A stretch of 64,000 bases of DNA from Pseudomonas sp. HN11 (lineage in GTDB: Bacteria; Pseudomonadota; Gammaproteobacteria; Pseudomonadales; Pseudomonadaceae): assembly GCF_021390155.1 (NCBI RefSeq), contig NZ_CP089985.1:4971001-5035000 (forward strand), given 5' to 3'. The notes below the pieces were generated by a model, which searched no databases, had not been told where the DNA came from, and saw nothing but the letters and a program-made list of their open reading frames with translations. Every line of letters begins with the position of its first letter. Position 1 is the first letter of the stretch. Of the stretch, positions 1-64,000 are shown piece by piece. The position numbers and the translations under genes were made by a program.

Positions 1-11
1 ACTGTCAGTTT

Positions 12-80
12 TCAGCTCCAAGCGGCAAGTCAAAAGCTCTTCACTTGAAGCTTGCGGCTCGCCACTTGAAGCTGCCGCCC
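12..80. repeat. Short CAAGCTT-rich intergenic repeat (REP-like)
   Basis: This stretch is built from repeated elements such as CAAG, ACTTGAAGCT and GCTTGCGGCT, with GGCA/TGCC ends that allow an imperfect hairpin. The same vocabulary recurs between gcvP and sdaA at 16605-16686. It resembles the dispersed extragenic repeats common in fluorescent pseudomonads. The rest of the 181-base left edge holds no gene I can support. The repeat boundaries are approximate. Confidence 0.4.
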
Positions 81-181
81 TCGCCCTTACCAAACCTTTA
101 CCCTCCCCTGACGGCGGCTGACCTTGATCTCCGTAATCTACTCACATCCGGACTCACCGGAATAGAGACAGGAGAATCACC

Positions 182-646
182 ATGCGCAAGACCCTTATCG
201 CTTTGATGTTCGCCGCTGCCCTGCCAACCGTTGCCATGGCGGCAATGCCCGAAGGCCCAGGCCCGATGGGCGGCCCGGAAGGTCACATGATGGGTGGCCC
301 GGGCCACGGCGGTGAACACGGTCCACGTGGCAAAGGCGGTCCCTTCAGCCAACTGGACCTGAGCAAGGAACAGCGCGAGCAGATCGGCAAGTTGATGGGC
401 GACCAATGGCACGCTCGCAAAGACCTGACCAAGAAGTACCTGGACAAACTGCCCGCCGCTGACCAGAAAGCCATGCAGGACGAAATCGCCGCCGGCAAGC
501 AGAAAACCCGGGCGGACATCCGTGCGGTCCTCAAGCCTGACCAGCAGAAGAAGTTCGACGAGATCGTCAAGCAGCAAGAACAGCGCCGCGCCGAATGGAA
601 GGAATTCCAGGCCTGGAAAGCGCAACAGCCGCAAAAAGCGCAATAA
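182..646 (+). CDS. Spy/CpxP-family periplasmic stress protein (LTXXQ motif)
   Basis: Small periplasmic protein of 154 residues. A signal peptide ends near VAMA (residue 20). Residues 22-53 are rich in Gly, Pro, Met and His, which could bind metal. The helical core carries two LTXXQ-like motifs, LSKEQ (60-64) and LKPDQ (117-121), the signature of the Spy/CpxP/ZraP family of envelope chaperones and signalling inhibitors. The ATG has AGGAG eight bases upstream. A sensor kinase follows 68 bases downstream, behind a hairpin. In related systems such proteins dampen the cognate kinase and are induced by envelope stress or metals; that role here is inferred from position. The class call is secure, the partner less so. 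Confidence 0.85.
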   Translation: MRKTLIALMFAAALPTVAMAAMPEGPGPMGGPEGHMMGGPGHGGEHGPRGKGGPFSQLDLSKEQREQIGKLMGDQWHARKDLTKKYLDKLPAADQKAMQDEIAAGKQKTRADIRAVLKPDQQKKFDEIVKQQEQRRAEWKEFQAWKAQQPQKAQ

Positions 647-667
647 TGCCCACGCGTTAACACTCCC

Positions 668-696
668 AGCCCAGTGGCTCGCGCCGCTGGGCTTTT
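668..696 (+). terminator. Hairpin with short T-run between the Spy-like gene and the kinase
   Basis: The arms AGCCCAGTGGC (668-678) and GCCGCTGGGCT (683-693) pair along 11 bases with one G-T wobble around a TCGC loop, and are followed by TTTT. It looks like a weak or partial intrinsic terminator that would give the periplasmic protein more transcript than the kinase behind it. Confidence 0.6.
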
Positions 697-714
697 CCTG
701 TTTGAGGGTTTCCT

Positions 715-2058
715 GTGCGTTCATTGTTCTGGCGCATCCTGGCCAGTTTCTGGCTGGCCATCGCCTTGGTTGCCGGGTTGTCGATCCTGCTGGGGCATAT
801 GCTTAATCAAGATGCCTGGATTCTCAGCCGTCACCCCGGCCTCAATAACCTGGCCGAAGAGTGGACCCAACTCTACGAAGCCCAGGGCGAGGACGCTGCC
901 CAGGATTTGCTGCAACAGCGCAAACGCCAGTACCACATCGACGTGCAAGTGCTGAATGAAAGCGGCGAGCCGGTGGTGCGCGGTACCTTTCCGCGCCGCG
1001 CCGCCGCCTTCGAAGCACGCCAGAATGACAGCCAGGACGGCCACCTGCCCTGGCGGCGCCTGACCGCCGAGTACACCAGCGAAAAAACCGGCAACACCTA
1101 CCTGCTGATCTACCGCATTCCTCACCCGGAGCTCGACGCCTGGCACCGCAGCAGCCTGCTCTGGCCCCTGAGTGCATTGGCGATTGCATTGGTGGTGCTG
1201 ACCCTGTTCAGCCTCTTGGTGACACTGTCCATCACTCGTCCACTCAGCCGTTTGCGCGGCGCGGTGCATGACCTCGGCCAGACCACTTACCAGCAGAACA
1301 GCCTGGCGCGCCTGGCCAACCGTCGTGATGAATTCGGCGTGCTGGCCACCGATTTCAACCGCATGGGCGCACGCCTGCAAAGCCTGATCGGCAGTCAGCG
1401 CCAGTTGCTGCGCGATGTGTCCCACGAATTGCGCTCGCCCCTGGCGCGCTTGCGCATCGCCCTGGCCTTGGCCGAGCGCGCCAGCCCCGAAGAGCGCGAA
1501 AAACTCTGGCCCCGCCTGACCCTCGAATGCGACCGACTGGAAGCGTTGATCAGCGAGATCCTGGTACTGGCCCGCGTCGATGCCGACAACGCCAGTGCCG
1601 AAGAGGTCGATCTCAACACCTTGCTCAAAACCCTGCAGAAGGACGCCCAACTGAGCGCGCCCGACCAAGTGGTGCAACTGAGCACCGAAACCGACCTGCA
1701 CCTCAAAGGCTGGCCGACCATGATCGAGCGCGCGGTGGACAACCTGCTGCGTAATGCCCAGCGCTTCAATCCACAAAACCAGGCGATTGAATTGCAGGCC
1801 CAGCGTCTGGGCGAACGCATCCTGATCAGCGTGCGCGACCACGGCCCCGGCGTTGAGACCGAACACTTGAGCCAGCTGGGCGAACCCTTCTACCGCGCCC
1901 CCGGCCAGACCGCACAAGGCCACGGCCTGGGCCTGGCGATTGCACGTCGCGCCGCCGAACGCCATGGCGGCAGCCTGATCCTGGCCAACCACCCCGACGG
2001 CGGCTTTATCGCCAGCATTGACCTGCCGTTGGAGCCTGGGGTTGCCACACCGGCCTGA
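715..2058 (+). CDS. Two-component sensor histidine kinase, CpxA-like
   Basis: Membrane sensor kinase of 447 residues. One transmembrane helix lies near residues 8-28 and a second near 147-170, enclosing a periplasmic sensor of about 115 residues. A HAMP linker follows, then the HisKA dimerisation helix with the phospho-acceptor in SHELRSP (His237). The ATPase has its N box (NLLRNA), G1 box (DHGPGVE) and G2 box (GHGLGLAI). The start is GTG at 715 with GAGG upstream. No response regulator gene lies on either side; the next gene is a CoA-transferase. The partner may lie left of the window or elsewhere. Pairing with the Spy-like gene suggests envelope-stress or metal sensing. Confidence 0.88.
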   Translation: MRSLFWRILASFWLAIALVAGLSILLGHMLNQDAWILSRHPGLNNLAEEWTQLYEAQGEDAAQDLLQQRKRQYHIDVQVLNESGEPVVRGTFPRRAAAFEARQNDSQDGHLPWRRLTAEYTSEKTGNTYLLIYRIPHPELDAWHRSSLLWPLSALAIALVVLTLFSLLVTLSITRPLSRLRGAVHDLGQTTYQQNSLARLANRRDEFGVLATDFNRMGARLQSLIGSQRQLLRDVSHELRSPLARLRIALALAERASPEEREKLWPRLTLECDRLEALISEILVLARVDADNASAEEVDLNTLLKTLQKDAQLSAPDQVVQLSTETDLHLKGWPTMIERAVDNLLRNAQRFNPQNQAIELQAQRLGERILISVRDHGPGVETEHLSQLGEPFYRAPGQTAQGHGLGLAIARRAAERHGGSLILANHPDGGFIASIDLPLEPGVATPA

Positions 2059-2098
2059 TGATCTTCTATAGTGGCCCTTCTCTTACGGAGGGCCTTTG

Positions 2099-3448
2099 AT
2101 GACTGACCTGCTGACCCCCATCCAAGCCGCACTCGATCTACCGCAAACGCCGCTGACCTTTGCCGAAGCCGGCGCCCTGCCTTCGACCTTCGCCGTGACC
2201 GACCTGGCCAGCGCCAGCATCGGGGCCGCCGGGCAGGCCGTGGCACAGCTGATCCAGCAACAGACCGGGCGCCTGCCCAGCGTCACTGTGGACCGACGCC
2301 TCGCGTCCTTCTGGTTCTCGTCTTCGATGCGTCCAGTGGGCTGGCAAGTACCGCCCCTGTGGGACCCGGTGGCCGGCGACTACGCCAGCGCCGATGGCTG
2401 GATTCGCCTGCACACCAACGCGCCCCATCACCGTGCGGCCGCGGAACGAGTGTTGGGAAAGGTGACCGACCGAGCCGAAATGGCCGCCAAGGTCGCTAAA
2501 TGGAACGCCGCCGAACTGGAACAGGCGATTGTCGATGAGGGCGGTTGCGCCGCGCAGATGCGTGACTGGCAAGCGTGGCAGGCACACCCCCAAGGTTTGG
2601 CGGTGAATGCCGAGAAACTGGTGCAGCGCCAAACTTTTGTGACAACCACCGACAAGCCTTGGCTCGGCTCGGTTGCGCGGCCATTGGCGGGCCTCAAGGT
2701 ATTGGACCTGACCCGCGTGTTGGCCGGCCCGGTAGCCAGCCGCTTTCTCGCAGGCCTGGGCGCTGACGTGCTACGCATCGACTCACCCACCTGGAACGAA
2801 CCCGGCGTGGTGCCGGAAATGACCCTGGGCAAACGCTGCGCCCGCCTGGATTTGAAAAGCCGGGAAGGTCGAAAGGTTTTCGAAACTCTCCTCAAGGAGG
2901 CCGACATCCTGTTCCACGGCTACCGCGCCGATGCCTTGGAACAGCTGGGCTACACCGCCGACGCATTGCAAACCCTCGCGCCCGGCCTGATTGACGTGAG
3001 CCTTAACGCCTATGGCTGGAGCGGCCCGTGGCGCAATCGCCGGGGTTTCGACAGCCTGGTGCAGATGAGCAGCGGGATCGCCGCCGCAGGCATGGCCTGG
3101 AAACAGGCGGACAAACCGGTGCCCCTGCCGTTGCAGGCGTTGGATCACGCCACCGGGTACTTGATGGCGGCCAGTGCGATCCAGGCGGTCAGCGAACGGT
3201 TGAAGTCCGGCCGGGGTGGTTCGGCGCGGTTGTCATTGGCGCGTACGGCGACCTTGTTGGTGGAGGCTGGACAAGTGCCGAAACAGCCAGCGTTACGCGC
3301 CGAGGAACCTACTGATCAAGGCTTGGTCGTGGAGCAGACAGCCTGGGGCCAGGCGCATCGATTATTACCGCCGGTGACCATCAGCGGCACGCCGTTGCAG
3401 TGGGATCTACCCGCAGGGGAATTGGGGTCACACCGGCCTCAGTGGTGA
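2099..3448 (+). CDS. Class III CoA-transferase (CaiB/BaiF family)
   Basis: Protein of 449 residues from the ATG at 2099, which has ACGGAG eight bases upstream; a TTG three bases earlier is less likely. The conserved family core begins near residue 200 with LKVLDLTRVLAGP, then GADVLRID and the LKSREGRK segment. Family members move CoA between carboxylic acids through an acyl-Asp intermediate. The first 190 residues are a less conserved half that also looks CaiB-like, so the gene may be a tandem or long-form member. Substrate and pathway cannot be read from the sequence or from the neighbours. It follows the kinase gene by 40 bases and ends just before a REPIN. Confidence 0.85.
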   Translation: MTDLLTPIQAALDLPQTPLTFAEAGALPSTFAVTDLASASIGAAGQAVAQLIQQQTGRLPSVTVDRRLASFWFSSSMRPVGWQVPPLWDPVAGDYASADGWIRLHTNAPHHRAAAERVLGKVTDRAEMAAKVAKWNAAELEQAIVDEGGCAAQMRDWQAWQAHPQGLAVNAEKLVQRQTFVTTTDKPWLGSVARPLAGLKVLDLTRVLAGPVASRFLAGLGADVLRIDSPTWNEPGVVPEMTLGKRCARLDLKSREGRKVFETLLKEADILFHGYRADALEQLGYTADALQTLAPGLIDVSLNAYGWSGPWRNRRGFDSLVQMSSGIAAAGMAWKQADKPVPLPLQALDHATGYLMAASAIQAVSERLKSGRGGSARLSLARTATLLVEAGQVPKQPALRAEEPTDQGLVVEQTAWGQAHRLLPPVTISGTPLQWDLPAGELGSHRPQW

Positions 3449-3461
3449 CATTAAGTCCGCA

Positions 3462-3539
3462 TTCGCGAGCAAGCCCGCTCCCACATTCGACCGCATTCCA
3501 TGGATGTACTCGGTCAAAATGTGGGGGCTTGCTCGCGAA
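3462..3539. repeat. REPIN: two inverted REP sequences
   Basis: The arm TTCGCGAGCAAGCCCGCTCC begins at 3462. An inverted partner, ATGTGGGGGCTTGCTCGCGA, lies at 3519-3538, about 30 bases after the first arm ends. This is the doublet form of REP sequence mobilised by RAYT transposases in fluorescent pseudomonads. It sits between the convergent CoA-transferase and alkA genes, the usual extragenic place. The two arms differ at one position (CGCTC against CCCAC context), so they come from slightly diverged copies. Confidence 0.88.
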
Positions 3540-3558
3540 GAGGCCAGTACAGGCACTC

Positions 3559-4422
3559 TTAATCTGCCCGCTGCAACGACGTCCACAAATGCTGCGCCGC
3601 ATAAGCCCGAAGCGGTCGCCAAGCCTCGGCCCGCATCAGCAACTGTCGCGCGGAAACCGACCCACCTTCCAACGCCGCCAGCGCATTGATCAACCCGATA
3701 TCCCCCGAGGCAAACGCATCCGCCTCACGCATCTGGCGCATGGCGATGTACTGCGCCGTCCAGTCGCCAATCCCCGGCAACGCCACCAACCGCGCCACGG
3801 ACTCCTTGAGGCTGGCCTGGGGTTCGAACAATCGGGGATCATCCAGAAATGCCTGGGCGACACCCGACAACGTGCGCCCACGTGCCTTGGGCATGCCCAG
3901 CGTCGCCAGGTCCGCCGCCGCCAACACCTCGGCGGTGGGGAACACATGGGTGATACCGGCATGCGGCGTTGCCAATGGCTGCCCGTATTGCGTCACCAAC
4001 CTGCCCGCCAGACGAATCGCGGCCACCACAGTGATTTGCTGGCCCAACACCGCGCGAATCGCCAGCTCCAGGCCATCCCAGGTGCCCGGTACACGCAAGC
4101 CCGGGCGCGCTGCAACCAGTTGCGCCATCAACGGGTCCGCCGCCAATTGCGGGTTGATCAACTGGGGCTGTGCGTCCAGATCGAACATGTTGCGCAGGCG
4201 CCGTTCGATCTCAGGCAACGCCGCCGTTTCTGGAAAATCCACCACCACGTCCAACCCATCGCCGGCACTCATTGCCACGCTGATCCAGCCATGCTGCCCG
4301 CCTAGGCTGATACTGCGGCGATACACGCCAACCTCGACCGTCTCCATCCCGGAGATCGCCCGCGCCGACAGAAAACCCACCATCGCCGCCCAGTCATACG
4401 GCGGTTGATACGCCAGTCTCAC
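3559..4422 (-). CDS. alkA: DNA-3-methyladenine glycosylase II (AlkA)
   Basis: Base-excision repair enzyme of 287 residues that removes alkylated purines and other damaged bases. An N-terminal TBP-like domain (about 1-105) precedes the helix-hairpin-helix glycosylase core. The core shows AVLGQQITV (124-132), the HhH hairpin LPGIGDWTAQY (215-225) and the catalytic aspartate in ASGDIGL (Asp241, matching E. coli Asp238). No Ada domain is fused to it. Its ATG overlaps the TGA stop of the ArcD-like gene by four bases (ATGA), so translation is probably coupled to an amino-acid antiporter, an odd partnership for a repair gene. Confidence 0.93.
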   Translation of the reverse strand: MRLAYQPPYDWAAMVGFLSARAISGMETVEVGVYRRSISLGGQHGWISVAMSAGDGLDVVVDFPETAALPEIERRLRNMFDLDAQPQLINPQLAADPLMAQLVAARPGLRVPGTWDGLELAIRAVLGQQITVVAAIRLAGRLVTQYGQPLATPHAGITHVFPTAEVLAAADLATLGMPKARGRTLSGVAQAFLDDPRLFEPQASLKESVARLVALPGIGDWTAQYIAMRQMREADAFASGDIGLINALAALEGGSVSARQLLMRAEAWRPLRAYAAQHLWTSLQRAD

Positions 4423-5846
4423 AACGACAACGCTCCGCTGTACAACCCATACGCCGCCAGCCCTGCGCCAGCGCTCACGCAGCTGAAAATGCCTTTTTCC
4501 ATGGGGGTGAACAATGGCTGACCCTGCTCACGCTTGGCGAGGGCAAACAGGATCACGCCCGGCGCATACAACAGCGCCGACAACAGCAAGTACTTCAAGC
4601 CCCCGGCGTAGAGCAGCCATACGGCGTAGCTGAGAGCAATCAGGGCCACCAGCAAGTCCCTCATGCGCTGGCCACGGGCGCCCATGTAGGTTTCGCCACG
4701 TCCGCTCAACAGCACCGCATAGGCCGCCGACCACAGGTAGGGCACCAGGATCATCGAGGAAGCCAGGTAGATCAGGGTGGTGTAGGTACTGTGGGAAAAC
4801 AGCGTGATCACCAGAAAGAGCTGGATCATCACATTAGTCAGCCACAACGCATTGACCGGCACCTGGTTAGCGTTTTCCTTTTCCAGGAAGGCCGGCATGG
4901 TCTTGTCATGGGCGGTGGCGTAGAGGATTTCCGCGCAGAGCAACGCCCAGGACAACAAGGCACCGAGCAGCGACACCGCCAGGCCGATGCTGATCGCCAT
5001 CGCGCCCCAGGGGCCGACGATATGCTCCAGCACACCGGTCAGCGACGGATTTTGCAATTGCGCAAGTTCCGGCTGGCTCATGATCCCCAGGGACAGCACG
5101 TTCACCAGCACCAGCAACGCCAGCACACCGAGAAAACCGATCACTGTGGCGCGGCCTACATCCGAGCGTTTCTCGGCCCGCGCCGAGTACACACTGGCGC
5201 CTTCGATGCCGATGAACACAAATACGGTGACCAACATCATGTTGCGCACCTGGTCCACCACACTGCCGATCTTCGGGTTGCCCAGGCCCCAGATGTCCCG
5301 GGTAAAAATATCCGCCTTGAACGCCACGGCGGCGATCACGATGAACATCAGCAACGGCACAATCTTGGCGACCGTAGTGATCTGGTTGATGAACGCTGCC
5401 TCTTTGATCCCACGCAGTACCAGGAAATGCACGGCCCACAGCAGCAACGACGCGCAACCGATGGCCACCGGCGTGTTGCCCTGGCCGAACGCCGGGAAAA
5501 AATAGCCGAGGGTACTGAATAGCAACACGAAGTAACCAACGTTGCCCATCCACGCGCTGATCCAGTAACCCCAGGCGGACGAGAAGCCCATGTAATCGCC
5601 AAAACCCGCCTTGGCATAGGCATACACACCTGAATCCAATTCGGGTTTGCGATTGGCCAGGGTCTGGAACACGAACGCGAGGGTCAGCATACCCACGGCG
5701 GTGATCGCCCAGCCGATCAACACGGCACCGACTTCGGCGCGCGCGGCCATGTTTTGCGGCAAGGAAAAAATTCCCCCACCGATCATGGAGCCCACCACCA
5801 GGGCGATCAGGGCGCTGAGTCGAAGTTTCTGGGCCGGCTGGGACAT
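4419..5846 (-). CDS. Arginine/ornithine antiporter, second ArcD-like copy
   Basis: APC-superfamily antiporter of 475 residues with about 12 membrane helices. The N-terminal glycine motif VVGSMIGGGIFSLP and the segments GVYAYAKAGFGDY and LRGIKEAAFIN are nearly identical to those of the ArcD encoded at 6282-7709, facing the opposite way. The ATG at 5846 has AGGAG five bases upstream; an upstream GTG at 5852 lies too close to that site. It should exchange arginine for ornithine or a related basic amino acid across the inner membrane. It is not followed by arc enzymes but by alkA, overlapping it by four bases. It probably arose by an inverted duplication of arcD followed by divergence. Confidence 0.88.
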   Translation of the reverse strand: MSQPAQKLRLSALIALVVGSMIGGGIFSLPQNMAARAEVGAVLIGWAITAVGMLTLAFVFQTLANRKPELDSGVYAYAKAGFGDYMGFSSAWGYWISAWMGNVGYFVLLFSTLGYFFPAFGQGNTPVAIGCASLLLWAVHFLVLRGIKEAAFINQITTVAKIVPLLMFIVIAAVAFKADIFTRDIWGLGNPKIGSVVDQVRNMMLVTVFVFIGIEGASVYSARAEKRSDVGRATVIGFLGVLALLVLVNVLSLGIMSQPELAQLQNPSLTGVLEHIVGPWGAMAISIGLAVSLLGALLSWALLCAEILYATAHDKTMPAFLEKENANQVPVNALWLTNVMIQLFLVITLFSHSTYTTLIYLASSMILVPYLWSAAYAVLLSGRGETYMGARGQRMRDLLVALIALSYAVWLLYAGGLKYLLLSALLYAPGVILFALAKREQGQPLFTPMEKGIFSCVSAGAGLAAYGLYSGALSL

Positions 5847-6281
5847 TAACACTCCTGGGTAAATACAATGTGAGATGACAACCGTGCACTCAACTAATCA
5901 ACTCTGCGAGTTTAGCGTTTATTAGAGACCGCGATAAAACCGCCAGGCTCATAACGTAATGGCATGTTTAGGCTTATTTAGAATTTAAATAGTGCACTTG
6001 CATTAATGTTTATAGTGCTTTTGTTAAGCCGTGGTCAAAAAGTTTGCACATCCGTAAAAACGGTCTAGTTTCAAACGTCCATGGCGTCGACTAAATGATT
6101 AACCAAAAACGGGAGAGACGGCTCTGCAAAGCGTCTTTCCGAGGACTTTCATCGCCCACGAGTTTCCAATCTGAATCATTAATTCACAATGGAATGTGCC
6201 AATGAAGTGATCTGAGTCAGCTGTTTGAATAGCGCACGGAATTATTCTGTGGTCTCTCTTCTCCTGCATTGGAGTTATGCA
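5847..6281. promoter_or_regulatory. Divergent promoter region between the two arcD paralogues
   Basis: This 435-base, AT-rich gap must hold promoters for both antiporter genes. Repeated TAGTGC elements occur near 5992 and 6013, and a short CGTAAAAACG palindrome lies near 6053. I looked for the ANR/FNR consensus TTGAT-N4-ATCAA, expected for an anaerobic arc operon, and did not find a convincing match. A partial ArgR-like half-site (TGGCGTCGACTAAA) lies near 6081. The control elements are therefore undefined. Confidence 0.5.
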
Positions 6282-7709
6282 ATGTCTGAATCTCCCGGAA
6301 AACTTCGACTCGGCGCACTGGTTGCGCTTGTCGTGGGCTCGATGATTGGCGGCGGGATCTTCTCACTGCCGCAAAATATGGCCGCCAGTGCCGATGTCGG
6401 CGCCGTGTTGATCGGCTGGGTGATTACCGCCATCGGCATGTTGACCCTCGCGTTCGTGTTCCAGACCCTGGCCAACCGCAAGCCCGACCTGGACGGCGGG
6501 GTATACGCCTACGCCAAGGCCGGTTTCGGCGACTACATGGGTTTCTCGTCCGCCTGGGGCTACTGGATCAGTGCCTGGCTGGGCAACGTGGGCTACTTCG
6601 TACTCTTGTTCAGCACCCTCGGTTACTTCTTCCCGCTATTTGGGGAGGGCAATACCCCTGCCGCGGTGATTGGCGCCTCGGTGCTGCTATGGGCCGTGCA
6701 TTTCCTGGTGCTGCGCGGCATCAAGGAAGCCGCGTTCATCAATCTGGTGACCACCGTCGCCAAGGTCGTGCCGCTGGTGCTGTTCGTGTTGATCGCGCTG
6801 TTTGCATTCAAGCTGGAGATCTTCACCGCTGACATCTGGGGCGTGAAAAACCCGTACCTGGGCAGTGTGATGAACCAGGTGCGCAACATGATGTTGGTCA
6901 CCGTGTGGGTGTTCATCGGCATCGAAGGCGCGAGTATCTTCTCGTCCCGTGCGGAAAAACGCTCCGACGTGGGCAAGGCCACCGTCATCGGTTTTATCAC
7001 CGTACTGCTGTTCCTGATGCTGGTGAACGTGTTGTCCCTGGGGATCATGACTCAGCCGGAGCTGGCCAAGCTGCAGAACCCGTCGATGGCCGCCGTGCTG
7101 GAGCATGTGGTGGGCCACTGGGGTGCGATGCTGATCAGCGTCGGCCTGATCATCTCGCTGCTGGGGGCGTTGCTGTCGTGGGTGCTGCTGTGTGCGGAGA
7201 TCATGTTCGCCGCCGCCAAGGACCACACCATGCCGGAGTTCCTGCGCAAGGAAAACGCCAACCACGTGCCGGTCAATGCCCTCTGGCTGACCAACGCCAT
7301 GGTGCAACTGTTCCTGGTGATCACGCTGTTCTCGGCCAGTACCTACCTGTCGCTGATCTACCTCGCCACCTCAATGATCCTGGTGCCTTACCTGTGGTCG
7401 GCGGCTTACGCGCTGCTGCTGGCGGTGCGTGGCGAGACCTACGAAAACGCCCTGAAAGAGCGCAAGAAAGACCTGTTCATCGGCACGATCGCCCTGGTGT
7501 ACGCGATCTGGCTGCTCTACGCCGGTGGCACCAAATACCTGCTGCTCTCCGCCCTGCTCTACGCCCCCGGCGCAATCCTGTTCGCCAAGGCCAAGCGTGA
7601 ACTGGGCAAACCGATTTTCACCAATGTCGAGAAGTTGATTTTCGCCGCAGTGGTCATTGGCGCCCTGGTGGCAGCCTATGGGCTCTACGACGGCTTCCTG
7701 ACCTTGTAA
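6282..7709 (+). CDS. arcD: Arginine/ornithine antiporter ArcD
   Basis: Inner-membrane antiporter of 475 residues from the ATG at 6282, with GGAG seven bases upstream. An in-frame extension to 6225 lacks a ribosome site. It has about 12 transmembrane helices and the APC motif VVGSMIGGGIFSLP near residue 20. It brings arginine in and takes ornithine out, so arginine deimination can run without net energy cost. It is the first gene of arcDABC, 24 bases before arcA. It is very similar to the divergent paralogue at 4419-5846. Confidence 0.95.
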   Translation: MSESPGKLRLGALVALVVGSMIGGGIFSLPQNMAASADVGAVLIGWVITAIGMLTLAFVFQTLANRKPDLDGGVYAYAKAGFGDYMGFSSAWGYWISAWLGNVGYFVLLFSTLGYFFPLFGEGNTPAAVIGASVLLWAVHFLVLRGIKEAAFINLVTTVAKVVPLVLFVLIALFAFKLEIFTADIWGVKNPYLGSVMNQVRNMMLVTVWVFIGIEGASIFSSRAEKRSDVGKATVIGFITVLLFLMLVNVLSLGIMTQPELAKLQNPSMAAVLEHVVGHWGAMLISVGLIISLLGALLSWVLLCAEIMFAAAKDHTMPEFLRKENANHVPVNALWLTNAMVQLFLVITLFSASTYLSLIYLATSMILVPYLWSAAYALLLAVRGETYENALKERKKDLFIGTIALVYAIWLLYAGGTKYLLLSALLYAPGAILFAKAKRELGKPIFTNVEKLIFAAVVIGALVAAYGLYDGFLTL

Positions 7710-7733
7710 CTTGTGTTTAACGGAGGATCTGTA

Positions 7734-8990
7734 ATGACCACGGAAAAAGTGAAGTACGGCGTACATTCCGAAGCCGGCAAACTGCGCAAAGTCATGGTGT
7801 GCTCCCCAGGCTTGGCCCACCAGCGGCTGACCCCCAACAACTGCGATGAACTGCTGTTCGATGACGTGCTATGGGTGGCCCAGGCCAAGCGCGATCATTT
7901 CGACTTCGTCACCAAGATGCGTGAGCGGGATATTGATGTGCTGGAAATGCACAACCTGCTGACCGACATCGTCGCCATCCCCGAAGCGCTGGATTGGATC
8001 CTGCAGCGCAAGATCACCGCCAACACCGTCGGCCTGGGCCTGGCGGATGAAGTCAGCTCCTGGCTGCGCAGCCTGGAGCCGCGCAAAATCAGCGAGTTCC
8101 TGATTGGGGGCGTGTCCGCCGATGACCTGCCGAGCAGCTTCGGTGGCAAGACCCTCGAGATGTTCCGCGATTTCCTAGGGCATTCGAGTTTCATCCTGCC
8201 GCCACTGCCCAACACTCAGTTCACTCGCGACACCACCTGCTGGATCTACGGCGGCGTGACGCTCAACCCGATGTACTGGCCGGCGCGACGCCAAGAGACT
8301 CTGCTGACCACCGCCATCTACAAATTCCACCCGGAGTTCACCAACGCCGACTTCCAGATCTGGTACGGCGACCCGGACCAGGAGCACGGCGCTTCCACCC
8401 TGGAAGGCGGCGACGTGATGCCGATTGGCAACGGCGTGGTCCTGATCGGCATGGGCGAGCGTTCGTCCCATCAGGCGATCGGCCAACTGGCGCGCAACCT
8501 GTTCAAGAACAAGGCGGTGGAGAAAGTCATCGTTGCCGGCCTGCCAAAATCCCGCGCGGCGATGCACCTGGACACCGTGTTCAGCTTCTGCGACCGCGAC
8601 CTGGTCACTATCTTTCCCGAAGTGGTCAACCAGATCGTGCCGTTCACCCTGCGCCCGGATGAAAGCAAGCCACATGGCATTGACATCCAACGCGAGAAAA
8701 CCAACTTCCTCGACACCGTCGCCGCCGCCCTCGGCCTCAAGGCCCTGCGCGTCGTCGAAACCGGCGGTAACAGCTTCGCCGCCGAACGCGAGCAGTGGGA
8801 CGACGGCAACAACGTGGTGGCCGTGGAGCCGGGCGTGGTGATCGGTTACGACCGCAACACTTCCACCAACACCCTGCTGCGCAAGGCCGGCGTGGAAGTC
8901 ATCACCATCAGCGCCGGTGAACTGGGCCGTGGCCGTGGCGGCGGCCACTGCATGACCTGCCCGATCATCCGCGACCCTATTGACTATTAA
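7734..8990 (+). CDS. arcA: Arginine deiminase
   Basis: Cytoplasmic enzyme of 418 residues that hydrolyses arginine to citrulline and ammonia, the first step of the arginine deiminase pathway. The ATG at 7734 has GGAGG seven bases upstream; a start seven codons earlier is not needed. Visible motifs include FTRDT, the EGGDVMPIG segment and the C-terminal GGGHCMTCP with the nucleophile Cys406, the same number as in the P. aeruginosa enzyme. Length and C-terminus match the family. It lies between arcD and arcB in a compact operon. Confidence 0.97.
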
Positions 8991-9001
8991 GGAGATCCAT
9001 C

Positions 9002-10012
9002 ATGGCTTTCAACATGCGCAACCGCAGCCTGCTGTCGCTGATGCACCACACCACCCGCGAGCTGCACTACCTGCTGGACCTGTCCCGCGACTTCAAGCGC
9101 GCCAAATACACCGGCACCGAGTGTCCGCACCTGAAGGGCAAGAACATCGCACTGATCTTCGAAAAAACGTCGACCCGTACCCGTTGCGCCTTCGAAGTCG
9201 CGGCCCATGACCAGGGCGCGCACGTCACCTACATCGATCCGGTGTCGTCGCAGATCGGCCACAAAGAGAGCATGAAAGACACCGCCCGCGTGCTCGGGCG
9301 CATGTTCGACGCGATTGAATACCGTGGCTTCGAGCAGGAAATCGTCGAAGAACTGGCCAAGTTCGCCGGCGTGCCGGTGTTCAACGGCCTCACTGCGGAA
9401 TTCCACCCGACACAGATGATCGCCGACACCCTGACCATGCGCGAACACAGCGACAAGCCGCTGCATGACATCAGCTACGCCTACCTCGGCGATGCGCGCT
9501 ACAACATGGGCAACTCGCTGCTGATGATCGGCGCCAAGCTGGGCATGGACGTGCGCATCGGCGCGCCGAAAGCGCTGTGGCCGCACGAAGATTTCATCAA
9601 GCAATGCCAGGCGTTTGCCGAGGAAAGCGGCGCGCGCATCACCATCACCGAAGACCCGAAAGAAGCAGTCAAAGGCGTGGACTTCATCCACACCGATATC
9701 TGGGTGTCCATGGGTGAACCCGTAGAAGCGTGGGACGAGCGTATCGAGCAACTGCTGCCGTACCAGGTCAACGCCAAGATGATGAAAGCCTCGGGCAACC
9801 CGCGCGTGAAATTCATGCACTGCCTGCCGGCGTTCCACAACAGCGAAACCAAGGTAGGCAAGGATATCGCCGCGCGTTACCCGCACCTGGCCAATGGCGT
9901 GGAAGTGACCGAAGAGGTGTTCGAGTCACCGGCCAACATCGCATTCGAGCAGGCGGAAAACCGCATGCATACCATCAAGGCGATTCTGGTGTCGGCGTTG
10001 GCGGATATCTAA
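9002..10012 (+). CDS. arcB: Ornithine carbamoyltransferase, catabolic
   Basis: Enzyme of 336 residues that phosphorolyses citrulline to ornithine and carbamoyl phosphate in the deiminase pathway. The carbamoyl-phosphate site STRTR is at 57-61, HPTQ lies near residue 139 and the ornithine/catalytic loop HCLPAFHN near 278. The start ATG follows AAGGAG. The gene sits 11 bases after arcA. Catabolic ArcB and anabolic ArgF are homologous; the context identifies this copy as catabolic. Confidence 0.96.
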
Positions 10013-10029
10013 AGGCTACACGGTCAAAT

Positions 10030-10055
10030 GTGGGAGGGGGCAAATCCCCTCCCAC
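10030..10055. repeat. REP-type hairpin inside the arc operon (arcB-arcC)
   Basis: The arms GTGGGAGGGG (10030-10039) and CCCCTCCCAC (10046-10055) form a perfect 10-base stem around GCAAAT. The unit resembles a single REP of another sequence group than the GCTTGCTCGCGAA type. It lies in the 86-base gap between arcB and arcC, where it could slow 3'-5' mRNA decay of the upstream genes or reduce read-through into arcC. Confidence 0.8.
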
Positions 10056-10098
10056 GCTAACCGCGTTCACAACGATGAATTTCAGAAGGACATTTTGT

Positions 10099-11028
10099 AT
10101 GCGCATCGTCGTAGCCCTGGGCGGCAACGCCCTCCTGCGCCGTGGTGAACCCATGACGGCGGACAACCAACGCGCCAATATCCGGATTGCCACCGAACAG
10201 ATCGCCAAGATCCACCCCGGCAACGAGCTGGTGATCGCCCACGGCAATGGCCCGCAGGTCGGCCTGCTGTCATTGCAGGCGGCGGCCTACACCCAGGTGT
10301 CGCCGTACCCGCTGGACGTGCTCGGCGCCGAGACCGAAGGCATGATCGGCTATATCATCGAACAGGAACTGGGCAATCTGCTGGACTTTGAAGTGCCTTT
10401 GGCCACCCTGCTCACCCAGGTCGAAGTGGACGCCAAGGACCCGGCTTTCAAGAACCCGACCAAGCCTATCGGCCCGGTGTATTCCAAGGCCGAAGCGGAA
10501 AAGCTCGCGGCTGACAAAGGCTGGGCCATTGCGCCGGATGGCGACAAGTACCGTCGCGTGGTCGCCAGCCCACGGCCCAAACGCATCTTTGAGATCCGCC
10601 CGATCAAGTGGCTGTTGGAAAAGAGTGCCATCGTGATCTGCGCCGGTGGTGGTGGCATTCCAACCATGTACGGGGAAGACGGCAGACTGCGCGGCATTGA
10701 GGCGGTAATCGACAAGGACCTGTGCTCGTCGCTGCTGGCCTCGCAGTTGGACGCCGATTTGCTGGTGATCGCCACCGACGTCAACGCCGCTTTTATCGAC
10801 TTCGGCAAACCCACCCAAAAGGCCATCGACCAGGCCCATCCCGACGAAATGGAAAAACTCGGCTTCGCCGCCGGTTCCATGGGGCCCAAGGTGCAAGCCG
10901 CCTGCGAGTTCGCCCGTCAGACTGGCAAAACCGCCGTCATCGGTTCACTCTCGGACATCGAAGCCATCGTCCAGGGCAGCGCCGGTACGCGCATCAGCAC
11001 GGCAAAACCTGGCATCACCTATCTGTGA
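10099..11028 (+). CDS. arcC: Carbamate kinase
   Basis: Enzyme of 309 residues that makes ATP from carbamoyl phosphate and ADP, releasing CO2 and ammonia; this is the energy-yielding step of arginine fermentation. The start [16 protein letters not shown] is the classic carbamate-kinase N-terminus, and AGAAGGA lies eight bases before the ATG. Also seen are [16 protein letters not shown] and the DKD segment. The reading frame stays open far upstream into arcB, but no alternative start there makes sense. Confidence 0.96.
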
Positions 11029-11046
11029 AGTAGAGGAGAGACGCCT

Positions 11047-11409
11047 ATGGCCACCTTTGAACCGGGTCATCTGCACGTTGAACGCCACGCACTCAACAAG
11101 GACGACTACAGCTACAACCTGTGCATCGACTATGAAGTCAGCCATGACCCCAAGGAAGGCAAGGGCATGCTGTTCAAGCTGCATGGCTCGGTACAGGGCA
11201 AGGACCTCAAGGAAGAGTTCTTTTTGCCCAAGGACCAGGCGTTCGACTTTGCGCGGCATGCGATGAACATTGCGCAAAAATATGGAATGCCGAAGATCGC
11301 CGTGTTGAACGGCTCGATGCACAAGCAGTACGACTTGATGTTCGAGGATGTGCGGCATCAACTGGATGTGAAGGCAGGCGATCCGGTCAAGCCCGAACAC
11401 CTGGAATAA
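11047..11409 (+). CDS. DUF5064 family protein
   Basis: Small soluble protein of 120 residues that I recognise as the Pseudomonas-restricted DUF5064 family. It has no signal peptide or membrane helix. It starts 18 bases after arcC with a GAGGAGAG ribosome site, so it is probably the fifth gene of the arc transcript. The function is unknown. Position suggests a link to arginine fermentation or low-oxygen growth, but nothing in the sequence shows a catalytic motif. Confidence 0.85.
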   Translation: MATFEPGHLHVERHALNKDDYSYNLCIDYEVSHDPKEGKGMLFKLHGSVQGKDLKEEFFLPKDQAFDFARHAMNIAQKYGMPKIAVLNGSMHKQYDLMFEDVRHQLDVKAGDPVKPEHLE

Positions 11410-11426
11410 GAACGCCGCAGATCCAC

Positions 11427-11515
11427 TGTGGGAGCGGGCTTGCTCGCGAAAGCGGAGTGTCAGTCACCGGGTTCAGTAAGAACAGACCGCATTCGCGAGC
11501 AAGCCCGCTTCCACA
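11427..11515. repeat. REPIN downstream of the arc operon
   Basis: The arm TGTGGGAGCGGGCTTGCTCG begins at 11427. The inverted partner CGCGAGCAAGCCCGCTTCCA lies at 11494-11513, closing a large hairpin with a loop of about 40 bases. It has the same family arm as the REPIN at 3462-3539. It separates the arc operon from gcsR. Confidence 0.88.
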
Positions 11516-11581
11516 TTTTTGATCTCCTTCGACTCTCAGGCATACTTGCCGCCTCTCGCTTCCCAGAATTGTTAGCGCCCC

Positions 11582-13090
11582 ATGCGTATCCACGTCAGCT
11601 TCATCGACCGCGTCGGCATCACCCAGGAAGTCCTGGCCTTGCTCGGTGGGCGCAATCTCAACCTGGATGCGGTGGAAATGGTGCCACCCAACGTCTACAT
11701 CGACGCCCCCACCCTGAGCGCCGACGTGCTGGAAGAACTGCGCGACGCGTTGTTCAGCGTGCAGGGCGTGCAAGCGGTAACCGTGGTGGACATCCTCCCC
11801 GGCCAACGTCGCCACCTGCAACTCGATGCCCTGTTGGCCGCCATGACCGACCCGGTGCTGGCCCTGGACAGCGCGGGCAAGATCCTGCTGGCCAACCCGG
11901 CGCTGATCACCCTTTATGGTCGTGAGCCGGCTGGCGAAAGCATCAGCGAGCTGTTCAACGACCCGGGGCTGCTCGACACCTTGCTGGAACACGGCTTCCG
12001 CTTGCCGCTGCGTGAGATCAGCGTCAACGGGCAGACCCTGCTGCTGGACGCCACACCGATCACCGACGCCGGTGCCCTGCTCACCCTCTACCAACCCAAC
12101 CGTATCGGCGAACAACTGTCGGCGCTGCACCATGACCATGCCGAAGGCTTTGATGCGCTGCTCGGCGAATCCCCGGTCATCCGCACCCTCAAGGCCCGCG
12201 CCCAGCGGGTGGCGGCGCTGGATGCACCGTTGTTGATACAGGGCGAAACCGGCACCGGCAAGGAGCTGGTTGCGCGCGCCTGCCATGCGATCAGCGCGCG
12301 TCACAGTGCGCCCTTCCTCGCCTTGAACTGCGCGGCGCTGCCGGAAAACCTCGCCGAAAGCGAGCTGTTCGGCTATGCACCGGGCGCCTTTACCGGGGCG
12401 CAACGCGGCGGTAAGCCGGGGCTGATGGAGCTGGCCAACCAGGGCACCGTGTTTCTCGATGAGATCGGAGAGATGTCGCCGTACCTGCAGGCCAAGCTGC
12501 TGCGATTTCTCAATGACGGCAGCTTCCGTCGCGTGGGCGGTGACCGTGAAGTGAAGGTCAATGTGCGTATCCTCAGCGCCACCCATCGCGACCTGGAAAA
12601 AATGGTCGGCGAAGGTACGTTCCGCGAAGACCTGTTCTATCGCCTCAACGTGCTTAACGTCGAAGTACCGCCCTTACGCGAACGCGGCCAGGACATCCTG
12701 TTGCTGGCCCGCTATTTCATGCAACAGGCCTGCGCGCAGATCCAGCGCCCGGTCTGCCGCCTGGCGCCCGGCACTTACCCGGCGCTGCTGGGCAACCGCT
12801 GGCCGGGCAACGTGCGCCAGTTGCAAAACGTGATCTTCCGCGCGGCAGCCATCTGTGAAAGCAGCCTGGTGGACATTGGCGACCTCGACATCGCCGGCAC
12901 TTCAGTAGCGCGCCAGAACGACGGTGAAATCGACAGCCTGGAGCAGGCGGTGGAAGACTTCGAACGCAATCTGCTGGAAACGCTTTACACCAGCTACCCT
13001 TCGACTCGCCAACTGGCCAGTCGCCTGCAGACTTCCCACACGGCGATTGCCCATCGCCTGCGCAAGTACGGCATCCCGAATAAGGTCTGA
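11582..13090 (+). CDS. gcsR: Sigma-54 enhancer-binding regulator GcsR (TyrR-like)
   Basis: Regulator of 502 residues with the TyrR layout. An N-terminal ACT domain (about 1-75) is followed by a PAS domain (about 80-190) and an AAA+ sigma-54 activation domain. That domain has Walker A GETGTGKE (221-228), the GAFTGA sigma-54 contact loop (268-273) and Walker B VFLDEIGE. A C-terminal helix-turn-helix ends in AIAHRLRKYGI. P. aeruginosa GcsR (PA2449) is the closest characterised type: glycine triggers it to activate the glycine cleavage operon. The same operon lies 270 bases downstream here, with three palindromes and a sigma-54 promoter between. The ATG at 11582 lacks a strong Shine-Dalgarno sequence. 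Confidence 0.93.
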   Translation: MRIHVSFIDRVGITQEVLALLGGRNLNLDAVEMVPPNVYIDAPTLSADVLEELRDALFSVQGVQAVTVVDILPGQRRHLQLDALLAAMTDPVLALDSAGKILLANPALITLYGREPAGESISELFNDPGLLDTLLEHGFRLPLREISVNGQTLLLDATPITDAGALLTLYQPNRIGEQLSALHHDHAEGFDALLGESPVIRTLKARAQRVAALDAPLLIQGETGTGKELVARACHAISARHSAPFLALNCAALPENLAESELFGYAPGAFTGAQRGGKPGLMELANQGTVFLDEIGEMSPYLQAKLLRFLNDGSFRRVGGDREVKVNVRILSATHRDLEKMVGEGTFREDLFYRLNVLNVEVPPLRERGQDILLLARYFMQQACAQIQRPVCRLAPGTYPALLGNRWPGNVRQLQNVIFRAAAICESSLVDIGDLDIAGTSVARQNDGEIDSLEQAVEDFERNLLETLYTSYPSTRQLASRLQTSHTAIAHRLRKYGIPNKV

Positions 13091-13102
13091 GAACGACATC
13101 GG

Positions 13103-13141
13103 CTGTACTGAAAGCGCTACAGCGTAACGATATCGATACAG
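13103..13141. promoter_or_regulatory. Two adjacent GcsR operator boxes
   Basis: Box 1 is CTGTACTGAAAGCGCTACAG (13103-13122) and box 2 is GCGTAACGATATCGATACAG (13122-13141). Their centres are 19 bases apart. Both fit a TGTAnCG-N4-CGnTACA palindrome, close to the published P. aeruginosa GcsR consensus TGTAACG-N4-CGTTCCG. They lie just behind gcsR and upstream of the sigma-54 promoter of gcvH. Confidence 0.8.
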
Positions 13142-13202
13142 CCTAGTTTTTTGCGTGCCATGCAAGGCTTTGATCCACATAGGCTTTTTTTCACAGGTTC
13201 AG

Positions 13203-13222
13203 CTGTAGCGAAATCGCTACAG
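13203..13222. promoter_or_regulatory. Third GcsR operator box (perfect palindrome)
   Basis: CTGTAGCGAAATCGCTACAG has perfect nine-base arms around a two-base centre. Its centre is 81 bases from that of box 2, and the box ends 65 bases before the sigma-54 -24 GG. It is the best match of the three and is probably the promoter-proximal enhancer site. Confidence 0.82.
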
Positions 13223-13284
13223 CTTATTTGCGCATCTCTACGGCCTATTTTATCAACTCTTTGATTTATAAAGACTTAATAACG

Positions 13285-13301
13285 TTGGCCGCAATATTGC
13301 T
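13285..13301 (+). promoter_or_regulatory. Sigma-54 promoter of the gcv operon
   Basis: TTGGCCGCAATATTGCT has the invariant GG (13287-13288) and GC (13299-13300) exactly ten bases apart, as required for the -24/-12 elements. The gcvH start follows about 60 bases downstream. Together with GcsR and its boxes, this gives a complete enhancer-driven promoter. Confidence 0.85.
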
Positions 13302-13359
13302 AAGCAACCCCATTATTCCAATCCCGTCCACCAGACGAATCTGGCCTTGAGGAGTTTCC

Positions 13360-13743
13360 ATGAGCGAGTTGCGTTTCACTGAAGATCACGAATGGCTGCG
13401 CGCCGAAGCTGACGGCAGCGTCACTGTGGGTATCACGGCTTTCGCGCAGAACGCGCTGGGTGATGTGGTTTTCGTGCAACTGCCGGAGCTGCAGGCCTAT
13501 GACAAGGGTGCCGAGGCGTCCACTGTTGAATCCGTGAAGGCGGCCAGCGGCGTGTACATGCCTCTGGACGGTGAGGTCCTTGAAGTGAACGACAAATTGG
13601 ATGGCAGCCCGGAGCTGGTCAACGAGGATCCGATGGGCGAAGGTTGGTTCTTTCGCTTTAAACCGACCGATGCCGGTGCGGTCGCTAAACTGTTGGATCA
13701 GGACGCGTATGACCGCCTGATCAAAGCCAACGCTGAAGCTTGA
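13360..13743 (+). CDS. gcvH: Glycine cleavage system H protein
   Basis: Lipoyl carrier protein of 127 residues that shuttles the methylamine group of glycine between GcvP, GcvT and the dihydrolipoamide dehydrogenase. The lipoylation site is Lys60 in [15 protein letters not shown] lies about nine bases before the ATG. It is the first gene of the GcsR-controlled operon, ten bases before gcvP. A second H protein probably exists elsewhere in the genome, as in other pseudomonads. Confidence 0.97.
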
Positions 13744-13753
13744 GGAGCGCGCC

Positions 13754-16594
13754 ATGACTGTCAATTTGAGCACCGCCAACGAATTCATCACCCGCCACAT
13801 CGGCCCGCGTCAGGAAGATGAGCAGCAGATGCTTGCCAGCCTGGGCTTCGACTCCCTGGAAGCGCTGAGCGCCAGCGTGATCCCGGAAAGCATCAAGGGC
13901 ACCAGCGTGCTCGGCCTGGAAGACGGCCTGAGCGAAGCCGACGCCCTGGCCAAGATCAAGGCCATCGCCGGCAAAAACCAACTGTTCAAGACCTACATCG
14001 GCCAGGGCTACTACAACTGCCACACGCCGTCGCCGATCCTGCGCAACCTGCTGGAAAACCCGGCCTGGTACACCGCTTACACCCCCTACCAGCCAGAAAT
14101 ATCCCAAGGCCGCCTGGAAGCGCTGCTGAACTTCCAGACCCTGATCAGCGACCTCACCGGCCTGCCGATCGCCAACGCCTCGCTGCTCGACGAAGCCACC
14201 GCCGCCGCCGAAGCCATGACCTTCTGCAAGCGTCTGAGCAAGAACAAGGGCAGCAACGCCTTCTTCGCCTCTATCCACAGCCACCCGCAAACCCTCGACG
14301 TACTGCGCACCCGTGCCGAACCGTTGGGCATCGACGTGGTGGTCGGCGATGAGCGCGAACTGACCGACGTCAGTCCGTTCTTCGGCGCCCTGCTGCAATA
14401 CCCGGCCAGCAACGGTGACGTATTCGACTACCGGGAACTGACCGAACGCTTCCACGCCGCCAACGCCTTGGTGGCCGTGGCCGCCGACCTGCTGGCCCTG
14501 ACCCTGCTGACCCCGCCGGGTGAGTTCGACGCCGACGTAGCCATCGGCAGCGCACAACGCTTCGGCGTGCCGCTGGGCTTTGGCGGCCCGCACGCGGCGT
14601 ACTTCTCCACCAAGGATGCATTCAAGCGCGACATGCCGGGCCGTCTGGTCGGTGTGTCCGTCGACCGTTTCGGCAAGCCGGCGCTGCGCCTGGCCATGCA
14701 GACCCGCGAGCAACATATCCGCCGCGAGAAAGCCACGTCGAACATCTGCACCGCCCAGGTACTGCTGGCCAACATCGCCAGCATGTACGCCGTGTACCAC
14801 GGGCCTAAAGGCCTGACCCAGATTGCCCAGCGTGTGCACCAGTTGACCGCGATCCTGGCCAAGGGCCTGGGCGCCCTGGGCTTGAAGGTCGAGCAGCAAC
14901 ACTTCTTCGACACGATTACCCTCAACACCGGCGCCAACACCGCCGCCCTGCACGACAAGGCCCGCGCCCAGCGCATCAACCTGCGTGTAGTAGACGCCGA
15001 GCGTGTGGGTGTGTCGGTGGACGAAACCACCACCCAGGCCGATATCGAAACCCTTTGGTCGATCTTCGCCGACGGCAAGGCCCTGCCGAACTTCAACGCC
15101 AGCGTTGAAAGCACTCTACCTGCCGCCCTGCTGCGTCAATCGCCAGTGCTCAGCCACCCGGTGTTCAACCGCTATCACTCGGAAACCGAGTTGATGCGCT
15201 ACCTGCGCAAGCTGGCCGACAAAGACCTGGCGCTGGACCGCACCATGATCCCGCTGGGCTCGTGCACCATGAAACTCAACGCCGCCAGCGAAATGATCCC
15301 GGTGACCTGGGCCGAGTTCGGCGCCCTGCACCCGTTCGCCCCGGCCGAGCAAAGCGCCGGCTACCTGGAGCTGACCTCCGACCTGGAAGCCATGCTCTGC
15401 GCCGCCACCGGCTACGACGCGATCTCCCTGCAGCCGAACGCCGGTTCCCAGGGCGAATACGCCGGCCTGTTGGCCATCCGTGCCTATCACCAGAGCCGTG
15501 GCGATGAGCGTCGCGATATCTGCCTGATCCCGTCCTCGGCCCACGGCACCAACCCGGCCACCGCCAACATGGCTGGCATGCGCGTGGTCGTCACCGCCTG
15601 CGACGCCCGTGGCAACGTCGACATCGAAGACCTGCGCGCCAAGGCCATCGAGCACCGCGACCACCTCGCCGCGCTGATGATCACCTACCCGTCCACCCAC
15701 GGCGTGTTCGAAGAAGGCATCCGTGAAATCTGCGGGATCATCCACGACAACGGCGGCCAGGTGTACATCGACGGCGCCAACATGAACGCCATGGTTGGCC
15801 TGTGCGCACCGGGCAAGTTCGGCGGCGACGTGTCTCACCTGAACCTGCACAAGACTTTCTGCATCCCCCACGGCGGTGGCGGCCCGGGCGTCGGCCCGAT
15901 TGGCGTCAAGTCGCACCTCGCTCCGTTCCTTCCAGGCCACGCGGCCATGGCGCGAAAGGAAGGCGCGGTGTGTGCGGCACCGTTCGGCAGCGCGAGCATT
16001 CTGCCGATCACCTGGATGTACATCAGCATGATGGGCGGCGCGGGCCTCAAGCGCGCTTCGCAGCTGGCGATCCTGAATGCCAACTACATTTCCCGTCGCC
16101 TGGAAGAGCACTACCCCGTCCTGTATACCGGCAGCAACGGCCTGGTGGCGCATGAATGCATCCTCGACCTGCGCCCACTCAAGGACAGCAGTGGCATCAG
16201 CGTCGATGACGTCGCCAAGCGCCTGATCGACTTCGGCTTCCACGCACCGACCATGTCATTCCCGGTGGCCGGCACCTTGATGATCGAGCCGACCGAAAGC
16301 GAATCCAAGGAAGAACTGGACCGCTTCTGCAACGCGATGATCGCCATCCGCGAAGAAATCCGCGCGGTGGAAAACGGCATGCTGGACAAGGACGACAACC
16401 CGCTCAAGAACGCCCCGCACACCGCGGCCGAACTGGTAGGCGAGTGGTCGCATCCGTACAGCCGCGAGCAAGCGGTGTATCCAGTAGCGTCCTTGATCGA
16501 AGGCAAATACTGGCCTCCGGTGGGTCGTGTCGACAACGTGTTCGGTGATCGCAACCTGGTGTGTGCGTGCCCGTCGATCGAGCTTTACGCGTAA
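13754..16594 (+). CDS. gcvP: Glycine dehydrogenase (decarboxylating), P protein
   Basis: PLP enzyme of 946 residues that decarboxylates glycine and passes the aminomethyl group to lipoylated GcvH. It is the long single-chain form, with two homologous halves. The PLP lysine is Lys700 in [16 protein letters not shown], followed by the glycine-rich loop. The N-terminal half has [12 protein letters not shown] and [10 protein letters not shown]. Length is normal for the family. A small repeat, not glyA, follows it. Confidence 0.97.
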
Positions 16595-16604
16595 AGCAGT
16601 TATA

Positions 16605-16686
16605 AGCGGCAAGCCTCAAGCTGCAAGCTGCAAGCCAATAGCCCCACCGGCTCTTACTTGTAGCTTGTAGCTTGCGGCTTGCGGCT
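16605..16686. repeat. Imperfect 30-base inverted repeat at the gcvP-sdaA junction
   Basis: The arm at 16605-16634 (AAGCGGCAAGCCTCAAGCTG...) and the arm at 16657-16686 (...GCTTGCGGCTTGCGGCT) pair along about 30 bases with a few mismatches. It uses the same CAAGCTGCAAG vocabulary as the repeat at the left edge. It occupies the spot where P. aeruginosa carries glyA2. Confidence 0.75.
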
Positions 16687-16715
16687 ACCCCATAACAAGA
16701 AACCGGAGAACAACC

Positions 16716-18092
<1,377 letters not shown>

Positions 18093-18131
18093 CGCCTAGT
18101 AGCGCGCCAGCACGTTTTTCAGGAGCTGAAT

Positions 18132-19256
18132 ATGTCCACCGAAACCCTGTTGAAAACCCCTCTGCATGCCCTGCACATTGAATTGGGCGCACGCATGGTG
18201 CCCTTCGCCGGCTACGACATGCCAGTGCAATACCCGCTGGGCGTGATGAAGGAACACCAGCACACCCGTGATCAGGCCGGGCTGTTCGACGTGTCCCACA
18301 TGGGGCAGATCCGCCTCACTGGCGCCAACGCCGCCAAGGCCCTGGAAACCCTGGTGCCGGTCGACATCATCGACCTGCCGGTGGGCATGCAGCGCTACGC
18401 GATGTTCACCAACGACCAAGGCGGTATTCTCGATGACCTGATGGTGGCGAACCTGGGTAACGACGAACTGTTCCTGGTGGTCAACGCCGCCTGCAAGGAC
18501 CAGGACCTGGCGCACCTGCGCCAACATATCGGCGACCAGTGCACCATCGAGCCGTTGTTCGAAGAGCGTGCCTTGCTGGCCTTGCAGGGTCCGGCGGCGG
18601 TGAAGGTACTGGCGCGCCTGGCCCCGGAAGTCACCAAGATGACCTTCATGCAGTTCGCCTCCCTGCGCTTGCTGGGCGTGGACTGCTATGTCAGCCGTTC
18701 GGGCTACACCGGTGAAGACGGCTTCGAAATCTCCGTGCCCGCCGCCAATGCCGAAAGCCTCGCGCGCAGCCTGCTGGCCGAAACCGAAGTGCAGGCCATC
18801 GGCCTTGGCGCCCGCGACTCGCTGCGCCTGGAAGCCGGCCTATGCCTGTACGGCCACGACATGAACACCGACACCACACCGATCGAAGCCAGCCTGCTGT
18901 GGGCGATCTCCAAGGCCCGTCGTGCCGACGGTGCGCGTGCCGGTGGCTTCCCGGGCGCTGACAAGATCTTCACCCAGCAGCAAACCGGTGTAAGCCGCAA
19001 ACGTGTAGGCCTGTTGCCACAAGAGCGCACGCCGGTGCGTGAAGGCGCGGAAATCGTTGATGCAGACGGTACCGTGATCGGCAGTGTGTGCAGCGGCGGC
19101 TTCGGTCCGACCCTCGGCGGCCCGCTGGCCATGGGGTATCTGGACAGTGCCTTCATTGCACTGGATACCGAAGTTGCTGCACTCGTGCGTGGGAAAAAGG
19201 TGCCACTACGTGTAAGTAAAATGCCATTTGTGCCGCAACGTTACTATCGTGGCTGA
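18132..19256 (+). CDS. gcvT: Aminomethyltransferase, glycine cleavage T protein
   Basis: Enzyme of 374 residues that moves the one-carbon unit from aminomethyl-GcvH to tetrahydrofolate and releases ammonia. The family motifs FDVSHMGQI, YTGEDGFE and GLGARDSLRLEAGLCLYG are present in order. CAGGAG lies before the ATG. It is the last gene of the operon. The lipoamide dehydrogenase L protein is not encoded here and must be shared with the 2-oxoacid dehydrogenases. Confidence 0.97.
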   Translation: MSTETLLKTPLHALHIELGARMVPFAGYDMPVQYPLGVMKEHQHTRDQAGLFDVSHMGQIRLTGANAAKALETLVPVDIIDLPVGMQRYAMFTNDQGGILDDLMVANLGNDELFLVVNAACKDQDLAHLRQHIGDQCTIEPLFEERALLALQGPAAVKVLARLAPEVTKMTFMQFASLRLLGVDCYVSRSGYTGEDGFEISVPAANAESLARSLLAETEVQAIGLGARDSLRLEAGLCLYGHDMNTDTTPIEASLLWAISKARRADGARAGGFPGADKIFTQQQTGVSRKRVGLLPQERTPVREGAEIVDADGTVIGSVCSGGFGPTLGGPLAMGYLDSAFIALDTEVAALVRGKKVPLRVSKMPFVPQRYYRG

Positions 19257-19277
19257 TTGACTGTTTCTATAAGTAAC

Positions 19278-19316
19278 GCGATTGTGTTAACGCGCACTAA
19301 TTTGTAACGCAATCGC
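19278..19316. terminator. Inverted repeat just after gcvT
   Basis: The arms GCGATTGTGTTA (19278-19289) and TAACGCAATCGC (19305-19316) pair over 12 bases with one wobble around a 15-base loop, 22 bases after the gcvT stop. No T-run follows, so it may protect the mRNA end or serve as a protein site rather than terminate by itself. The rest of the 388-base gap to the cold-shock gene holds a GGGCTT...AGGGCTTGTTTTTT stretch near 19438-19461, which may end transcription. The remainder is probably the leader of the cold-shock mRNA. Confidence 0.45.
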
Positions 19317-19644
19317 CATAAAACAGTGCACTACCGATAGTCTTTTTATAGGGATCAACCTATAACAAGTGACCAACTCTATCGAATAACTGGGATCCAC
19401 AATATTCACCCAAGTGTCATAAGCCTGAGCAAAACCTGGGCTTTTGGCAGGGCTTGTTTTTTCTCCATTAGTTGTCGTAGAGTTTGCCCACTGTGTTTGC
19501 ATGGGTCGCTTGGAACCTGGACCTGGGCAGTAGCCAAACTTAGCTACAACCCGTTCGACGTCTCTTACTTTCCTGCAACCCAGCCCAGTACTCTTTCATG
19601 CGAAAGGGGCTGTCATTAATTTTTAGCGTCAAGGAAATAAGAAA

Positions 19645-19860
19645 ATGGCTGAACGTCAGAGCGGTACCGTCAAGTGGTTTAACGACGAGAAAGGGTTTGG
19701 TTTTATCACTCCAGAAAGCGGTCCGGATCTGTTCGTGCATTTCCGCGCTATTCAGGGCAACGGCTTCAAGAGCCTGAAAGAAGGCCAGAAAGTGACGTTC
19801 GTTGCTGTGCAAGGCCAAAAAGGCATGCAGGCTGACGAAGTACAAGCAGAAACCCACTGA
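19645..19860 (+). CDS. CspA-family cold-shock protein
   Basis: RNA-chaperone protein of 71 residues made of a single cold-shock domain. It has the RNA-binding motifs KGFGFI (16-21) and LFVHF (29-33). AAGGAAAT lies before the ATG. The gap upstream is long, as expected for cold-shock genes whose 5' leader controls translation, and a strong terminator follows at once, so the gene is monocistronic. Which paralogue it is (CapB, CspA or CspD-type) cannot be settled from sequence alone. Confidence 0.95.
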
Positions 19861-19877
19861 GTTCATCTGCGACAAAA

Positions 19878-19908
19878 AGCCCCTGATGGTGACATCAGGG
19901 GCTTTTTT
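19878..19908 (+). terminator. Intrinsic terminator of the cold-shock gene
   Basis: The arms AGCCCCTGATG (19878-19888) and CATCAGGGGCT (19893-19903) form a perfect 11-base stem around GTGA and are followed by six T. Confidence 0.93.
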
Positions 19909-19955
19909 ATGTGCGTTTGCTCGTAAAATGGCTTTTTTCATAAGAGAGCCCTGCC

Positions 19956-20444
19956 ATGTCGAAACCCCTGTTGAGCCCACAAGGCGAGTTTCCCGCCGTC
20001 GGCCTGGGCCGTCGCCTGGCAGCGATGTTCTATGATTTTTTGTTGTGCACTGCCTTGCTGATCGTCACCGCGTTTATCTACAAGCTGATCTGGATCGCGT
20101 TTGTGGGCGAAGCCAAGATGCGCACCCTCACCGAGTCCGGTGCACTGGACGGCGACCCCCTGCTGTCGACGATTCTGTTATTTGTGCTGTTCGGCTTTTT
20201 CGCCAAGTTCTGGACCCATTCCGGGCAGACCCTGGGCATGCAGGTGTGGGGCGTGCGTGTACAGAACGCCGATGGCTCACGCATCAGCCTGTGGCAGGCG
20301 TTGTTACGTTTTGTGGTGTCGATTGCGTCGTGGTTGTGCGTAGGGCTGGGGTTTCTCTGGTCGCTGTTTGATAAGCGCAAACGCAGCTGGCATGACATCT
20401 ATTCCGACAGCCAGCTGGTTCGTATCCCCAAACAGAAAAAGTAG
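19956..20444 (+). CDS. RDD family membrane protein
   Basis: Inner-membrane protein of 162 residues of the RDD family (PF06271). The defining charged motif appears as GRRLAAMFYDFLL near residue 17. Three hydrophobic segments follow (about 24-44, 66-84 and 110-132), plus the conserved GQTLGMQVWGVRV stretch. It lies head to head with nadA, leaving four bases between the stops. RDD proteins have been linked to ion transport or membrane-complex assembly in a few bacteria. No function can be assigned here. Confidence 0.88.
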   Translation: MSKPLLSPQGEFPAVGLGRRLAAMFYDFLLCTALLIVTAFIYKLIWIAFVGEAKMRTLTESGALDGDPLLSTILLFVLFGFFAKFWTHSGQTLGMQVWGVRVQNADGSRISLWQALLRFVVSIASWLCVGLGFLWSLFDKRKRSWHDIYSDSQLVRIPKQKK

Positions 20445-20448
20445 CGAC

Positions 20449-21507
20449 TCAGGCGTTGCCCGCCTGCTTCAAGCGTGCGGCCTGGGTGAAGTCCAACATG
20501 CGCTTGAGCGGGCGCACTGCATGCGGGATTACCGAAGGCTCGACGAAGATCTCGTTACTGCCCTCTCGCAGGCACTGCAATGTACGCTCCAGCGTATTCA
20601 TCGCCATCCACGGGCAATGCGCGCAACTGCGGCACGCGGCACCGTTACCGGCGGTAGGCGCTTCGACAAAGACTTTATCCGGACACAGCTGCTGCATCTT
20701 GTAGAAGATGCCGCGATCAGTGGCGACGATGAAGGTCTTGTTCGGCAGGCGCTGAGCGGCAGCAATCAATTGGCTGGTCGAACCTACGGCATCCGCCAGT
20801 TCGATCACCGATGTCGGCGACTCGGGGTGCACCAAAATCGCAGCATCCGGGTACAGCGCCTTCATGTCTTCCAACTGCTTGGACTTGAATTCCTCGTGGA
20901 CGATGCAGGCACCGTCCCACAGCAGCATGTCGGCACCGGTCTGACGCTGGATGTAGGTGCCCAAGTGCTTGTCCGGGCCCCAGATAATCGTCTCGCCGTT
21001 GTCCATCAGGCTTTCGACGATTTCCAGCGCGCAACTGGAGGTCACGACCCAATCGGCCCGGGCTTTGACCGCCGCCGAGGTGTTGGCATACACCACCACG
21101 GTGCGTTCGGGATGTTGGTCGCAGAACGCCGAAAACTCATCCACCGGGCAACCCAGGTCCAGGGAGCACGTGGCTTCCAGCGTCGGCATGAGGATGCGCT
21201 TTTCGGGGGTGAGGATCTTGGCGGTCTCGCCCATGAAACGCACGCCGGCAACCAATACGGTCTTGGCCGGGTGGGCGGCGCCGAAGCGGGCCATTTCCAG
21301 GGAGTCGGAGACACAGCCGCCGGTTTCTTCAGCCAGGGCTTGAATGACCGGATCACAGTAGAAGTGGGCAACCAGCACCGCGTCTTGCGCCTTGAGCTCG
21401 GCGGCGATGGCGGTACGCAGGCTCGCCTCCTCGTCAGCGCTGAGGGTTTTGGGCTGCTTGGCGTCTAGGTGGGCTTGAACCAGAAGGCGTTCGGAAATTT
21501 GCGTCAT
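20449..21507 (-). CDS. nadA: Quinolinate synthase
   Basis: Enzyme of 352 residues that condenses iminoaspartate and dihydroxyacetone phosphate into quinolinate for NAD synthesis. It is an oxygen-sensitive [4Fe-4S] protein. The family motifs are [27 protein letters not shown] and the C-terminal cysteine segment [11 protein letters not shown]. The start at MTQISERLL (21507) matches relatives; the open frame runs 34 codons further, but that stretch looks non-coding. It is monocistronic, with 240 bases before the next gene. Confidence 0.96.
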
Positions 21508-21694
21508 GTTCGCAAGACCTGCAGGCGCAGTTGCGCGAAAGTCGAGTGTACCACCGGCTCTGGAGCCCTTCGGGCGCCGCCGGACGAAGTGATTGTGTTC
21601 ATCAAGCATGGGTTAAGGTGAAGCTCGGCAAGGCTACAGAATATCGAATGGTTTCAAAAGCCTAATCTGGTATTCGCCTGCGCCTGCATTGGGC

Positions 21695-21732
21695 AAAAAA
21701 ACGGGAAACGCCACTTGGAGTTTCCCGTTTTT
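21695..21732. terminator. Bidirectional intrinsic terminator after the FadL-like gene
   Basis: The arms AAACGGGAAAC (21699-21709) and GTTTCCCGTTT (21720-21730) pair perfectly, with an A-run on the left and a T-run on the right. It terminates the leftward porin transcript and would also stop rightward transcription. Confidence 0.92.
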
Positions 21733-21747
21733 ACCGCCGGTTATTTA

Positions 21748-23034
21748 TCAAAAACGGTAAGTCACCGAGCCACCGAACCCGTTGGCACTGTTTTCATATT
21801 TGGCATCGTAAGTCAGGCCAACCTGGGAAAGGTTCTGCCGCACCTTGATCGGTTCTTCCTTGAGGTAGGAATACGCCACATCGAAAGTCAGGTTGTCGAC
21901 GGGTGTCCAACCTGCACCGAGGCTGAAAACAGTGCGATCCCCTGTAGGAATCCGCACGGAGCGGTCGGTATTGTTGGTAGGCGTCTGGTCCACCGAGAAG
22001 CCGGTCCGCAGTACGAGTTCTTTGTTGACCCGATAGGCTGCACCGATGGCGTGTGACCACGTGTCATGCCAGTGCTGCTGCTCTGTGATCGAGCCCAGGC
22101 CACCGAATTGAGCAGTGAGATCGGAGACTCCATCGTTGTTGATGGTGATCTTCTTCAACTGACTCCAACGGGTGTAGGTGCTGCCGAGGTACAAGGTCCA
22201 GTCATCATTGAGTTGATGGGTTACCGAGAAATCCACCGAAGAGGGCGTTGTCACATCCAGGCTGGCGTCATACTTTTGCGGCCCACCGTCGAAGGCATCG
22301 GAAATCAAGCCGGACGCATGGGTCTTGCCGCTGAGATGGTAGACCACCTGAGAGTGGTAGGTCACGCCGATGCGTGTGCTTTCGAGGGGTTGCACCAGGA
22401 TACCGGCGTTGAACCCGGTGGCATTGTCGTCACCTTTGACTTTCACGCTTTCACCCGCGCCGCCACCCAGCGGCACATTGGAATCCAACTCGCCACTGAT
22501 GCGGTTGAAGGTCGGGCCGAACCCCACTGATACCTTGTCGTTGAAGGCATAGCTGACCGTCGGCTGCACGGTGATGACCTGGACCTTACTCTTATTGCCG
22601 AAACCATTGCCCTGGAAGCTGTGCTCATAGTCGGTCACCAGGCCGAACGGCGCGTAAATGCCCAGGCCGAACGCCCAATGGTCATCAATCGGCGTGACTA
22701 GGTAACCCATCGGCACGGCAATGCCGGGCACCATGTCGCCCTTGTTGGTGCCGGGGTTCTCGGCACCGAACTGCGAGGAACTGGCGTCTTTGATATTGGT
22801 TTTGGCATCGAGGTAAGTCGCGCCCAGGCTGACTTCATTGTGCTTAAGGCGAGACATGCCGGCGGGGTTGCCGAACACGGTACTGGCGTCTTCGGCCGAT
22901 GAGGAGCGACCGGCATAGCCCGTCCCCATTGAACTGATGCTTTGTTCATTGAGCGCGAAACCACCGGCGAACAGCTGGGTTGAGGCAAGGGAAACGGCGA
23001 GCGCCAAGGCGCCCTTAAGAGTTTTGTTATTCAT
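21748..23034 (-). CDS. FadL/OmpP1/TodX-family outer-membrane transport protein
   Basis: Outer-membrane beta-barrel of 428 residues for hydrophobic substrates such as long-chain fatty acids. The signal peptide ends near QLFAGGFALNEQS, and the mature N-terminus continues with GTGYAGRSS and VFGNPAGMSRL, the plug-like start of this family. The chain ends in phenylalanine (VTYRF), as needed for barrel insertion. It is a single gene with a terminator behind and an operator-like palindrome ahead. Which fatty acid or hydrocarbon it carries is unknown. Confidence 0.93.
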   Translation of the reverse strand: MNNKTLKGALALAVSLASTQLFAGGFALNEQSISSMGTGYAGRSSSAEDASTVFGNPAGMSRLKHNEVSLGATYLDAKTNIKDASSSQFGAENPGTNKGDMVPGIAVPMGYLVTPIDDHWAFGLGIYAPFGLVTDYEHSFQGNGFGNKSKVQVITVQPTVSYAFNDKVSVGFGPTFNRISGELDSNVPLGGGAGESVKVKGDDNATGFNAGILVQPLESTRIGVTYHSQVVYHLSGKTHASGLISDAFDGGPQKYDASLDVTTPSSVDFSVTHQLNDDWTLYLGSTYTRWSQLKKITINNDGVSDLTAQFGGLGSITEQQHWHDTWSHAIGAAYRVNKELVLRTGFSVDQTPTNNTDRSVRIPTGDRTVFSLGAGWTPVDNLTFDVAYSYLKEEPIKVRQNLSQVGLTYDAKYENSANGFGGSVTYRF

Positions 23035-23118
23035 TATTAGGACTCGAATTGAGGGGCAGCGACGAGGAAGCTACCAACGTTCGAGCGAGGGGTTTATGAA
23101 GAGTTTTTCATGCAGAGA

Positions 23119-23131
23119 ATTGTCGGACAAT
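23119..23131. promoter_or_regulatory. ATTGTCGGACAAT palindrome upstream of the FadL-like gene
   Basis: A perfect palindrome, ATTGTC-G-GACAAT, lies 85-97 bases before the porin start. Next to it on the leftward strand is a TATACAT hexamer that could be the -10 element. TTGTCnGACAA is the typical operator of FadR-subfamily GntR repressors. The rest of the 317-base gap between porin and tRNA contains two terminators and nothing else I can identify. Confidence 0.5.
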
Positions 23132-23237
23132 CCTATGTATATCAGAGACTTTGGATGTTTTGTCGTTCCCAATAATGACCTTGACACCCGATTATGACCC
23201 ATTGGTTTTGAACAGAGCCTGGCAATGGCTTGGATAC

Positions 23238-23272
23238 AAAAAAACCCCAGGCACTTCATATGCCTGGGGTTT
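23238..23272 (-). terminator. Second terminator downstream of tRNA-Lys
   Basis: The arms AAACCCCAGGCA (23242-23253) and TGCCTGGGGTTT (23261-23272) form a 12-base stem. Read leftward it is followed by a run of T (A-run at 23238-23244). Confidence 0.88.
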
Positions 23273-23291
23273 CTGTGTATTCAAACAGGCA

Positions 23292-23336
23292 AAAAAAAAC
23301 CCGGAAATCCTCACTTGCGTGGGCCTTCCGGATTTT
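23292..23336 (-). terminator. First terminator downstream of tRNA-Lys
   Basis: CCGGAA (23301-23306) pairs with TTCCGG (23326-23331), extended by flanking wobble pairs. Read leftward it is followed by a run of nine T (A-run at 23291-23299). Together with the next hairpin it gives tandem termination after the tRNA. Confidence 0.75.
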
Positions 23337-23351
23337 CTAAACCGCCAAAAA

Positions 23352-23427
23352 TGGTGGGTCGTGTGGGATTCGAACCTACGACCAATTGGTTAAAAGCCAA
23401 CTGCTCTACCAACTGAGCTAACGACCC
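23352..23427 (-). tRNA. tRNA-Lys (anticodon TTT)
   Basis: This is a 76-base tRNA on the minus strand. The acceptor stem GGGTCGT pairs with ACGACCC and the 3' CCA is encoded. The D-loop AGCTCAGTTGGTAGAGC, the anticodon loop CTTTTAA and the T-arm GGTTCGAATCC are all standard. It lies after queC, as in P. aeruginosa. Confidence 0.97.
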
Positions 23428-23490
23428 GCTGTGTGGTGGCGCGTATAATACTGATTTCTAAGGATTATTCAACACCTTATTTGAAATAAA

Positions 23491-24180
23491 TCAGAAATAA
23501 CGCGTTGGGTCAGTAATTCCGGCCGCTTCGAAGCCTTCTGCGCGCAGTCGGCAGCTGTCGCATTTCCCACAAGCACGGCCGTCATCGTCTGCCTGATAGC
23601 AGGAAACAGTCAGCGAATAATCTACGCCGAGTCCTACGCCAGCCTTGACGATATCGGCCTTGCTGAGGTTTTGCAGCGGCGCCAGGATGCGGAAGCCCTG
23701 CCCTTCTACACCGGCCTTGGTTGCCAGGTTGGCCATGCGTTCGAACGACTCGACGAACTCTGGGCGGCAGTCCGGATAGCCGGAGTAGTCCACCGCGTTG
23801 ACGCCGATAAAAATGTCGCGAGCGTTAAGCACTTCTGCCCAACCGAGCGCCAGGGACAGGAATACCGTGTTACGCGCCGGCACGTAAGTTACTGGAATGC
23901 CTTCGCTGGGTGCTTCCGGCACATCGATGCTGCTGTCGGTAAGCGCGGAGCCGCCGATACCGTTGAGGTTCAGGCCGATCACTTTGTGTTCGACCACGCC
24001 CCTGTCACGGGCGACACGAGCGGCGGCGTTCAGCTCGGCGCGGTGACGCTGGCCGTAGTCGAAGCTCATGGTGTAGCAGCTGTAGCCTTGTGCCTGCGCC
24101 ATGGCAACCACCGTGGCGGAGTCGAGGCCGCCAGACAGCAGAATTACCGCGCGTTTCTGGTCCATTGTTTGTTCAGTCAT
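23491..24180 (-). CDS. queC: 7-cyano-7-deazaguanine synthase QueC
   Basis: Enzyme of 229 residues that converts 7-carboxy-7-deazaguanine to preQ0 with ATP and ammonia, for queuosine in tRNA. The N-type ATP pyrophosphatase loop LSGGLDSAT lies near residue 13. The zinc cysteines are in the C-terminal part (SCYQ, then CGKCDSC). The start [12 protein letters not shown] follows queE by one base; a longer frame reaches back into queE but is not a likely start. It acts after QueE. Confidence 0.95.
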
Positions 24181-24181
24181 A

Positions 24182-24829
24182 TCAGCGTCCGGGCTCGTCG
24201 TTCCAAAGGTATTTATGCAACTGCAATTGCAGGCGCACCGGCAGATTGTCCGCAACCACCCAATCGGCGAGATCGCGTGCGTTGAGGTCATGGTGGCTAG
24301 GCGAGAACAGTACTTCGCCTGCACGGCGGTCCAGCCCGTATTGAATCAGCTTGGAGTTCGCCCAATCGTAGTCGTCACGCGAACAGATAACGAACTTGAC
24401 CTGATCGTTGGCCGTCAGCAGCTCAATGTTCTCGTAGCGATTACGGTGCGCTTCCTTGGAGTCCGGAGTCTTGAGGTCGACCACACGGCTTACACGGGGA
24501 TCGACTGCCGAGATGTCCAAGGCACCACTGGTCTCCAGCGAAACCTCGTAGCCGGCATCACACAGCTGCTTGAGCAAAGGGATCGCATTGGGCTGGGCCA
24601 GCGGCTCACCGCCGGTCACGCAGACGTAGCGTGGTTTGTAGCCCGCGACCTGCTCCAGGATGTCATCGAGGGTGCGCACCGTGCCGCCACTGAAGGCGTA
24701 GGCGCTGTCGCAGTATTGGCAACGCAAGGGGCAACCGGTCAGGCGCACAAAGACTGTGGGCAGGCCGGCCGTTCGCGTTTCACCCTGCAACGAGTAAAAA
24801 ACTTCGGTAATACGTAATGTGTCTTGCAT
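24182..24829 (-). CDS. queE: 7-carboxy-7-deazaguanine synthase QueE
   Basis: Radical SAM enzyme of 215 residues that makes the 7-deazaguanine ring for queuosine. The cluster motif [10 protein letters not shown] (CxxxCxxC) and VTGGEPLAQ are clear. I chose the ATG at 24829 ([13 protein letters not shown]). A GTG three codons earlier is also possible, and neither has a strong Shine-Dalgarno sequence. It leads queC by one base and follows cpoB after a strong terminator. Confidence 0.94.
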
Positions 24830-24943
24830 AGTCGCCACGGGCGTAACAGCTAAACAGGCTGTCCGCCTCCGTCAGGCACTTTGAGGGACCCGCCAACGCG
24901 TAGACCCCAAAAAGCGTGTTTCATAAAAGGGCGTGGATTCTAA

Positions 24944-24973
24944 CGAAAAAACCCGCGCCAGGCGCGGGTTTCT
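24944..24973 (-). terminator. Intrinsic terminator of the tol-pal operon
   Basis: ACCCGCGC (24951-24958) and GCGCGGGT (24962-24969) form a tight stem, with flanking A/T pairs and six A on the left that read as a T-run leftward. It ends the ybgC-tolQRAB-pal-cpoB transcript. Confidence 0.9.
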
Positions 24974-24992
24974 TCTAAACGGGTGGCATCGC

Positions 24993-25826
24993 TTACAAGC
25001 GCTGCAGGTCCCGCTGGGCCAACTGAGCAGCGGAGGTGCCCGGATACTGGGCCACAACCTGCTGCAGAATGCCTTTGACCTTGTCGGTATGACCCAGGCG
25101 GCGTTCTACGTCAGCAAGTTTGTACAGCGAATCCGGCACCTTGGCGTGCTTGGGGTACAGCTGGCTGACCTTGGCAAATGCCTGGCCTGCCCCCTGTAGG
25201 TCACCCTTGGCGAGGTTGACTTCGCCCAACCAGTATTGGGCATTGCCCGCGTACTGGCTGTTCGGGTATTTGCGCAGGAAAGCGGTAAATGCCTGGCTGG
25301 CCTTATCGAAATCCTTGGCTTTGATCAGGTCGAAAGCTGCATCGTAATACAGCTTTTCCTTCGCCGGATCACCCGGTTCACTGCTCGCGGCAGGGGCTTG
25401 GCTGGCAGCCGCCCCTACTGCTGCACCACCGGCAGCAGCGCTTGGCGCGCCACCGGCAGAAGAATTATCAGGAGTTGCGGCAGGTTGAACGCCGGCTCCA
25501 ATGCGTCGATCAAGATCCTGGTAACGCTCCAGGCCTTCTTGCTTCAGCTGGTTCACTTGATTCTGCAGTACTTCAATGGCGCCCTGTTGCTGCGCGATTT
25601 GATCCTGCATGCGTTGCAGCTGGTTGAACAGTTCGCCCTGTGCCGAGGGAGCGGACGTAGCCGCCCCCCCCGCATAGGCGCCGTTCGTGCCATAACCCGC
25701 TGGCGGATAGCTGCTCCCGCTATTGTTATAGCCAGAGTTGCTATCTTCCACAGGAACCGCAGCCCACACCGCAAGCGGTGCGAGGCTGAGAGCCAATACA
25801 GTTAGAGCACGACGGCACGTTCGCAT
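24993..25826 (-). CDS. cpoB: Cell division coordinator CpoB (YbgF)
   Basis: Periplasmic protein of 277 residues that links Tol energy to peptidoglycan synthesis by PBP1B at the septum. A signal peptide ends near VWA (22). A Gly/Tyr/Ser-rich stretch is followed by a coiled coil (about 62-105) used for trimerisation. A low-complexity Ala/Gly/Ser linker comes next, then TPR repeats from about 155 to the end. It is the last gene of the tol-pal operon, six bases after pal. Confidence 0.94.
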   Translation of the reverse strand: MRTCRRALTVLALSLAPLAVWAAVPVEDSNSGYNNSGSSYPPAGYGTNGAYAGGAATSAPSAQGELFNQLQRMQDQIAQQQGAIEVLQNQVNQLKQEGLERYQDLDRRIGAGVQPAATPDNSSAGGAPSAAAGGAAVGAAASQAPAASSEPGDPAKEKLYYDAAFDLIKAKDFDKASQAFTAFLRKYPNSQYAGNAQYWLGEVNLAKGDLQGAGQAFAKVSQLYPKHAKVPDSLYKLADVERRLGHTDKVKGILQQVVAQYPGTSAAQLAQRDLQRL

Positions 25827-25832
25827 GACGAA

Positions 25833-26333
25833 TTACTTACGCAGTTCGACGCGACGGTTTTGAGCCCAGGACTGCTCGTCGTGGCCAGTAGCAACTGGAC
25901 GCTCTTTACCGTAGGAAACCAGTTCCAGTTGGCCTGGAGCAACACCTTGCAGTACCAGGTAGCGCTGAACGGCTTTCGCACGACGCTCGCCCAGTGCCAT
26001 GTTGTACTCACGAGTACCACGTTCGTCAGTGTTACCTTCCAGAACAACGCGAGCGCCGTTAGCTTTCAGGTCCTTCGCGTGAACGTCCAGAGCGCGCATG
26101 GCTTCTGGTTTCAGGTCCGAACTGTCGTATTCGAAGTAGAAAGTGGTGATAGCGCGCAGAGCAGCTTCTTCGCTCAGGGAGCCGTCAACCGCACCAGTGT
26201 TAGCGCCGTAACCAGCGTTTGGATCAACAGCTGCGCCTTCACCGGCATTGTCGCCGCCTTTAGACGAGCAACCAACGGCTACGGACAGAGCCAGAGCCAG
26301 AGCAGCAAACTTACCAAACTTCAGCATTTCCAT
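25833..26333 (-). CDS. pal: Peptidoglycan-associated lipoprotein Pal (OprL)
   Basis: Outer-membrane lipoprotein of 166 residues. The lipobox SVAVGC puts lipidation at Cys22. The OmpA-like domain (about 60-166) binds meso-diaminopimelate of peptidoglycan through the [11 protein letters not shown] region. It interacts with TolB and TolA to hold the outer membrane during constriction. AGGAG lies seven bases before the ATG. It is known as OprL in pseudomonads. Confidence 0.97.
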
Positions 26334-26388
26334 CGTGAAACTCCTAATGAACCCCAGTGTGTTAAGTACTTCTTTTTGTAGCGCCGCG

Positions 26389-27690
26389 TCAGTTCAGGTA
26401 AGGGGACCAGGATGGTTCTCTGACTTCGCCTTGTGCGGTAGGAAGTGGGAGCCTTACGCGTCCATTTATGGACACGAGCATCAAGACTCCCCGGCCCTGC
26501 TGGCGGGTGGCGTAGATTACCATGGTGCCGTTGGGCGCAACAGTGGCTGACTCATCAAGGTTGGTATCTGTAAGGATTTTTACGGTTCCGCGCTGCAAAT
26601 CCTGGGCCGCAACCCGGAAATTAGTGAAACCATCCTGACGGTGAATCATCACCAACGTCTTTTCATCGGCCGACAGTTTAGGGTTGGCATTGTAGTTACC
26701 GATAAAAGTAACTCGCTCTGCACCACCACCATTCACGTTCGCCTTATAGACCTGCGGCTTGCCGCCTCGGTCAGAGGTGAAGTAGATGGTCGAACCATCC
26801 TTGCCCCAGAACGGTTCGGTATTGATACCCGGGCCGCTGGTTACGCGGGAGATCTGGCGCGAGGCCATGTTCATCACGTAGATATCCGGGTTGCCATCTT
26901 TGGACAGCACAAATGCCAGGCGAGAACCATCCGGCGACCAGGCCGGTGCACCGTTAAGGCCTTCAAAGTTGGTGATCTGCTCACGACGGCCAGTATCAAT
27001 GTGCTGGACGAAGATACGCGGACGCTTCTGCTCAAAAGACACATAGGCAATCCGCTTGCCGTCCGGCGCAAAGCGCGGCGACAGAATCGGCTCCCGGGAT
27101 TGCAGCAAGGTCACAGCCCGTGCACCGTCGTAGTCCGAGCGCTGCAGAGTGTAACGAGTATTGTCCACGGAGAAACGTTCAGCCGTTACGTACAGCAGAC
27201 GCGTCGAGAACGCACCCTTGATGCCGGTAAGCTTTTCAAACGACTGGTCCGAGATATAGTGGGCCATGTCGCGAATCTGCTCGGCAGTGCCCGACACATT
27301 GCCAGTCAGAACCTGCTGCTCAGTCGCCACGTTGAACAAGGTGTAGGTGATTTGCAGACGACCACCGGCCGGCGTGATATTGCCGACCATCAGATACTGC
27401 GCGCCCACCGCTTTCCAATCACGGAACACGACTTCGCTGGCCTGGTTTGGCTGGCTGATCATGTTACCTTTTGGAATCGGCGCGTAGTAACCGGAGTTGC
27501 GCAGGTCGTCGCTGACGATCTGGGCCATGTCATCCGGCAACACGCTACCGCCCTGCCAGCCGAACGGTACTACGGCGATCGGGGTGGCCCGATCGCTACC
27601 GCTGGTGACCAGGATGTTCTTTTCATCCGCCGCCGCTATCCCTGCCATAAAGCAAATAACGACAAGCATTCCTCGAAGAAGGTTTCTCAC
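26389..27690 (-). CDS. tolB: Tol-Pal system protein TolB
   Basis: Periplasmic protein of 433 residues. A signal peptide precedes an N-terminal alpha/beta domain and a six-bladed beta-propeller with the repeated [14 protein letters not shown] blades. It binds Pal and TolA and switches Pal between free and peptidoglycan-bound states. The start is GTG, overlapping the tolA stop by four bases (GTGA), so the two are translationally coupled. The gap of 55 bases to pal probably holds a separate ribosome site. Confidence 0.96.
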
Positions 27691-28760
27691 AAGGCTAGAT
27701 CCTCAGGTGTGAATGTCATCTTGAATGAACGATAGGGAGCGAAGTCGCTTGGTTTCATTCCCTGCATCTCGGTCAACCGGCCAATGTTCTTGACTGCGGC
27801 AACCGCCGAACTGTCGAACGAACCGTCACCACTGGACTTGGACACGCTGACCGAAGTCACCGTGCCGTCCGGCAACATGCCGATCTGCAGCACTACTGTC
27901 ATGCCTTTGCGTGCCGAAGGTGGACGTGTCCAACCTTCTGCTGCCCTCGCCCGAATCAGGTCGTCGAAACTGCCCGCGACTTCATCGCCACGTTCATCGG
28001 CCAAGGCTTGCTGACGCTGCGGCGTGTCGGAAAGCAAATCTGCCAAGGCCTGGGCCTTTTTCTCTTCGGCGGATTTGCGCGCTGCTTCCTGGGCCTTTTT
28101 CTTGCTGGCGTCGGCGGCAGCTTTCTTCTTCGCATCGTCGGCGATTTTCTTCTTCGCCTCGTCTGCTTCAGCTTTTTTCTTGGCGTCTTCGGCGGCTTTC
28201 TTCTTCGCGTCTTCGACTATTTTTTTCTTGGCTTCTTCAGCGGCCTTTTTCTTGGCCTCTTCCTCAGCAGCCTTCTTGGCTTCTTCTTCAGACTTCTTCT
28301 TGGCTATATCAGCCAATTGTTTCTCTTCGGCCTTTTTGGCTTCGGCAGCTTTCTCGGCTTTCTTGGCTTCATCCGCCTTTTTCGCCTCGTCCGCTTTCTT
28401 GGCTTCGTCTGCCTTTTTCGATTCCTCGGCCTTTTGAGCCGCCTCTTCTTTCTTTTGTTCCGCAGCAGCCTTCACCGCTTCCTGCTCGACCTTCTTCTGT
28501 TCCATCTGTTCGACTTCAGTCTGGCGCGCAGCCGACTTCTGGGCCTCACCCGCAATCTTCTGATTGGTCTGGGTGGTGGCCTGACTTTTCGATTTCAGCT
28601 GATACAGGGTCGCCTGCACGATCGGCTTGGCTGGCGGCAGGTCCGGAGTCATGGCAAAGCTGACGAACAGCATGCCAAACACCAGGACGTGCAGGGCAAT
28701 TGCCCAGACGCTAGGCCAGAAGTAGCTTTCCGAGGCGGACGGCTCTCGCTGTTGCTGCAT
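27687..28760 (-). CDS. tolA: Tol-Pal system protein TolA
   Basis: Inner-membrane protein of 357 residues that spans the periplasm. A single transmembrane helix (about 18-40) is followed by a long helical domain of KKAEEAKK-type repeats (about 70-235). The C-terminal domain (about 250-357), with [16 protein letters not shown], binds Pal, TolB and phage or colicin proteins in relatives. It couples the TolQR proton motor to Pal. It overlaps tolR by one base and tolB by four. The repetitive middle is normal for this family. Confidence 0.95.
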
Positions 28761-29221
28761 CAGGGCGCCTCGGTAATCAAGCCAACGTTACCCACGCCGG
28801 CCTTCTGCAGCCCGCCCATGGCACCCATGACGGAGCCGTAGTCGACCGCTTTGTCACCGCGGATGAAGACCTGGGTGTGCTTGCCGCCTTCGTTGCCGGA
28901 GCGAATGATCTTGGTCACCGCGTCGGTCATCGCCGGCAAGGTCAAGGCCTTGTCCTGTTGCTTCTGGGTGTCGACTTCGCTGCCAAGGTTCCAGTAATAG
29001 GTCTTGTCAGCCTTGATCGAAATGGTCAGCACCTGGGTGTTGTTGTCCTGGGGCAAGGCTTCGCTGGAAACCTTGGGCAGGTCAACCTTCACACCCTGGT
29101 TGAGCATCGGCGCGGTCACCATGAAGATCACCAGCAGCACCAGCATCACGTCGATGTAAGGCACTACGTTCATCTCGGCGACCGGCTTGCGCTTGGTTCG
29201 AGCTCGAGTGATTAAAGCCAT
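28760..29221 (-). CDS. tolR: Tol-Pal proton motor subunit TolR (ExbD-type)
   Basis: Inner-membrane protein of 153 residues. A short basic N-terminus is followed by one helix carrying the proton-path aspartate in NVVPYIDVMLVLLVIF. The periplasmic domain (about 45-150) binds peptidoglycan. With TolQ it forms the proton-driven motor that energises TolA. It lies 14 bases after tolQ. Confidence 0.95.
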   Translation of the reverse strand: MALITRARTKRKPVAEMNVVPYIDVMLVLLVIFMVTAPMLNQGVKVDLPKVSSEALPQDNNTQVLTISIKADKTYYWNLGSEVDTQKQQDKALTLPAMTDAVTKIIRSGNEGGKHTQVFIRGDKAVDYGSVMGAMGGLQKAGVGNVGLITEAP

Positions 29222-29235
29222 CGTGAGATACCTGC

Positions 29236-29931
29236 TTATTCTTCGCTGGTGTGCACTTTACGGTGCAGGATCGCCTGGAATTCATCGGCGAAGGTGTAGT
29301 AACGGCCAATCAGGTTCTCGCCGCGGGCGGCAAAACGGTTGTAAGCGATTACTGCGGGAATGGCAGCGAACAGGCCGATCGCGGTGGCGATCAGGGCTTC
29401 GGCGATACCTGGGGCCACGGTGGCCAGGGTCGCTTGCTGGGCCTGGGCCAGGCCACGGAAGGAGTTCATGATGCCCCATACGGTACCGAACAGGCCGATG
29501 TAAGGGCTAACGGAACCGACGGTGGCGAGGAACGGCAGGCTTTGCTCAAGCTTCTCTTCTTCGCGGGAAATGGCAACGCGCATGGCACGGGCCACGCCTT
29601 CCATCACGGCTTCCGGGTCTACGCCAGGCTGCTGGCGCAAACGGGAGAATTCCTTGAAACCGGCGCGGAAGATCTGCTCGACGCCCGAGTCCGGGTCCGG
29701 GTTGCTGCCCGCCTGACGGTACAGCTTGGACAGGTCGATACCCGACCAGAAGCGCTCTTCAAAGCTCTCCAGGGCACGTCGACCGGCACGCAGCAGGTTG
29801 CTGCGCTGAAAAATCATGACCCAAGAGGTAACCGATGCGGCTACCAGGGTCAGCATGACCAGTTGAACCACAACACTGGCATTGCTGACCAGGCTCCACA
29901 TGGAGGAATGGTCGACGACGGTAGGTTCCAC
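29236..29931 (-). CDS. tolQ: Tol-Pal proton motor subunit TolQ (MotA/ExbB-type)
   Basis: Inner-membrane channel subunit of 231 residues with three helices (about 15-37, 135-157 and 170-192). The family segment LATVGSVSPYIGLFGTVWGI and the helix with ALIATAIGLFAAIPA are clear. The start is GTG with AGGAG upstream, one base after the ybgC stop. It works with TolR. Confidence 0.95.
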   Translation of the reverse strand: MEPTVVDHSSMWSLVSNASVVVQLVMLTLVAASVTSWVMIFQRSNLLRAGRRALESFEERFWSGIDLSKLYRQAGSNPDPDSGVEQIFRAGFKEFSRLRQQPGVDPEAVMEGVARAMRVAISREEEKLEQSLPFLATVGSVSPYIGLFGTVWGIMNSFRGLAQAQQATLATVAPGIAEALIATAIGLFAAIPAVIAYNRFAARGENLIGRYYTFADEFQAILHRKVHTSEE

Positions 29932-29932
29932 G

Positions 29933-30388
29933 CTAAATCTCCTGCTTTGATTGTTTACCCGCGCCGCTTACGTCGGCAAAGGCCGCACGTAGAGCTTCGG
30001 GAATGGCCCGGGGTTTCAAACTATTGGTGCGCACACAGGCCACCAGGAACTGCCCCTCACAGAGCAGCGTTGCATCCGTTGCCCGCCTGACCTGCTGCTT
30101 GAAACGCAGGCTGACACGGTTCAATTCGATTACTTCAGCGCTGACCAACAACTCGTCGTCCAGCCGCGCCGGCGCGTGATACCGCGCCTCGCTGGAATGC
30201 ACGACGAATAACAGGTCCTCCCCTGCCAGCTGGGATTGGGCAAAGCCCAGCTCCCGTAGCCGCTCGGTTCGAGCCCGCTCCATGAACTTGAGGTAATTGA
30301 CGTAATACACGATGCCGCCGGCATCGGTGTCCTCGTAATAAACGCGACAGCGATGTGCAAACGACTGATCCCCGTTTTGCGCGCGCAT
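29933..30388 (-). CDS. ybgC: Acyl-CoA thioesterase YbgC
   Basis: Hot-dog-fold thioesterase of 151 residues, first gene of the tol-pal operon. The motif [22 protein letters not shown] contains the catalytic aspartate. In other bacteria it hydrolyses short or long acyl-CoA and interacts with phospholipid synthesis enzymes. Its tie to the Tol machine is by operon only. The 151-base gap before it, towards ruvB, is AT-richer and probably holds the operon promoter. Confidence 0.93.
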
Positions 30389-30539
30389 ACTCTAGTGCTT
30401 ACTCCTCAGGTTGCCAATCCGGCCCGCAACTGTTTTTTCGTTCTCGCTCTTCATTCTGAAGAATATTTCTAACGACTGAATGACGACACCAGCCACTAGG
30501 ACAGCACAAACCTCGGATAAATCGTCTGGCGTGAAGCTT

Positions 30540-31598
30540 TTAATCGTCCACTGCATCGAGGAATTCGTCTACTACAGGCATCTCGCCCAATCGTGACGGA
30601 ATGTTTAACCCAAAGTGCAGATAGGCGTGGCGCGTGACCACTCGCCCCCTCGGGGTACGCATGATGTAGCCCTGCTGGATCAGGTATGGCTCCAGCACAT
30701 CTTCGATGGTATGGCGCTCTTCACTGATGGCTGCCGCCAGGCTATCGACCCCAACCGGGCCACCGTCGAACTTCTCGATCATGGTCAAGAGTAGGCGTCG
30801 ATCCTGGTGATCGAAGCCATGCTCATCCACATCCAGCAGGTTCAAGGCCAGGTCGGCAACGGCTTTGGTGATATGCCCCTTGGCCCGCACCTCGGCAAAA
30901 TCGCGCACGCGACGCAGCAAGCGGTTGGCAATCCGTGGCGTACCGCGGGCCCGGCGGGCGATTTCAAAAGCGCCTTCCGGGTCAAGCGGTAAACCGAGAA
31001 TGCTCGCCGAACGACTGACGATGGTCGCCAGGTCTGCCGTGCTATAGAACTCTAGACGTTGAACAATGCCGAAACGGTCTCGCAACGGGTTGGTCAACAT
31101 ACCGGCGCGCGTCGTGGCGCCGACCAGCGTGAACGGCGGCAGGTCGAGCTTGATCGAGCGGGCCGCAGGGCCTTCGCCGATCATGATGTCGAGCTGAAAG
31201 TCTTCCATGGCCGGGTACAGCACTTCCTCGACGATCGGAGAGAGCCGGTGGATTTCGTCGATAAACAGCACATCGTGCGGTTCAAGGTTGGTCAGCAATG
31301 CCGCCAGGTCACCCGGGCGCTCCAGCACCGGCCCGGAGGTGGACTTGATCGACACGCCCATTTCCTGGGCGATGATGTTGGCCAACGTGGTCTTGCCCAA
31401 GCCCGGCGGACCGAAAATCAGCGTGTGATCCAAAGACTCACTGCGCCCACGTGCAGCCTGGATGAACAACTCCATCTGCTCGCGCACAGTGGGCTGGCCG
31501 ATGTATTCGGCCAGGCTCAGGGGGCGGATGGCGCGGTCCTGGACCTCTTCACGGTCACGCGGGCCAGTGGCTGCAATCAGACGATCAGCTTCAATCAC
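30540..31598 (-). CDS. ruvB: Holliday junction helicase RuvB
   Basis: AAA+ motor of 352 residues that drives branch migration of Holliday junctions with RuvA. Walker [11 protein letters not shown] lies near residue 64, Walker [10 protein letters not shown] near 111, and sensor 1 GATTRAG follows. The C-terminal winged helix ends with [13 protein letters not shown]. It begins immediately after the ruvA stop. Confidence 0.97.
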
Positions 31599-32210
31599 TT
31601 AAATCATTCCCTTCAGGGCGCGGCGGATCATGTCTTCACTGCTCAGGTTCTTGTCCTTGATGGCCGATACGGCCTTGCTGGCTTCCTGCGGCTTGTAGCC
31701 GAGGGAGATCAGCGCGCTGACGGCATCGCTCTCTGCACTGGCGACCTGGCCCGCCGGCATGTCCGGCTGGTTTGGCACCAGGGCAAACATGCTCGGCACG
31801 ACCTCCCAGGCCTTGAAGCGGTCTTTGAGTTCCACCAGCAGACGCTCGGCGGTCTTCTTGCCAACACCTGGCACCTTGGTCAGCGCCGAGGTGTCCTGAG
31901 CGGAAACGGCGCGTACCAGTTCATCCACTTCCAGGCTCGACATCAAAGCCAGGGCCAGTTTCGGGCCCACGCCGTTGAGGCGGATCAGTTCGCGGAAGAA
32001 GTCGCGGTCACGCTTGCCAATGAAACCATAGAGCAGTTGTGCGTCTTCGCGCACCACCAAATGCGTGTGCAATGTTATCGGCTCACCGACCGACGGCAGG
32101 CGATACAGGGTGGTCATGGGCACTTCCAGCTCATACCCCAACCCATTTACATCCAGAATCAGGTGCGGCGGCTGTTTCTCAGCCAGGGTGCCGCGCAAGC
32201 GTCCAATCAC
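31599..32210 (-). CDS. ruvA: Holliday junction binding protein RuvA
   Basis: Protein of 203 residues whose tetramer holds the four-way junction and loads RuvB. The OB-fold domain (1-64) starts [12 protein letters not shown]. Domain II has two helix-hairpin-helix motifs ([12 protein letters not shown] and [12 protein letters not shown]). Domain III (about 155-203) contacts RuvB. It is 66 bases after ruvC and directly before ruvB. Confidence 0.96.
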
Positions 32211-32276
32211 GGTTCAGATCCTTAAAGCTGGGGTCAGAACAGGGCCTGACCGGAAATTACGATTGCGCTGATGCTA

Positions 32277-32801
32277 TCAGAGACGCAGGCGCCCGCCACG
32301 ACTGCGTGCCGTACCCAAGCCGTGGGGCAGCAAGCTGGAGCGGGTGTGCGCATGGCAAATGGCGATAGCCAGGGCGTCGGAGGCGTCGATTTGCGGTTTT
32401 GAAGTGAGCTTGAGCATGTGCATGACCATCATCTGCACTTGCTCTTTATTTGCCGCACCGGTGCCGACCACGGCTTGCTTGACCTGGGTCGCGGTGTATT
32501 CGGCAATGTCCATGCCCTCCTCGGCGCCGGCAACGATGGCGGCGCCACGAGCCTGGCCAAGTTTCAGGGCTGAATCGGCGTTTTTGGCCATGAACACCTT
32601 TTCGATGCCCATGGTCACCGGCCCGTAGGTCTGGATTACTTCACGCACGCCGCGATAGACGATCTGCAGGCGCTCGGCCAACTCGCCCGCGCCGGTACGG
32701 ATGCAGCCCGAGGCAATGTAGACACAGCCGCGCGGGGTCTGTTGCACCACGCCAAAACCGGTGATGCGCGAACCGGGGTCGATACCTAGGATTAAAGTCA
32801 T
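32277..32801 (-). CDS. ruvC: Holliday junction resolvase RuvC
   Basis: Endonuclease of 174 residues that cuts Holliday junctions symmetrically. The catalytic acidic residues are visible as [11 protein letters not shown] (Asp7), MGIEKVF (Glu near 67) and [12 protein letters not shown] near the C-terminal third. Length is normal. It leads the ruvCAB cluster, downstream of yebC. Confidence 0.96.
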
Positions 32802-32869
32802 AACGCCTGCGGGCTAGATAAACACAATTTGTGAACAGTGAAGCTCCACATTTTGATCTGGGTCATACC

Positions 32870-33616
<747 letters not shown>

Positions 33617-33684
33617 AACACAACTCCGAAATTCTGTAGAAACCTTGATCAACCCCGCTGCGCGGGATTTGCCTCTTGTAACGC

Positions 33685-33710
33685 AAAGGCGCATCCGAAG
33701 ATGCGCCTTT
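33685..33710. terminator. Hairpin between aspS and yebC
   Basis: The arms AAAGGCGCATC (33685-33695) and GATGCGCCTTT (33700-33710) form an 11-base perfect stem around CGAA. Leftward there are only three T after the stem, so it may be a partial terminator or attenuator for the aspS-yebC transcript. Confidence 0.6.
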
Positions 33711-33750
33711 TTAAACTGCGTAAACCTCAGTGCGCTTTCACGCAGCAGCC

Positions 33751-35526
33751 TTACTCAGCCTTCGGCGTCTCGCGCAGACGGATGTGCAGTTCGCGCAATG
33801 CCTTGGCATCCACCACACCTGGAGCCTGGGTCATGACGTCCGCAGCGCTCTGGGTTTTCGGGAAGGCAATCACTTCACGGATCGACTGGGCGCCGGTCAT
33901 CAGCATCACCAGACGGTCCAGGCCGAACGCCAGGCCACCGTGCGGCGGCGCGCCGTATTTGAGGGCGTCGAGCAGGAAGCCGAACTTCTCTTCCTGTTCC
34001 GCTTCGTTGATGCCCAACAGGCGGAAGACCGCTTGCTGCATCTCTTTGCGGTGGATACGGATCGAACCGCCACCCAGCTCGGTACCGTTGAGCACCATGT
34101 CGTAGGCACGGGACAGCGCGCCCGCCGGGTTGGCTTCCAGCTCGGCCGGCGAGCACTTCGGCGCGGTGAACGGGTGGTGCAAAGCGCTGAAGCTGCCGTC
34201 GTCGTTCTCTTCGAACATCGGGAAATCGACGACCCACATCGGGGCCCATTCGCAGGTCAGCAGGTCCAGGTCGTGACCCAGCTTGATCCGCAGCGCGCCC
34301 AGGGCTTCGCTGACGATCTTGGCCTTGTCGGCGCCGAAGAACACGATATCGCCGTCGACTGCACCGACGCGGTCGAGGATCGCGTTCAGGTTGTCCAGCG
34401 GAATGTTTTTCACGATTGGCGATTGCAGGCCGTCAACGCCATTGGCGCGCTCGTTGACCTTGATGTATGCCAGGCCCTTGGCACCGTAGATGCCGACGAA
34501 CTTGGTGTAGTCATCGATCTGCTTGCGCGGCATGCTCGCGCCGCCAGGCACGCGCAGGGCGGCAATGCGGCATTTCGGGTCGTTGGCCGGGCCGCTGAAC
34601 ACTTTGAAGTCGACCTCTTTGAGTTGGTCGGCCACATCCACCAGTTCCAGCGGGTTACGCAGGTCTGGTTTGTCGGAACCATAACGGCGCATGGCTTCTT
34701 CGAAGGTCATGTGCGGGAAGTCGCCGAATTCCAGGTCCAGCACTTCCTTGAACAGGTTGCGGATCATTTGCTCGGTCAGGCCCATGATCTCTTTTTCATC
34801 GAGGAAGCTGGTCTCGATGTCGATCTGGGTGAATTCCGGCTGGCGATCGGCGCGCAGGTCTTCGTCACGGAAGCATTTGGCGATCTGGTAGTAACGGTCG
34901 AAGCCGGCCACCATCAGCAGCTGTTTGAACAGTTGTGGCGATTGCGGCAGGGCGAAGAACGAACCGGCGTGGGTTCGGCTCGGCACCAGGTAGTCACGCG
35001 CACCTTCCGGGGTGGCCCGGGTCAGGATCGGCGTTTCAACGTCCAGGAAGCCGTTTTCGTCGAGGAAGCGGCGGATGCTGGTGGTCATGCGCGAACGCAG
35101 GCGCAGCTTCTCGGCCATTTCCGGACGACGCAGGTCCAGGAAGCGATAGCGCAGGCGGGTTTCTTCGCCCACGTCGGAGAATTCGTTGAGTGGAAACGGC
35201 GGGGTTTCCGACTCGTTCAGCACTTCCAGCTCGTAACCCAGCACTTCGATGCCGCCGGACGCCATGTTCTTGTTCACGGCACCGGCCGGACGCAGGCGTA
35301 CCTTGCCGGTGATCTTCACGACGTACTCGCTGCGCACGCGGTCGGCGGCGGCGAAGCTCTCGGCGCGATCCGGGTCGAACACCACCTGGGCCAGACCATC
35401 ACGATCACGGATATCGAGGAAGATCACCCCGCCGTGGTCGCGGCGACGGTGAACCCATCCGCAAAGGGTGATTTCCTGACCTTCCAGGGTCTCGTTCAGT
35501 TGGCCGCAATAGTGGCTGCGCATCAT
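33751..35526 (-). CDS. aspS: Aspartyl-tRNA synthetase
   Basis: Class IIb synthetase of 591 residues. The N-terminal OB-fold anticodon-binding domain ([19 protein letters not shown]) is followed by the catalytic core. Class II motif 2 is [16 protein letters not shown] and motif 3 [11 protein letters not shown]. The bacterial GAD insertion lies between them. Pseudomonads use a non-discriminating enzyme that also charges tRNA-Asn. [10 protein letters not shown] (35526) is the start used by relatives; the track of open frame before it lacks a good ribosome site. Confidence 0.96.
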
Positions 35527-35633
35527 GGTAGTGGTTTCACTTCTCGTAATTCGAAATTCGGTGGAGGCCTGCCTCGTCACCGTACATTAAAGCAGGGGAC
35601 GGATAATGCAGGAGCCTGCGCGTAGAGTTCAAC

Positions 35634-35855
35634 TCAGTCTGCTTTGTCGCCGCCCGCCAGGTTCTTCTTGGAGCCGGTCTTGAAGTCGGTTTCGTACCAG
35701 CCGCTGCCGCTCAGGCGGAAGCCTGGCATGGACAACATTTTCTTGAGCTCCGGCGCTTGGCAGGCCGGGCAATCGACCAGCGGCGCGGCGCTGATCTTCT
35801 GAATGGCTTCCAACTGATGACCACAGGAAGCACATTGATAGTCGTACATGGGCAT
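35634..35855 (-). CDS. FmdB-family zinc ribbon protein
   Basis: Small protein of 73 residues with the PF09723 start MPMYDYQCASCGH and a second CPAC pair, forming a zinc ribbon. The C-terminal part PGFRLSGSGWYETDFK is also typical. The family is widespread, but its role is unknown beyond an early link to formamidase regulation. It is usually found just before aspS in pseudomonads, as here. Confidence 0.92.
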   Translation of the reverse strand: MPMYDYQCASCGHQLEAIQKISAAPLVDCPACQAPELKKMLSMPGFRLSGSGWYETDFKTGSKKNLAGGDKAD

Positions 35856-36023
35856 GGCGATGTCTCGGCGATCAGAACGTTACTGCGCCACGCCTGCTCC
35901 GGGAAAACCCCGGCACGCGCAGCAAAGCGCGGGATTATATCTGGTAAATCGAGGCAGCGCAGCCGGCTTTCTGCCCCGGGGCCACCCCCACTTTGCAGAA
36001 GGGCCGCCCCCGAAGCGCGGTGA

Positions 36024-36272
36024 CTACGAAGCTTCAACACGCTCTTTCAAGGCGTGAACCACACACACCACCCTGACCAACCCACTGAAGTTCTTCACCC
36101 CACCATGGCGCAAGTGCACTTCCCGATCCACATAGGACAGCAACGCACTGACCGAACAGGCGTTGATCCTGGCGATTTCAGTGAGGATATTCCAATAGAT
36201 CTGCTCCAGCCGCAGGCACGTGGAAAACCCGTTGAGCCTTACCGACCGGGACAATGGCTTGGCCAGTCCCAT
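36024..36272 (-). CDS. Ribbon-helix-helix domain protein
   Basis: Protein of 82 residues resembling the RHH_4 family. The segment SVRLNGFSTCLRLEQIYWNILTEIA reads as a beta-strand followed by two helices, the DNA-binding fold of MetJ/Arc-type regulators. AAAGGG lies before the ATG at 36272; the longer open frame is unlikely. No toxin or other partner gene is adjacent; FmdB lies downstream and Dps upstream. It could be a small autonomous DNA-binding regulator. The target is unknown. Confidence 0.75.
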   Translation of the reverse strand: MGLAKPLSRSVRLNGFSTCLRLEQIYWNILTEIARINACSVSALLSYVDREVHLRHGGVKNFSGLVRVVCVVHALKERVEAS

Positions 36273-36499
36273 GTCGAACCCTTTTGTAAAGGGGTCGACC
36301 TTTATTTTATGAAAACCACCGGCTTCCATGATTCCATTACCCACTCCGCGTGACATACACCTGACACTCCATTGCCAAACAGCCGCCCATGGGTTGTCCC
36401 ATTGGGCAATGAGCCTATAAAACAGCAGGCTGAGTGCGGCAGCCAGAAGACGCGGAGTTGATCGGCGTAGGACAACGCCAGGAAATGCGCGGAAACAAG

Positions 36500-36523
36500 C
36501 GAGCGGCGCCGGGAAGGCGCCGC
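36500..36523 (-). terminator. GC-rich hairpin after dps
   Basis: GCGGCGCC (36503-36510) pairs with GGCGCCGC (36516-36523) around GGGAA, 14 bases past the dps stop. Leftward it is followed by CGCTTGTTTCC, a poor T-run, so termination is likely but not certain. Confidence 0.6.
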
Positions 36524-36536
36524 CAAGGACAGTTGT

Positions 36537-37010
36537 TTACTGATTTTCGAGCAGGGAACGCAGCATCCACGCGGTTTTCTCGTGAACCTGCATGCGCTGG
36601 GTCAACAGGTCGGCCGTCGGCTCATCGCTGACCTTGTCGAGCAGCGGGAAGATGCCGCGCGCGGTGCGAGTGACCGCTTCCTGGCCTTCTACCAGTTGCT
36701 TGATCATGTCTTCAGCATTCGGCACGCCTTCTTCTTCCTTGATGGAAGAAAGACGGGCGTAGATGGAGTAGGCACCCGGCGCGGGGAAACCCAGGGCACG
36801 GATACGCTCGGCAATGGAGTCCACCGCCAATGCCAGCTCGTTGTACTGCTCTTCGAACATCAGGTGCAACGTGCGGAACATGGGGCCCGTGACGTTCCAA
36901 TGGAAGTTGTGGGTCTTCAGGTACAGTACATAGGTATCGGAAAGCAGTCGCGAAAGTCCGTCGACGATGGATTTACGATCTTCTTCACTGATACCGATAT
37001 CGATTGCCAT
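36537..37010 (-). CDS. dps: Dps-family ferritin-like DNA-protecting protein
   Basis: Protein of 157 residues forming a 12-subunit cage that oxidises and stores iron and shields DNA from peroxide. The ferroxidase residues fall in the family spacing: His37 and His49, Glu53, Asp64 and Glu68, in the segments THNFHWNV and VDSIAERI. The basic DNA-binding N-terminal tail of E. coli Dps is missing, so it may act mainly in iron and peroxide detoxification. The ATG at 37010 follows AAGGGG. It corresponds in position to PA0962. Confidence 0.92.
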
Positions 37011-37426
37011 GTTTATCCCCTTCAATTGACAAGTATTCATTGATCAGATGCAGGACCACTCTAGCAAGTGTGTCGGTGATACGCAGCCCGGCGTGGCAAT
37101 TCGCCCCGGCCCTGGCCTGCGAAAACAGCGAAATTCAAGCCTTCTGCCCACGTAGGAAATGTTCCGACAGGCCGGATGAAAAGCCCGCACGTGTCTAGGA
37201 CAAGCGTTTGACGCAGAAATGCCGTCGCCCTTGCGACACCCTGAAATGCTTGATTTGAGTAGGCACAGCCTTTGCTGTTAAATAGGCGGCGTGTCGTCAC
37301 CGTTACTTTCTGCGGCAGCGACATAGGCTGATACCCCGCGCACGTGCCCAACGCCTCCCATTGTTCAGAAGCGAACCGTGCCAGTCAGCTCTTCCTTGTG
37401 ATCCGTCTTAACGTGAGTTAATCAAA
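37011..37426. other. Divergent intergenic region dps / membrane cold-shock gene
   Basis: This gap of 416 bases must hold both promoters. I see no good open frame and no clear OxyR or Fur site. Several GGA triplets (near 37156, 37174 and 37198) could be Rsm-type sites, but they do not form a convincing Rsm RNA. Leave as non-coding. Confidence 0.4.
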
Positions 37427-38029
37427 ATGTTGAAAATCGTCCACCTGCTAACGGGCGTTGCAGCTTTGCTGCTGTCCTTTATACCGAGCTTGCAACAGGG
37501 AAGCCCTCCCTACCTGGAACAACACGACGCTCTGTACCTGGCCTTGTTCGGCCTTCTTAACCTGACGCTGGCACCGGTGACCCCTTACTGGAACAAAGGC
37601 ACGCGTCATCAACTGCAAAACCTGGTCAGTGCGCTGTTGGTACTGACCGTTGTCGTACAAACCCTCACCCTCCTGGCACCCATGCCTGAAGTCGGCGGCC
37701 ATCCGGCCATCCTGCTCAGCCTGGTGATTGCTGTGGTCGCCATTGTTCTTCACCTGGCCATCAGCTTCTACCGTTCGTCCCCTGCGGCCTCGTCGCAAAC
37801 CTACGACATGACCAATCGGGATACCGGTACCGTCAAGTGGTTCAACACGTCCAAAGGCTTCGGCTTTATTTCCCGCGATTCGGGCGACGATATCTTCGTC
37901 CACTTCCGGGCTATTCGCGGCGAAGGCCATCGTGTCCTGGTGGAAGGCCAGCGCGTGGAGTTCTCCGTCATGAATCGCGACAAAGGCCTGCAGGCCGAAG
38001 ACGTGATCGCTGCACTGCCGCGTCGCTGA
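37427..38029 (+). CDS. Membrane-anchored cold-shock-domain protein
   Basis: Protein of 200 residues that joins four predicted transmembrane helices (about 3-21, 38-56, 69-88 and 94-114) to a complete cold-shock domain (about 130-197). RNP1 KGFGFIS and RNP2 IFVHF are intact, so nucleic-acid binding is expected. The domain would sit on the cytoplasmic face of the inner membrane. It corresponds in position to PA0961, annotated as a probable cold-shock protein. A bidirectional terminator follows. The function of tethering an RNA chaperone to the membrane is unknown. Confidence 0.88.
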
Positions 38030-38045
38030 TACCCGCCTTCGCAGC

Positions 38046-38087
38046 AAAAAAAACCGCGATCCGGCTCAGCTGGATCGCGGTTTTTTT
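38046..38087. terminator. Bidirectional terminator, cold-shock gene / slyX
   Basis: AAAAACCGCGATCC (38049-38062) and GGATCGCGGTTTTT (38072-38085) form a perfect 14-base stem with A and T runs on both sides. It separates the convergent genes. Confidence 0.95.
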
Positions 38088-38098
38088 ATGCATGCCTA

Positions 38099-38305
38099 TT
38101 AATAGTGAGGCGGCGGCGCTTCCTCTTCGGAAGTTTCGAACTGACCGCCCATTTCTTCCTGGCGCTTGAGCAGCGCGGTCATCTGCATCTGCAGGCGCTC
38201 GACAGCCCGCTGTTGGGTGACAAGGATGTCATTGAGGGTCTCGATGGTGTCGTCCTGGAAGGCCAGGCGGCTTTCCAGATCGTTGACGCGGTCTTGCAGA
38301 TCCAT
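38099..38305 (-). CDS. slyX: SlyX family protein
   Basis: Protein of 68 residues, almost entirely a coiled coil ([20 protein letters not shown]) with a Pro/His tail ending PPPHY, the SlyX signature. The role is unknown; in E. coli slyX lies next to slyD. Here it follows the HIT gene by three bases and probably shares its transcript. Confidence 0.93.
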
Positions 38306-38308
38306 GAT

Positions 38309-38734
38309 TCAGCCCTGGGTAAAAACGAAGTCGGCGGGCAACAGCTCGCGCAGACGGGTGCGGATGGCTGCCACTTGCTCATTGGTGTAAGGCTGCGCAG
38401 GATGTTTACCCCATACCGGCGCTGGCCAGGCGGCGTCATCACGTTTGCGCACGATCACATGCATGTGCAACTGGCTGACGACATTGCCCAGGGCACCGAT
38501 ATTCATCTTGTCAGCGGACAAGCCTTCATTCAGCAACTGGGCCAGGGCGGTGGTTTCTTGCCACAAGCGCTGCTGGTTCGCGACATCCAGTTGAAACACT
38601 TCGCTGATACCGTTGATACGCGGCACCAGGATGAACCAGGGGTAGTTCGAGTCATTGGACAGCAGCAGGCGGCACAGGGGGAAATCCCCCATCACCAGCG
38701 TGTCGTGTTGAAGGCGTTGATCTAAAGCGAACAC
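38309..38734 (-). CDS. HIT-family hydrolase with Gln in place of the first His
   Basis: Histidine-triad protein of 141 residues from a GTG start at 38734 (VFALDQRLQHD), with GGAG eight bases upstream. The triad region reads SQLHMHVIV: Gln88, His90 and His92. The central nucleophile-position histidine is kept, while the first is Gln, as in a branch common in proteobacteria. Such enzymes hydrolyse or transfer nucleotides. The substrate is unknown. It stands before slyX in PA0959-PA0960 order. Confidence 0.85.
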   Translation of the reverse strand: MFALDQRLQHDTLVMGDFPLCRLLLSNDSNYPWFILVPRINGISEVFQLDVANQQRLWQETTALAQLLNEGLSADKMNIGALGNVVSQLHMHVIVRKRDDAAWPAPVWGKHPAQPYTNEQVAAIRTRLRELLPADFVFTQG

Positions 38735-39608
38735 CGCAGGCACTCCGTTCGGCAGGTCAGGTTCAAGACCACCAGCATACCTGCGAATCACGGTTGCTTC
38801 ACGCCAGCCCATGCGCGCTCGACCCAGGTGTGGTGAAAAAAAGCGCACCATTTCGAGACAAACCAATAATTCGACTACGCTCTATGACCAGTCCAGCCGT
38901 GAACTGACCAACGCAGAACAAACGATTCCAAGGAGACCCGCGATACAGAGGCCTCACAAAACAAGGCATTGAGCCATCACCGCATTCACGAGGCACTTGG
39001 GGCCCTGCACCAAAATGACTCATTTATGCCTCAAAGGGATCCGCCAATTACCCACTCAGAGGGGTGAACCGGTAACGTTTTACCCAAGTCCAGGATTTTA
39101 TGCACCACACACCACAGGAATGAAGCGTGGGGCAAGCCCAAACCAATCGGCGTAAAAACCCCGTGCTTATGCGGTTTTCACAAAGCCGCAACGTTTTTCA
39201 CGAAAAAATGACATTCGATTTACGGTTTGGGCACGCTTGCTGCATTCATCCCTCTATCGTCGGCAACGGCACCGGAAGGGAAGCAGGTGTTTCGCGATAA
39301 GAACAGCAGCGGTTCAATGCGCTCCACGGAAGATTTCAAACTTGGAAAGTAACGATTTTTTGCGTTCTTTTAACGGTTTGGAAACAGTATTGAAGTTGTC
39401 AGCCTCGTTACAGTGAGGCTGTGAATTTGCGACATGGATATAGCAATCTACGACAAGCTCGTAAAGAAGCTGAAAGGAAAGTTGGGCACGTATCGCCAAT
39501 ATTGTCAGCGTGATATAACTTTGCGCCGACACAAAAAGAAAGAGCCGCCCAGACAAAAATATAGGTGGGACGGCAGTACTCTTCCTAAAACCAAAGGAGC
39601 AAATCACG
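38735..39608. other. Long non-coding region upstream of the OprD-family porin
   Basis: This gap is 874 bases, far more than a promoter needs. It contains a sigma-54-like element at 39228, an 8-base hairpin TGCGGTTT/AAGCCGCA followed by ACGTTTTT (about 39170-39198), and a hairpin CAGCCTC/GAGGCTG (39400-39421). Open frames in it are short and lack ribosome sites. It may encode a small RNA or a long leader. I cannot show a transcript from sequence. Confidence 0.45.
39228..39244 (+). promoter_or_regulatory. Sigma-54-like promoter element
   Basis: TGGGCACGCTTGCTGCA has GG (39230-39231) and GC (39242-39243) ten bases apart and keeps the CACG block and the final TGCA. The porin starts 365 bases downstream, so any transcript has a leader of about 350 bases. 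The oprE porin of P. aeruginosa has been reported to depend on RpoN, which makes this plausible. Confidence 0.55.
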
Positions 39609-40907
39609 ATGCGCGTGATGAAGTGGAGCATGATCGCCCTGGCTGTTTCAGCAGGCACTACGCAGTTCGCAATGGCGTCCGCCCAAAGCGATTCCAAAGG
39701 CTTTGTTGAAGACAGCACTTTCAGCATTAATACTCGCGCTCTGTACTTCAGCCGCGACTTCCGCAACAACCCGTCGGGCCCAGACTCCCAGAGCCGCGCC
39801 GAAGAATCCGGCCTGGGCTTCAATGCCCTTTACCAATCGGGCTTCACCCAAGGCACCATCGGTGTCGGTGTTGACGTGATTGGCTTGTTGGGCGTCAAGC
39901 TCGACAGCGGCAAAGGCCGTGCCGGCACTGGTCTGTTCCCAACCGGTTCCGACGGTCGCTCGCAGGACGAGTACTCCAAGGGCGGCGGCGCGGTTAAATT
40001 CCGTATCTCCGATACTGTCCTGAAAATCGGTGACCAGTACACCACAGCCCCTGTATTCGCGTCTGACGACAGCCGCTTGCTGCCAGAGCTGCCACAAGGT
40101 ATCTCGATCACCAGCAACGAAATCAAGGGCCTGAAGCTGGAAGGTGGTCACTTCACTTCCAGCATCGCGCAGAACCAGACCTACCATGACAGCCTGGGCC
40201 TGACCAAAACCGACTTTGCCGGCGCAGTCTACTCCTTCACCCCAGAGTTCACCGGTAGCCTGTACTACGCTAAAACCGAAGACTACTTCCGCAAGTGGTA
40301 CAGCAACCTGAACTGGACCCACGCGCTGAGCGACGACCAGTCGTTCGCCTTGGACTTCAACATCTACGACACGAAAAGCGACGGCGAAGGCCTGCAACGT
40401 GCTTCCAAGGACAGCGCCCTGCCGTTCGAGGAACGCACCAAGCTCGACAACCGCGCGTTCAGCTTGCAGGGTGCGTACACCATCGGTGCACACACCTTCA
40501 CCCTGGCAGCCCAGAAAGTCACCGGCGACGGCGACTACGGCTACGGCGTAGACGGCGGCGGCACTGTGTTCCTGGCCAACTCCATCGCCCGTTCCGACTT
40601 CAACGCCGAAGGCGAGAAGTCCTACCAGGCGCGTTACGACATCAACATGGCTACCTTCGGCATTCCTGGCCTGAGCTTCATGACTCGTTACGTAACCGGT
40701 AGCGGCGCCAACACCGCCACCACCTCGAACGGCAAAGAGTGGGAACGCGACATCGAAGCCAAATACGTGATCCAGAGCGGCCCGGCCAAAGACCTGAGCC
40801 TGCGTGTACGTCAAGCGACCTATCGTTCGTCTGATGGCGTGTACTACGGTTCTTCGTCCATCGACGAACTGCGTCTGATCGCCCAATACCCGCTGAACAT
40901 CTTGTAA
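39609..40907 (+). CDS. OprD-family outer-membrane porin
   Basis: Substrate-specific porin of 432 residues. The signal peptide ends near FAMASA, then GFVEDSTFSINTRALYFSRD starts the 18-strand barrel. Other family marks are GFTQGTIGVGVDV, YSKGGGAVKFRIS and the C-terminal AKDLSLRVRQA. The position next to HIT-slyX equals that of oprD in P. aeruginosa. Loop sequences differ, so specificity (basic amino acids as for OprD, or OprE/OprQ-like) is open. AAAGGAGC lies before the ATG and a strong terminator follows. Confidence 0.92.
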   Translation: MRVMKWSMIALAVSAGTTQFAMASAQSDSKGFVEDSTFSINTRALYFSRDFRNNPSGPDSQSRAEESGLGFNALYQSGFTQGTIGVGVDVIGLLGVKLDSGKGRAGTGLFPTGSDGRSQDEYSKGGGAVKFRISDTVLKIGDQYTTAPVFASDDSRLLPELPQGISITSNEIKGLKLEGGHFTSSIAQNQTYHDSLGLTKTDFAGAVYSFTPEFTGSLYYAKTEDYFRKWYSNLNWTHALSDDQSFALDFNIYDTKSDGEGLQRASKDSALPFEERTKLDNRAFSLQGAYTIGAHTFTLAAQKVTGDGDYGYGVDGGGTVFLANSIARSDFNAEGEKSYQARYDINMATFGIPGLSFMTRYVTGSGANTATTSNGKEWERDIEAKYVIQSGPAKDLSLRVRQATYRSSDGVYYGSSSIDELRLIAQYPLNIL

Positions 40908-40952
40908 TTGACGCTTTAATTACAACAATGACTTAAGGCCTCGGCCTTAAAC

Positions 40953-40993
40953 AAAAAAGCCGCTCCCTTGGTTAACAAGGGAGCGGCTTTTTT
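40953..40993. terminator. Terminator of the porin gene
   Basis: The arms at 40953-40970 and 40976-40993 (AAAAAAGCCGCTCCCTTG and its complement) form a perfect 18-base stem around GTTAA. A smaller hairpin, TTAAGGCC-TC-GGCCTTAA, lies just upstream at 40933-40950. Confidence 0.95.
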
Positions 40994-41092
40994 ATGGCTG
41001 TAAGGTTTCAGCACTGGTATAACTAGCAAGCTAACTAACGAGATTAGCACTTGCACCTTGAACCTGACCTAACGGCCAACTTCAAGAACCAG

Positions 41093-41935
41093 TTACTTGG
41101 CAGCTGTTTCCTGCATCACACGAATAACCCGCTGCGGAAACGGAATATCAATCCCCGCCGCTTTCAAGCGGTCACGTGCAAGTTCGTTCAACATGAACAT
41201 CACGTCCCAATAATCCGCCGTCTTGGTCCAGCAACGCAGGGATACAGTGATCGAACTATCACCCAAGGTCGACACCACCGCCACAGCGGCCGGATCTGCC
41301 AGTACGCGCGGGTCTTTGGCCAGTTCCAGCAACACCTCACGGGCTTTCTGCAGGTCGGCTTCATAGTCGACACCCACATCAAACACCACCTTGCGGGTCG
41401 GCTGACGGTTGGTGTTGGTGATGAGGCCGTTGGACAGGCTGCCGTTGGGGATGATCACGGTCTTGTTGTCACCGGTGCGCAACACGGTGTGGAAGATCTG
41501 GATGCTGTCAACCGTGCCGGAAGTGCCCTGAGCTTCAATCCAGTCACCAATGCGGAACGGGCGGAACAACAGAATCAGCACGCCGCCGGCGAAGTTCGCC
41601 AGACTGCCTTGAAGTGCCAGGCCGATGGCCAGGGTAGCGGCACCAATCGCGGCCACGAACGAGGTGGTTGCCACGCCAATCATCGAGGCCACGTTGACCA
41701 CCAGCATGACCTTGAGCGCAATATTCGCCAGGCTGGTGATGAAGTGTTGCAGGGCCAGGTCAGCATTGCGCATTGCCAGCAAACGCCCTACTCGGTGGGT
41801 CAACACGTTGATCAGCCACCAACCGATGGCCAGGGTGACCACCGCCAGTAAAAACCGGCTGCCGTATTCCATGATCATCGGTAACCAAGACTCCGAGGTC
41901 TTGATCAGGTGATCCACTTCAGCGTTCAAATCCAT
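41093..41935 (-). CDS. mscS: Small-conductance mechanosensitive channel, MscS family
   Basis: Inner-membrane channel of 280 residues that opens under membrane tension to release solutes. There are three N-terminal helices; the pore helix TM3 carries AAIGAATLAIGLALQGSLANFAGG with the alternating Gly/Ala pattern. The cytoplasmic beta domain has LFRPFRIGDWIEA and IPNGSLSNG, then a C-terminal alpha/beta vestibule. Length is close to that of E. coli MscS (286). AGGAG precedes the ATG. It corresponds in position to PA4394. Confidence 0.94.
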   Translation of the reverse strand: MDLNAEVDHLIKTSESWLPMIMEYGSRFLLAVVTLAIGWWLINVLTHRVGRLLAMRNADLALQHFITSLANIALKVMLVVNVASMIGVATTSFVAAIGAATLAIGLALQGSLANFAGGVLILLFRPFRIGDWIEAQGTSGTVDSIQIFHTVLRTGDNKTVIIPNGSLSNGLITNTNRQPTRKVVFDVGVDYEADLQKAREVLLELAKDPRVLADPAAVAVVSTLGDSSITVSLRCWTKTADYWDVMFMLNELARDRLKAAGIDIPFPQRVIRVMQETAAK

Positions 41936-41987
41936 CTACATTCTCCTGTTTACCGGATGTTCGGCGTATTGAGTGGCCATAAATGCA

Positions 41988-42009
41988 ATTGAGCCCCGTA
42001 GGGCTCAAT
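41988..42009. terminator. Hairpin after yajQ
   Basis: ATTGAGCCC (41988-41996) and GGGCTCAAT (42001-42009) pair perfectly around CGTA. Leftward it is followed by TGCATTT, a weak T-run. Confidence 0.5.
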
Positions 42010-42070
42010 AGTAGGCGCAGGTTCTGGGGCGTGGGACGTCAAAAACGCACACTGGTTCCCCAAAGTGCCA

Positions 42071-42556
42071 TCAGTCGCGGAAGTTATTGAACTGCAGCGG
42101 CATGTCGAAGGTCTTGGCGCGCAGGGCCGCGATGGCCTCTTGCAGGTCGTCACGCTTCTTGCCGGTGACACGAACCTGCTCGCCCTGGATAGCGGCCTGG
42201 ACTTTCAGCTTGGCATCCTTGATGTGAGCAACGATCTTCTTCGCCAGCTCCTTGTCGATACCTTCCTTGAGGACGGCTTCTTGCTTCATCAGCTTGCCGG
42301 AAGCGTAGGCGTCTTTGATTTCAAGGCATTGTGCGTCGATCTTGCGCTTGACCAGCGACAGCTTGAGGATCTCGATCATCGCTTCCAGCTGGAAATCGGC
42401 TTCAGCGGTCAGGTTGACGGTCAGCTCTTTTTCCTTGAATTCGAAGCTGCCCTTGCCTTTCAAGTCATAGCGACGGTCCAGTTCCTTGACGGCGTTCTCG
42501 ACGGCGTTGGTGACTTCGTGTTTGTCCAGTTCGGATACCACGTCGAACGAAGGCAT
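42071..42556 (-). CDS. yajQ: YajQ family cyclic-di-GMP-binding / RNA-binding protein
   Basis: Cytosolic protein of 161 residues with two ferredoxin-like domains. It has the family start [22 protein letters not shown] and the motif [15 protein letters not shown]. Some orthologues bind cyclic di-GMP and act as transcription co-regulators (Xanthomonas, Pseudomonas). In other reports it binds nucleotides or helps phage gene expression. It is divergent from panE, and the short gap holds both promoters. Confidence 0.93.
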
Positions 42557-42574
42557 GTCATTTCTCCAATATAA

Positions 42575-43597
<1,023 letters not shown>

Positions 43598-43643
43598 GTC
43601 ACGCGCTACCCTGCCCGCCTGTCTATCACCTGGGAAAACCCTG

Positions 43644-45680
43644 ATGCCGCTGCGCCAGCGTCTTGAAAACCTACCGGTCGGGCAGAAACTTCTGGCCGCC
43701 CTGCTGGTGCTGTTGACCACTGTATTACTGGTGGCCAACCTGACCTTTATCAGCGCCGCCTACTGGATCTCCCAGGAAAGCATGGCACCCCAGGCCCTGC
43801 AGGCCATCGGCCGCCTGGTGTCCAACCCCGCGCTCGCCGCCGAAGCCCTCGAATCGCCCGCCAAGGCCGATGCGCTGCTCAACGAACTGACCAGCTATTC
43901 GCCATTGCGCGCCGCCGCCCTGTACGACGGCGAAGGCAACCGCCTGGCGCAGATGCAACACGGCGAACGCCTGCACTTGCCCGACAACTACCGGCATATC
44001 GAAGCCTGGCGCGTGACCGAGTTTCGCAGCAACCAGATCATCACCCTGCCCCGTGCCGGCCAGCCGTCTGGGCATTTATTGCTGGTGGCCAGCAGTGAGT
44101 TACCGGTGGCGTTCTATACCGGCACGCTGACGGCCAGCCTGGGCATCCTGATTTTCAGCGTGCTGTTGTGGCTTATCATCGCCCGTCAGATCAAACGCCT
44201 GATCACACGGCCGATCCACGAGCTGGAAGAGCTGTCGCGCCAGGTCACCCGCGAAGAAAACTACGCCCTGCGCGCCGGCCGTGGCAACCACGATGAAATC
44301 GGCAGCCTGGCCGAAGCCTTCAACACCATGTTGTCGCGCATCGAAGCCCGTGAGCAACAGCTCAAACGCGCGCGGGACGACTCCCAGGCTGCCTATGACC
44401 AGGCACAAGGCTTGGCCGAAGAGACCCGCCACACCAATCGCAAGTTGGAACTGGAAGTGCAGGTTCGCAGCAAGATCGAGAAAAAACTCACTGGTTTCCA
44501 GAATTATCTGAACAGCATCATCGACTCGATGCCCTCCGCACTGATCGCCTTGGATGAGCAGCTTTACGTCACCCAATGGAACCAAGAGGCCAGCGCCCTC
44601 TCCGGTACGCGCCTGGACGAGGCCCTGAACCAGCCGATCTATCTGGCGTTCCAGCCGCTCAAACCGTACCTGCCGCAGATCAGGGCAGCGGTCGAGCAAC
44701 ACACCGTGGAGCGCATTGAGCGAGTCACCTGGTTCAAGGACGAAGAACCCAAGCATTACGCCCTGACCTTCTACCCTCTGATGGGCGGCGCCGGGCGCGG
44801 CGTGGTGATACGGATCGATGACATCACCCAGCGCCTGTCACTGGAAGAAATGATGGTGCAGTCGGAGAAAATGCTCTCCGTGGGCGGACTGGCAGCCGGC
44901 ATGGCCCACGAGATCAACAACCCGCTGGGGGCGATCCTGCATAACGTGCAGAACATCCGACGCCGTCTGTCCCCCGACTTGCCCAAGAACCTGGAGCACG
45001 CCGAGCAGGCCGGCATTGAGCTGGAAACGGTCAACCACTACCTGCAAAGTCGCGAAGTGCCGCAACTGCTCGATGGCATCCAGCAGGCCGGGGCGCGGGC
45101 GGCGAAGATCGTCACCCATATGCTCAGTTTCAGCCGTCGCAGCAACCGACAAATGGCGCCCTGCGACCTGCCGGCGCTGATCGACCAGGCGGTGGAAATC
45201 GCCGGTAATGACTTTGACCTGACCATCGGCTTTGACTTCAAGGGCCAGGCGATCATCCGCCAGTTCGACCCTCAACTCGGCCCGGTACCCGGTACTGCAA
45301 ACGAACTCGAACAAGTCCTGCTCAACCTGCTGAAAAACGCCGCCCAGGCCATCCATCTGCGAGAAGACGACAGCGAGCCGGGGCGCATCATCCTGCGTAC
45401 CCGCCTCAACCCGCCGTGGGCGGAAATTCAGGTGGAAGACAATGGCATCGGCATGAGCGAGAACGTGCGCAAACGCACGTTCGAGCCATTCTTCACCACC
45501 AAGGAAATCGGCCAGGGCACCGGGCTTGGGCTGTCGGTGTCATATTTCATCATCACCAACAACCACAAAGGCCAGATGGAGGTGCATTCCACTCTCGGCC
45601 AAGGCACCTGCTTCACCCTGCGCCTGCCCTTGGCCGGCAGCCAACTGCCCCCTTACGAACTGAATCAACTGGAGCACTGA
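43644..45680 (+). CDS. Sensor histidine kinase with PAS domain, no adjacent regulator
   Basis: Membrane kinase of 678 residues. TM1 is about 17-40, a periplasmic domain of about 110 residues follows, and TM2 is about 154-175. A HAMP linker, a coiled coil (about 230-290) and a PAS domain (about 290-400) lead to the HisKA helix with GMAHEINNPLGAIL (His422). The ATPase has NLLKNAAQA, EDNGIGM and GTGLGLSV. The NtrB/DctB-like catalytic type often pairs with NtrC-type regulators, but none is nearby. The P. aeruginosa counterpart in position, PA4398, was reported to affect swarming and biofilm formation. A cobalamin gene follows two bases later. Confidence 0.9.
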   Translation: MPLRQRLENLPVGQKLLAALLVLLTTVLLVANLTFISAAYWISQESMAPQALQAIGRLVSNPALAAEALESPAKADALLNELTSYSPLRAAALYDGEGNRLAQMQHGERLHLPDNYRHIEAWRVTEFRSNQIITLPRAGQPSGHLLLVASSELPVAFYTGTLTASLGILIFSVLLWLIIARQIKRLITRPIHELEELSRQVTREENYALRAGRGNHDEIGSLAEAFNTMLSRIEAREQQLKRARDDSQAAYDQAQGLAEETRHTNRKLELEVQVRSKIEKKLTGFQNYLNSIIDSMPSALIALDEQLYVTQWNQEASALSGTRLDEALNQPIYLAFQPLKPYLPQIRAAVEQHTVERIERVTWFKDEEPKHYALTFYPLMGGAGRGVVIRIDDITQRLSLEEMMVQSEKMLSVGGLAAGMAHEINNPLGAILHNVQNIRRRLSPDLPKNLEHAEQAGIELETVNHYLQSREVPQLLDGIQQAGARAAKIVTHMLSFSRRSNRQMAPCDLPALIDQAVEIAGNDFDLTIGFDFKGQAIIRQFDPQLGPVPGTANELEQVLLNLLKNAAQAIHLREDDSEPGRIILRTRLNPPWAEIQVEDNGIGMSENVRKRTFEPFFTTKEIGQGTGLGLSVSYFIITNNHKGQMEVHSTLGQGTCFTLRLPLAGSQLPPYELNQLEH

Positions 45681-45682
45681 CC

Positions 45683-46261
45683 ATGGGCTTTCGCCTGTCT
45701 AAGATCTACACCCGCACCGGCGACAAGGGCGAAACCGGCCTGGGCGACGGCCGCCGCGTGCCCAAGGACCACCCACGGGTGGAAGCGATTGGTGAGGTGG
45801 ATACGCTGAACAGTCAGCTCGGTTTGCTGCTGGCCAATCTGGAAGAGCAGAGTGGCAAACATCCAGGGTTGAAGGATGTGATTGAAGTACTTACCCCTTG
45901 CCAGCACCGTTTGTTCGATCTGGGGGGTGAGCTGGCGATGCCGGTGTACAAGGCGTTGAATGCTGCGGAAGTGGATCGGCTGGAAGCGGCAATTGATCGC
46001 TGGAATGAGGAAGTCGGGCCGCTGGAGAACTTCATCCTGCCGGGTGGTTCGGCGTTGATCGCGCAGGCCCATGTATGCCGCAGCCTGGCGCGCAGTGCGG
46101 AGCGCAGGTGTCAGCACTTGAATGCGGTGGAGCCGTTGGAAGGCGTTGGGTTGGCGTATATCAATCGGCTATCGGATTTGCTGTTTGTGGCGGCTCGGGT
46201 GATTGCCAGGCGTCAGGGTGTTGCTGAGGTGTTGTGGCAGGCAGCGGCCAAGCCACATTAA
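45683..46261 (+). CDS. Cob(I)alamin adenosyltransferase, PduO type
   Basis: Enzyme of 192 residues that transfers the adenosyl group of ATP to reduced cobalamin, making coenzyme B12. The ATP-binding N-terminus KIYTRTGDKGETGLGDG and the later GSALIAQAHVCRSLARSAERR with the RNRLSD-type motif (INRLSDLLF) are typical of PduO/MMAB trimers. The real start is the ATG at 45683 with GGAG in the kinase stop region. It is closely coupled to the sensor kinase, two bases away. Confidence 0.93.
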   Translation: MGFRLSKIYTRTGDKGETGLGDGRRVPKDHPRVEAIGEVDTLNSQLGLLLANLEEQSGKHPGLKDVIEVLTPCQHRLFDLGGELAMPVYKALNAAEVDRLEAAIDRWNEEVGPLENFILPGGSALIAQAHVCRSLARSAERRCQHLNAVEPLEGVGLAYINRLSDLLFVAARVIARRQGVAEVLWQAAAKPH

Positions 46262-46306
46262 TCAGGAGACGTCTGAGCTCACGCGAAGAGGCCCTTCAGA
46301 ACAACA

Positions 46307-47251
46307 TCAAACTTCCGGCCAGAACGCCCTAATCCCAGCGACACCCTGAGCCCCAGCCTCCCAAGCTTTTTCCCGCTCAGCAGGCCCAACCCCACCCAGC
46401 AAAAAAACAGGCTTGCTGAACCCACTGATCAACTCAGCCGCCTGCTCCCAACCCAATGGCTGTGCGTCAGGATGGGTCTGCGTGGGCTGCACCGGCGACA
46501 GCGTAACGAAATCCACGTCCATCATTTCCGCCAGCGCCAACTCCTCGGCATTGTGGCAAGAGGCCGCCAACCAACGGTCTTTAGGCAATGGCCGGCCTTT
46601 GTTCGCGTATTTGCGCAATTGCGCCGAGGTCATGTGCCAGCCCGCCGAAGGAAAATCCCCCAACCATTCGAACGGTCCCTTGAGCATCAACTGGGCCTTA
46701 CCCGCACACAACCCCACTGCATCCACCGCGAGGTCGCGGTATTTGGGGTCGTAACCGTTGGGCGCCCGCAACTGAACCAACTTGATGCCGCCAGCAATGG
46801 CTTTCTGAATACCGCGCAACAATACCGGAGTTTCCAGCTCGCCCGGAGTGATCAGATATTGCGCTGGCAAACGCGCAGCCGCAACGATCGGTGCATTGGC
46901 CGCTGGAAACTCATAGTTGAGCAGGTCCCGAGGGGCCACCCATTCCAGAGGCTGCCCTTCAACACCATGAGGTTCGCCGGTGAAGGCCGAGACCTCCCAG
47001 ACATCCAGCAACACCTGTTTGTCCGGGTAGTCATGCTGCACTTTGATCAGCGGACGCGCCGTGGTGACATGGATACCCAGCTCTTCCTGCAATTCGCGGG
47101 ACAATGCGCTGGCGACCGATTCATCGGCCTCTACCTTACCGCCGGGAAACTCCCACAAGCCGCCCTGATGCTGAGTGTCGGCGCGGCGCGCCAGCAGGAT
47201 CCTGCCGTCGACACCGCGGATCACCGCTGCTGCTACATGCACTCGTTTCAC
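46307..47251 (-). CDS. Nudix hydrolase fused to a thiamine-phosphate-synthase-like domain
   Basis: Two-domain protein of 314 residues. Residues 1-130 are a MutT-type Nudix domain with GGLWEFPGGKVE and the Nudix box ending RELQEELG. Residues 140-314 resemble ThiE/TenI: QLRAPNGYDP, WHMTSAQL, SCHNAEEL, VTLSPVQPTQTHP and LLGGVG. The first part should hydrolyse oxidised dGTP and prevent mutation; the second keeps much of the phosphate loop but its activity is unproven. The start is GTG at 47251. The fusion is widespread in gammaproteobacteria (PA4400 type), which suggests a joint role. Confidence 0.9.
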   Translation of the reverse strand: MKRVHVAAAVIRGVDGRILLARRADTQHQGGLWEFPGGKVEADESVASALSRELQEELGIHVTTARPLIKVQHDYPDKQVLLDVWEVSAFTGEPHGVEGQPLEWVAPRDLLNYEFPAANAPIVAAARLPAQYLITPGELETPVLLRGIQKAIAGGIKLVQLRAPNGYDPKYRDLAVDAVGLCAGKAQLMLKGPFEWLGDFPSAGWHMTSAQLRKYANKGRPLPKDRWLAASCHNAEELALAEMMDVDFVTLSPVQPTQTHPDAQPLGWEQAAELISGFSKPVFLLGGVGPAEREKAWEAGAQGVAGIRAFWPEV

Positions 47252-47271
47252 CGTGCTCTTCCTCTTGGCTG

Positions 47272-48489
47272 TCAGGTACGGTATTCCGCGTTGATCTTCA
47301 CGTACTCGTGGGACAGGTCGGTGGTCCAGATGGTTTCGCTGCACTCACCACGACCCAGCTCTATGCGGATAGTGATTTCTTCCTGCTGCATCACTGCCGA
47401 GCCCTGGGCTTCGGTGTAGGACTCGGCACGCGCGCCACGGCTGGCGATGCATACGTCGCCCAGGAACACATCAATCTTGCTCACGTCCAGATCCGGCACG
47501 CCAGCACGGCCGACTGCCGCCAGGATACGGCCCCAGTTCGGGTCCGAGGCGAACAGCGCCGTCTTGATCAGCGGCGAATGCGCTACGGTGTATCCCACGT
47601 CCAGGCATTCCTGGTGATTGCCGCCGCCATTCACTTCAACGGTCACGAACTTGGTGGCGCCCTCTCCGTCACGCACGATGGCCTGGGCCACGTCCATGCA
47701 CACTTCGAACACGGCTTGCTTCAGCGCCGCGAACAAGGGACCGCTGGCTTCGGTGATTTCCGGCAGGCTGGCCTGGCCGGTGGCGATCAGCATGCAGCAG
47801 TCGTTGGTCGAAGTATCGCCATCGATGGTGATGCGGTTGAACGACTTGTTGGCACCGTCCAGGATCAGGCTGTGCAGCACGTCGCGGGAGACTTTGGCGT
47901 CGGTGGCGATGTAGCCGAGCATGGTGGCCATATTCGGACGGATCATGCCTGCCCCCTTGCTGATGCCGGTCACGGTAACGGTCACGCCGTCGTGCACGAA
48001 CTGGCGGCTGGCGCCTTTGGGCAGAGTATCGGTGGTCATGATGCCGGTCGCGGCGGCAGCCCAGTTATCCACAGACAAATCGTCCAGCGCGGCTTGCAAT
48101 GCACCTTCGATTTTCTCGACGGGCAACGGCTCACCGATCACGCCAGTGGAGTACGGCAGCACTTGGCTGGCGTCCACGCCGGTCAACTGAGCCAGCTTGG
48201 CGCACGTGCGCGCAGCCGCCACCAGGCCAGGCTCGCCGGTGCCGGCGTTGGCATTGCCAGTGTTGGTCAGCAGGTAACGGATCGTGCCGGCCACGCGTTG
48301 CTTGGCCAGGATCACCGGCGCGGCGCAGAACGCGTTGAGGGTGAACACACCGGCGACGGTCGAGCCTTCGGCGCAACGCATCACCACCACATCCTTACGC
48401 CCTGGGCGCTTGATGCCGGCCGAAGCGATACCGAGTTCAAAACCGGCAACCGGGTGCAATGTGGGCAAAGGACCAAGACCAACAGCCAT
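47272..48489 (-). CDS. argJ: Bifunctional glutamate N-acetyltransferase / ornithine acetyltransferase
   Basis: Enzyme of 405 residues that recycles the acetyl group in arginine synthesis, moving it from N-acetylornithine to glutamate. The precursor cuts itself before the nucleophile Thr189 in [11 protein letters not shown]. The oxyanion threonine pair is in STGVIGE. GGAG precedes the ATG. It lies 20 bases upstream of the Nudix gene and behind secA's terminator. Confidence 0.95.
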
Positions 48490-48550
48490 GAATGCGCTCC
48501 TTAAAAATAGGTGATGTCTGTGCCGTCGTAAGCGACGGTGAAATTAAGGC

Positions 48551-48583
48551 AAAACGCCGCGACGGCAGAGGCCGGTCGCGGCG
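48551..48583 (-). terminator. Terminator of secA
   Basis: CGCCGCGAC (48555-48563) pairs with GTCGCGGCG (48575-48583). Leftward the stem is followed by TTTT, so it separates secA from argJ. Confidence 0.82.
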
Positions 48584-48611
48584 CGGGGTGTTGCAGCGTC
48601 AGGCAGAAAGC

Positions 48612-51347
48612 TTATTCGATCTGGCCGTGGCAGTGTTTGAACTTCTTGCCCGAGCCGCACCAGCACAGCTCGTTACGGCCCAGCTTCTGGTCGTTGCGAA
48701 CCGGGGTTTGAGCCAGGACCACATCAATCTCTTCGCCCAGAACTTCAGGGGCTTCCAGGCCCGGCGCTTCGTCATGCTGGAACTGCATGCGCGCAGCCAG
48801 TGCCTCGGCTTCCTGACGCAGGCGGGCTTCTTCCTCGATCGGGTCTTCGCGACGCACCTGAACGTGGGACAGCACACGGATCGAATCGCGCTTGATCGAA
48901 TCCAGCAGTTCGGAGAACAGCGTAAACGACTCGCGCTTGTACTCTTGCTTCGGGTTTTTCTGGGCGTAGCCACGCAGGTGGATGCCGTGACGCAGGTGAT
49001 CCATGGTCGACAGATGGTCTTTCCACAGGTCATCCAGCACGCGCAGTACGATCTGCTTCTCGAAGGTGCGCAGTGCTTCGGCACTCGCCTGCTCTTCCTT
49101 CTCGTTGTACGCGGCCAGCAGCTCGGTCATCAGCTTCTCGCGCAGCGTCTCTTCGTACAGGTGGTCGTCTTCGTCCAGCCACTGTTGAACCGGCAAGTCG
49201 ACGCCGAAGTCGCTCTTCAATGCAGCTTCCAAGCCGGCAACATCCCACTGCTCTGGAAGAGACTGTGGCGGAATATGCGCGCTGACGGTGGCGTTGAGCA
49301 CGTCCTGACGGAAGTCGGCGATGGTCTCGCCGATATTGTCAGCGGCCAGCAACGTGTTACGCATGTGATAAATCACTTTACGCTGTTCGTTGTTGACGTC
49401 ATCGAACTCGAGCAGCTGTTTACGAATGTCGAAGTTGCGACCTTCGACCTTACGCTGTGCCTTCTCGATAGCGTTGGTCACCATGCGATGTTCAATCGCT
49501 TCACCGGACTGCATGCCCAGGGCCTTCATGAAGTTCTTCACGCGGTCCGAAGCGAAGATGCGCATCAGGCTGTCTTCCAGGGACAGGTAGAAGCGGCTGG
49601 AACCGGCGTCACCCTGACGACCGGCACGACCACGCAGCTGGTTGTCGATACGACGCGATTCGTGACGCTCGGAGGCGATTACCTGCAGACCACCGGATTC
49701 CAGCACGGCCTGGTGGCGTTTCTGCCAGTCAGCCTTGATCTGGGCGATCTGCTCAGGGCTCGGATTTTCCAGCGCCGCGACTTCCACTTCCCAGTTGCCG
49801 CCCAACAGGATGTCGGTACCACGGCCGGCCATGTTGGTGGCGATGGTCAGTGCGCCCGGGCGACCGGCCTGGGCGATGATCTCGGCTTCTTTTTCGTGGA
49901 ACTTGGCGTTGAGGACCTTGTGCTCGATGCCTTCCTTGTTGAGCAGGTTGGACACGTGCTCGGAAGTCTCGATGGTGGCAGTACCCACCAGGATCGGTCG
50001 CCCCTGGGCCAGGCCGTCCTTGATGTCATTGATAATTGCCGCGTATTTCTCTTCGGCCGTCAGAAACACCAGGTCGTTGAAGTCTTTACGCGCCAACGGC
50101 TTGTTCGGCGGAATGACCATCACGGCCAGGTTGTAGATCTGGTGGAACTCGAACGCTTCGGTGTCGGCCGTACCGGTCATGCCGGACAGTTTGTTGTACA
50201 GACGGAAGTAGTTCTGGAAGGTAGTGGACGCCAACGTCTGGCTTTCAGCCTGGATGTTGAGGTGTTCCTTGGCTTCGATGGCCTGGTGCAGACCTTCGGA
50301 CAGACGGCGACCCGGCATGGTACGGCCGGTGTGTTCATCAACCAATACGACCTGGCCGTCCTGCACGATGTATTCAACGTTGCGATGGAACAGCTTGTGG
50401 GCGCGCAGGCCGGCATACACATGAGTCAACAGGCCCAGGTTATGTGCCGAGTACAGGCTTTCACCCTCGGCCAGCTCGCCGATCTGGGTCAGCATCTCTT
50501 CGACGAACTGGTGACCAGCTTCGTTGAGCTCGACCTGACGGGTCTTCTCGTCGATGGTGAAGTGACCTTCTTTGGTCACTACGCCTTCCACTTCCTCGAT
50601 GTGCTGTTCCAGGCGCGGAATCAACTTGTTGATTTCGGTGTACAGGCGCGAACTGTCTTCGGCCTGGCCGGAGATGATCAGTGGGGTACGGGCTTCGTCG
50701 ATGAGGATGGAGTCGACTTCGTCGATCACGGCAAAGTTGAGTTCGCGCTGGAATTTTTCTTCCATGCTGAACGCCATGTTGTCGCGCAGGTAGTCGAAAC
50801 CGAATTCGTTGTTGGTACCGTAGGTAATGTCGGCGGCGTAGGCGGCACGCTTCTCTTCCGGCGGCTGGAACGGCGTTACCACACCGACGGTCAGGCCGAG
50901 GAACTCATACAGCGGGCGCATCCAGTTGGCGTCCCGGCGAGCCAGGTAGTCGTTCACCGTCACAACATGCACGCCCTTGCCGGACAACGCATTGAGGTAA
51001 ACACCCAGGGTTGCCACCAGGGTCTTGCCTTCACCGGTACGCATTTCGGCAATCATGCCTTCATGCAAGGTCATGCCGCCGATCAACTGGACGTCGAAGT
51101 GGCGCATGCCCATTACACGTTTACCGGCTTCACGGGCGACCGCAAAGGCTTCGGGAAGCAGCTTGTCGAGGGTTTCACCTTTGGCTATGCGGGCCTTGAA
51201 CTCTTGGGTCTTGGCGCGCAATTGCTCGTCCGACAGGGCAACCATCTGCTCTTCGAGGGCATTGACCAGCTGCACCGTCTTGAGCATGCGTTTGACTTCG
51301 CGCTCATTCTTGCTTCCAAAAAGTTTCTTTAACAAAGGCGCAAACAT
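48612..51347 (-). CDS. secA: Preprotein translocase ATPase SecA
   Basis: Motor of 911 residues that pushes secretory proteins through SecYEG. Walker A MRTGEGKT, the DEAD-like box [13 protein letters not shown] and the later GTATIETSE and RAGRQGDAG motifs are in order. The C-terminal zinc site [14 protein letters not shown] binds SecB. Translation starts at [11 protein letters not shown] (51347). It is an essential, single-gene transcription unit. Confidence 0.97.
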
Positions 51348-51653
51348 ATCGGCAGGTTCTTCCACACATAGGGATGGAGGGCGCACCGTGAGTGGCCCGA
51401 GCAGCCCTCACGGCCGCATGCGAACGCGCATTCTACCCGGATTCGTGGGTGAGGAAAGTGGCGTTGTTCCCCGATGCTGGCATGGTGCTGTGAGAGGGCT
51501 TGTTTAAAATAAGGGCTTTTGCCGGAACTTCAACCCATGGAATGCAGAAGTTACCTATTGATTTCACGTACAAAGCCCGGTGGAGGCATGGCCTGGGGGC
51601 GTACAGACGCTTTCTGCTAAGATGGCGGCTCTGTTACTTAAGGTGTCTCAATA
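51348..51653. other. Divergent promoter region secA / dciA
   Basis: This gap of 306 bases has no plausible small gene. A hairpin-prone GAGGGC...GCCCTC segment lies near 51376-51410, in the secA leader. A TAAGAT hexamer near 51617 could be the dciA -10 element. No SecM-like arrest peptide is visible. Confidence 0.4.
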
Positions 51654-52109
51654 ATGGCGTTTCGCCCCCTGACAGCCCGCGCGCCCGCCGTGTTGCTTCG
51701 CGATGCCAAGCCGCTGAAAGCCATCTTTGGCCATGCGCAACGCCTGGGCCATTTGCAACGCCTGCTCGAAAGCCAATTGCAACCGGCCGCGCGCGAACAC
51801 TGCCGCGTGGCGTCCTGGCGCGAAGGTAACCTGCTACTGATTGTCACAGATGGTCACTGGGCGACGCGTTTGCGCTATCAGCAAAAACGCCTGCAACGTC
51901 AATTGATGGTCTTTGATGAATTCGCCGGTTTGACGCGCATTCAGTTCAAGGTCCAACCGCCGACCACACTGCCTGGCGTGGTGGAGCATATTCATGATCT
52001 GTCGACCAATGCGGCCGAAACCATTCAGGCAACGGCCGACGGAATCAGCAACCCAGGCTTACGCGCAGCGCTTGAGCGGCTGGCCGCCCACGCCAAGCCA
52101 AAGACCTGA
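51654..52109 (+). CDS. dciA: DciA-family DnaB helicase operator (DUF721)
   Basis: Protein of 151 residues whose N-terminal half matches the DUF721/KH-like domain, with the conserved W near AREHCRVASWREGNLLLIV and TRLRYQQ. DciA replaces DnaC as loader of the replicative helicase in most bacteria, including pseudomonads. Placement next to secA is common. AAGG lies near the ATG. It converges with the HerA-like gene, leaving only four bases. Confidence 0.9.
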   Translation: MAFRPLTARAPAVLLRDAKPLKAIFGHAQRLGHLQRLLESQLQPAAREHCRVASWREGNLLLIVTDGHWATRLRYQQKRLQRQLMVFDEFAGLTRIQFKVQPPTTLPGVVEHIHDLSTNAAETIQATADGISNPGLRAALERLAAHAKPKT

Positions 52110-52113
52110 TTAA

Positions 52114-53592
52114 CTATTTGCGCTTGCTGCCGCCCAATAACGACCCCAACAAGCCACGCACAAGTTGCCGCCCCATCTGATTGGCGGCTTGCTGCATCGC
52201 GGATTTCAGCGCTTTGCCCGCTGTTGTGCCGAGAAAAGCACCCGCCTTGTCAGTAAAGCTCGGTTCGTCGGCAGTCGGTTTGGCGTCCTCGGTCGGCCCA
52301 AGGTCCTTGCGGGACATCAGCACTTCATAGGCGGATTCCCGATCGATGGGCTTGTCATAGCGGCCCTGCAACGGCGAGCCGGCCACCCATGCAGCACGTT
52401 CGGCTTCGCTGAGCGGCCCAATCCGTGATTGCGGCGGCGCGACCAAGACGCGTTGGACGACCTCCGGCGTGCCCTTTTCCTGCAAGGTGCCCACCAAGGC
52501 TTCACCCGTACCCAGCTCGGTCAATACCGACAAGGCATCGAAAGCCGGGTTTGGCCGGAAACCGTCCGCGACGGCACGCAACGATTTCTGTTCTTTGGTC
52601 GTGAACGCCCGCAAGCCATGCTGGATGCGCAGGCCGAGCTGGGCGAGCACGCTGTCCGGCAGGTCGCCAGGCGATTGGGTAACAAAATACACGCCAACGC
52701 CTTTCGAACGAATCAGCCGCACCACCTGCTCCAGACGTTCCTGCAAGGCCTTGGGCGTGTCGGTGAACAGCAAATGCGCTTCATCAAAAAACAATGCGAG
52801 CAGTGGCTTGTCGGCATCACCGCGCTCAGGCAGTTGCTCGAACAACTCCGCCAACAACCACAGCAGGAAGGTCGCGTACACCTTGGGTGCCTCATGCACC
52901 AGGCGGCTGGCGTCCAGCAGGTGAATGCGTCCGCGCCCGTCGCTGGAAGGTTGCAAGATATCCTCCAACTGCAGCGCCGGCTCACCAAACAAGGCTTCCG
53001 CGCCCTGCTGCTCCAACACTGCCAGGCGGCGCAACAGTGCCTGACTGGAACCAGTAGTCATCAACGCCGCGTCTTCACCCAGCAGTTCCGGGTGGTAGCG
53101 CAGATGGTTAAGCAGTGCCTTGAGGTCTTTGAGGTCCAACAGCAACAGGCCTTCGCGGTCCGCCACTTTAAAGGCGGCATAAAGGGCCGACTGCTGGCTG
53201 TCGGTGAGTTCCAGCAGACTACCAAGCAACAATGGGCCCATTTCGCTGATGGTGGTGCGCAATGGATGGCCGGACTGCCCGTGGATATCCCACAGCGTGA
53301 CCGGATAAGCCTTGGCTGTGTAATTGAGGAAAGGCATATCGGCGATCCGCTCGGCCACCTTGCCCTGAGGGGTCGCTGCGGCACCCAGCCCGCACAGGTC
53401 CCCCTTGATGTCCGCGGCAAACACCGCCACGCCGGCATCACTGAAGGCTTCCGCCAGGCGTTGCAACGTGACGGTCTTGCCCGTACCCGTGGCGCCGGCG
53501 ATCAACCCGTGACGGTTGGCCAGGCGCATGGGCTGGGCGATGGGCTGGCCATCGAGACCGGCGCCGATAAGAAGTTGCGTGGAGTCAGGCAT
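52114..53592 (-). CDS. HerA/YjgR-type ATPase (DUF853)
   Basis: P-loop ATPase of 492 residues of the FtsK/HerA superclass. Walker A is GATGTGKTVT near residue 33 and Walker B LLALFFDEAHLLF near 268. Then comes YFVTQSPGDLPDSVLAQLG, a sensor-like motif. The C-terminal tail is basic and glycine-rich. E. coli YjgR is the family type; no role is established. It is not paired with a NurA nuclease here, unlike archaeal HerA. Confidence 0.88.
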   Translation of the reverse strand: MPDSTQLLIGAGLDGQPIAQPMRLANRHGLIAGATGTGKTVTLQRLAEAFSDAGVAVFAADIKGDLCGLGAAATPQGKVAERIADMPFLNYTAKAYPVTLWDIHGQSGHPLRTTISEMGPLLLGSLLELTDSQQSALYAAFKVADREGLLLLDLKDLKALLNHLRYHPELLGEDAALMTTGSSQALLRRLAVLEQQGAEALFGEPALQLEDILQPSSDGRGRIHLLDASRLVHEAPKVYATFLLWLLAELFEQLPERGDADKPLLALFFDEAHLLFTDTPKALQERLEQVVRLIRSKGVGVYFVTQSPGDLPDSVLAQLGLRIQHGLRAFTTKEQKSLRAVADGFRPNPAFDALSVLTELGTGEALVGTLQEKGTPEVVQRVLVAPPQSRIGPLSEAERAAWVAGSPLQGRYDKPIDRESAYEVLMSRKDLGPTEDAKPTADEPSFTDKAGAFLGTTAGKALKSAMQQAANQMGRQLVRGLLGSLLGGSKRK

Positions 53593-53796
53593 TTCGTCAC
53601 CTATGGTTAATCTTTAGTGCCGCCAAGTCGATACAGGCCAGTGTGAGACCCACAAAGTCTAAAAATAGGTCAGATAGTTCCTACAGGGACCACTGGAGCT
53701 ATCACAAGAAGTATCACACCTTTTTTGACGCTACCATTTTGCGCATCCCATAAGGACGCGCTTCGGATAATAAGACCTTAGCGGACCCTACAAGCC

Positions 53797-55686
53797 ATGA
53801 ATAAAAATCTGCGCTTCAGCCACAAAATCCTGCTTGCGGCCTCCCTTATCGTCATTGCCGCATTCGCGCTGTTTACCCTCTATAACGACTACCTACAGCG
53901 CAACGCGATTCGCGACGACCTCAACAACTACCTGCATGAAATGGGCGATGTCACCGCCAGCAACATTCAGACCTGGCTTACTGGGCGCATTGCCCTGGTG
54001 GAGAACGCCGCGCAAAACATCGCCATCAACCCCGAGCCGTCCGCGGTGGCCAGCCTGTTGGAACAGAAAATCCTGACGTCTTCATTCATGGCGACCTACG
54101 TCGGCGACAGCAAAGGCGCCTTCACCATTCGCCCCGACACCAAAATGCCGGACGGCTTCGACCCGCGTGTACGACCCTGGTACAAAGGTGCGCAGAACAG
54201 CAACAGCTCAACCCTGACCGAACCCTATATCGATGCCGCTACCGGCAAACTGATCATTTCCGTTGCCACCCCCAGCACTCAAGGTACCCAAAGCATCGGC
54301 GTGGTCGGCGGCGACCTGAGCCTGCAAACCCTGGTGGATAACATCGGCGCCCTGAACTTCGGCGGCATGGGGTATGCGTTCCTGGTCAGCGCTGACGGCA
54401 AAGTGTTGGTACACCCGGACAAAAACCTGGTGATGAAAACCCTGGCCGATGTGTACCCCAAAAATACGCCCAAGATCAGCGCAGACTTCAGCGAAGTCGA
54501 GGCCAACGACAAAGACAATATCGTGACCTTTACCTCAATCAAGGGCCTGCCCTCGGTGAACTGGTATCTCGGTATTTCAGTGGATAAAGACAAATCCTTC
54601 GCCATGCTCAGCGAATTTCGCACCTCAGCGATCATCGCCACGATCATTGCCGTGGTGATCATCATCGCCCTGCTCGGTATGTTGATCCGCGTGCTGCTGC
54701 AACCGCTGCATGTGATGACCCGCGCCATGCAGGACATCGCCGATGGCGAGGGTGATCTGACCCGCCGGCTGACCATCCAGAATCACGATGAATTCGGCAC
54801 GTTGGGTAACGCATTCAATCGGTTCGTGGAGCGCATTCATACGTCGATCCGCGAAGTGTCCTCGGCTACCGAACAAGTCAATGAGGTGGCACTGCGGGTT
54901 GTCAGCGCATCTAACTCGTCGATGGTCAATTCCGATGAGCAAGCCAACCGCACCAACAGCGTTGCTGCCGCCATCAATGAGTTGGGGGCGGCCGCCCAGG
55001 AAATCGCGCGCAATGCAGCGCAAGCCTCCCATCAAGCCAGCGACGCTCGGCACTTGGCCGAAGACGGCCAGCACGTGGTGGAACGCAATATCAAGGCAAT
55101 GAACCAGTTGTCGTCGATGATCAGCGCCTCCAGCAGCAATATCGAAGCGCTCAATAGCAAGACAGTGAATATCGGCCAGATTCTTGAGGTGATCACCAGT
55201 ATTTCCCAGCAAACCAACCTCCTGGCACTGAACGCCGCGATTGAAGCAGCCCGTGCAGGTGAAGCAGGACGAGGGTTTGCGGTGGTTGCGGATGAAGTAC
55301 GCAACCTGGCGCATCGCACTCAGGAATCGGCGCAACAAGTGCAAAAGATGATCGAGGAACTGCAAGTCGGCGCCCGGGATTCGGTCAGCACCATGAGTGA
55401 AAGCCAGCGTCACAGCCTCGACAGTGTCGACATCGCCAACCTGGCCGGCGAACGCCTGAACAGCGTGACCCAGCGCATCGGCGAGATCGACGGCATGAAC
55501 CAGTCCGTCGCCACCGCCACCGAAGAACAGACCTCGGTGGTGGAGTCGATCAATATGGACATTACCGAGATCAACACTCTCAATCAGGAAGGTGTGGAAA
55601 ACCTTCAATCCACGCTGCGCGCGTGCGCCGACCTTGAACAACAAGCGGCACGCTTGAAGCAATTGGTCGGCAGTTTCCGGATCTGA
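53797..55686 (+). CDS. PctA-type amino-acid chemoreceptor
   Basis: Methyl-accepting chemotaxis protein of 629 residues, the same length as PctA of P. aeruginosa. TM1 is about 10-30, a dCache sensor about 35-272, TM2 about 275-300, then HAMP and the signalling hairpin with the tip [19 protein letters not shown]. The amino-acid pocket residues of PctA appear at identical numbers: Arg126, Trp128, Tyr144, Asp146 and Asp173. It should bind L-amino acids directly. The C-terminus (SFRI) lacks a CheR pentapeptide. The 204-base gap upstream probably holds its promoter. Confidence 0.94.
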
Positions 55687-55857
55687 TCAAGCGTCCCTGG
55701 GCTCAGACTTGGCCTGCTCCTGCTTCCACAGTTCGGCGGCACCGGGAAATTCGGTGCCGTCCTCACTGCTCAGGTCATCCGGGTCATATCGGCTCAAACA
55801 CCCTTCCCCCAGGGTCGCCGGGGCGTTTGACGTTGCTTTTTCCCGCGGATCACTCAT
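55687..55857 (-). CDS. Small conserved-looking protein, 56 residues
   Basis: A short gene on the minus strand, starting MSDPREKATSNAPATLGEG and ending KQEQAKSEPRDA. A strong GAGGA lies seven bases before its ATG, and the stop touches the chemoreceptor stop (convergent, no gap). It is acidic and hydrophilic, with no signal or membrane helix and a central YDPDDLSSEDGTEFPGAAEL segment. It lies after the purU terminator, so it needs its own promoter or read-through. No family is recognised with certainty; codon use is normal for this genome. Confidence 0.7.
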   Translation of the reverse strand: MSDPREKATSNAPATLGEGCLSRYDPDDLSSEDGTEFPGAAELWKQEQAKSEPRDA

Positions 55858-55879
55858 TGCTCAATCCTCAATGGCATGC

Positions 55880-55918
55880 AAAAAAAAGGGCCTGAGACGA
55901 TTTAACGCCCAGGCCCTT
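55880..55918 (-). terminator. Terminator of purU
   Basis: AAGGGCCTG (55886-55894) and CAGGCCCTT (55910-55918) pair, and a run of A on the left gives a T-run leftward. Confidence 0.9.
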
Positions 55919-55942
55919 CATTCTTCAATCACAACCGCTCGA

Positions 55943-56791
55943 TCAGAACACTACCGTCTTGTTGCCGTGCACCAGCACGCGATCTTCCAAGTGATAACGC
56001 AGACCACGCGCCAGGACCATCTTCTCGACGTCACGACCGAACCGCACCATGTCTTCAATGCTGTCGCTGTGGCTGACACGCACCACGTCCTGCTCGATGA
56101 TCGGGCCGGCGTCCAGCTCTTCGGTGACATAGTGGCACGTAGCGCCGATCAGCTTCACGCCACGCAGGGAAGCCTGGTGGTAAGGCTTTGCACCGACAAA
56201 CGATGGCAGGAAGCTGTGGTGAATGTTGATCACCTTGCCCGCGTATTCGCGGCACAGCTCCGGTGGCAGGATTTGCATGTAGCGCGCCAATACGACCACG
56301 TCGGCTTCATGCTGCTTGACCAGGCGTGAGACTTCGGCGAAAGCCGGCTCCTTGTCCTGTGGGTTGACCGGCACGTGGTAATACGGGATACCGTGCCACT
56401 CGACCATGCTGCGCAAGTCGTCATGGTTGGAAATCACGCAAGCAATCTCGCAATCCAGCTCATCGCTGTGCCAGCGGTGCAGCAAGTCAGCCAAGCAGTG
56501 GGACTCACGGCTTGCCATCAACACCACGCGTTTTTTCTGCTCGGTGTCAGTGATATGCCAGGTCATCGAAAACTCTTCGGCGATCGGCGCGAACGCGTCA
56601 CGGAAGGCATCAAGACCAAAAGGCAGCGAATCGGCACGAATCTCGTGACGCATGAAGAACCAACCGCTGAGATTGTCCGAGTGATGGCTCGCCTCAGTGA
56701 TCCAACCGTTGTGGGAGGCCAGAAAGTTACTGACTTTGGCAACGATGCCAACCCGGTCCGGGCAAGCAATCACCAGCCGAAAAGTGCGCAT
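55943..56791 (-). CDS. purU: Formyltetrahydrofolate deformylase
   Basis: Enzyme of 282 residues that hydrolyses 10-formyl-tetrahydrofolate to formate and tetrahydrofolate, balancing one-carbon pools. An N-terminal ACT domain (FRLVIACPDRVGIVAKVSNFL) precedes the formyltransferase fold. That fold has INIHHSFLPSFVGAKPYHQA, GATCHYVTEELDAGPII and the active-site Asn-His-Asp set. In pseudomonads several PurU paralogues exist; this one is beside mvaT as PA4314. The ATG at 56791 is preceded by CTGGAG; the longer frame is not likely. Confidence 0.95.
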   Translation of the reverse strand: MRTFRLVIACPDRVGIVAKVSNFLASHNGWITEASHHSDNLSGWFFMRHEIRADSLPFGLDAFRDAFAPIAEEFSMTWHITDTEQKKRVVLMASRESHCLADLLHRWHSDELDCEIACVISNHDDLRSMVEWHGIPYYHVPVNPQDKEPAFAEVSRLVKQHEADVVVLARYMQILPPELCREYAGKVINIHHSFLPSFVGAKPYHQASLRGVKLIGATCHYVTEELDAGPIIEQDVVRVSHSDSIEDMVRFGRDVEKMVLARGLRYHLEDRVLVHGNKTVVF

Positions 56792-57027
56792 TAGGGGGAA
56801 ACTCCAGAACTTCGCAAAGGCCGCCATTCTAGCGATTGTGCAGAAAAACTGCAGTATTCGTTAACGCTGATTCTGATCACCGGCCCGTGCCTTGCCCCTT
56901 AATAGCCTATGGTTTTACCACCTTCATAAGGCACTACTACGTCACCCTGTGGCTATTCCCGGGCTTTCGAGGAAATTATCTTTAGGTCTACGCCCTCGTA
57001 ATTAACTCGAACGCATAGCATTGCTAC

Positions 57028-57069
57028 AAACATTTAAAGTAATTCACACAAATACGACCTTAAATGTTT
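57028..57069. promoter_or_regulatory. AT-rich inverted repeat upstream of mvaT
   Basis: AAACATTTAA (57028-57037) and TTAAATGTTT (57060-57069) are perfect inverted copies separated by 22 bases, 73 bases before the mvaT start. The purU-mvaT gap is 350 bases; the first 200 bases show nothing I can name. Such AT-rich palindromes fit MvaT's own preference, so it may be an autoregulatory site. Confidence 0.5.
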
Positions 57070-57141
57070 ACTTGGGGAAACCGCCTGACTATTATTGGGC
57101 CACTATCCCTGTCAATCAGCGCTCTACATAAGGTAGTCCAC

Positions 57142-57516
57142 ATGTCTCTGATCAACGAATACCGTGCCACCGAAGAAGCTATCAAAGAGCTGCAAGCCCG
57201 TTTGAAGAATCTGTCCCAAGACGACAAACTGCAAACCGAGCTGGAATTCGAAGGCAAATTGCGCGCCCTGATGGGTGAATACTCCAAATCCCTGCGTGAC
57301 ATCATCGCGCTACTGGATCCAGAGTCTAAAGTTAAAGCACCGCGCGGCGCTGTGAAAACTACTGGCACCAAGCGTGCTCGCAAGGTCAAACAATACAAAA
57401 ACCCGCACAACGGCGAAGTGATTGAAACCAAAGGTGGCAACCACAAAACTCTGAAAGAGTGGAAAGCCAAGTGGGGCGGTGACGTGGTTGAAGGCTGGGC
57501 TACCCTGCTGGGCTAA
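57142..57516 (+). CDS. mvaT: H-NS-like nucleoid regulator MvaT
   Basis: Xenogeneic silencer of 124 residues. The N-terminal coiled coil (about 1-60, MSLINEYRATEEAIKELQAR) makes dimers and higher oligomers. The C-terminal domain binds AT-rich minor grooves with the AT-pincer motif in TKGGNHKTLKEWKAKWG. It represses horizontally acquired and virulence-type genes together with MvaV. Translation starts at 57142, and an open frame upstream is non-coding. A strong terminator follows, so it is monocistronic. Position equals PA4315. Confidence 0.95.
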   Translation: MSLINEYRATEEAIKELQARLKNLSQDDKLQTELEFEGKLRALMGEYSKSLRDIIALLDPESKVKAPRGAVKTTGTKRARKVKQYKNPHNGEVIETKGGNHKTLKEWKAKWGGDVVEGWATLLG

Positions 57517-57551
57517 GCTTCGCCAGGCTTCCGCCTGATACGTGACACATT

Positions 57552-57577
57552 AAAAACGCCAGCCTGCTGGCGTTTTT
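57552..57577. terminator. Bidirectional terminator mvaT / sbcB
   Basis: AAAAACGCCAGC (57552-57563) and GCTGGCGTTTTT (57566-57577) form a perfect 12-base stem usable in both directions between convergent genes. Confidence 0.93.
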
Positions 57578-57605
57578 AATTGCCTGTCTGTTGCGTGACA
57601 ACCGA

Positions 57606-59033
57606 TTACAGATTGACTCTGGCGGCGAGAGCATCTGCATATTCCTGCCACTGCTCCAGTACCCCATGCTGAAACGGCGTCGCACTAACTGAAAACTCCT
57701 GCCTGGCCTGCTTAAATGCCTCAAGGGTATTCGGCGCACCCCACTCCCGGTTCGACAACCGTTGCTGACAAAAAAGTATCCAGCGTTGTTGCTCTTCGCT
57801 GTTCAAGGTATGCGGGAAGTTACGCGCACGGTACCGAAACAATAGTTCAGGCAAACGGTGATCATCAAATGGCCACTGCTGGCTTGATAATTGCGCAGGC
57901 TCGGCCGCCCTGACTTGTTCACATAAACGTCGATCACGGTCTCCAATAAAACCGTCGTAAAGCTGCTGTTCCGGGTCGGTACTCGCTGTGAAGTCTTCTT
58001 CGGCGTAAATGGCCGCCAACTTATCGCGCCAAAGTTCCTGTGCGTCAGTTAGCCGCAGCGCCCGCTCCTGATAAATGTTCATGTCCAAGTGCAGACGTTC
58101 ACGATCTTGCGCCCGTAGCACATTCAAAGGCGCAACCACCGGGCAGCGATTTATGTGCACCAATTTGAGCGGCACTGGCAGTTCGCCCTCGGCAAGATCG
58201 TCACGGCGGGTGTAGAGGCGCTGGCGCAAGGTAACGGCATCAAGGTCCAGCAATCCTTGAGGATCAAGCCCCAGGTCGCAGACGATCAGGGCATTACGGT
58301 TACGCGGGTGCCACGCCAGAGGCAGCACGACCCCCAGGTAATGACGCTCGGCAGAAAAGCGCCCGGAGATATGCACCATCGGTTGCAGCAAGCGCACCTG
58401 ATCCATCACCCGTTGTTTACTGCGCAATTGAAACAGCCATTCATACAGCCTGGGTTGTTTCTCACGCACCAATCGAGCCAAGGCAATCGTGGCGCGCACG
58501 TCGGACAACGCGTCGTGAGCCTGCCCATGGTCAATGCCGTTGGCTTCGGTCAGGCGCTCCAGCTTGAGCGTGACACGCCCATCCTGTTGCGGCCATTCAA
58601 TGCCTTCCGGACGCAGGGCGTAGGCAGTGCGAACCACGTCGATGAGATCCCAGCGGCTATTACCGCCCTGCCACTCCCGCGCGTAAGGGTCGAAAAAATT
58701 GCGATACAGGCTGTAGCGCGTCATTTCATCGTCAAAACGCAAGGTGTTGTAGCCTGCACCGCAAGTACCCGGGGCGGCCAGTTCAGCATGCACCCGGGTC
58801 ATGAAATCGGCCTCGGCCAGACCTTTTTCCGCGAGGATTGCGGGGGTGATACCGGTAATCGCGCAGGCGACGGGGTGAGGCAGGATATCCTCGCTGGGCT
58901 GGCAATAAAGATTGACTGGCGCGCCGATCTCATTGAGGTCGAAGTCCGTGCGAATGCCAGCTACCTGGAGTGGGCGATCGCTGCGCGGATTGATGCCGGT
59001 GGTTTCATAGTCGTACCAGAAAATGGAGGTCAC
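57606..59033 (-). CDS. sbcB: Exodeoxyribonuclease I
   Basis: Single-strand 3'-5' DNA exonuclease of 475 residues used in mismatch repair and recombination. The DEDDh motif starts with FWYDYETTGINPRSDR (Asp8, Glu10), continues with NTLRFDDEMTRY, and the His/Asp of the third motif lie in GQAHDALSDVRATIALA. A C-terminal SH3-like and helical part completes the C-shaped clamp. Length matches E. coli (475). It lies divergent from the RDD-led cluster. Confidence 0.96.
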   Translation of the reverse strand: MTSIFWYDYETTGINPRSDRPLQVAGIRTDFDLNEIGAPVNLYCQPSEDILPHPVACAITGITPAILAEKGLAEADFMTRVHAELAAPGTCGAGYNTLRFDDEMTRYSLYRNFFDPYAREWQGGNSRWDLIDVVRTAYALRPEGIEWPQQDGRVTLKLERLTEANGIDHGQAHDALSDVRATIALARLVREKQPRLYEWLFQLRSKQRVMDQVRLLQPMVHISGRFSAERHYLGVVLPLAWHPRNRNALIVCDLGLDPQGLLDLDAVTLRQRLYTRRDDLAEGELPVPLKLVHINRCPVVAPLNVLRAQDRERLHLDMNIYQERALRLTDAQELWRDKLAAIYAEEDFTASTDPEQQLYDGFIGDRDRRLCEQVRAAEPAQLSSQQWPFDDHRLPELLFRYRARNFPHTLNSEEQQRWILFCQQRLSNREWGAPNTLEAFKQARQEFSVSATPFQHGVLEQWQEYADALAARVNL

Positions 59034-59200
59034 GGGCTATTCCTGTACTGAAGATGGACAAAGTCTAGGCGTTGAGCGACGTCCGCGACCAGCACCAAAT
59101 ATACTGTACAAACATCCAGCAAAACCTTGAATGGTTGCTTCCATCCGCGACACTGCTAGCATCCGTATCTCCCAGCCGCTCTGCACTGACAAGGATCGCG

Positions 59201-59893
59201 ATGCCGTCAACCCCGTTGGATACCCGCTATCAGATCGAGACCCCGGAAGGTATCGACCTGCCCCTGCGCCCGGCCGGCCTGATGCCACGCGTGCTGGCCT
59301 TTGCCTTCGACCTGGGTATACGTGCGGTAGTCATGGGTGTGATGCTGGTGCCATTGGCCTTGCTCGGCAACGTCGGTATCGGCCTCGGTTCGCTGCTGCT
59401 GTTTCTGATCAGTTGGTGGTACATGGTGCTCTTTGAGGTGCTCAACCAGGGTTGCTCGCCCGGCAAACAAGTCATGGGGTTACGTGTCGTACAAGATGAC
59501 GGCACGCCGATTGGCTGGTCCGCGTCACTGATCCGTAACTTGCTGCGGTTTGTCGACATGCTGCCATTCGGTTACTTTCTCGGCGCGATCAGTTGCCTAC
59601 AACATCCTCACTTCAAGCGTTTGGGCGACTTGGCGGCCGGCACACTGGTGATCTACCAGGAACAGCCGCTGGTGCGTCCCCGGATTCCTCAAGCGGCGGC
59701 CTTGCGCCTACCCTTTGCGCTGGATTTGAGCGAACAACGCGCCATCCTTGGTTTCGCAGAACGCCAGGGCGAGTTGTCCACCGCACGTGTTCACGAGCTG
59801 GCATCAATTCTCGCCACCCCCTTGCAGGTATCTCCGGCCCGCGCCGTCGAGCAACTCAATGGTGTGGCCCGTGGCCTGTTGGGGCCGACATGA
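59201..59893 (+). CDS. RDD family membrane protein, first gene of the SpoIIM-MoxR cluster
   Basis: Protein of 230 residues. After about 25 residues the RDD motif appears as GLMPRVLAFAFDLGIRAVVM. Hydrophobic segments lie at about 31-52, 58-78 and 118-136, with a conserved GCSPGKQVMGLRVVQDDG loop. The last 70 residues form a soluble tail (SEQRAILGFAERQGELS), which makes this RDD protein longer than the one at 19956. AAGGA lies five bases before the ATG at 59201. It overlaps the SpoIIM-like gene by four bases. Confidence 0.88.
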   Translation: MPSTPLDTRYQIETPEGIDLPLRPAGLMPRVLAFAFDLGIRAVVMGVMLVPLALLGNVGIGLGSLLLFLISWWYMVLFEVLNQGCSPGKQVMGLRVVQDDGTPIGWSASLIRNLLRFVDMLPFGYFLGAISCLQHPHFKRLGDLAAGTLVIYQEQPLVRPRIPQAAALRLPFALDLSEQRAILGFAERQGELSTARVHELASILATPLQVSPARAVEQLNGVARGLLGPT

Positions 59894-60870
59894 AGCAGAG
59901 TCTTTTCGAACGCCGCCACCAGCCTCAATGGAAAGCCTTTGCCGAACATCTGCAACACTTGGAGCAAGGTAAGGCCCAAGCCAGTGACGTGGCCGATTTC
60001 CCCCATCAATATCGACGCCTGTGCCACCACCTGGCACTCGCCCAAGAACGTGGCTACAGCAGCTATCTGGTAGATCCCTTGCAGCAACTGGCACTACGCG
60101 GCCATCAACAGCTCTACCGTCATCGCGGCCAATTGGCGGCGAATGTGCTGAGTTTCCTACTCGCCGGTTTTCCTCGATTGGTGCGAGAACAGTGGCGCTT
60201 CATATTGATAGCGAGCGCGTTGTTCTTTGGCAGCCTGATGGGTATCGCTCTGTTGGTGTACCTGTTTCCCGACCTGGTCTACAGCATCATCAGCCCCCAG
60301 CAAGTTGCCGAGATGCAGAGCATGTATGACCCCGATGCCAGTCACCTGGGTCGCGCCGCCGAACGGGCATCAAGCGAAGACTGGATGATGTTCGGCTACT
60401 ACGTGATGCACAACATCGGTATCGCTTTCCAGACGTTTGCGGCGGGTTTGTTGTTTGGTCTGGGGAGTGTGTTCTTCCTGATTTTCAACGGACTGATCAT
60501 CGGCGCAGTCTCCGGGCACCTGACAGAAATCGGTTACGGGCAGACCTTCTGGTCTTTCGTCATCGGCCATGGAGCATTCGAACTGACGGCGATCGCCCTC
60601 GCCGGCGCCGCGGGCCTGCAGGTAGGCTGGGCGCTGATCACTCCCGGACAGTTGACCCGTGGTGAATCATTGCGGATGGCGGCACGCAAGAGCGTGCAAA
60701 TGATGTGCGGTGTCATGATTTTCCTGCTCATCGCTGCCTTTATCGAGGCGTATTGGTCATCCACCACCATGATCACCCCTTGGGTCAAATACCTGGTGGG
60801 CACTAGCCTTTGGCTGCTGGTGATCAGTTACCTGAGCCTTGCCGGAAGGACTCGCCATGCGCCTGAGTGA
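59890..60870 (+). CDS. SpoIIM-like (stage II sporulation protein M) membrane protein
   Basis: Membrane protein of 326 residues of the SpoIIM family (PF01944). A soluble N-terminal part (1-95) is followed by about five helices. The family segments YVMHNIGIAFQTFAAGLLFGLGS and IGHGAFELTAIALAGAAGL are clear. In Bacillus SpoIIM organises septal peptidoglycan hydrolysis during engulfment, but pseudomonads do not sporulate, so its role here must differ. It is translationally coupled at both ends: ATGA with the RDD gene and a 14-base overlap with the next. Confidence 0.9.
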   Translation: MKQSLFERRHQPQWKAFAEHLQHLEQGKAQASDVADFPHQYRRLCHHLALAQERGYSSYLVDPLQQLALRGHQQLYRHRGQLAANVLSFLLAGFPRLVREQWRFILIASALFFGSLMGIALLVYLFPDLVYSIISPQQVAEMQSMYDPDASHLGRAAERASSEDWMMFGYYVMHNIGIAFQTFAAGLLFGLGSVFFLIFNGLIIGAVSGHLTEIGYGQTFWSFVIGHGAFELTAIALAGAAGLQVGWALITPGQLTRGESLRMAARKSVQMMCGVMIFLLIAAFIEAYWSSTTMITPWVKYLVGTSLWLLVISYLSLAGRTRHAPE

Positions 60871-62386
60871 TGCCAGCGTCGTAATCCGTCCACGCACGGC
60901 CTGGGAAGCCATGGATCTTGGCGTATTAATGGCCCGGGAACATCGCCTGCTGTTAATGGTTAGCTGGGCGCTGATAACTCTGCCAGTGTTTGCCTTACTC
61001 ACTGCACTGCTGTGGAAATACCCGTCCACTGCCATGTTTCTGTTCTGGTGGCTTAAGCCAGCCTTCGACCGCTTACCGCTGTACATCCTGTCCAAGGTTT
61101 TGTTTGGCGAAACACCCAGCGTCAGGGAGGCAGTGCGCCAATGGCCGCGCCTGCTCCAAGGCCAACTGCTGGCCAGCCTGACCTGGCGACGGTTCAGCCT
61201 GAGTCGAAGCTTTGTGATGCCGGTGAGCCAACTCGAAGGCCTGGATGGCACGGCACGCCAAAAACGCCTGGGCGTGCTGCAGCAACGTAACGCCGGGACC
61301 GCACGCTGGTTGACGACCATCGGAGTGCACCTGGAAATCGGCTTGTGGTTCGGTTGTATGGCGCTGTTCTATCTGTTTATTCCTCAAAACGTCGAGATGG
61401 ATTGGGACTGGCAACGCCTGGCGCTCGCGACACACTCAGAAGGGTTGTGGCTTGAACACCTGAGCAACGCCCTCTATGCGTTGATTCTAGTATTTTGGGA
61501 GCCCATCTATGTCGCTTGTGGTTTCAGCCTCTACCTTAACCGTCGTACCGTATTGGAGGCCTGGGACCTGGAATTGGTCTTCCGCCGCTTTCGTCAGCGC
61601 CTGAGCAATGTAACGCCGCTTTTAGTACTGATGATCGGGCTGACGCTACTGCCATTGAGCCGGCCCGTTATGGCTGATGCGCCCAGCTCTCCCAAGCCAC
61701 TGACCACCCACAGCGCGAACCAATCCATCAAGTCGCTATTGGAAAAGCCCCCTTTCAAAAACCCGGAAACTGTCACCCGGTATCGCTTTGGCGAAGAGAA
61801 CCCTCCCACTAAAAACAAAGCTCAAAGCGACGGTAAACTTCCGGGCTGGCTGAAGGCGCTACTGAACAACCTCAACAGCGATACCTTCAAGCACATCGCC
61901 CAAGGCCTGGAAATGTTGTTGTGGGGAGTGCTGATCAGTGGCCTGACACTACTGGCGTGGAGGTATCGAGAGTGGTTGCGCACCTTTGTGAGTCGACGCG
62001 GGCCACGCAAGCCCAGCGTTATCAAACCAGTACCTACGCAATTGTTCGGCCTTGAACTGGGTACCGAGACCTTACCCGATGATGTTGCCAGCACTGCCGA
62101 ACACCTGTGGGCCACCCGACCAAGGGAAGCTCTCGGCCTGCTGTATCGCGGCTTGCTCAGCCGGCTCTTACATGACTTCAATGTACCGCTGAAAAGCGCT
62201 GACACCGAAGGCCAGGTCCAGGAAAGAGTCCACCAGTTGCAGCACCCGCAACTGCTGGCTTTCAGCGATGAGTTGACCCGGCACTGGCAAAACCTCGCCT
62301 ACGGCCATCACCTGCCTCCCCTCTCAGTCCAGCAAAAACTGTGCAGTGATTGGCGCATCCTGTTCAGCTCAGGGAGCCCCCCATGA
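60857..62386 (+). CDS. DUF4129 domain membrane protein
   Basis: Protein of 509 residues. Helices lie at about 35-60, 155-177, 205-230, 258-280 and 350-372. A C-terminal DUF4129-like domain contains the PREALGLLYRGLLSRLLHDFNVPL segment, followed by DTEGQVQERV. The segment between residues 280 and 345 is Pro/Lys/Ser-rich and probably periplasmic. GGAAGGA lies six bases before the ATG. Overlaps on both sides show a tight operon. DUF4129 proteins are often found near MoxR ATPases and transglutaminases; the function is unknown. Confidence 0.85.
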   Translation: MRLSDASVVIRPRTAWEAMDLGVLMAREHRLLLMVSWALITLPVFALLTALLWKYPSTAMFLFWWLKPAFDRLPLYILSKVLFGETPSVREAVRQWPRLLQGQLLASLTWRRFSLSRSFVMPVSQLEGLDGTARQKRLGVLQQRNAGTARWLTTIGVHLEIGLWFGCMALFYLFIPQNVEMDWDWQRLALATHSEGLWLEHLSNALYALILVFWEPIYVACGFSLYLNRRTVLEAWDLELVFRRFRQRLSNVTPLLVLMIGLTLLPLSRPVMADAPSSPKPLTTHSANQSIKSLLEKPPFKNPETVTRYRFGEENPPTKNKAQSDGKLPGWLKALLNNLNSDTFKHIAQGLEMLLWGVLISGLTLLAWRYREWLRTFVSRRGPRKPSVIKPVPTQLFGLELGTETLPDDVASTAEHLWATRPREALGLLYRGLLSRLLHDFNVPLKSADTEGQVQERVHQLQHPQLLAFSDELTRHWQNLAYGHHLPPLSVQQKLCSDWRILFSSGSPP

Positions 62387-63552
62387 AACAGCCATTACTG
62401 TGGGTGGGACTACTGCTGGCGTGCCTGCTTGGCGCGGGATGTTACTACGTATGGCGCACGGCAACTCCTTACGACGAGGTGATTGACCGTGGCCCTTCGC
62501 CGGAAGCACTGGCCAATCAATACCTGGCAGCCGAACACTTTCTGCGCCAGCAAGGCCTGACCGTGGAGCACGCCACTGATCTTGAGCGATTGACAACCCT
62601 GCCTGCCAGGGGAAACAGCCTGTTGCTGCTCGGAGAGCGCAGTACCCTGTCACCACGCCAGGCAGAACAACTGCTGAACTGGGCCAGATCCGGCGGCCAT
62701 CTGTTACTGGTGGCTGAAGCGCTATGGGATGAAGAGACTGGCAAAAGTGGCGACCTGTTGCTGGATCGCCTGCATATCCACCAGACCTTGAGTGATGAGC
62801 CTGAAGAACTCGCTCCTTCCAGTAAAAAAAACCTTGAAAAGAAAGTCCCGGACCTGACCAAACTCTACGTTGACAATGAAACCCCCGCCGCCTATTTCAG
62901 TTTCGACACGGACTTCAACCTCACCGACCCCAAGCACCTGGCTCAATTTTCTGCCAACAGCGCAAGATCGAGCCACCTGATGCAACTCAACCTTGGGGAA
63001 GGCCGTGTCACGGTGATTACCGACAGCGACGTGTGGAAAACCCCGAACATCGGCAAACACGACAATGCTTGGCTGCTGTGGCACCTGAACCAGGGCACGG
63101 CCGTCACTTTGCTGTTCAACAGCGACTTCGATGACGTGTTCACCCTGCTGATGCGGTATTTCCCCCATGCCTTGACGGCGCTCACTGCCCTGGTCGCCTT
63201 GGCGTTGTGGAAGGCCGGTATGCGTCAAGGCCCGGTTCAGGCTCCCGCGCCGAACGCGCGTCGCCAATTACAGGAGCACCTGAATGCGAGCGCCGACTTC
63301 CTGCTGCGGCGCTGCGGTCAGGGCACGCTGCTGCATGCCTTGCAGTGCGATATCTTACGCGCGGCGCGGCACCGCCACCCCGGTTTTGAGCACCTCGGCA
63401 ACGCAGAGCAGTGGCGGATGCTTGAACACCTGACACGCCAACCCTCTAACGTCATCAGCCAGGCCCTTGGCCCACTCCCGGCAAAACGGCTTTCCAGCGC
63501 CGATTTCAGCCGGCAAGTGGCATGCCTGCAAACCCTCAGGAATGCCCTATGA
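62383..63552 (+). CDS. DUF4350 domain protein
   Basis: Protein of 389 residues. An N-terminal membrane anchor (about 6-25) is followed by a large DUF4350 domain. Visible segments are [37 protein letters not shown] and [17 protein letters not shown], with a Rossmann-like, GldG/IFT52-related look. A second helix lies at about 260-278, followed by a cytoplasmic tail (about 280-389). It overlaps its neighbours by four bases on each side (ATGA). In other genomes the family sits in MoxR-DUF58-DUF4129 clusters. Confidence 0.85.
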
Positions 63553-64000
63553 GCGAATTTCCAAGCGCAACCGCCCTAACCCGCGAAACCTTGCAGCGCG
63601 CCGCCGGGCAAGCCCAAGCTCTGCGCACTGAATTGCGCAAGGCAGTGATTGGCCAGGACCAGGTGATTGACGACATCCTGACCGCACTGATCGCTGGCGG
63701 CCATGTGTTGCTCGAAGGTGTGCCGGGGCTGGGTAAAACCTTGTTGGTTCGTGCCTTGGCTCGATGCTTCGATGGCGATTTCGCGCGTATTCAATTCACC
63801 CCGGACCTGATGCCCAGCGATGTCACCGGCCATGCCGTGTACGACCTGCGCACCGAACAGTTCAAGTTGCGCAAAGGGCCGGTGTTCACACACCTGTTGC
63901 TGGCCGACGAAATCAACCGCGCCCCAGCCAAGACTCAAGCGGCCTTGCTCGAGGCTATGCAGGAACGGCAAGTGACCCTCGAAGGCGAAGCGCTGCCCAT
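63549..64000 (+). CDS. MoxR-family AAA+ ATPase (partial, cut by the window edge)
   Basis: The first 150 residues of a MoxR ATPase. After a leader of about 30 residues come [12 protein letters not shown], the Walker A loop [20 protein letters not shown] and the Walker B segment [24 protein letters not shown], all diagnostic. MoxR proteins act with VWA/DUF58 partners as chaperones that load metals or assemble membrane complexes. It overlaps DUF4350 by four bases. Its partner DUF58 gene is expected just beyond the right edge. Confidence 0.93.

Follow-up and report, generated by a model that had tools for sequence, protein, structure and literature searches.

In Pseudomonas sp. HN11, whose genome consists of one contig of 6,273,117 bases, six genes for an RDD-family membrane protein, a SpoIIM-family membrane protein, a DUF4129 protein, a DUF4350 protein, a MoxR AAA+ ATPase and a DUF58 protein were identified as one operon (Table 1). 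The window, that is, the whole stretch of 64,000 nucleotides analysed, corresponds to positions 4971001-5035000 of this contig, and coordinates past 64000 are given as window-equivalent. Start codons of the operon genes were assigned by picking an ATG inside the listed reading frames, and all six proteins pass the curated Pfam cut-offs. Open reading frames and Pfam searches thus confirmed the RDD, SpoIIM, DUF4129, DUF4350 and MoxR cluster that an earlier note had placed at 59201-64000, and the DUF58 gene that it had guessed to lie just right of the window was found there. The number of genes was therefore revised from five to six. The overlaps of 4 to 14 bases reported by the same note were retained; these are 4 bases for RDD/SpoIIM, 14 for SpoIIM/DUF4129, and 4 each for DUF4129/DUF4350 and DUF4350/MoxR. 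At the MoxR/DUF58 junction of HN11 the genes do not overlap and are separated by a 7-base gap.

The upstream neighbour of the operon, which lies outside the system, is a gene that we take to be sbcB (exonuclease I), and an MvaT-type gene is the next one beyond it. On the 3' side the operon is followed by a PilZ-domain gene, a small gene and a gene that is presumably pykA. A simple sigma-70 scan returned one site, within DUF58, against 3.3 expected, a count that would fit separate promoters as well as a shared one.

Table 1. Features of the six-gene operon of Pseudomonas sp. HN11 and its upstream flank (window coordinates)
Feature	Position	Strand	Evidence
Gene taken to be sbcB, upstream neighbour, outside the system	57606..59033	-	tblastn synteny
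ACAAGGAT, RsmA/RsmE-site-like, over the RDD Shine-Dalgarno (lead only)	59189..59196	+	consensus match
RDD-family membrane protein, 230 aa	59201..59893	+	PF06271 2.6e-20; AAGGA before ATG
SpoIIM-family membrane protein, 326 aa	59890..60870	+	PF01944 1.7e-38
DUF4129 protein, 509 aa	60857..62386	+	PF13559 4.6e-07
DUF4350 protein, 389 aa	62383..63552	+	Pfam above curated cut-off
MoxR AAA+ ATPase, 331 aa	63549..64544 (window cuts the gene at 64000)	+	PF07726 1.1e-64, PF17863 9.1e-19
DUF58 gene, outside the window	64552-65883	+	PF01882 7.5e-27; VWA_2 28.2 bits (cut-off 27)

In the SpoIIM protein, a hydropathy scan indicated that an N-terminal part of about 100 residues precedes the first hydrophobic stretch. 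The DUF4129 protein is predicted to comprise a membrane N-terminal half, a variable loop, a transmembrane segment near residues 341-369 and a helical C-terminal domain; its AF2 model has a mean pLDDT of 77.4, and the membrane half gave a weak CysZ-like structural match. Proteins of the TgpA architecture combine DUF4129 with a transglutaminase domain. No such domain was detected in the HN11 protein, in which a Pfam search with E up to 1 found only DUF4129. The predicted layout of the DUF4350 protein is a transmembrane segment, a domain at residues 40-241, a second transmembrane segment and a helical tail, and the domain adopts a GATase1/ThuA/IFT52-like fold that contains no cysteine. In both proteins the predicted cytosolic parts are more conserved than the predicted periplasmic parts: conservation is 65.2% in the DUF4350 tail against 51.8% in the predicted periplasmic part, and 59.4% in the C-terminal domain of DUF4129 against 35.0% in its loop. 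Common ancestry of the DUF4129 domain and the cytosolic tail of DUF4350 was also considered and rejected as unproven, the hhalign probabilities being 3.6% or lower.

The MoxR protein retains an intact Walker A motif (GxPGxGKT) and Walker B motif (DEINR) in all 128 aligned rows, and Pfam places its VWA partner, DUF58, in the adjacent gene. Remodelling of target proteins is the presumed role of MoxR ATPases that have a VWA partner, and NorQD has been proposed to remodel an inner-membrane oxidoreductase. The HN11 pair resembles NorQ/NorD in combining a MoxR AAA+ protein with a VWA partner and in having a proposed inner-membrane protein target. However, NorD function requires the MIDAS residues, whereas the motif in DUF58 is degenerate, with DxSxS in 0 of 125 rows and DxG in 124. 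The pair was therefore not filed as NorQD-like, and the NorD mode of target binding is not simply transferable, which argues that target recognition by DUF58 differs from that by NorD.

A second MoxR-DUF58 set, with DUF4381, VWA, VWA-TPR and BatD, is located at about 2889205-2896044 of the HN11 genome. This Bat-type operon (MoxR-DUF58-DUF4381-VWA-VWA-BatD) shares with the present one the adjacency of MoxR and DUF58 but has other partners, and neither DUF4381 nor BatD was matched by Pfam in the six proteins studied here. The Bat-type DUF58, in which the motif reads MVEQSCRL, also has no strongly hydrophobic stretch (top 19-residue mean 1.33, compared with 2.15 in DUF58 of the six-gene operon).

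Conservation of the operon was analysed in 144 loci, comprising the HN11 locus, 63 loci in other genomes and 80 Pseudomonadaceae loci among the matches listed, none of the last labelled P. aeruginosa. All six genes are present in identical order and on the same strand in 131 of the 144. Junctions were counted in the 138 loci that are unique by SpoIIM DNA, with the junctions having both genes in range as denominators; the event counted was the presence of an in-frame ATG or GTG at a given distance, which is a candidate, unproven start. Such a start is available at -4 in 127/138 RDD/SpoIIM junctions, in 112/131 DUF4129/DUF4350 junctions and in 122/128 DUF4350/MoxR junctions, and at -8, -11, -14 or -17 in 124/134 SpoIIM/DUF4129 junctions. 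A 4-base overlap between MoxR and DUF58 is possible in 80/124. The overlaps exceed chance, because overlapping starts recur across loci.

The remaining 13 of the 144 loci depart from this arrangement in several ways. L086, a sub-threshold SpoIIM match, carries none of the other operon genes; in L081 and L085 the MoxR-DUF58 pair is on the strand opposite to RDD-SpoIIM; and in L084, L126, L129, L156 and L157 the operon is incomplete where the contig end is reached. MoxR and DUF58 were both missing within a further 4.3, 2.6 and 6.3 kb in L070, L127 and L167, respectively, and L080 and L100 have MoxR, but DUF58 does not appear in the next 6.3 and 3.3 kb, respectively. Breaks by inserted DNA were seen as well. 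In L048 and L055, DUF4350 is separated from MoxR by 2.4-2.8 kb of other genes. In genome G139, to which L070 belongs, MoxR and DUF58 remain beside the PilZ gene and pykA, but some 10 kb of other DNA separates them from DUF4350. The breaks in L048, L055 and G139 share one junction, that at which the membrane genes give way to the motor genes, and L127 and L167 may be further breaks at this site. The operon is thus conserved as a coupled unit, the exceptions being confined to the MoxR/DUF58 end, where DNA has been inserted or genes are missing. Unlinked phyletic patterns, which the earlier note would have held against a coupled system, were largely not seen; the patterns are linked, apart from 5 of the 144 loci that lack MoxR and/or DUF58 nearby although enough contig remained for them to be seen. 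The coupled membrane system including a MoxR ATPase that the note had inferred is supported.

SpoIIM was detected in 30 of 36 same-genus genomes (HN11 included) and in 33 of 57 when all genomes of the relatives set are counted. At the family level 67 of 99 genomes have it, with 15 of 19 genera represented, followed by 12 of 114 class genomes (11 above the cut-off) and 46 of 299 phylum genomes, 36 of them with a match above the cut-off. In all six same-genus genomes without SpoIIM, DUF58 of the operon's type was not found either, the best matches reaching 26-32% over part of the protein, and sbcB adjoins the PilZ gene, while pykA lies at a distance of about 1.1-1.2 kb. The operon is therefore absent from a fixed site in these six genomes. 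DUF4350 by itself is more widespread, with 58 of the 114 class genomes having it; it lies within a few kb of SpoIIM in 10 of the 11 above-cut-off class genomes, the eleventh (G038) being a case of a contig end.

The mvaT-sbcB neighbours seen in HN11 are presumably also those of the arc2 cluster of P. aeruginosa PAO1, as judged by PAO1 gene numbering. This cluster, PA4317-23, comprises seven genes, arc2A-G, and is described in PMC8926400 as encoding a MoxR-like ATPase together with a VWF-domain protein and as co-occurring in many Pseudomonadaceae and Xanthomonadaceae. The same combination of MoxR and a VWF-type domain in one cluster was found by Pfam in the HN11 operon, which differs in having six genes. 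From gene content and neighbours, the HN11 operon is very probably orthologous to arc2 (PA4317-23). Additionally, in 46 of the 144 loci sbcB is separated from RDD by a DUF975/GPDPase_memb-like membrane gene (sub-threshold in Pfam), in one or two similar copies; the query that matched these 46 loci had no match in the HN11 genome. Because the PAO1 cluster has seven genes, we infer that this additional gene is arc2A.

According to PMC8926400, arc2 is under Gac/Rsm control with very low basal expression, six Arc2 genes scored in the first screen, and the cluster is critical for P. aeruginosa under attack by the T6SS of B. thailandensis; survival of the arc2 mutant was significantly restored when the attacker lacked ColA. 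PA4322 is listed as an AAA-domain protein, and mutations in PA4321 were seen in starved P. aeruginosa biofilms (PMC8459498). The earlier note had called these genes functionally undescribed, a view superseded by the account in PMC8926400 of a Gac/Rsm-controlled cluster for defence against antagonism. The cluster is thus real and conserved, with a role already reported for arc2. No follow-up on the Arc2 mechanism was found in the PMC literature, subscription journals and preprints being outside the scope of the search.

Gac/Rsm control and defence against ColA are taken here from the PAO1 literature (PMC8926400). The HN11 genome contains RsmY (125.8 bits) and encodes a DUF2339 (Arc3A-type) protein. 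Using the RsmA/RsmE consensus as we take it to be, ACAAGGAT over the RDD Shine-Dalgarno was read as a candidate site. The motif occurs at chance level (3 occurrences in the window, 2.86 expected), and in many other Pseudomonas the letters aligned to ACAAGGAT fall within the RDD reading frame, after an upstream start. A conserved RsmA/RsmE site over the RDD start was therefore rejected, and the match is kept as a lead only.

The reading that we consider rather probable is that the HN11 operon is a six-gene arc2 locus whose MoxR-DUF58 pair remodels an inner-membrane assembly, so that cells survive toxin-made pores. MoxR would form a cytosolic AAA+ ring with the DUF58 protein as its membrane-anchored partner, and RDD, SpoIIM, DUF4129 and DUF4350, on a predicted topology and as a putative physical complex, would constitute one inner-membrane assembly that the pair grips through the conserved cytosolic tails. 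ATP-driven remodelling of the RDD-SpoIIM-DUF4129-DUF4350 assembly after pore damage is proposed by analogy, and this step is a tentative one that could well be otherwise. Cells would then outlive toxin-made inner-membrane pores by pore removal, membrane resealing or ion balance. A related but unlikely possibility is an ion-homeostasis machine, in which MoxR-DUF58 would assemble or open a transporter made of RDD and the CysZ-like half of DUF4129, and depolarisation is tolerated through ion movement and not through membrane repair.

Two further roles were also weighed, and both appear improbable. One is a cell-wall or division machine, division having been suggested in the earlier note; here SpoIIM, like its counterpart in the DMP complex of sporulation, would bring envelope enzymes to the septum, with MoxR as the switch. 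The one indication in its favour is that the 19 proteins co-precipitating with the mycobacterial divisome protein Rv0954 include Rv3694c and Rv3695, entered in the table of PMC8191103 as homologs of SpoIIM and RDD. HN11 SpoIIM belongs to the same Pfam family as SpoIIM of the B. subtilis DMP complex, but no SpoIID or SpoIIP match was found among the operon's proteins, nor did Pfam detect a peptidoglycan-enzyme domain in the six. Moreover, the operon is missing from 6 of the 36 same-genus genomes, and PAO1 single-gene deletions are described as growing like wild type against a non-antagonising competitor. A chaperone for envelope integrity in general, comparable to the Bat-type operon found elsewhere in HN11, seems just as hard to sustain: the presence of that second MoxR-DUF58 set speaks for it, but the six-gene operon lacks DUF4381 and BatD matches, and strains lacking Arc1-3 were indistinguishable from wild type in heat, H2O2, high salt and detergent in the assays of PMC8926400. 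As far as general stress is concerned, the last result also contradicts the stress role suggested in the earlier note.

From the 36 phylum genomes with an above-cut-off SpoIIM, 20 were fetched, all outside the family (1 from the order, 3 from the class and 16 from other classes). The HN11-type order was seen in the four nearer genomes and in G352, one of the 16 from other classes; the remaining 15 of these 16 have MoxR-DUF58-SpoIIM-RDD in one direction. In four of the 15, the genes just upstream of MoxR were examined, and DUF4129 was recognised in 3/3 and DUF4350 in 3/3 of the proteins tried, all below the Pfam cut-offs. Taken at face value, the order in other classes is DUF4129-DUF4350-MoxR-DUF58-SpoIIM-RDD, a cyclic permutation of the HN11 order. 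That SpoIIM genes of several bacteria have VWA and AAA+ genes as neighbours has already been published (PMC5898192). Homologs of DUF4350, MoxR, DUF58, SpoIIM and RDD are likewise clustered under the consecutive numbers Rv3691-Rv3695 in the table of PMC8191103; in contrast to HN11, they follow the order DUF4350-MoxR-DUF58-SpoIIM-RDD, the SpoIIM gene (Rv3694c) is by its name on the other strand, and no DUF4129 gene is named among the entries of that table that were consulted.

A wider and rather speculative view, which we would not expect to hold in full, is that the six families form an ancient membrane-damage machine that is spread across the phylum and reaches Actinobacteria, its genes having stayed together apart from cyclic permutation of their order. 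The toxin-defence cluster of PAO1 and Rv3691-95 would then be two uses of one device, consisting of a MoxR-DUF58 motor with a degenerate MIDAS, DUF4350 as a non-catalytic GATase-like periplasmic reader, and a membrane body of SpoIIM, RDD and DUF4129; on this view DUF4350 would be the sensor of damage outside, and the response inside would come from the motor. With the permuted version in other classes, the reported range of the system would grow, and the question would become linked to a mycobacterial cluster that is as yet uncharacterised.

The anatomy described here turns the protection that Arc2 gives against a pore-forming toxin into questions of which tail is gripped, whether the cysteine-free GATase-like domain has a periplasmic ligand at all, and whether protection requires the additional membrane gene. 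Natural negative controls are available in the genomes from whose clean site the operon is missing.

The junction between DUF4350 and MoxR was found to be interrupted in both L048 and L055, individual loci among the 144 compared for the arc2-type operon. The two genes were separated by a 2.4-kb insert in L048, whose frames resemble, by eye, a trimeric autotransporter adhesin, and two inserted genes were seen at the junction in L055, judged by eye as flavohaemoprotein-like and nitronate-monooxygenase-like. At two other compared loci MoxR was present, and DUF58 was not found in the sequence downstream, which extended over 6.3 kb in L080 and 3.3 kb in L100. PF28475 is given in the database listing as an additional Pfam domain of the SpoIIM proteins looked up there, and it was not among the matches of the Pfam copy used to search the operon proteins.

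Coordinates of the inserts and of further features in the window and genome
Feature	Location	Remarks
Insert, L048	~6150-8450	
Insert, L055	~6300-8800	
Bat-type MoxR-DUF58 operon, second in genome	L200 (G000, the strain's own genome, C1:2887000-2901000)	with DUF4381, two VWA proteins, BatD
MvaT-type xenogeneic silencer gene	window 57064-57516	adjoins sbcB
Long ORF, 466 aa	window 47104-48504	candidate
Long ORF, 946 aa	window 48492-51332	candidate

Neither long ORF had a Pfam match at 1e-4, and both are overlapped by similarly long frames on the opposite strand, so that their coding strand is ambiguous. The MvaT-type silencer gene lies near the arc2-type operon, the presence of which varies from species to species.
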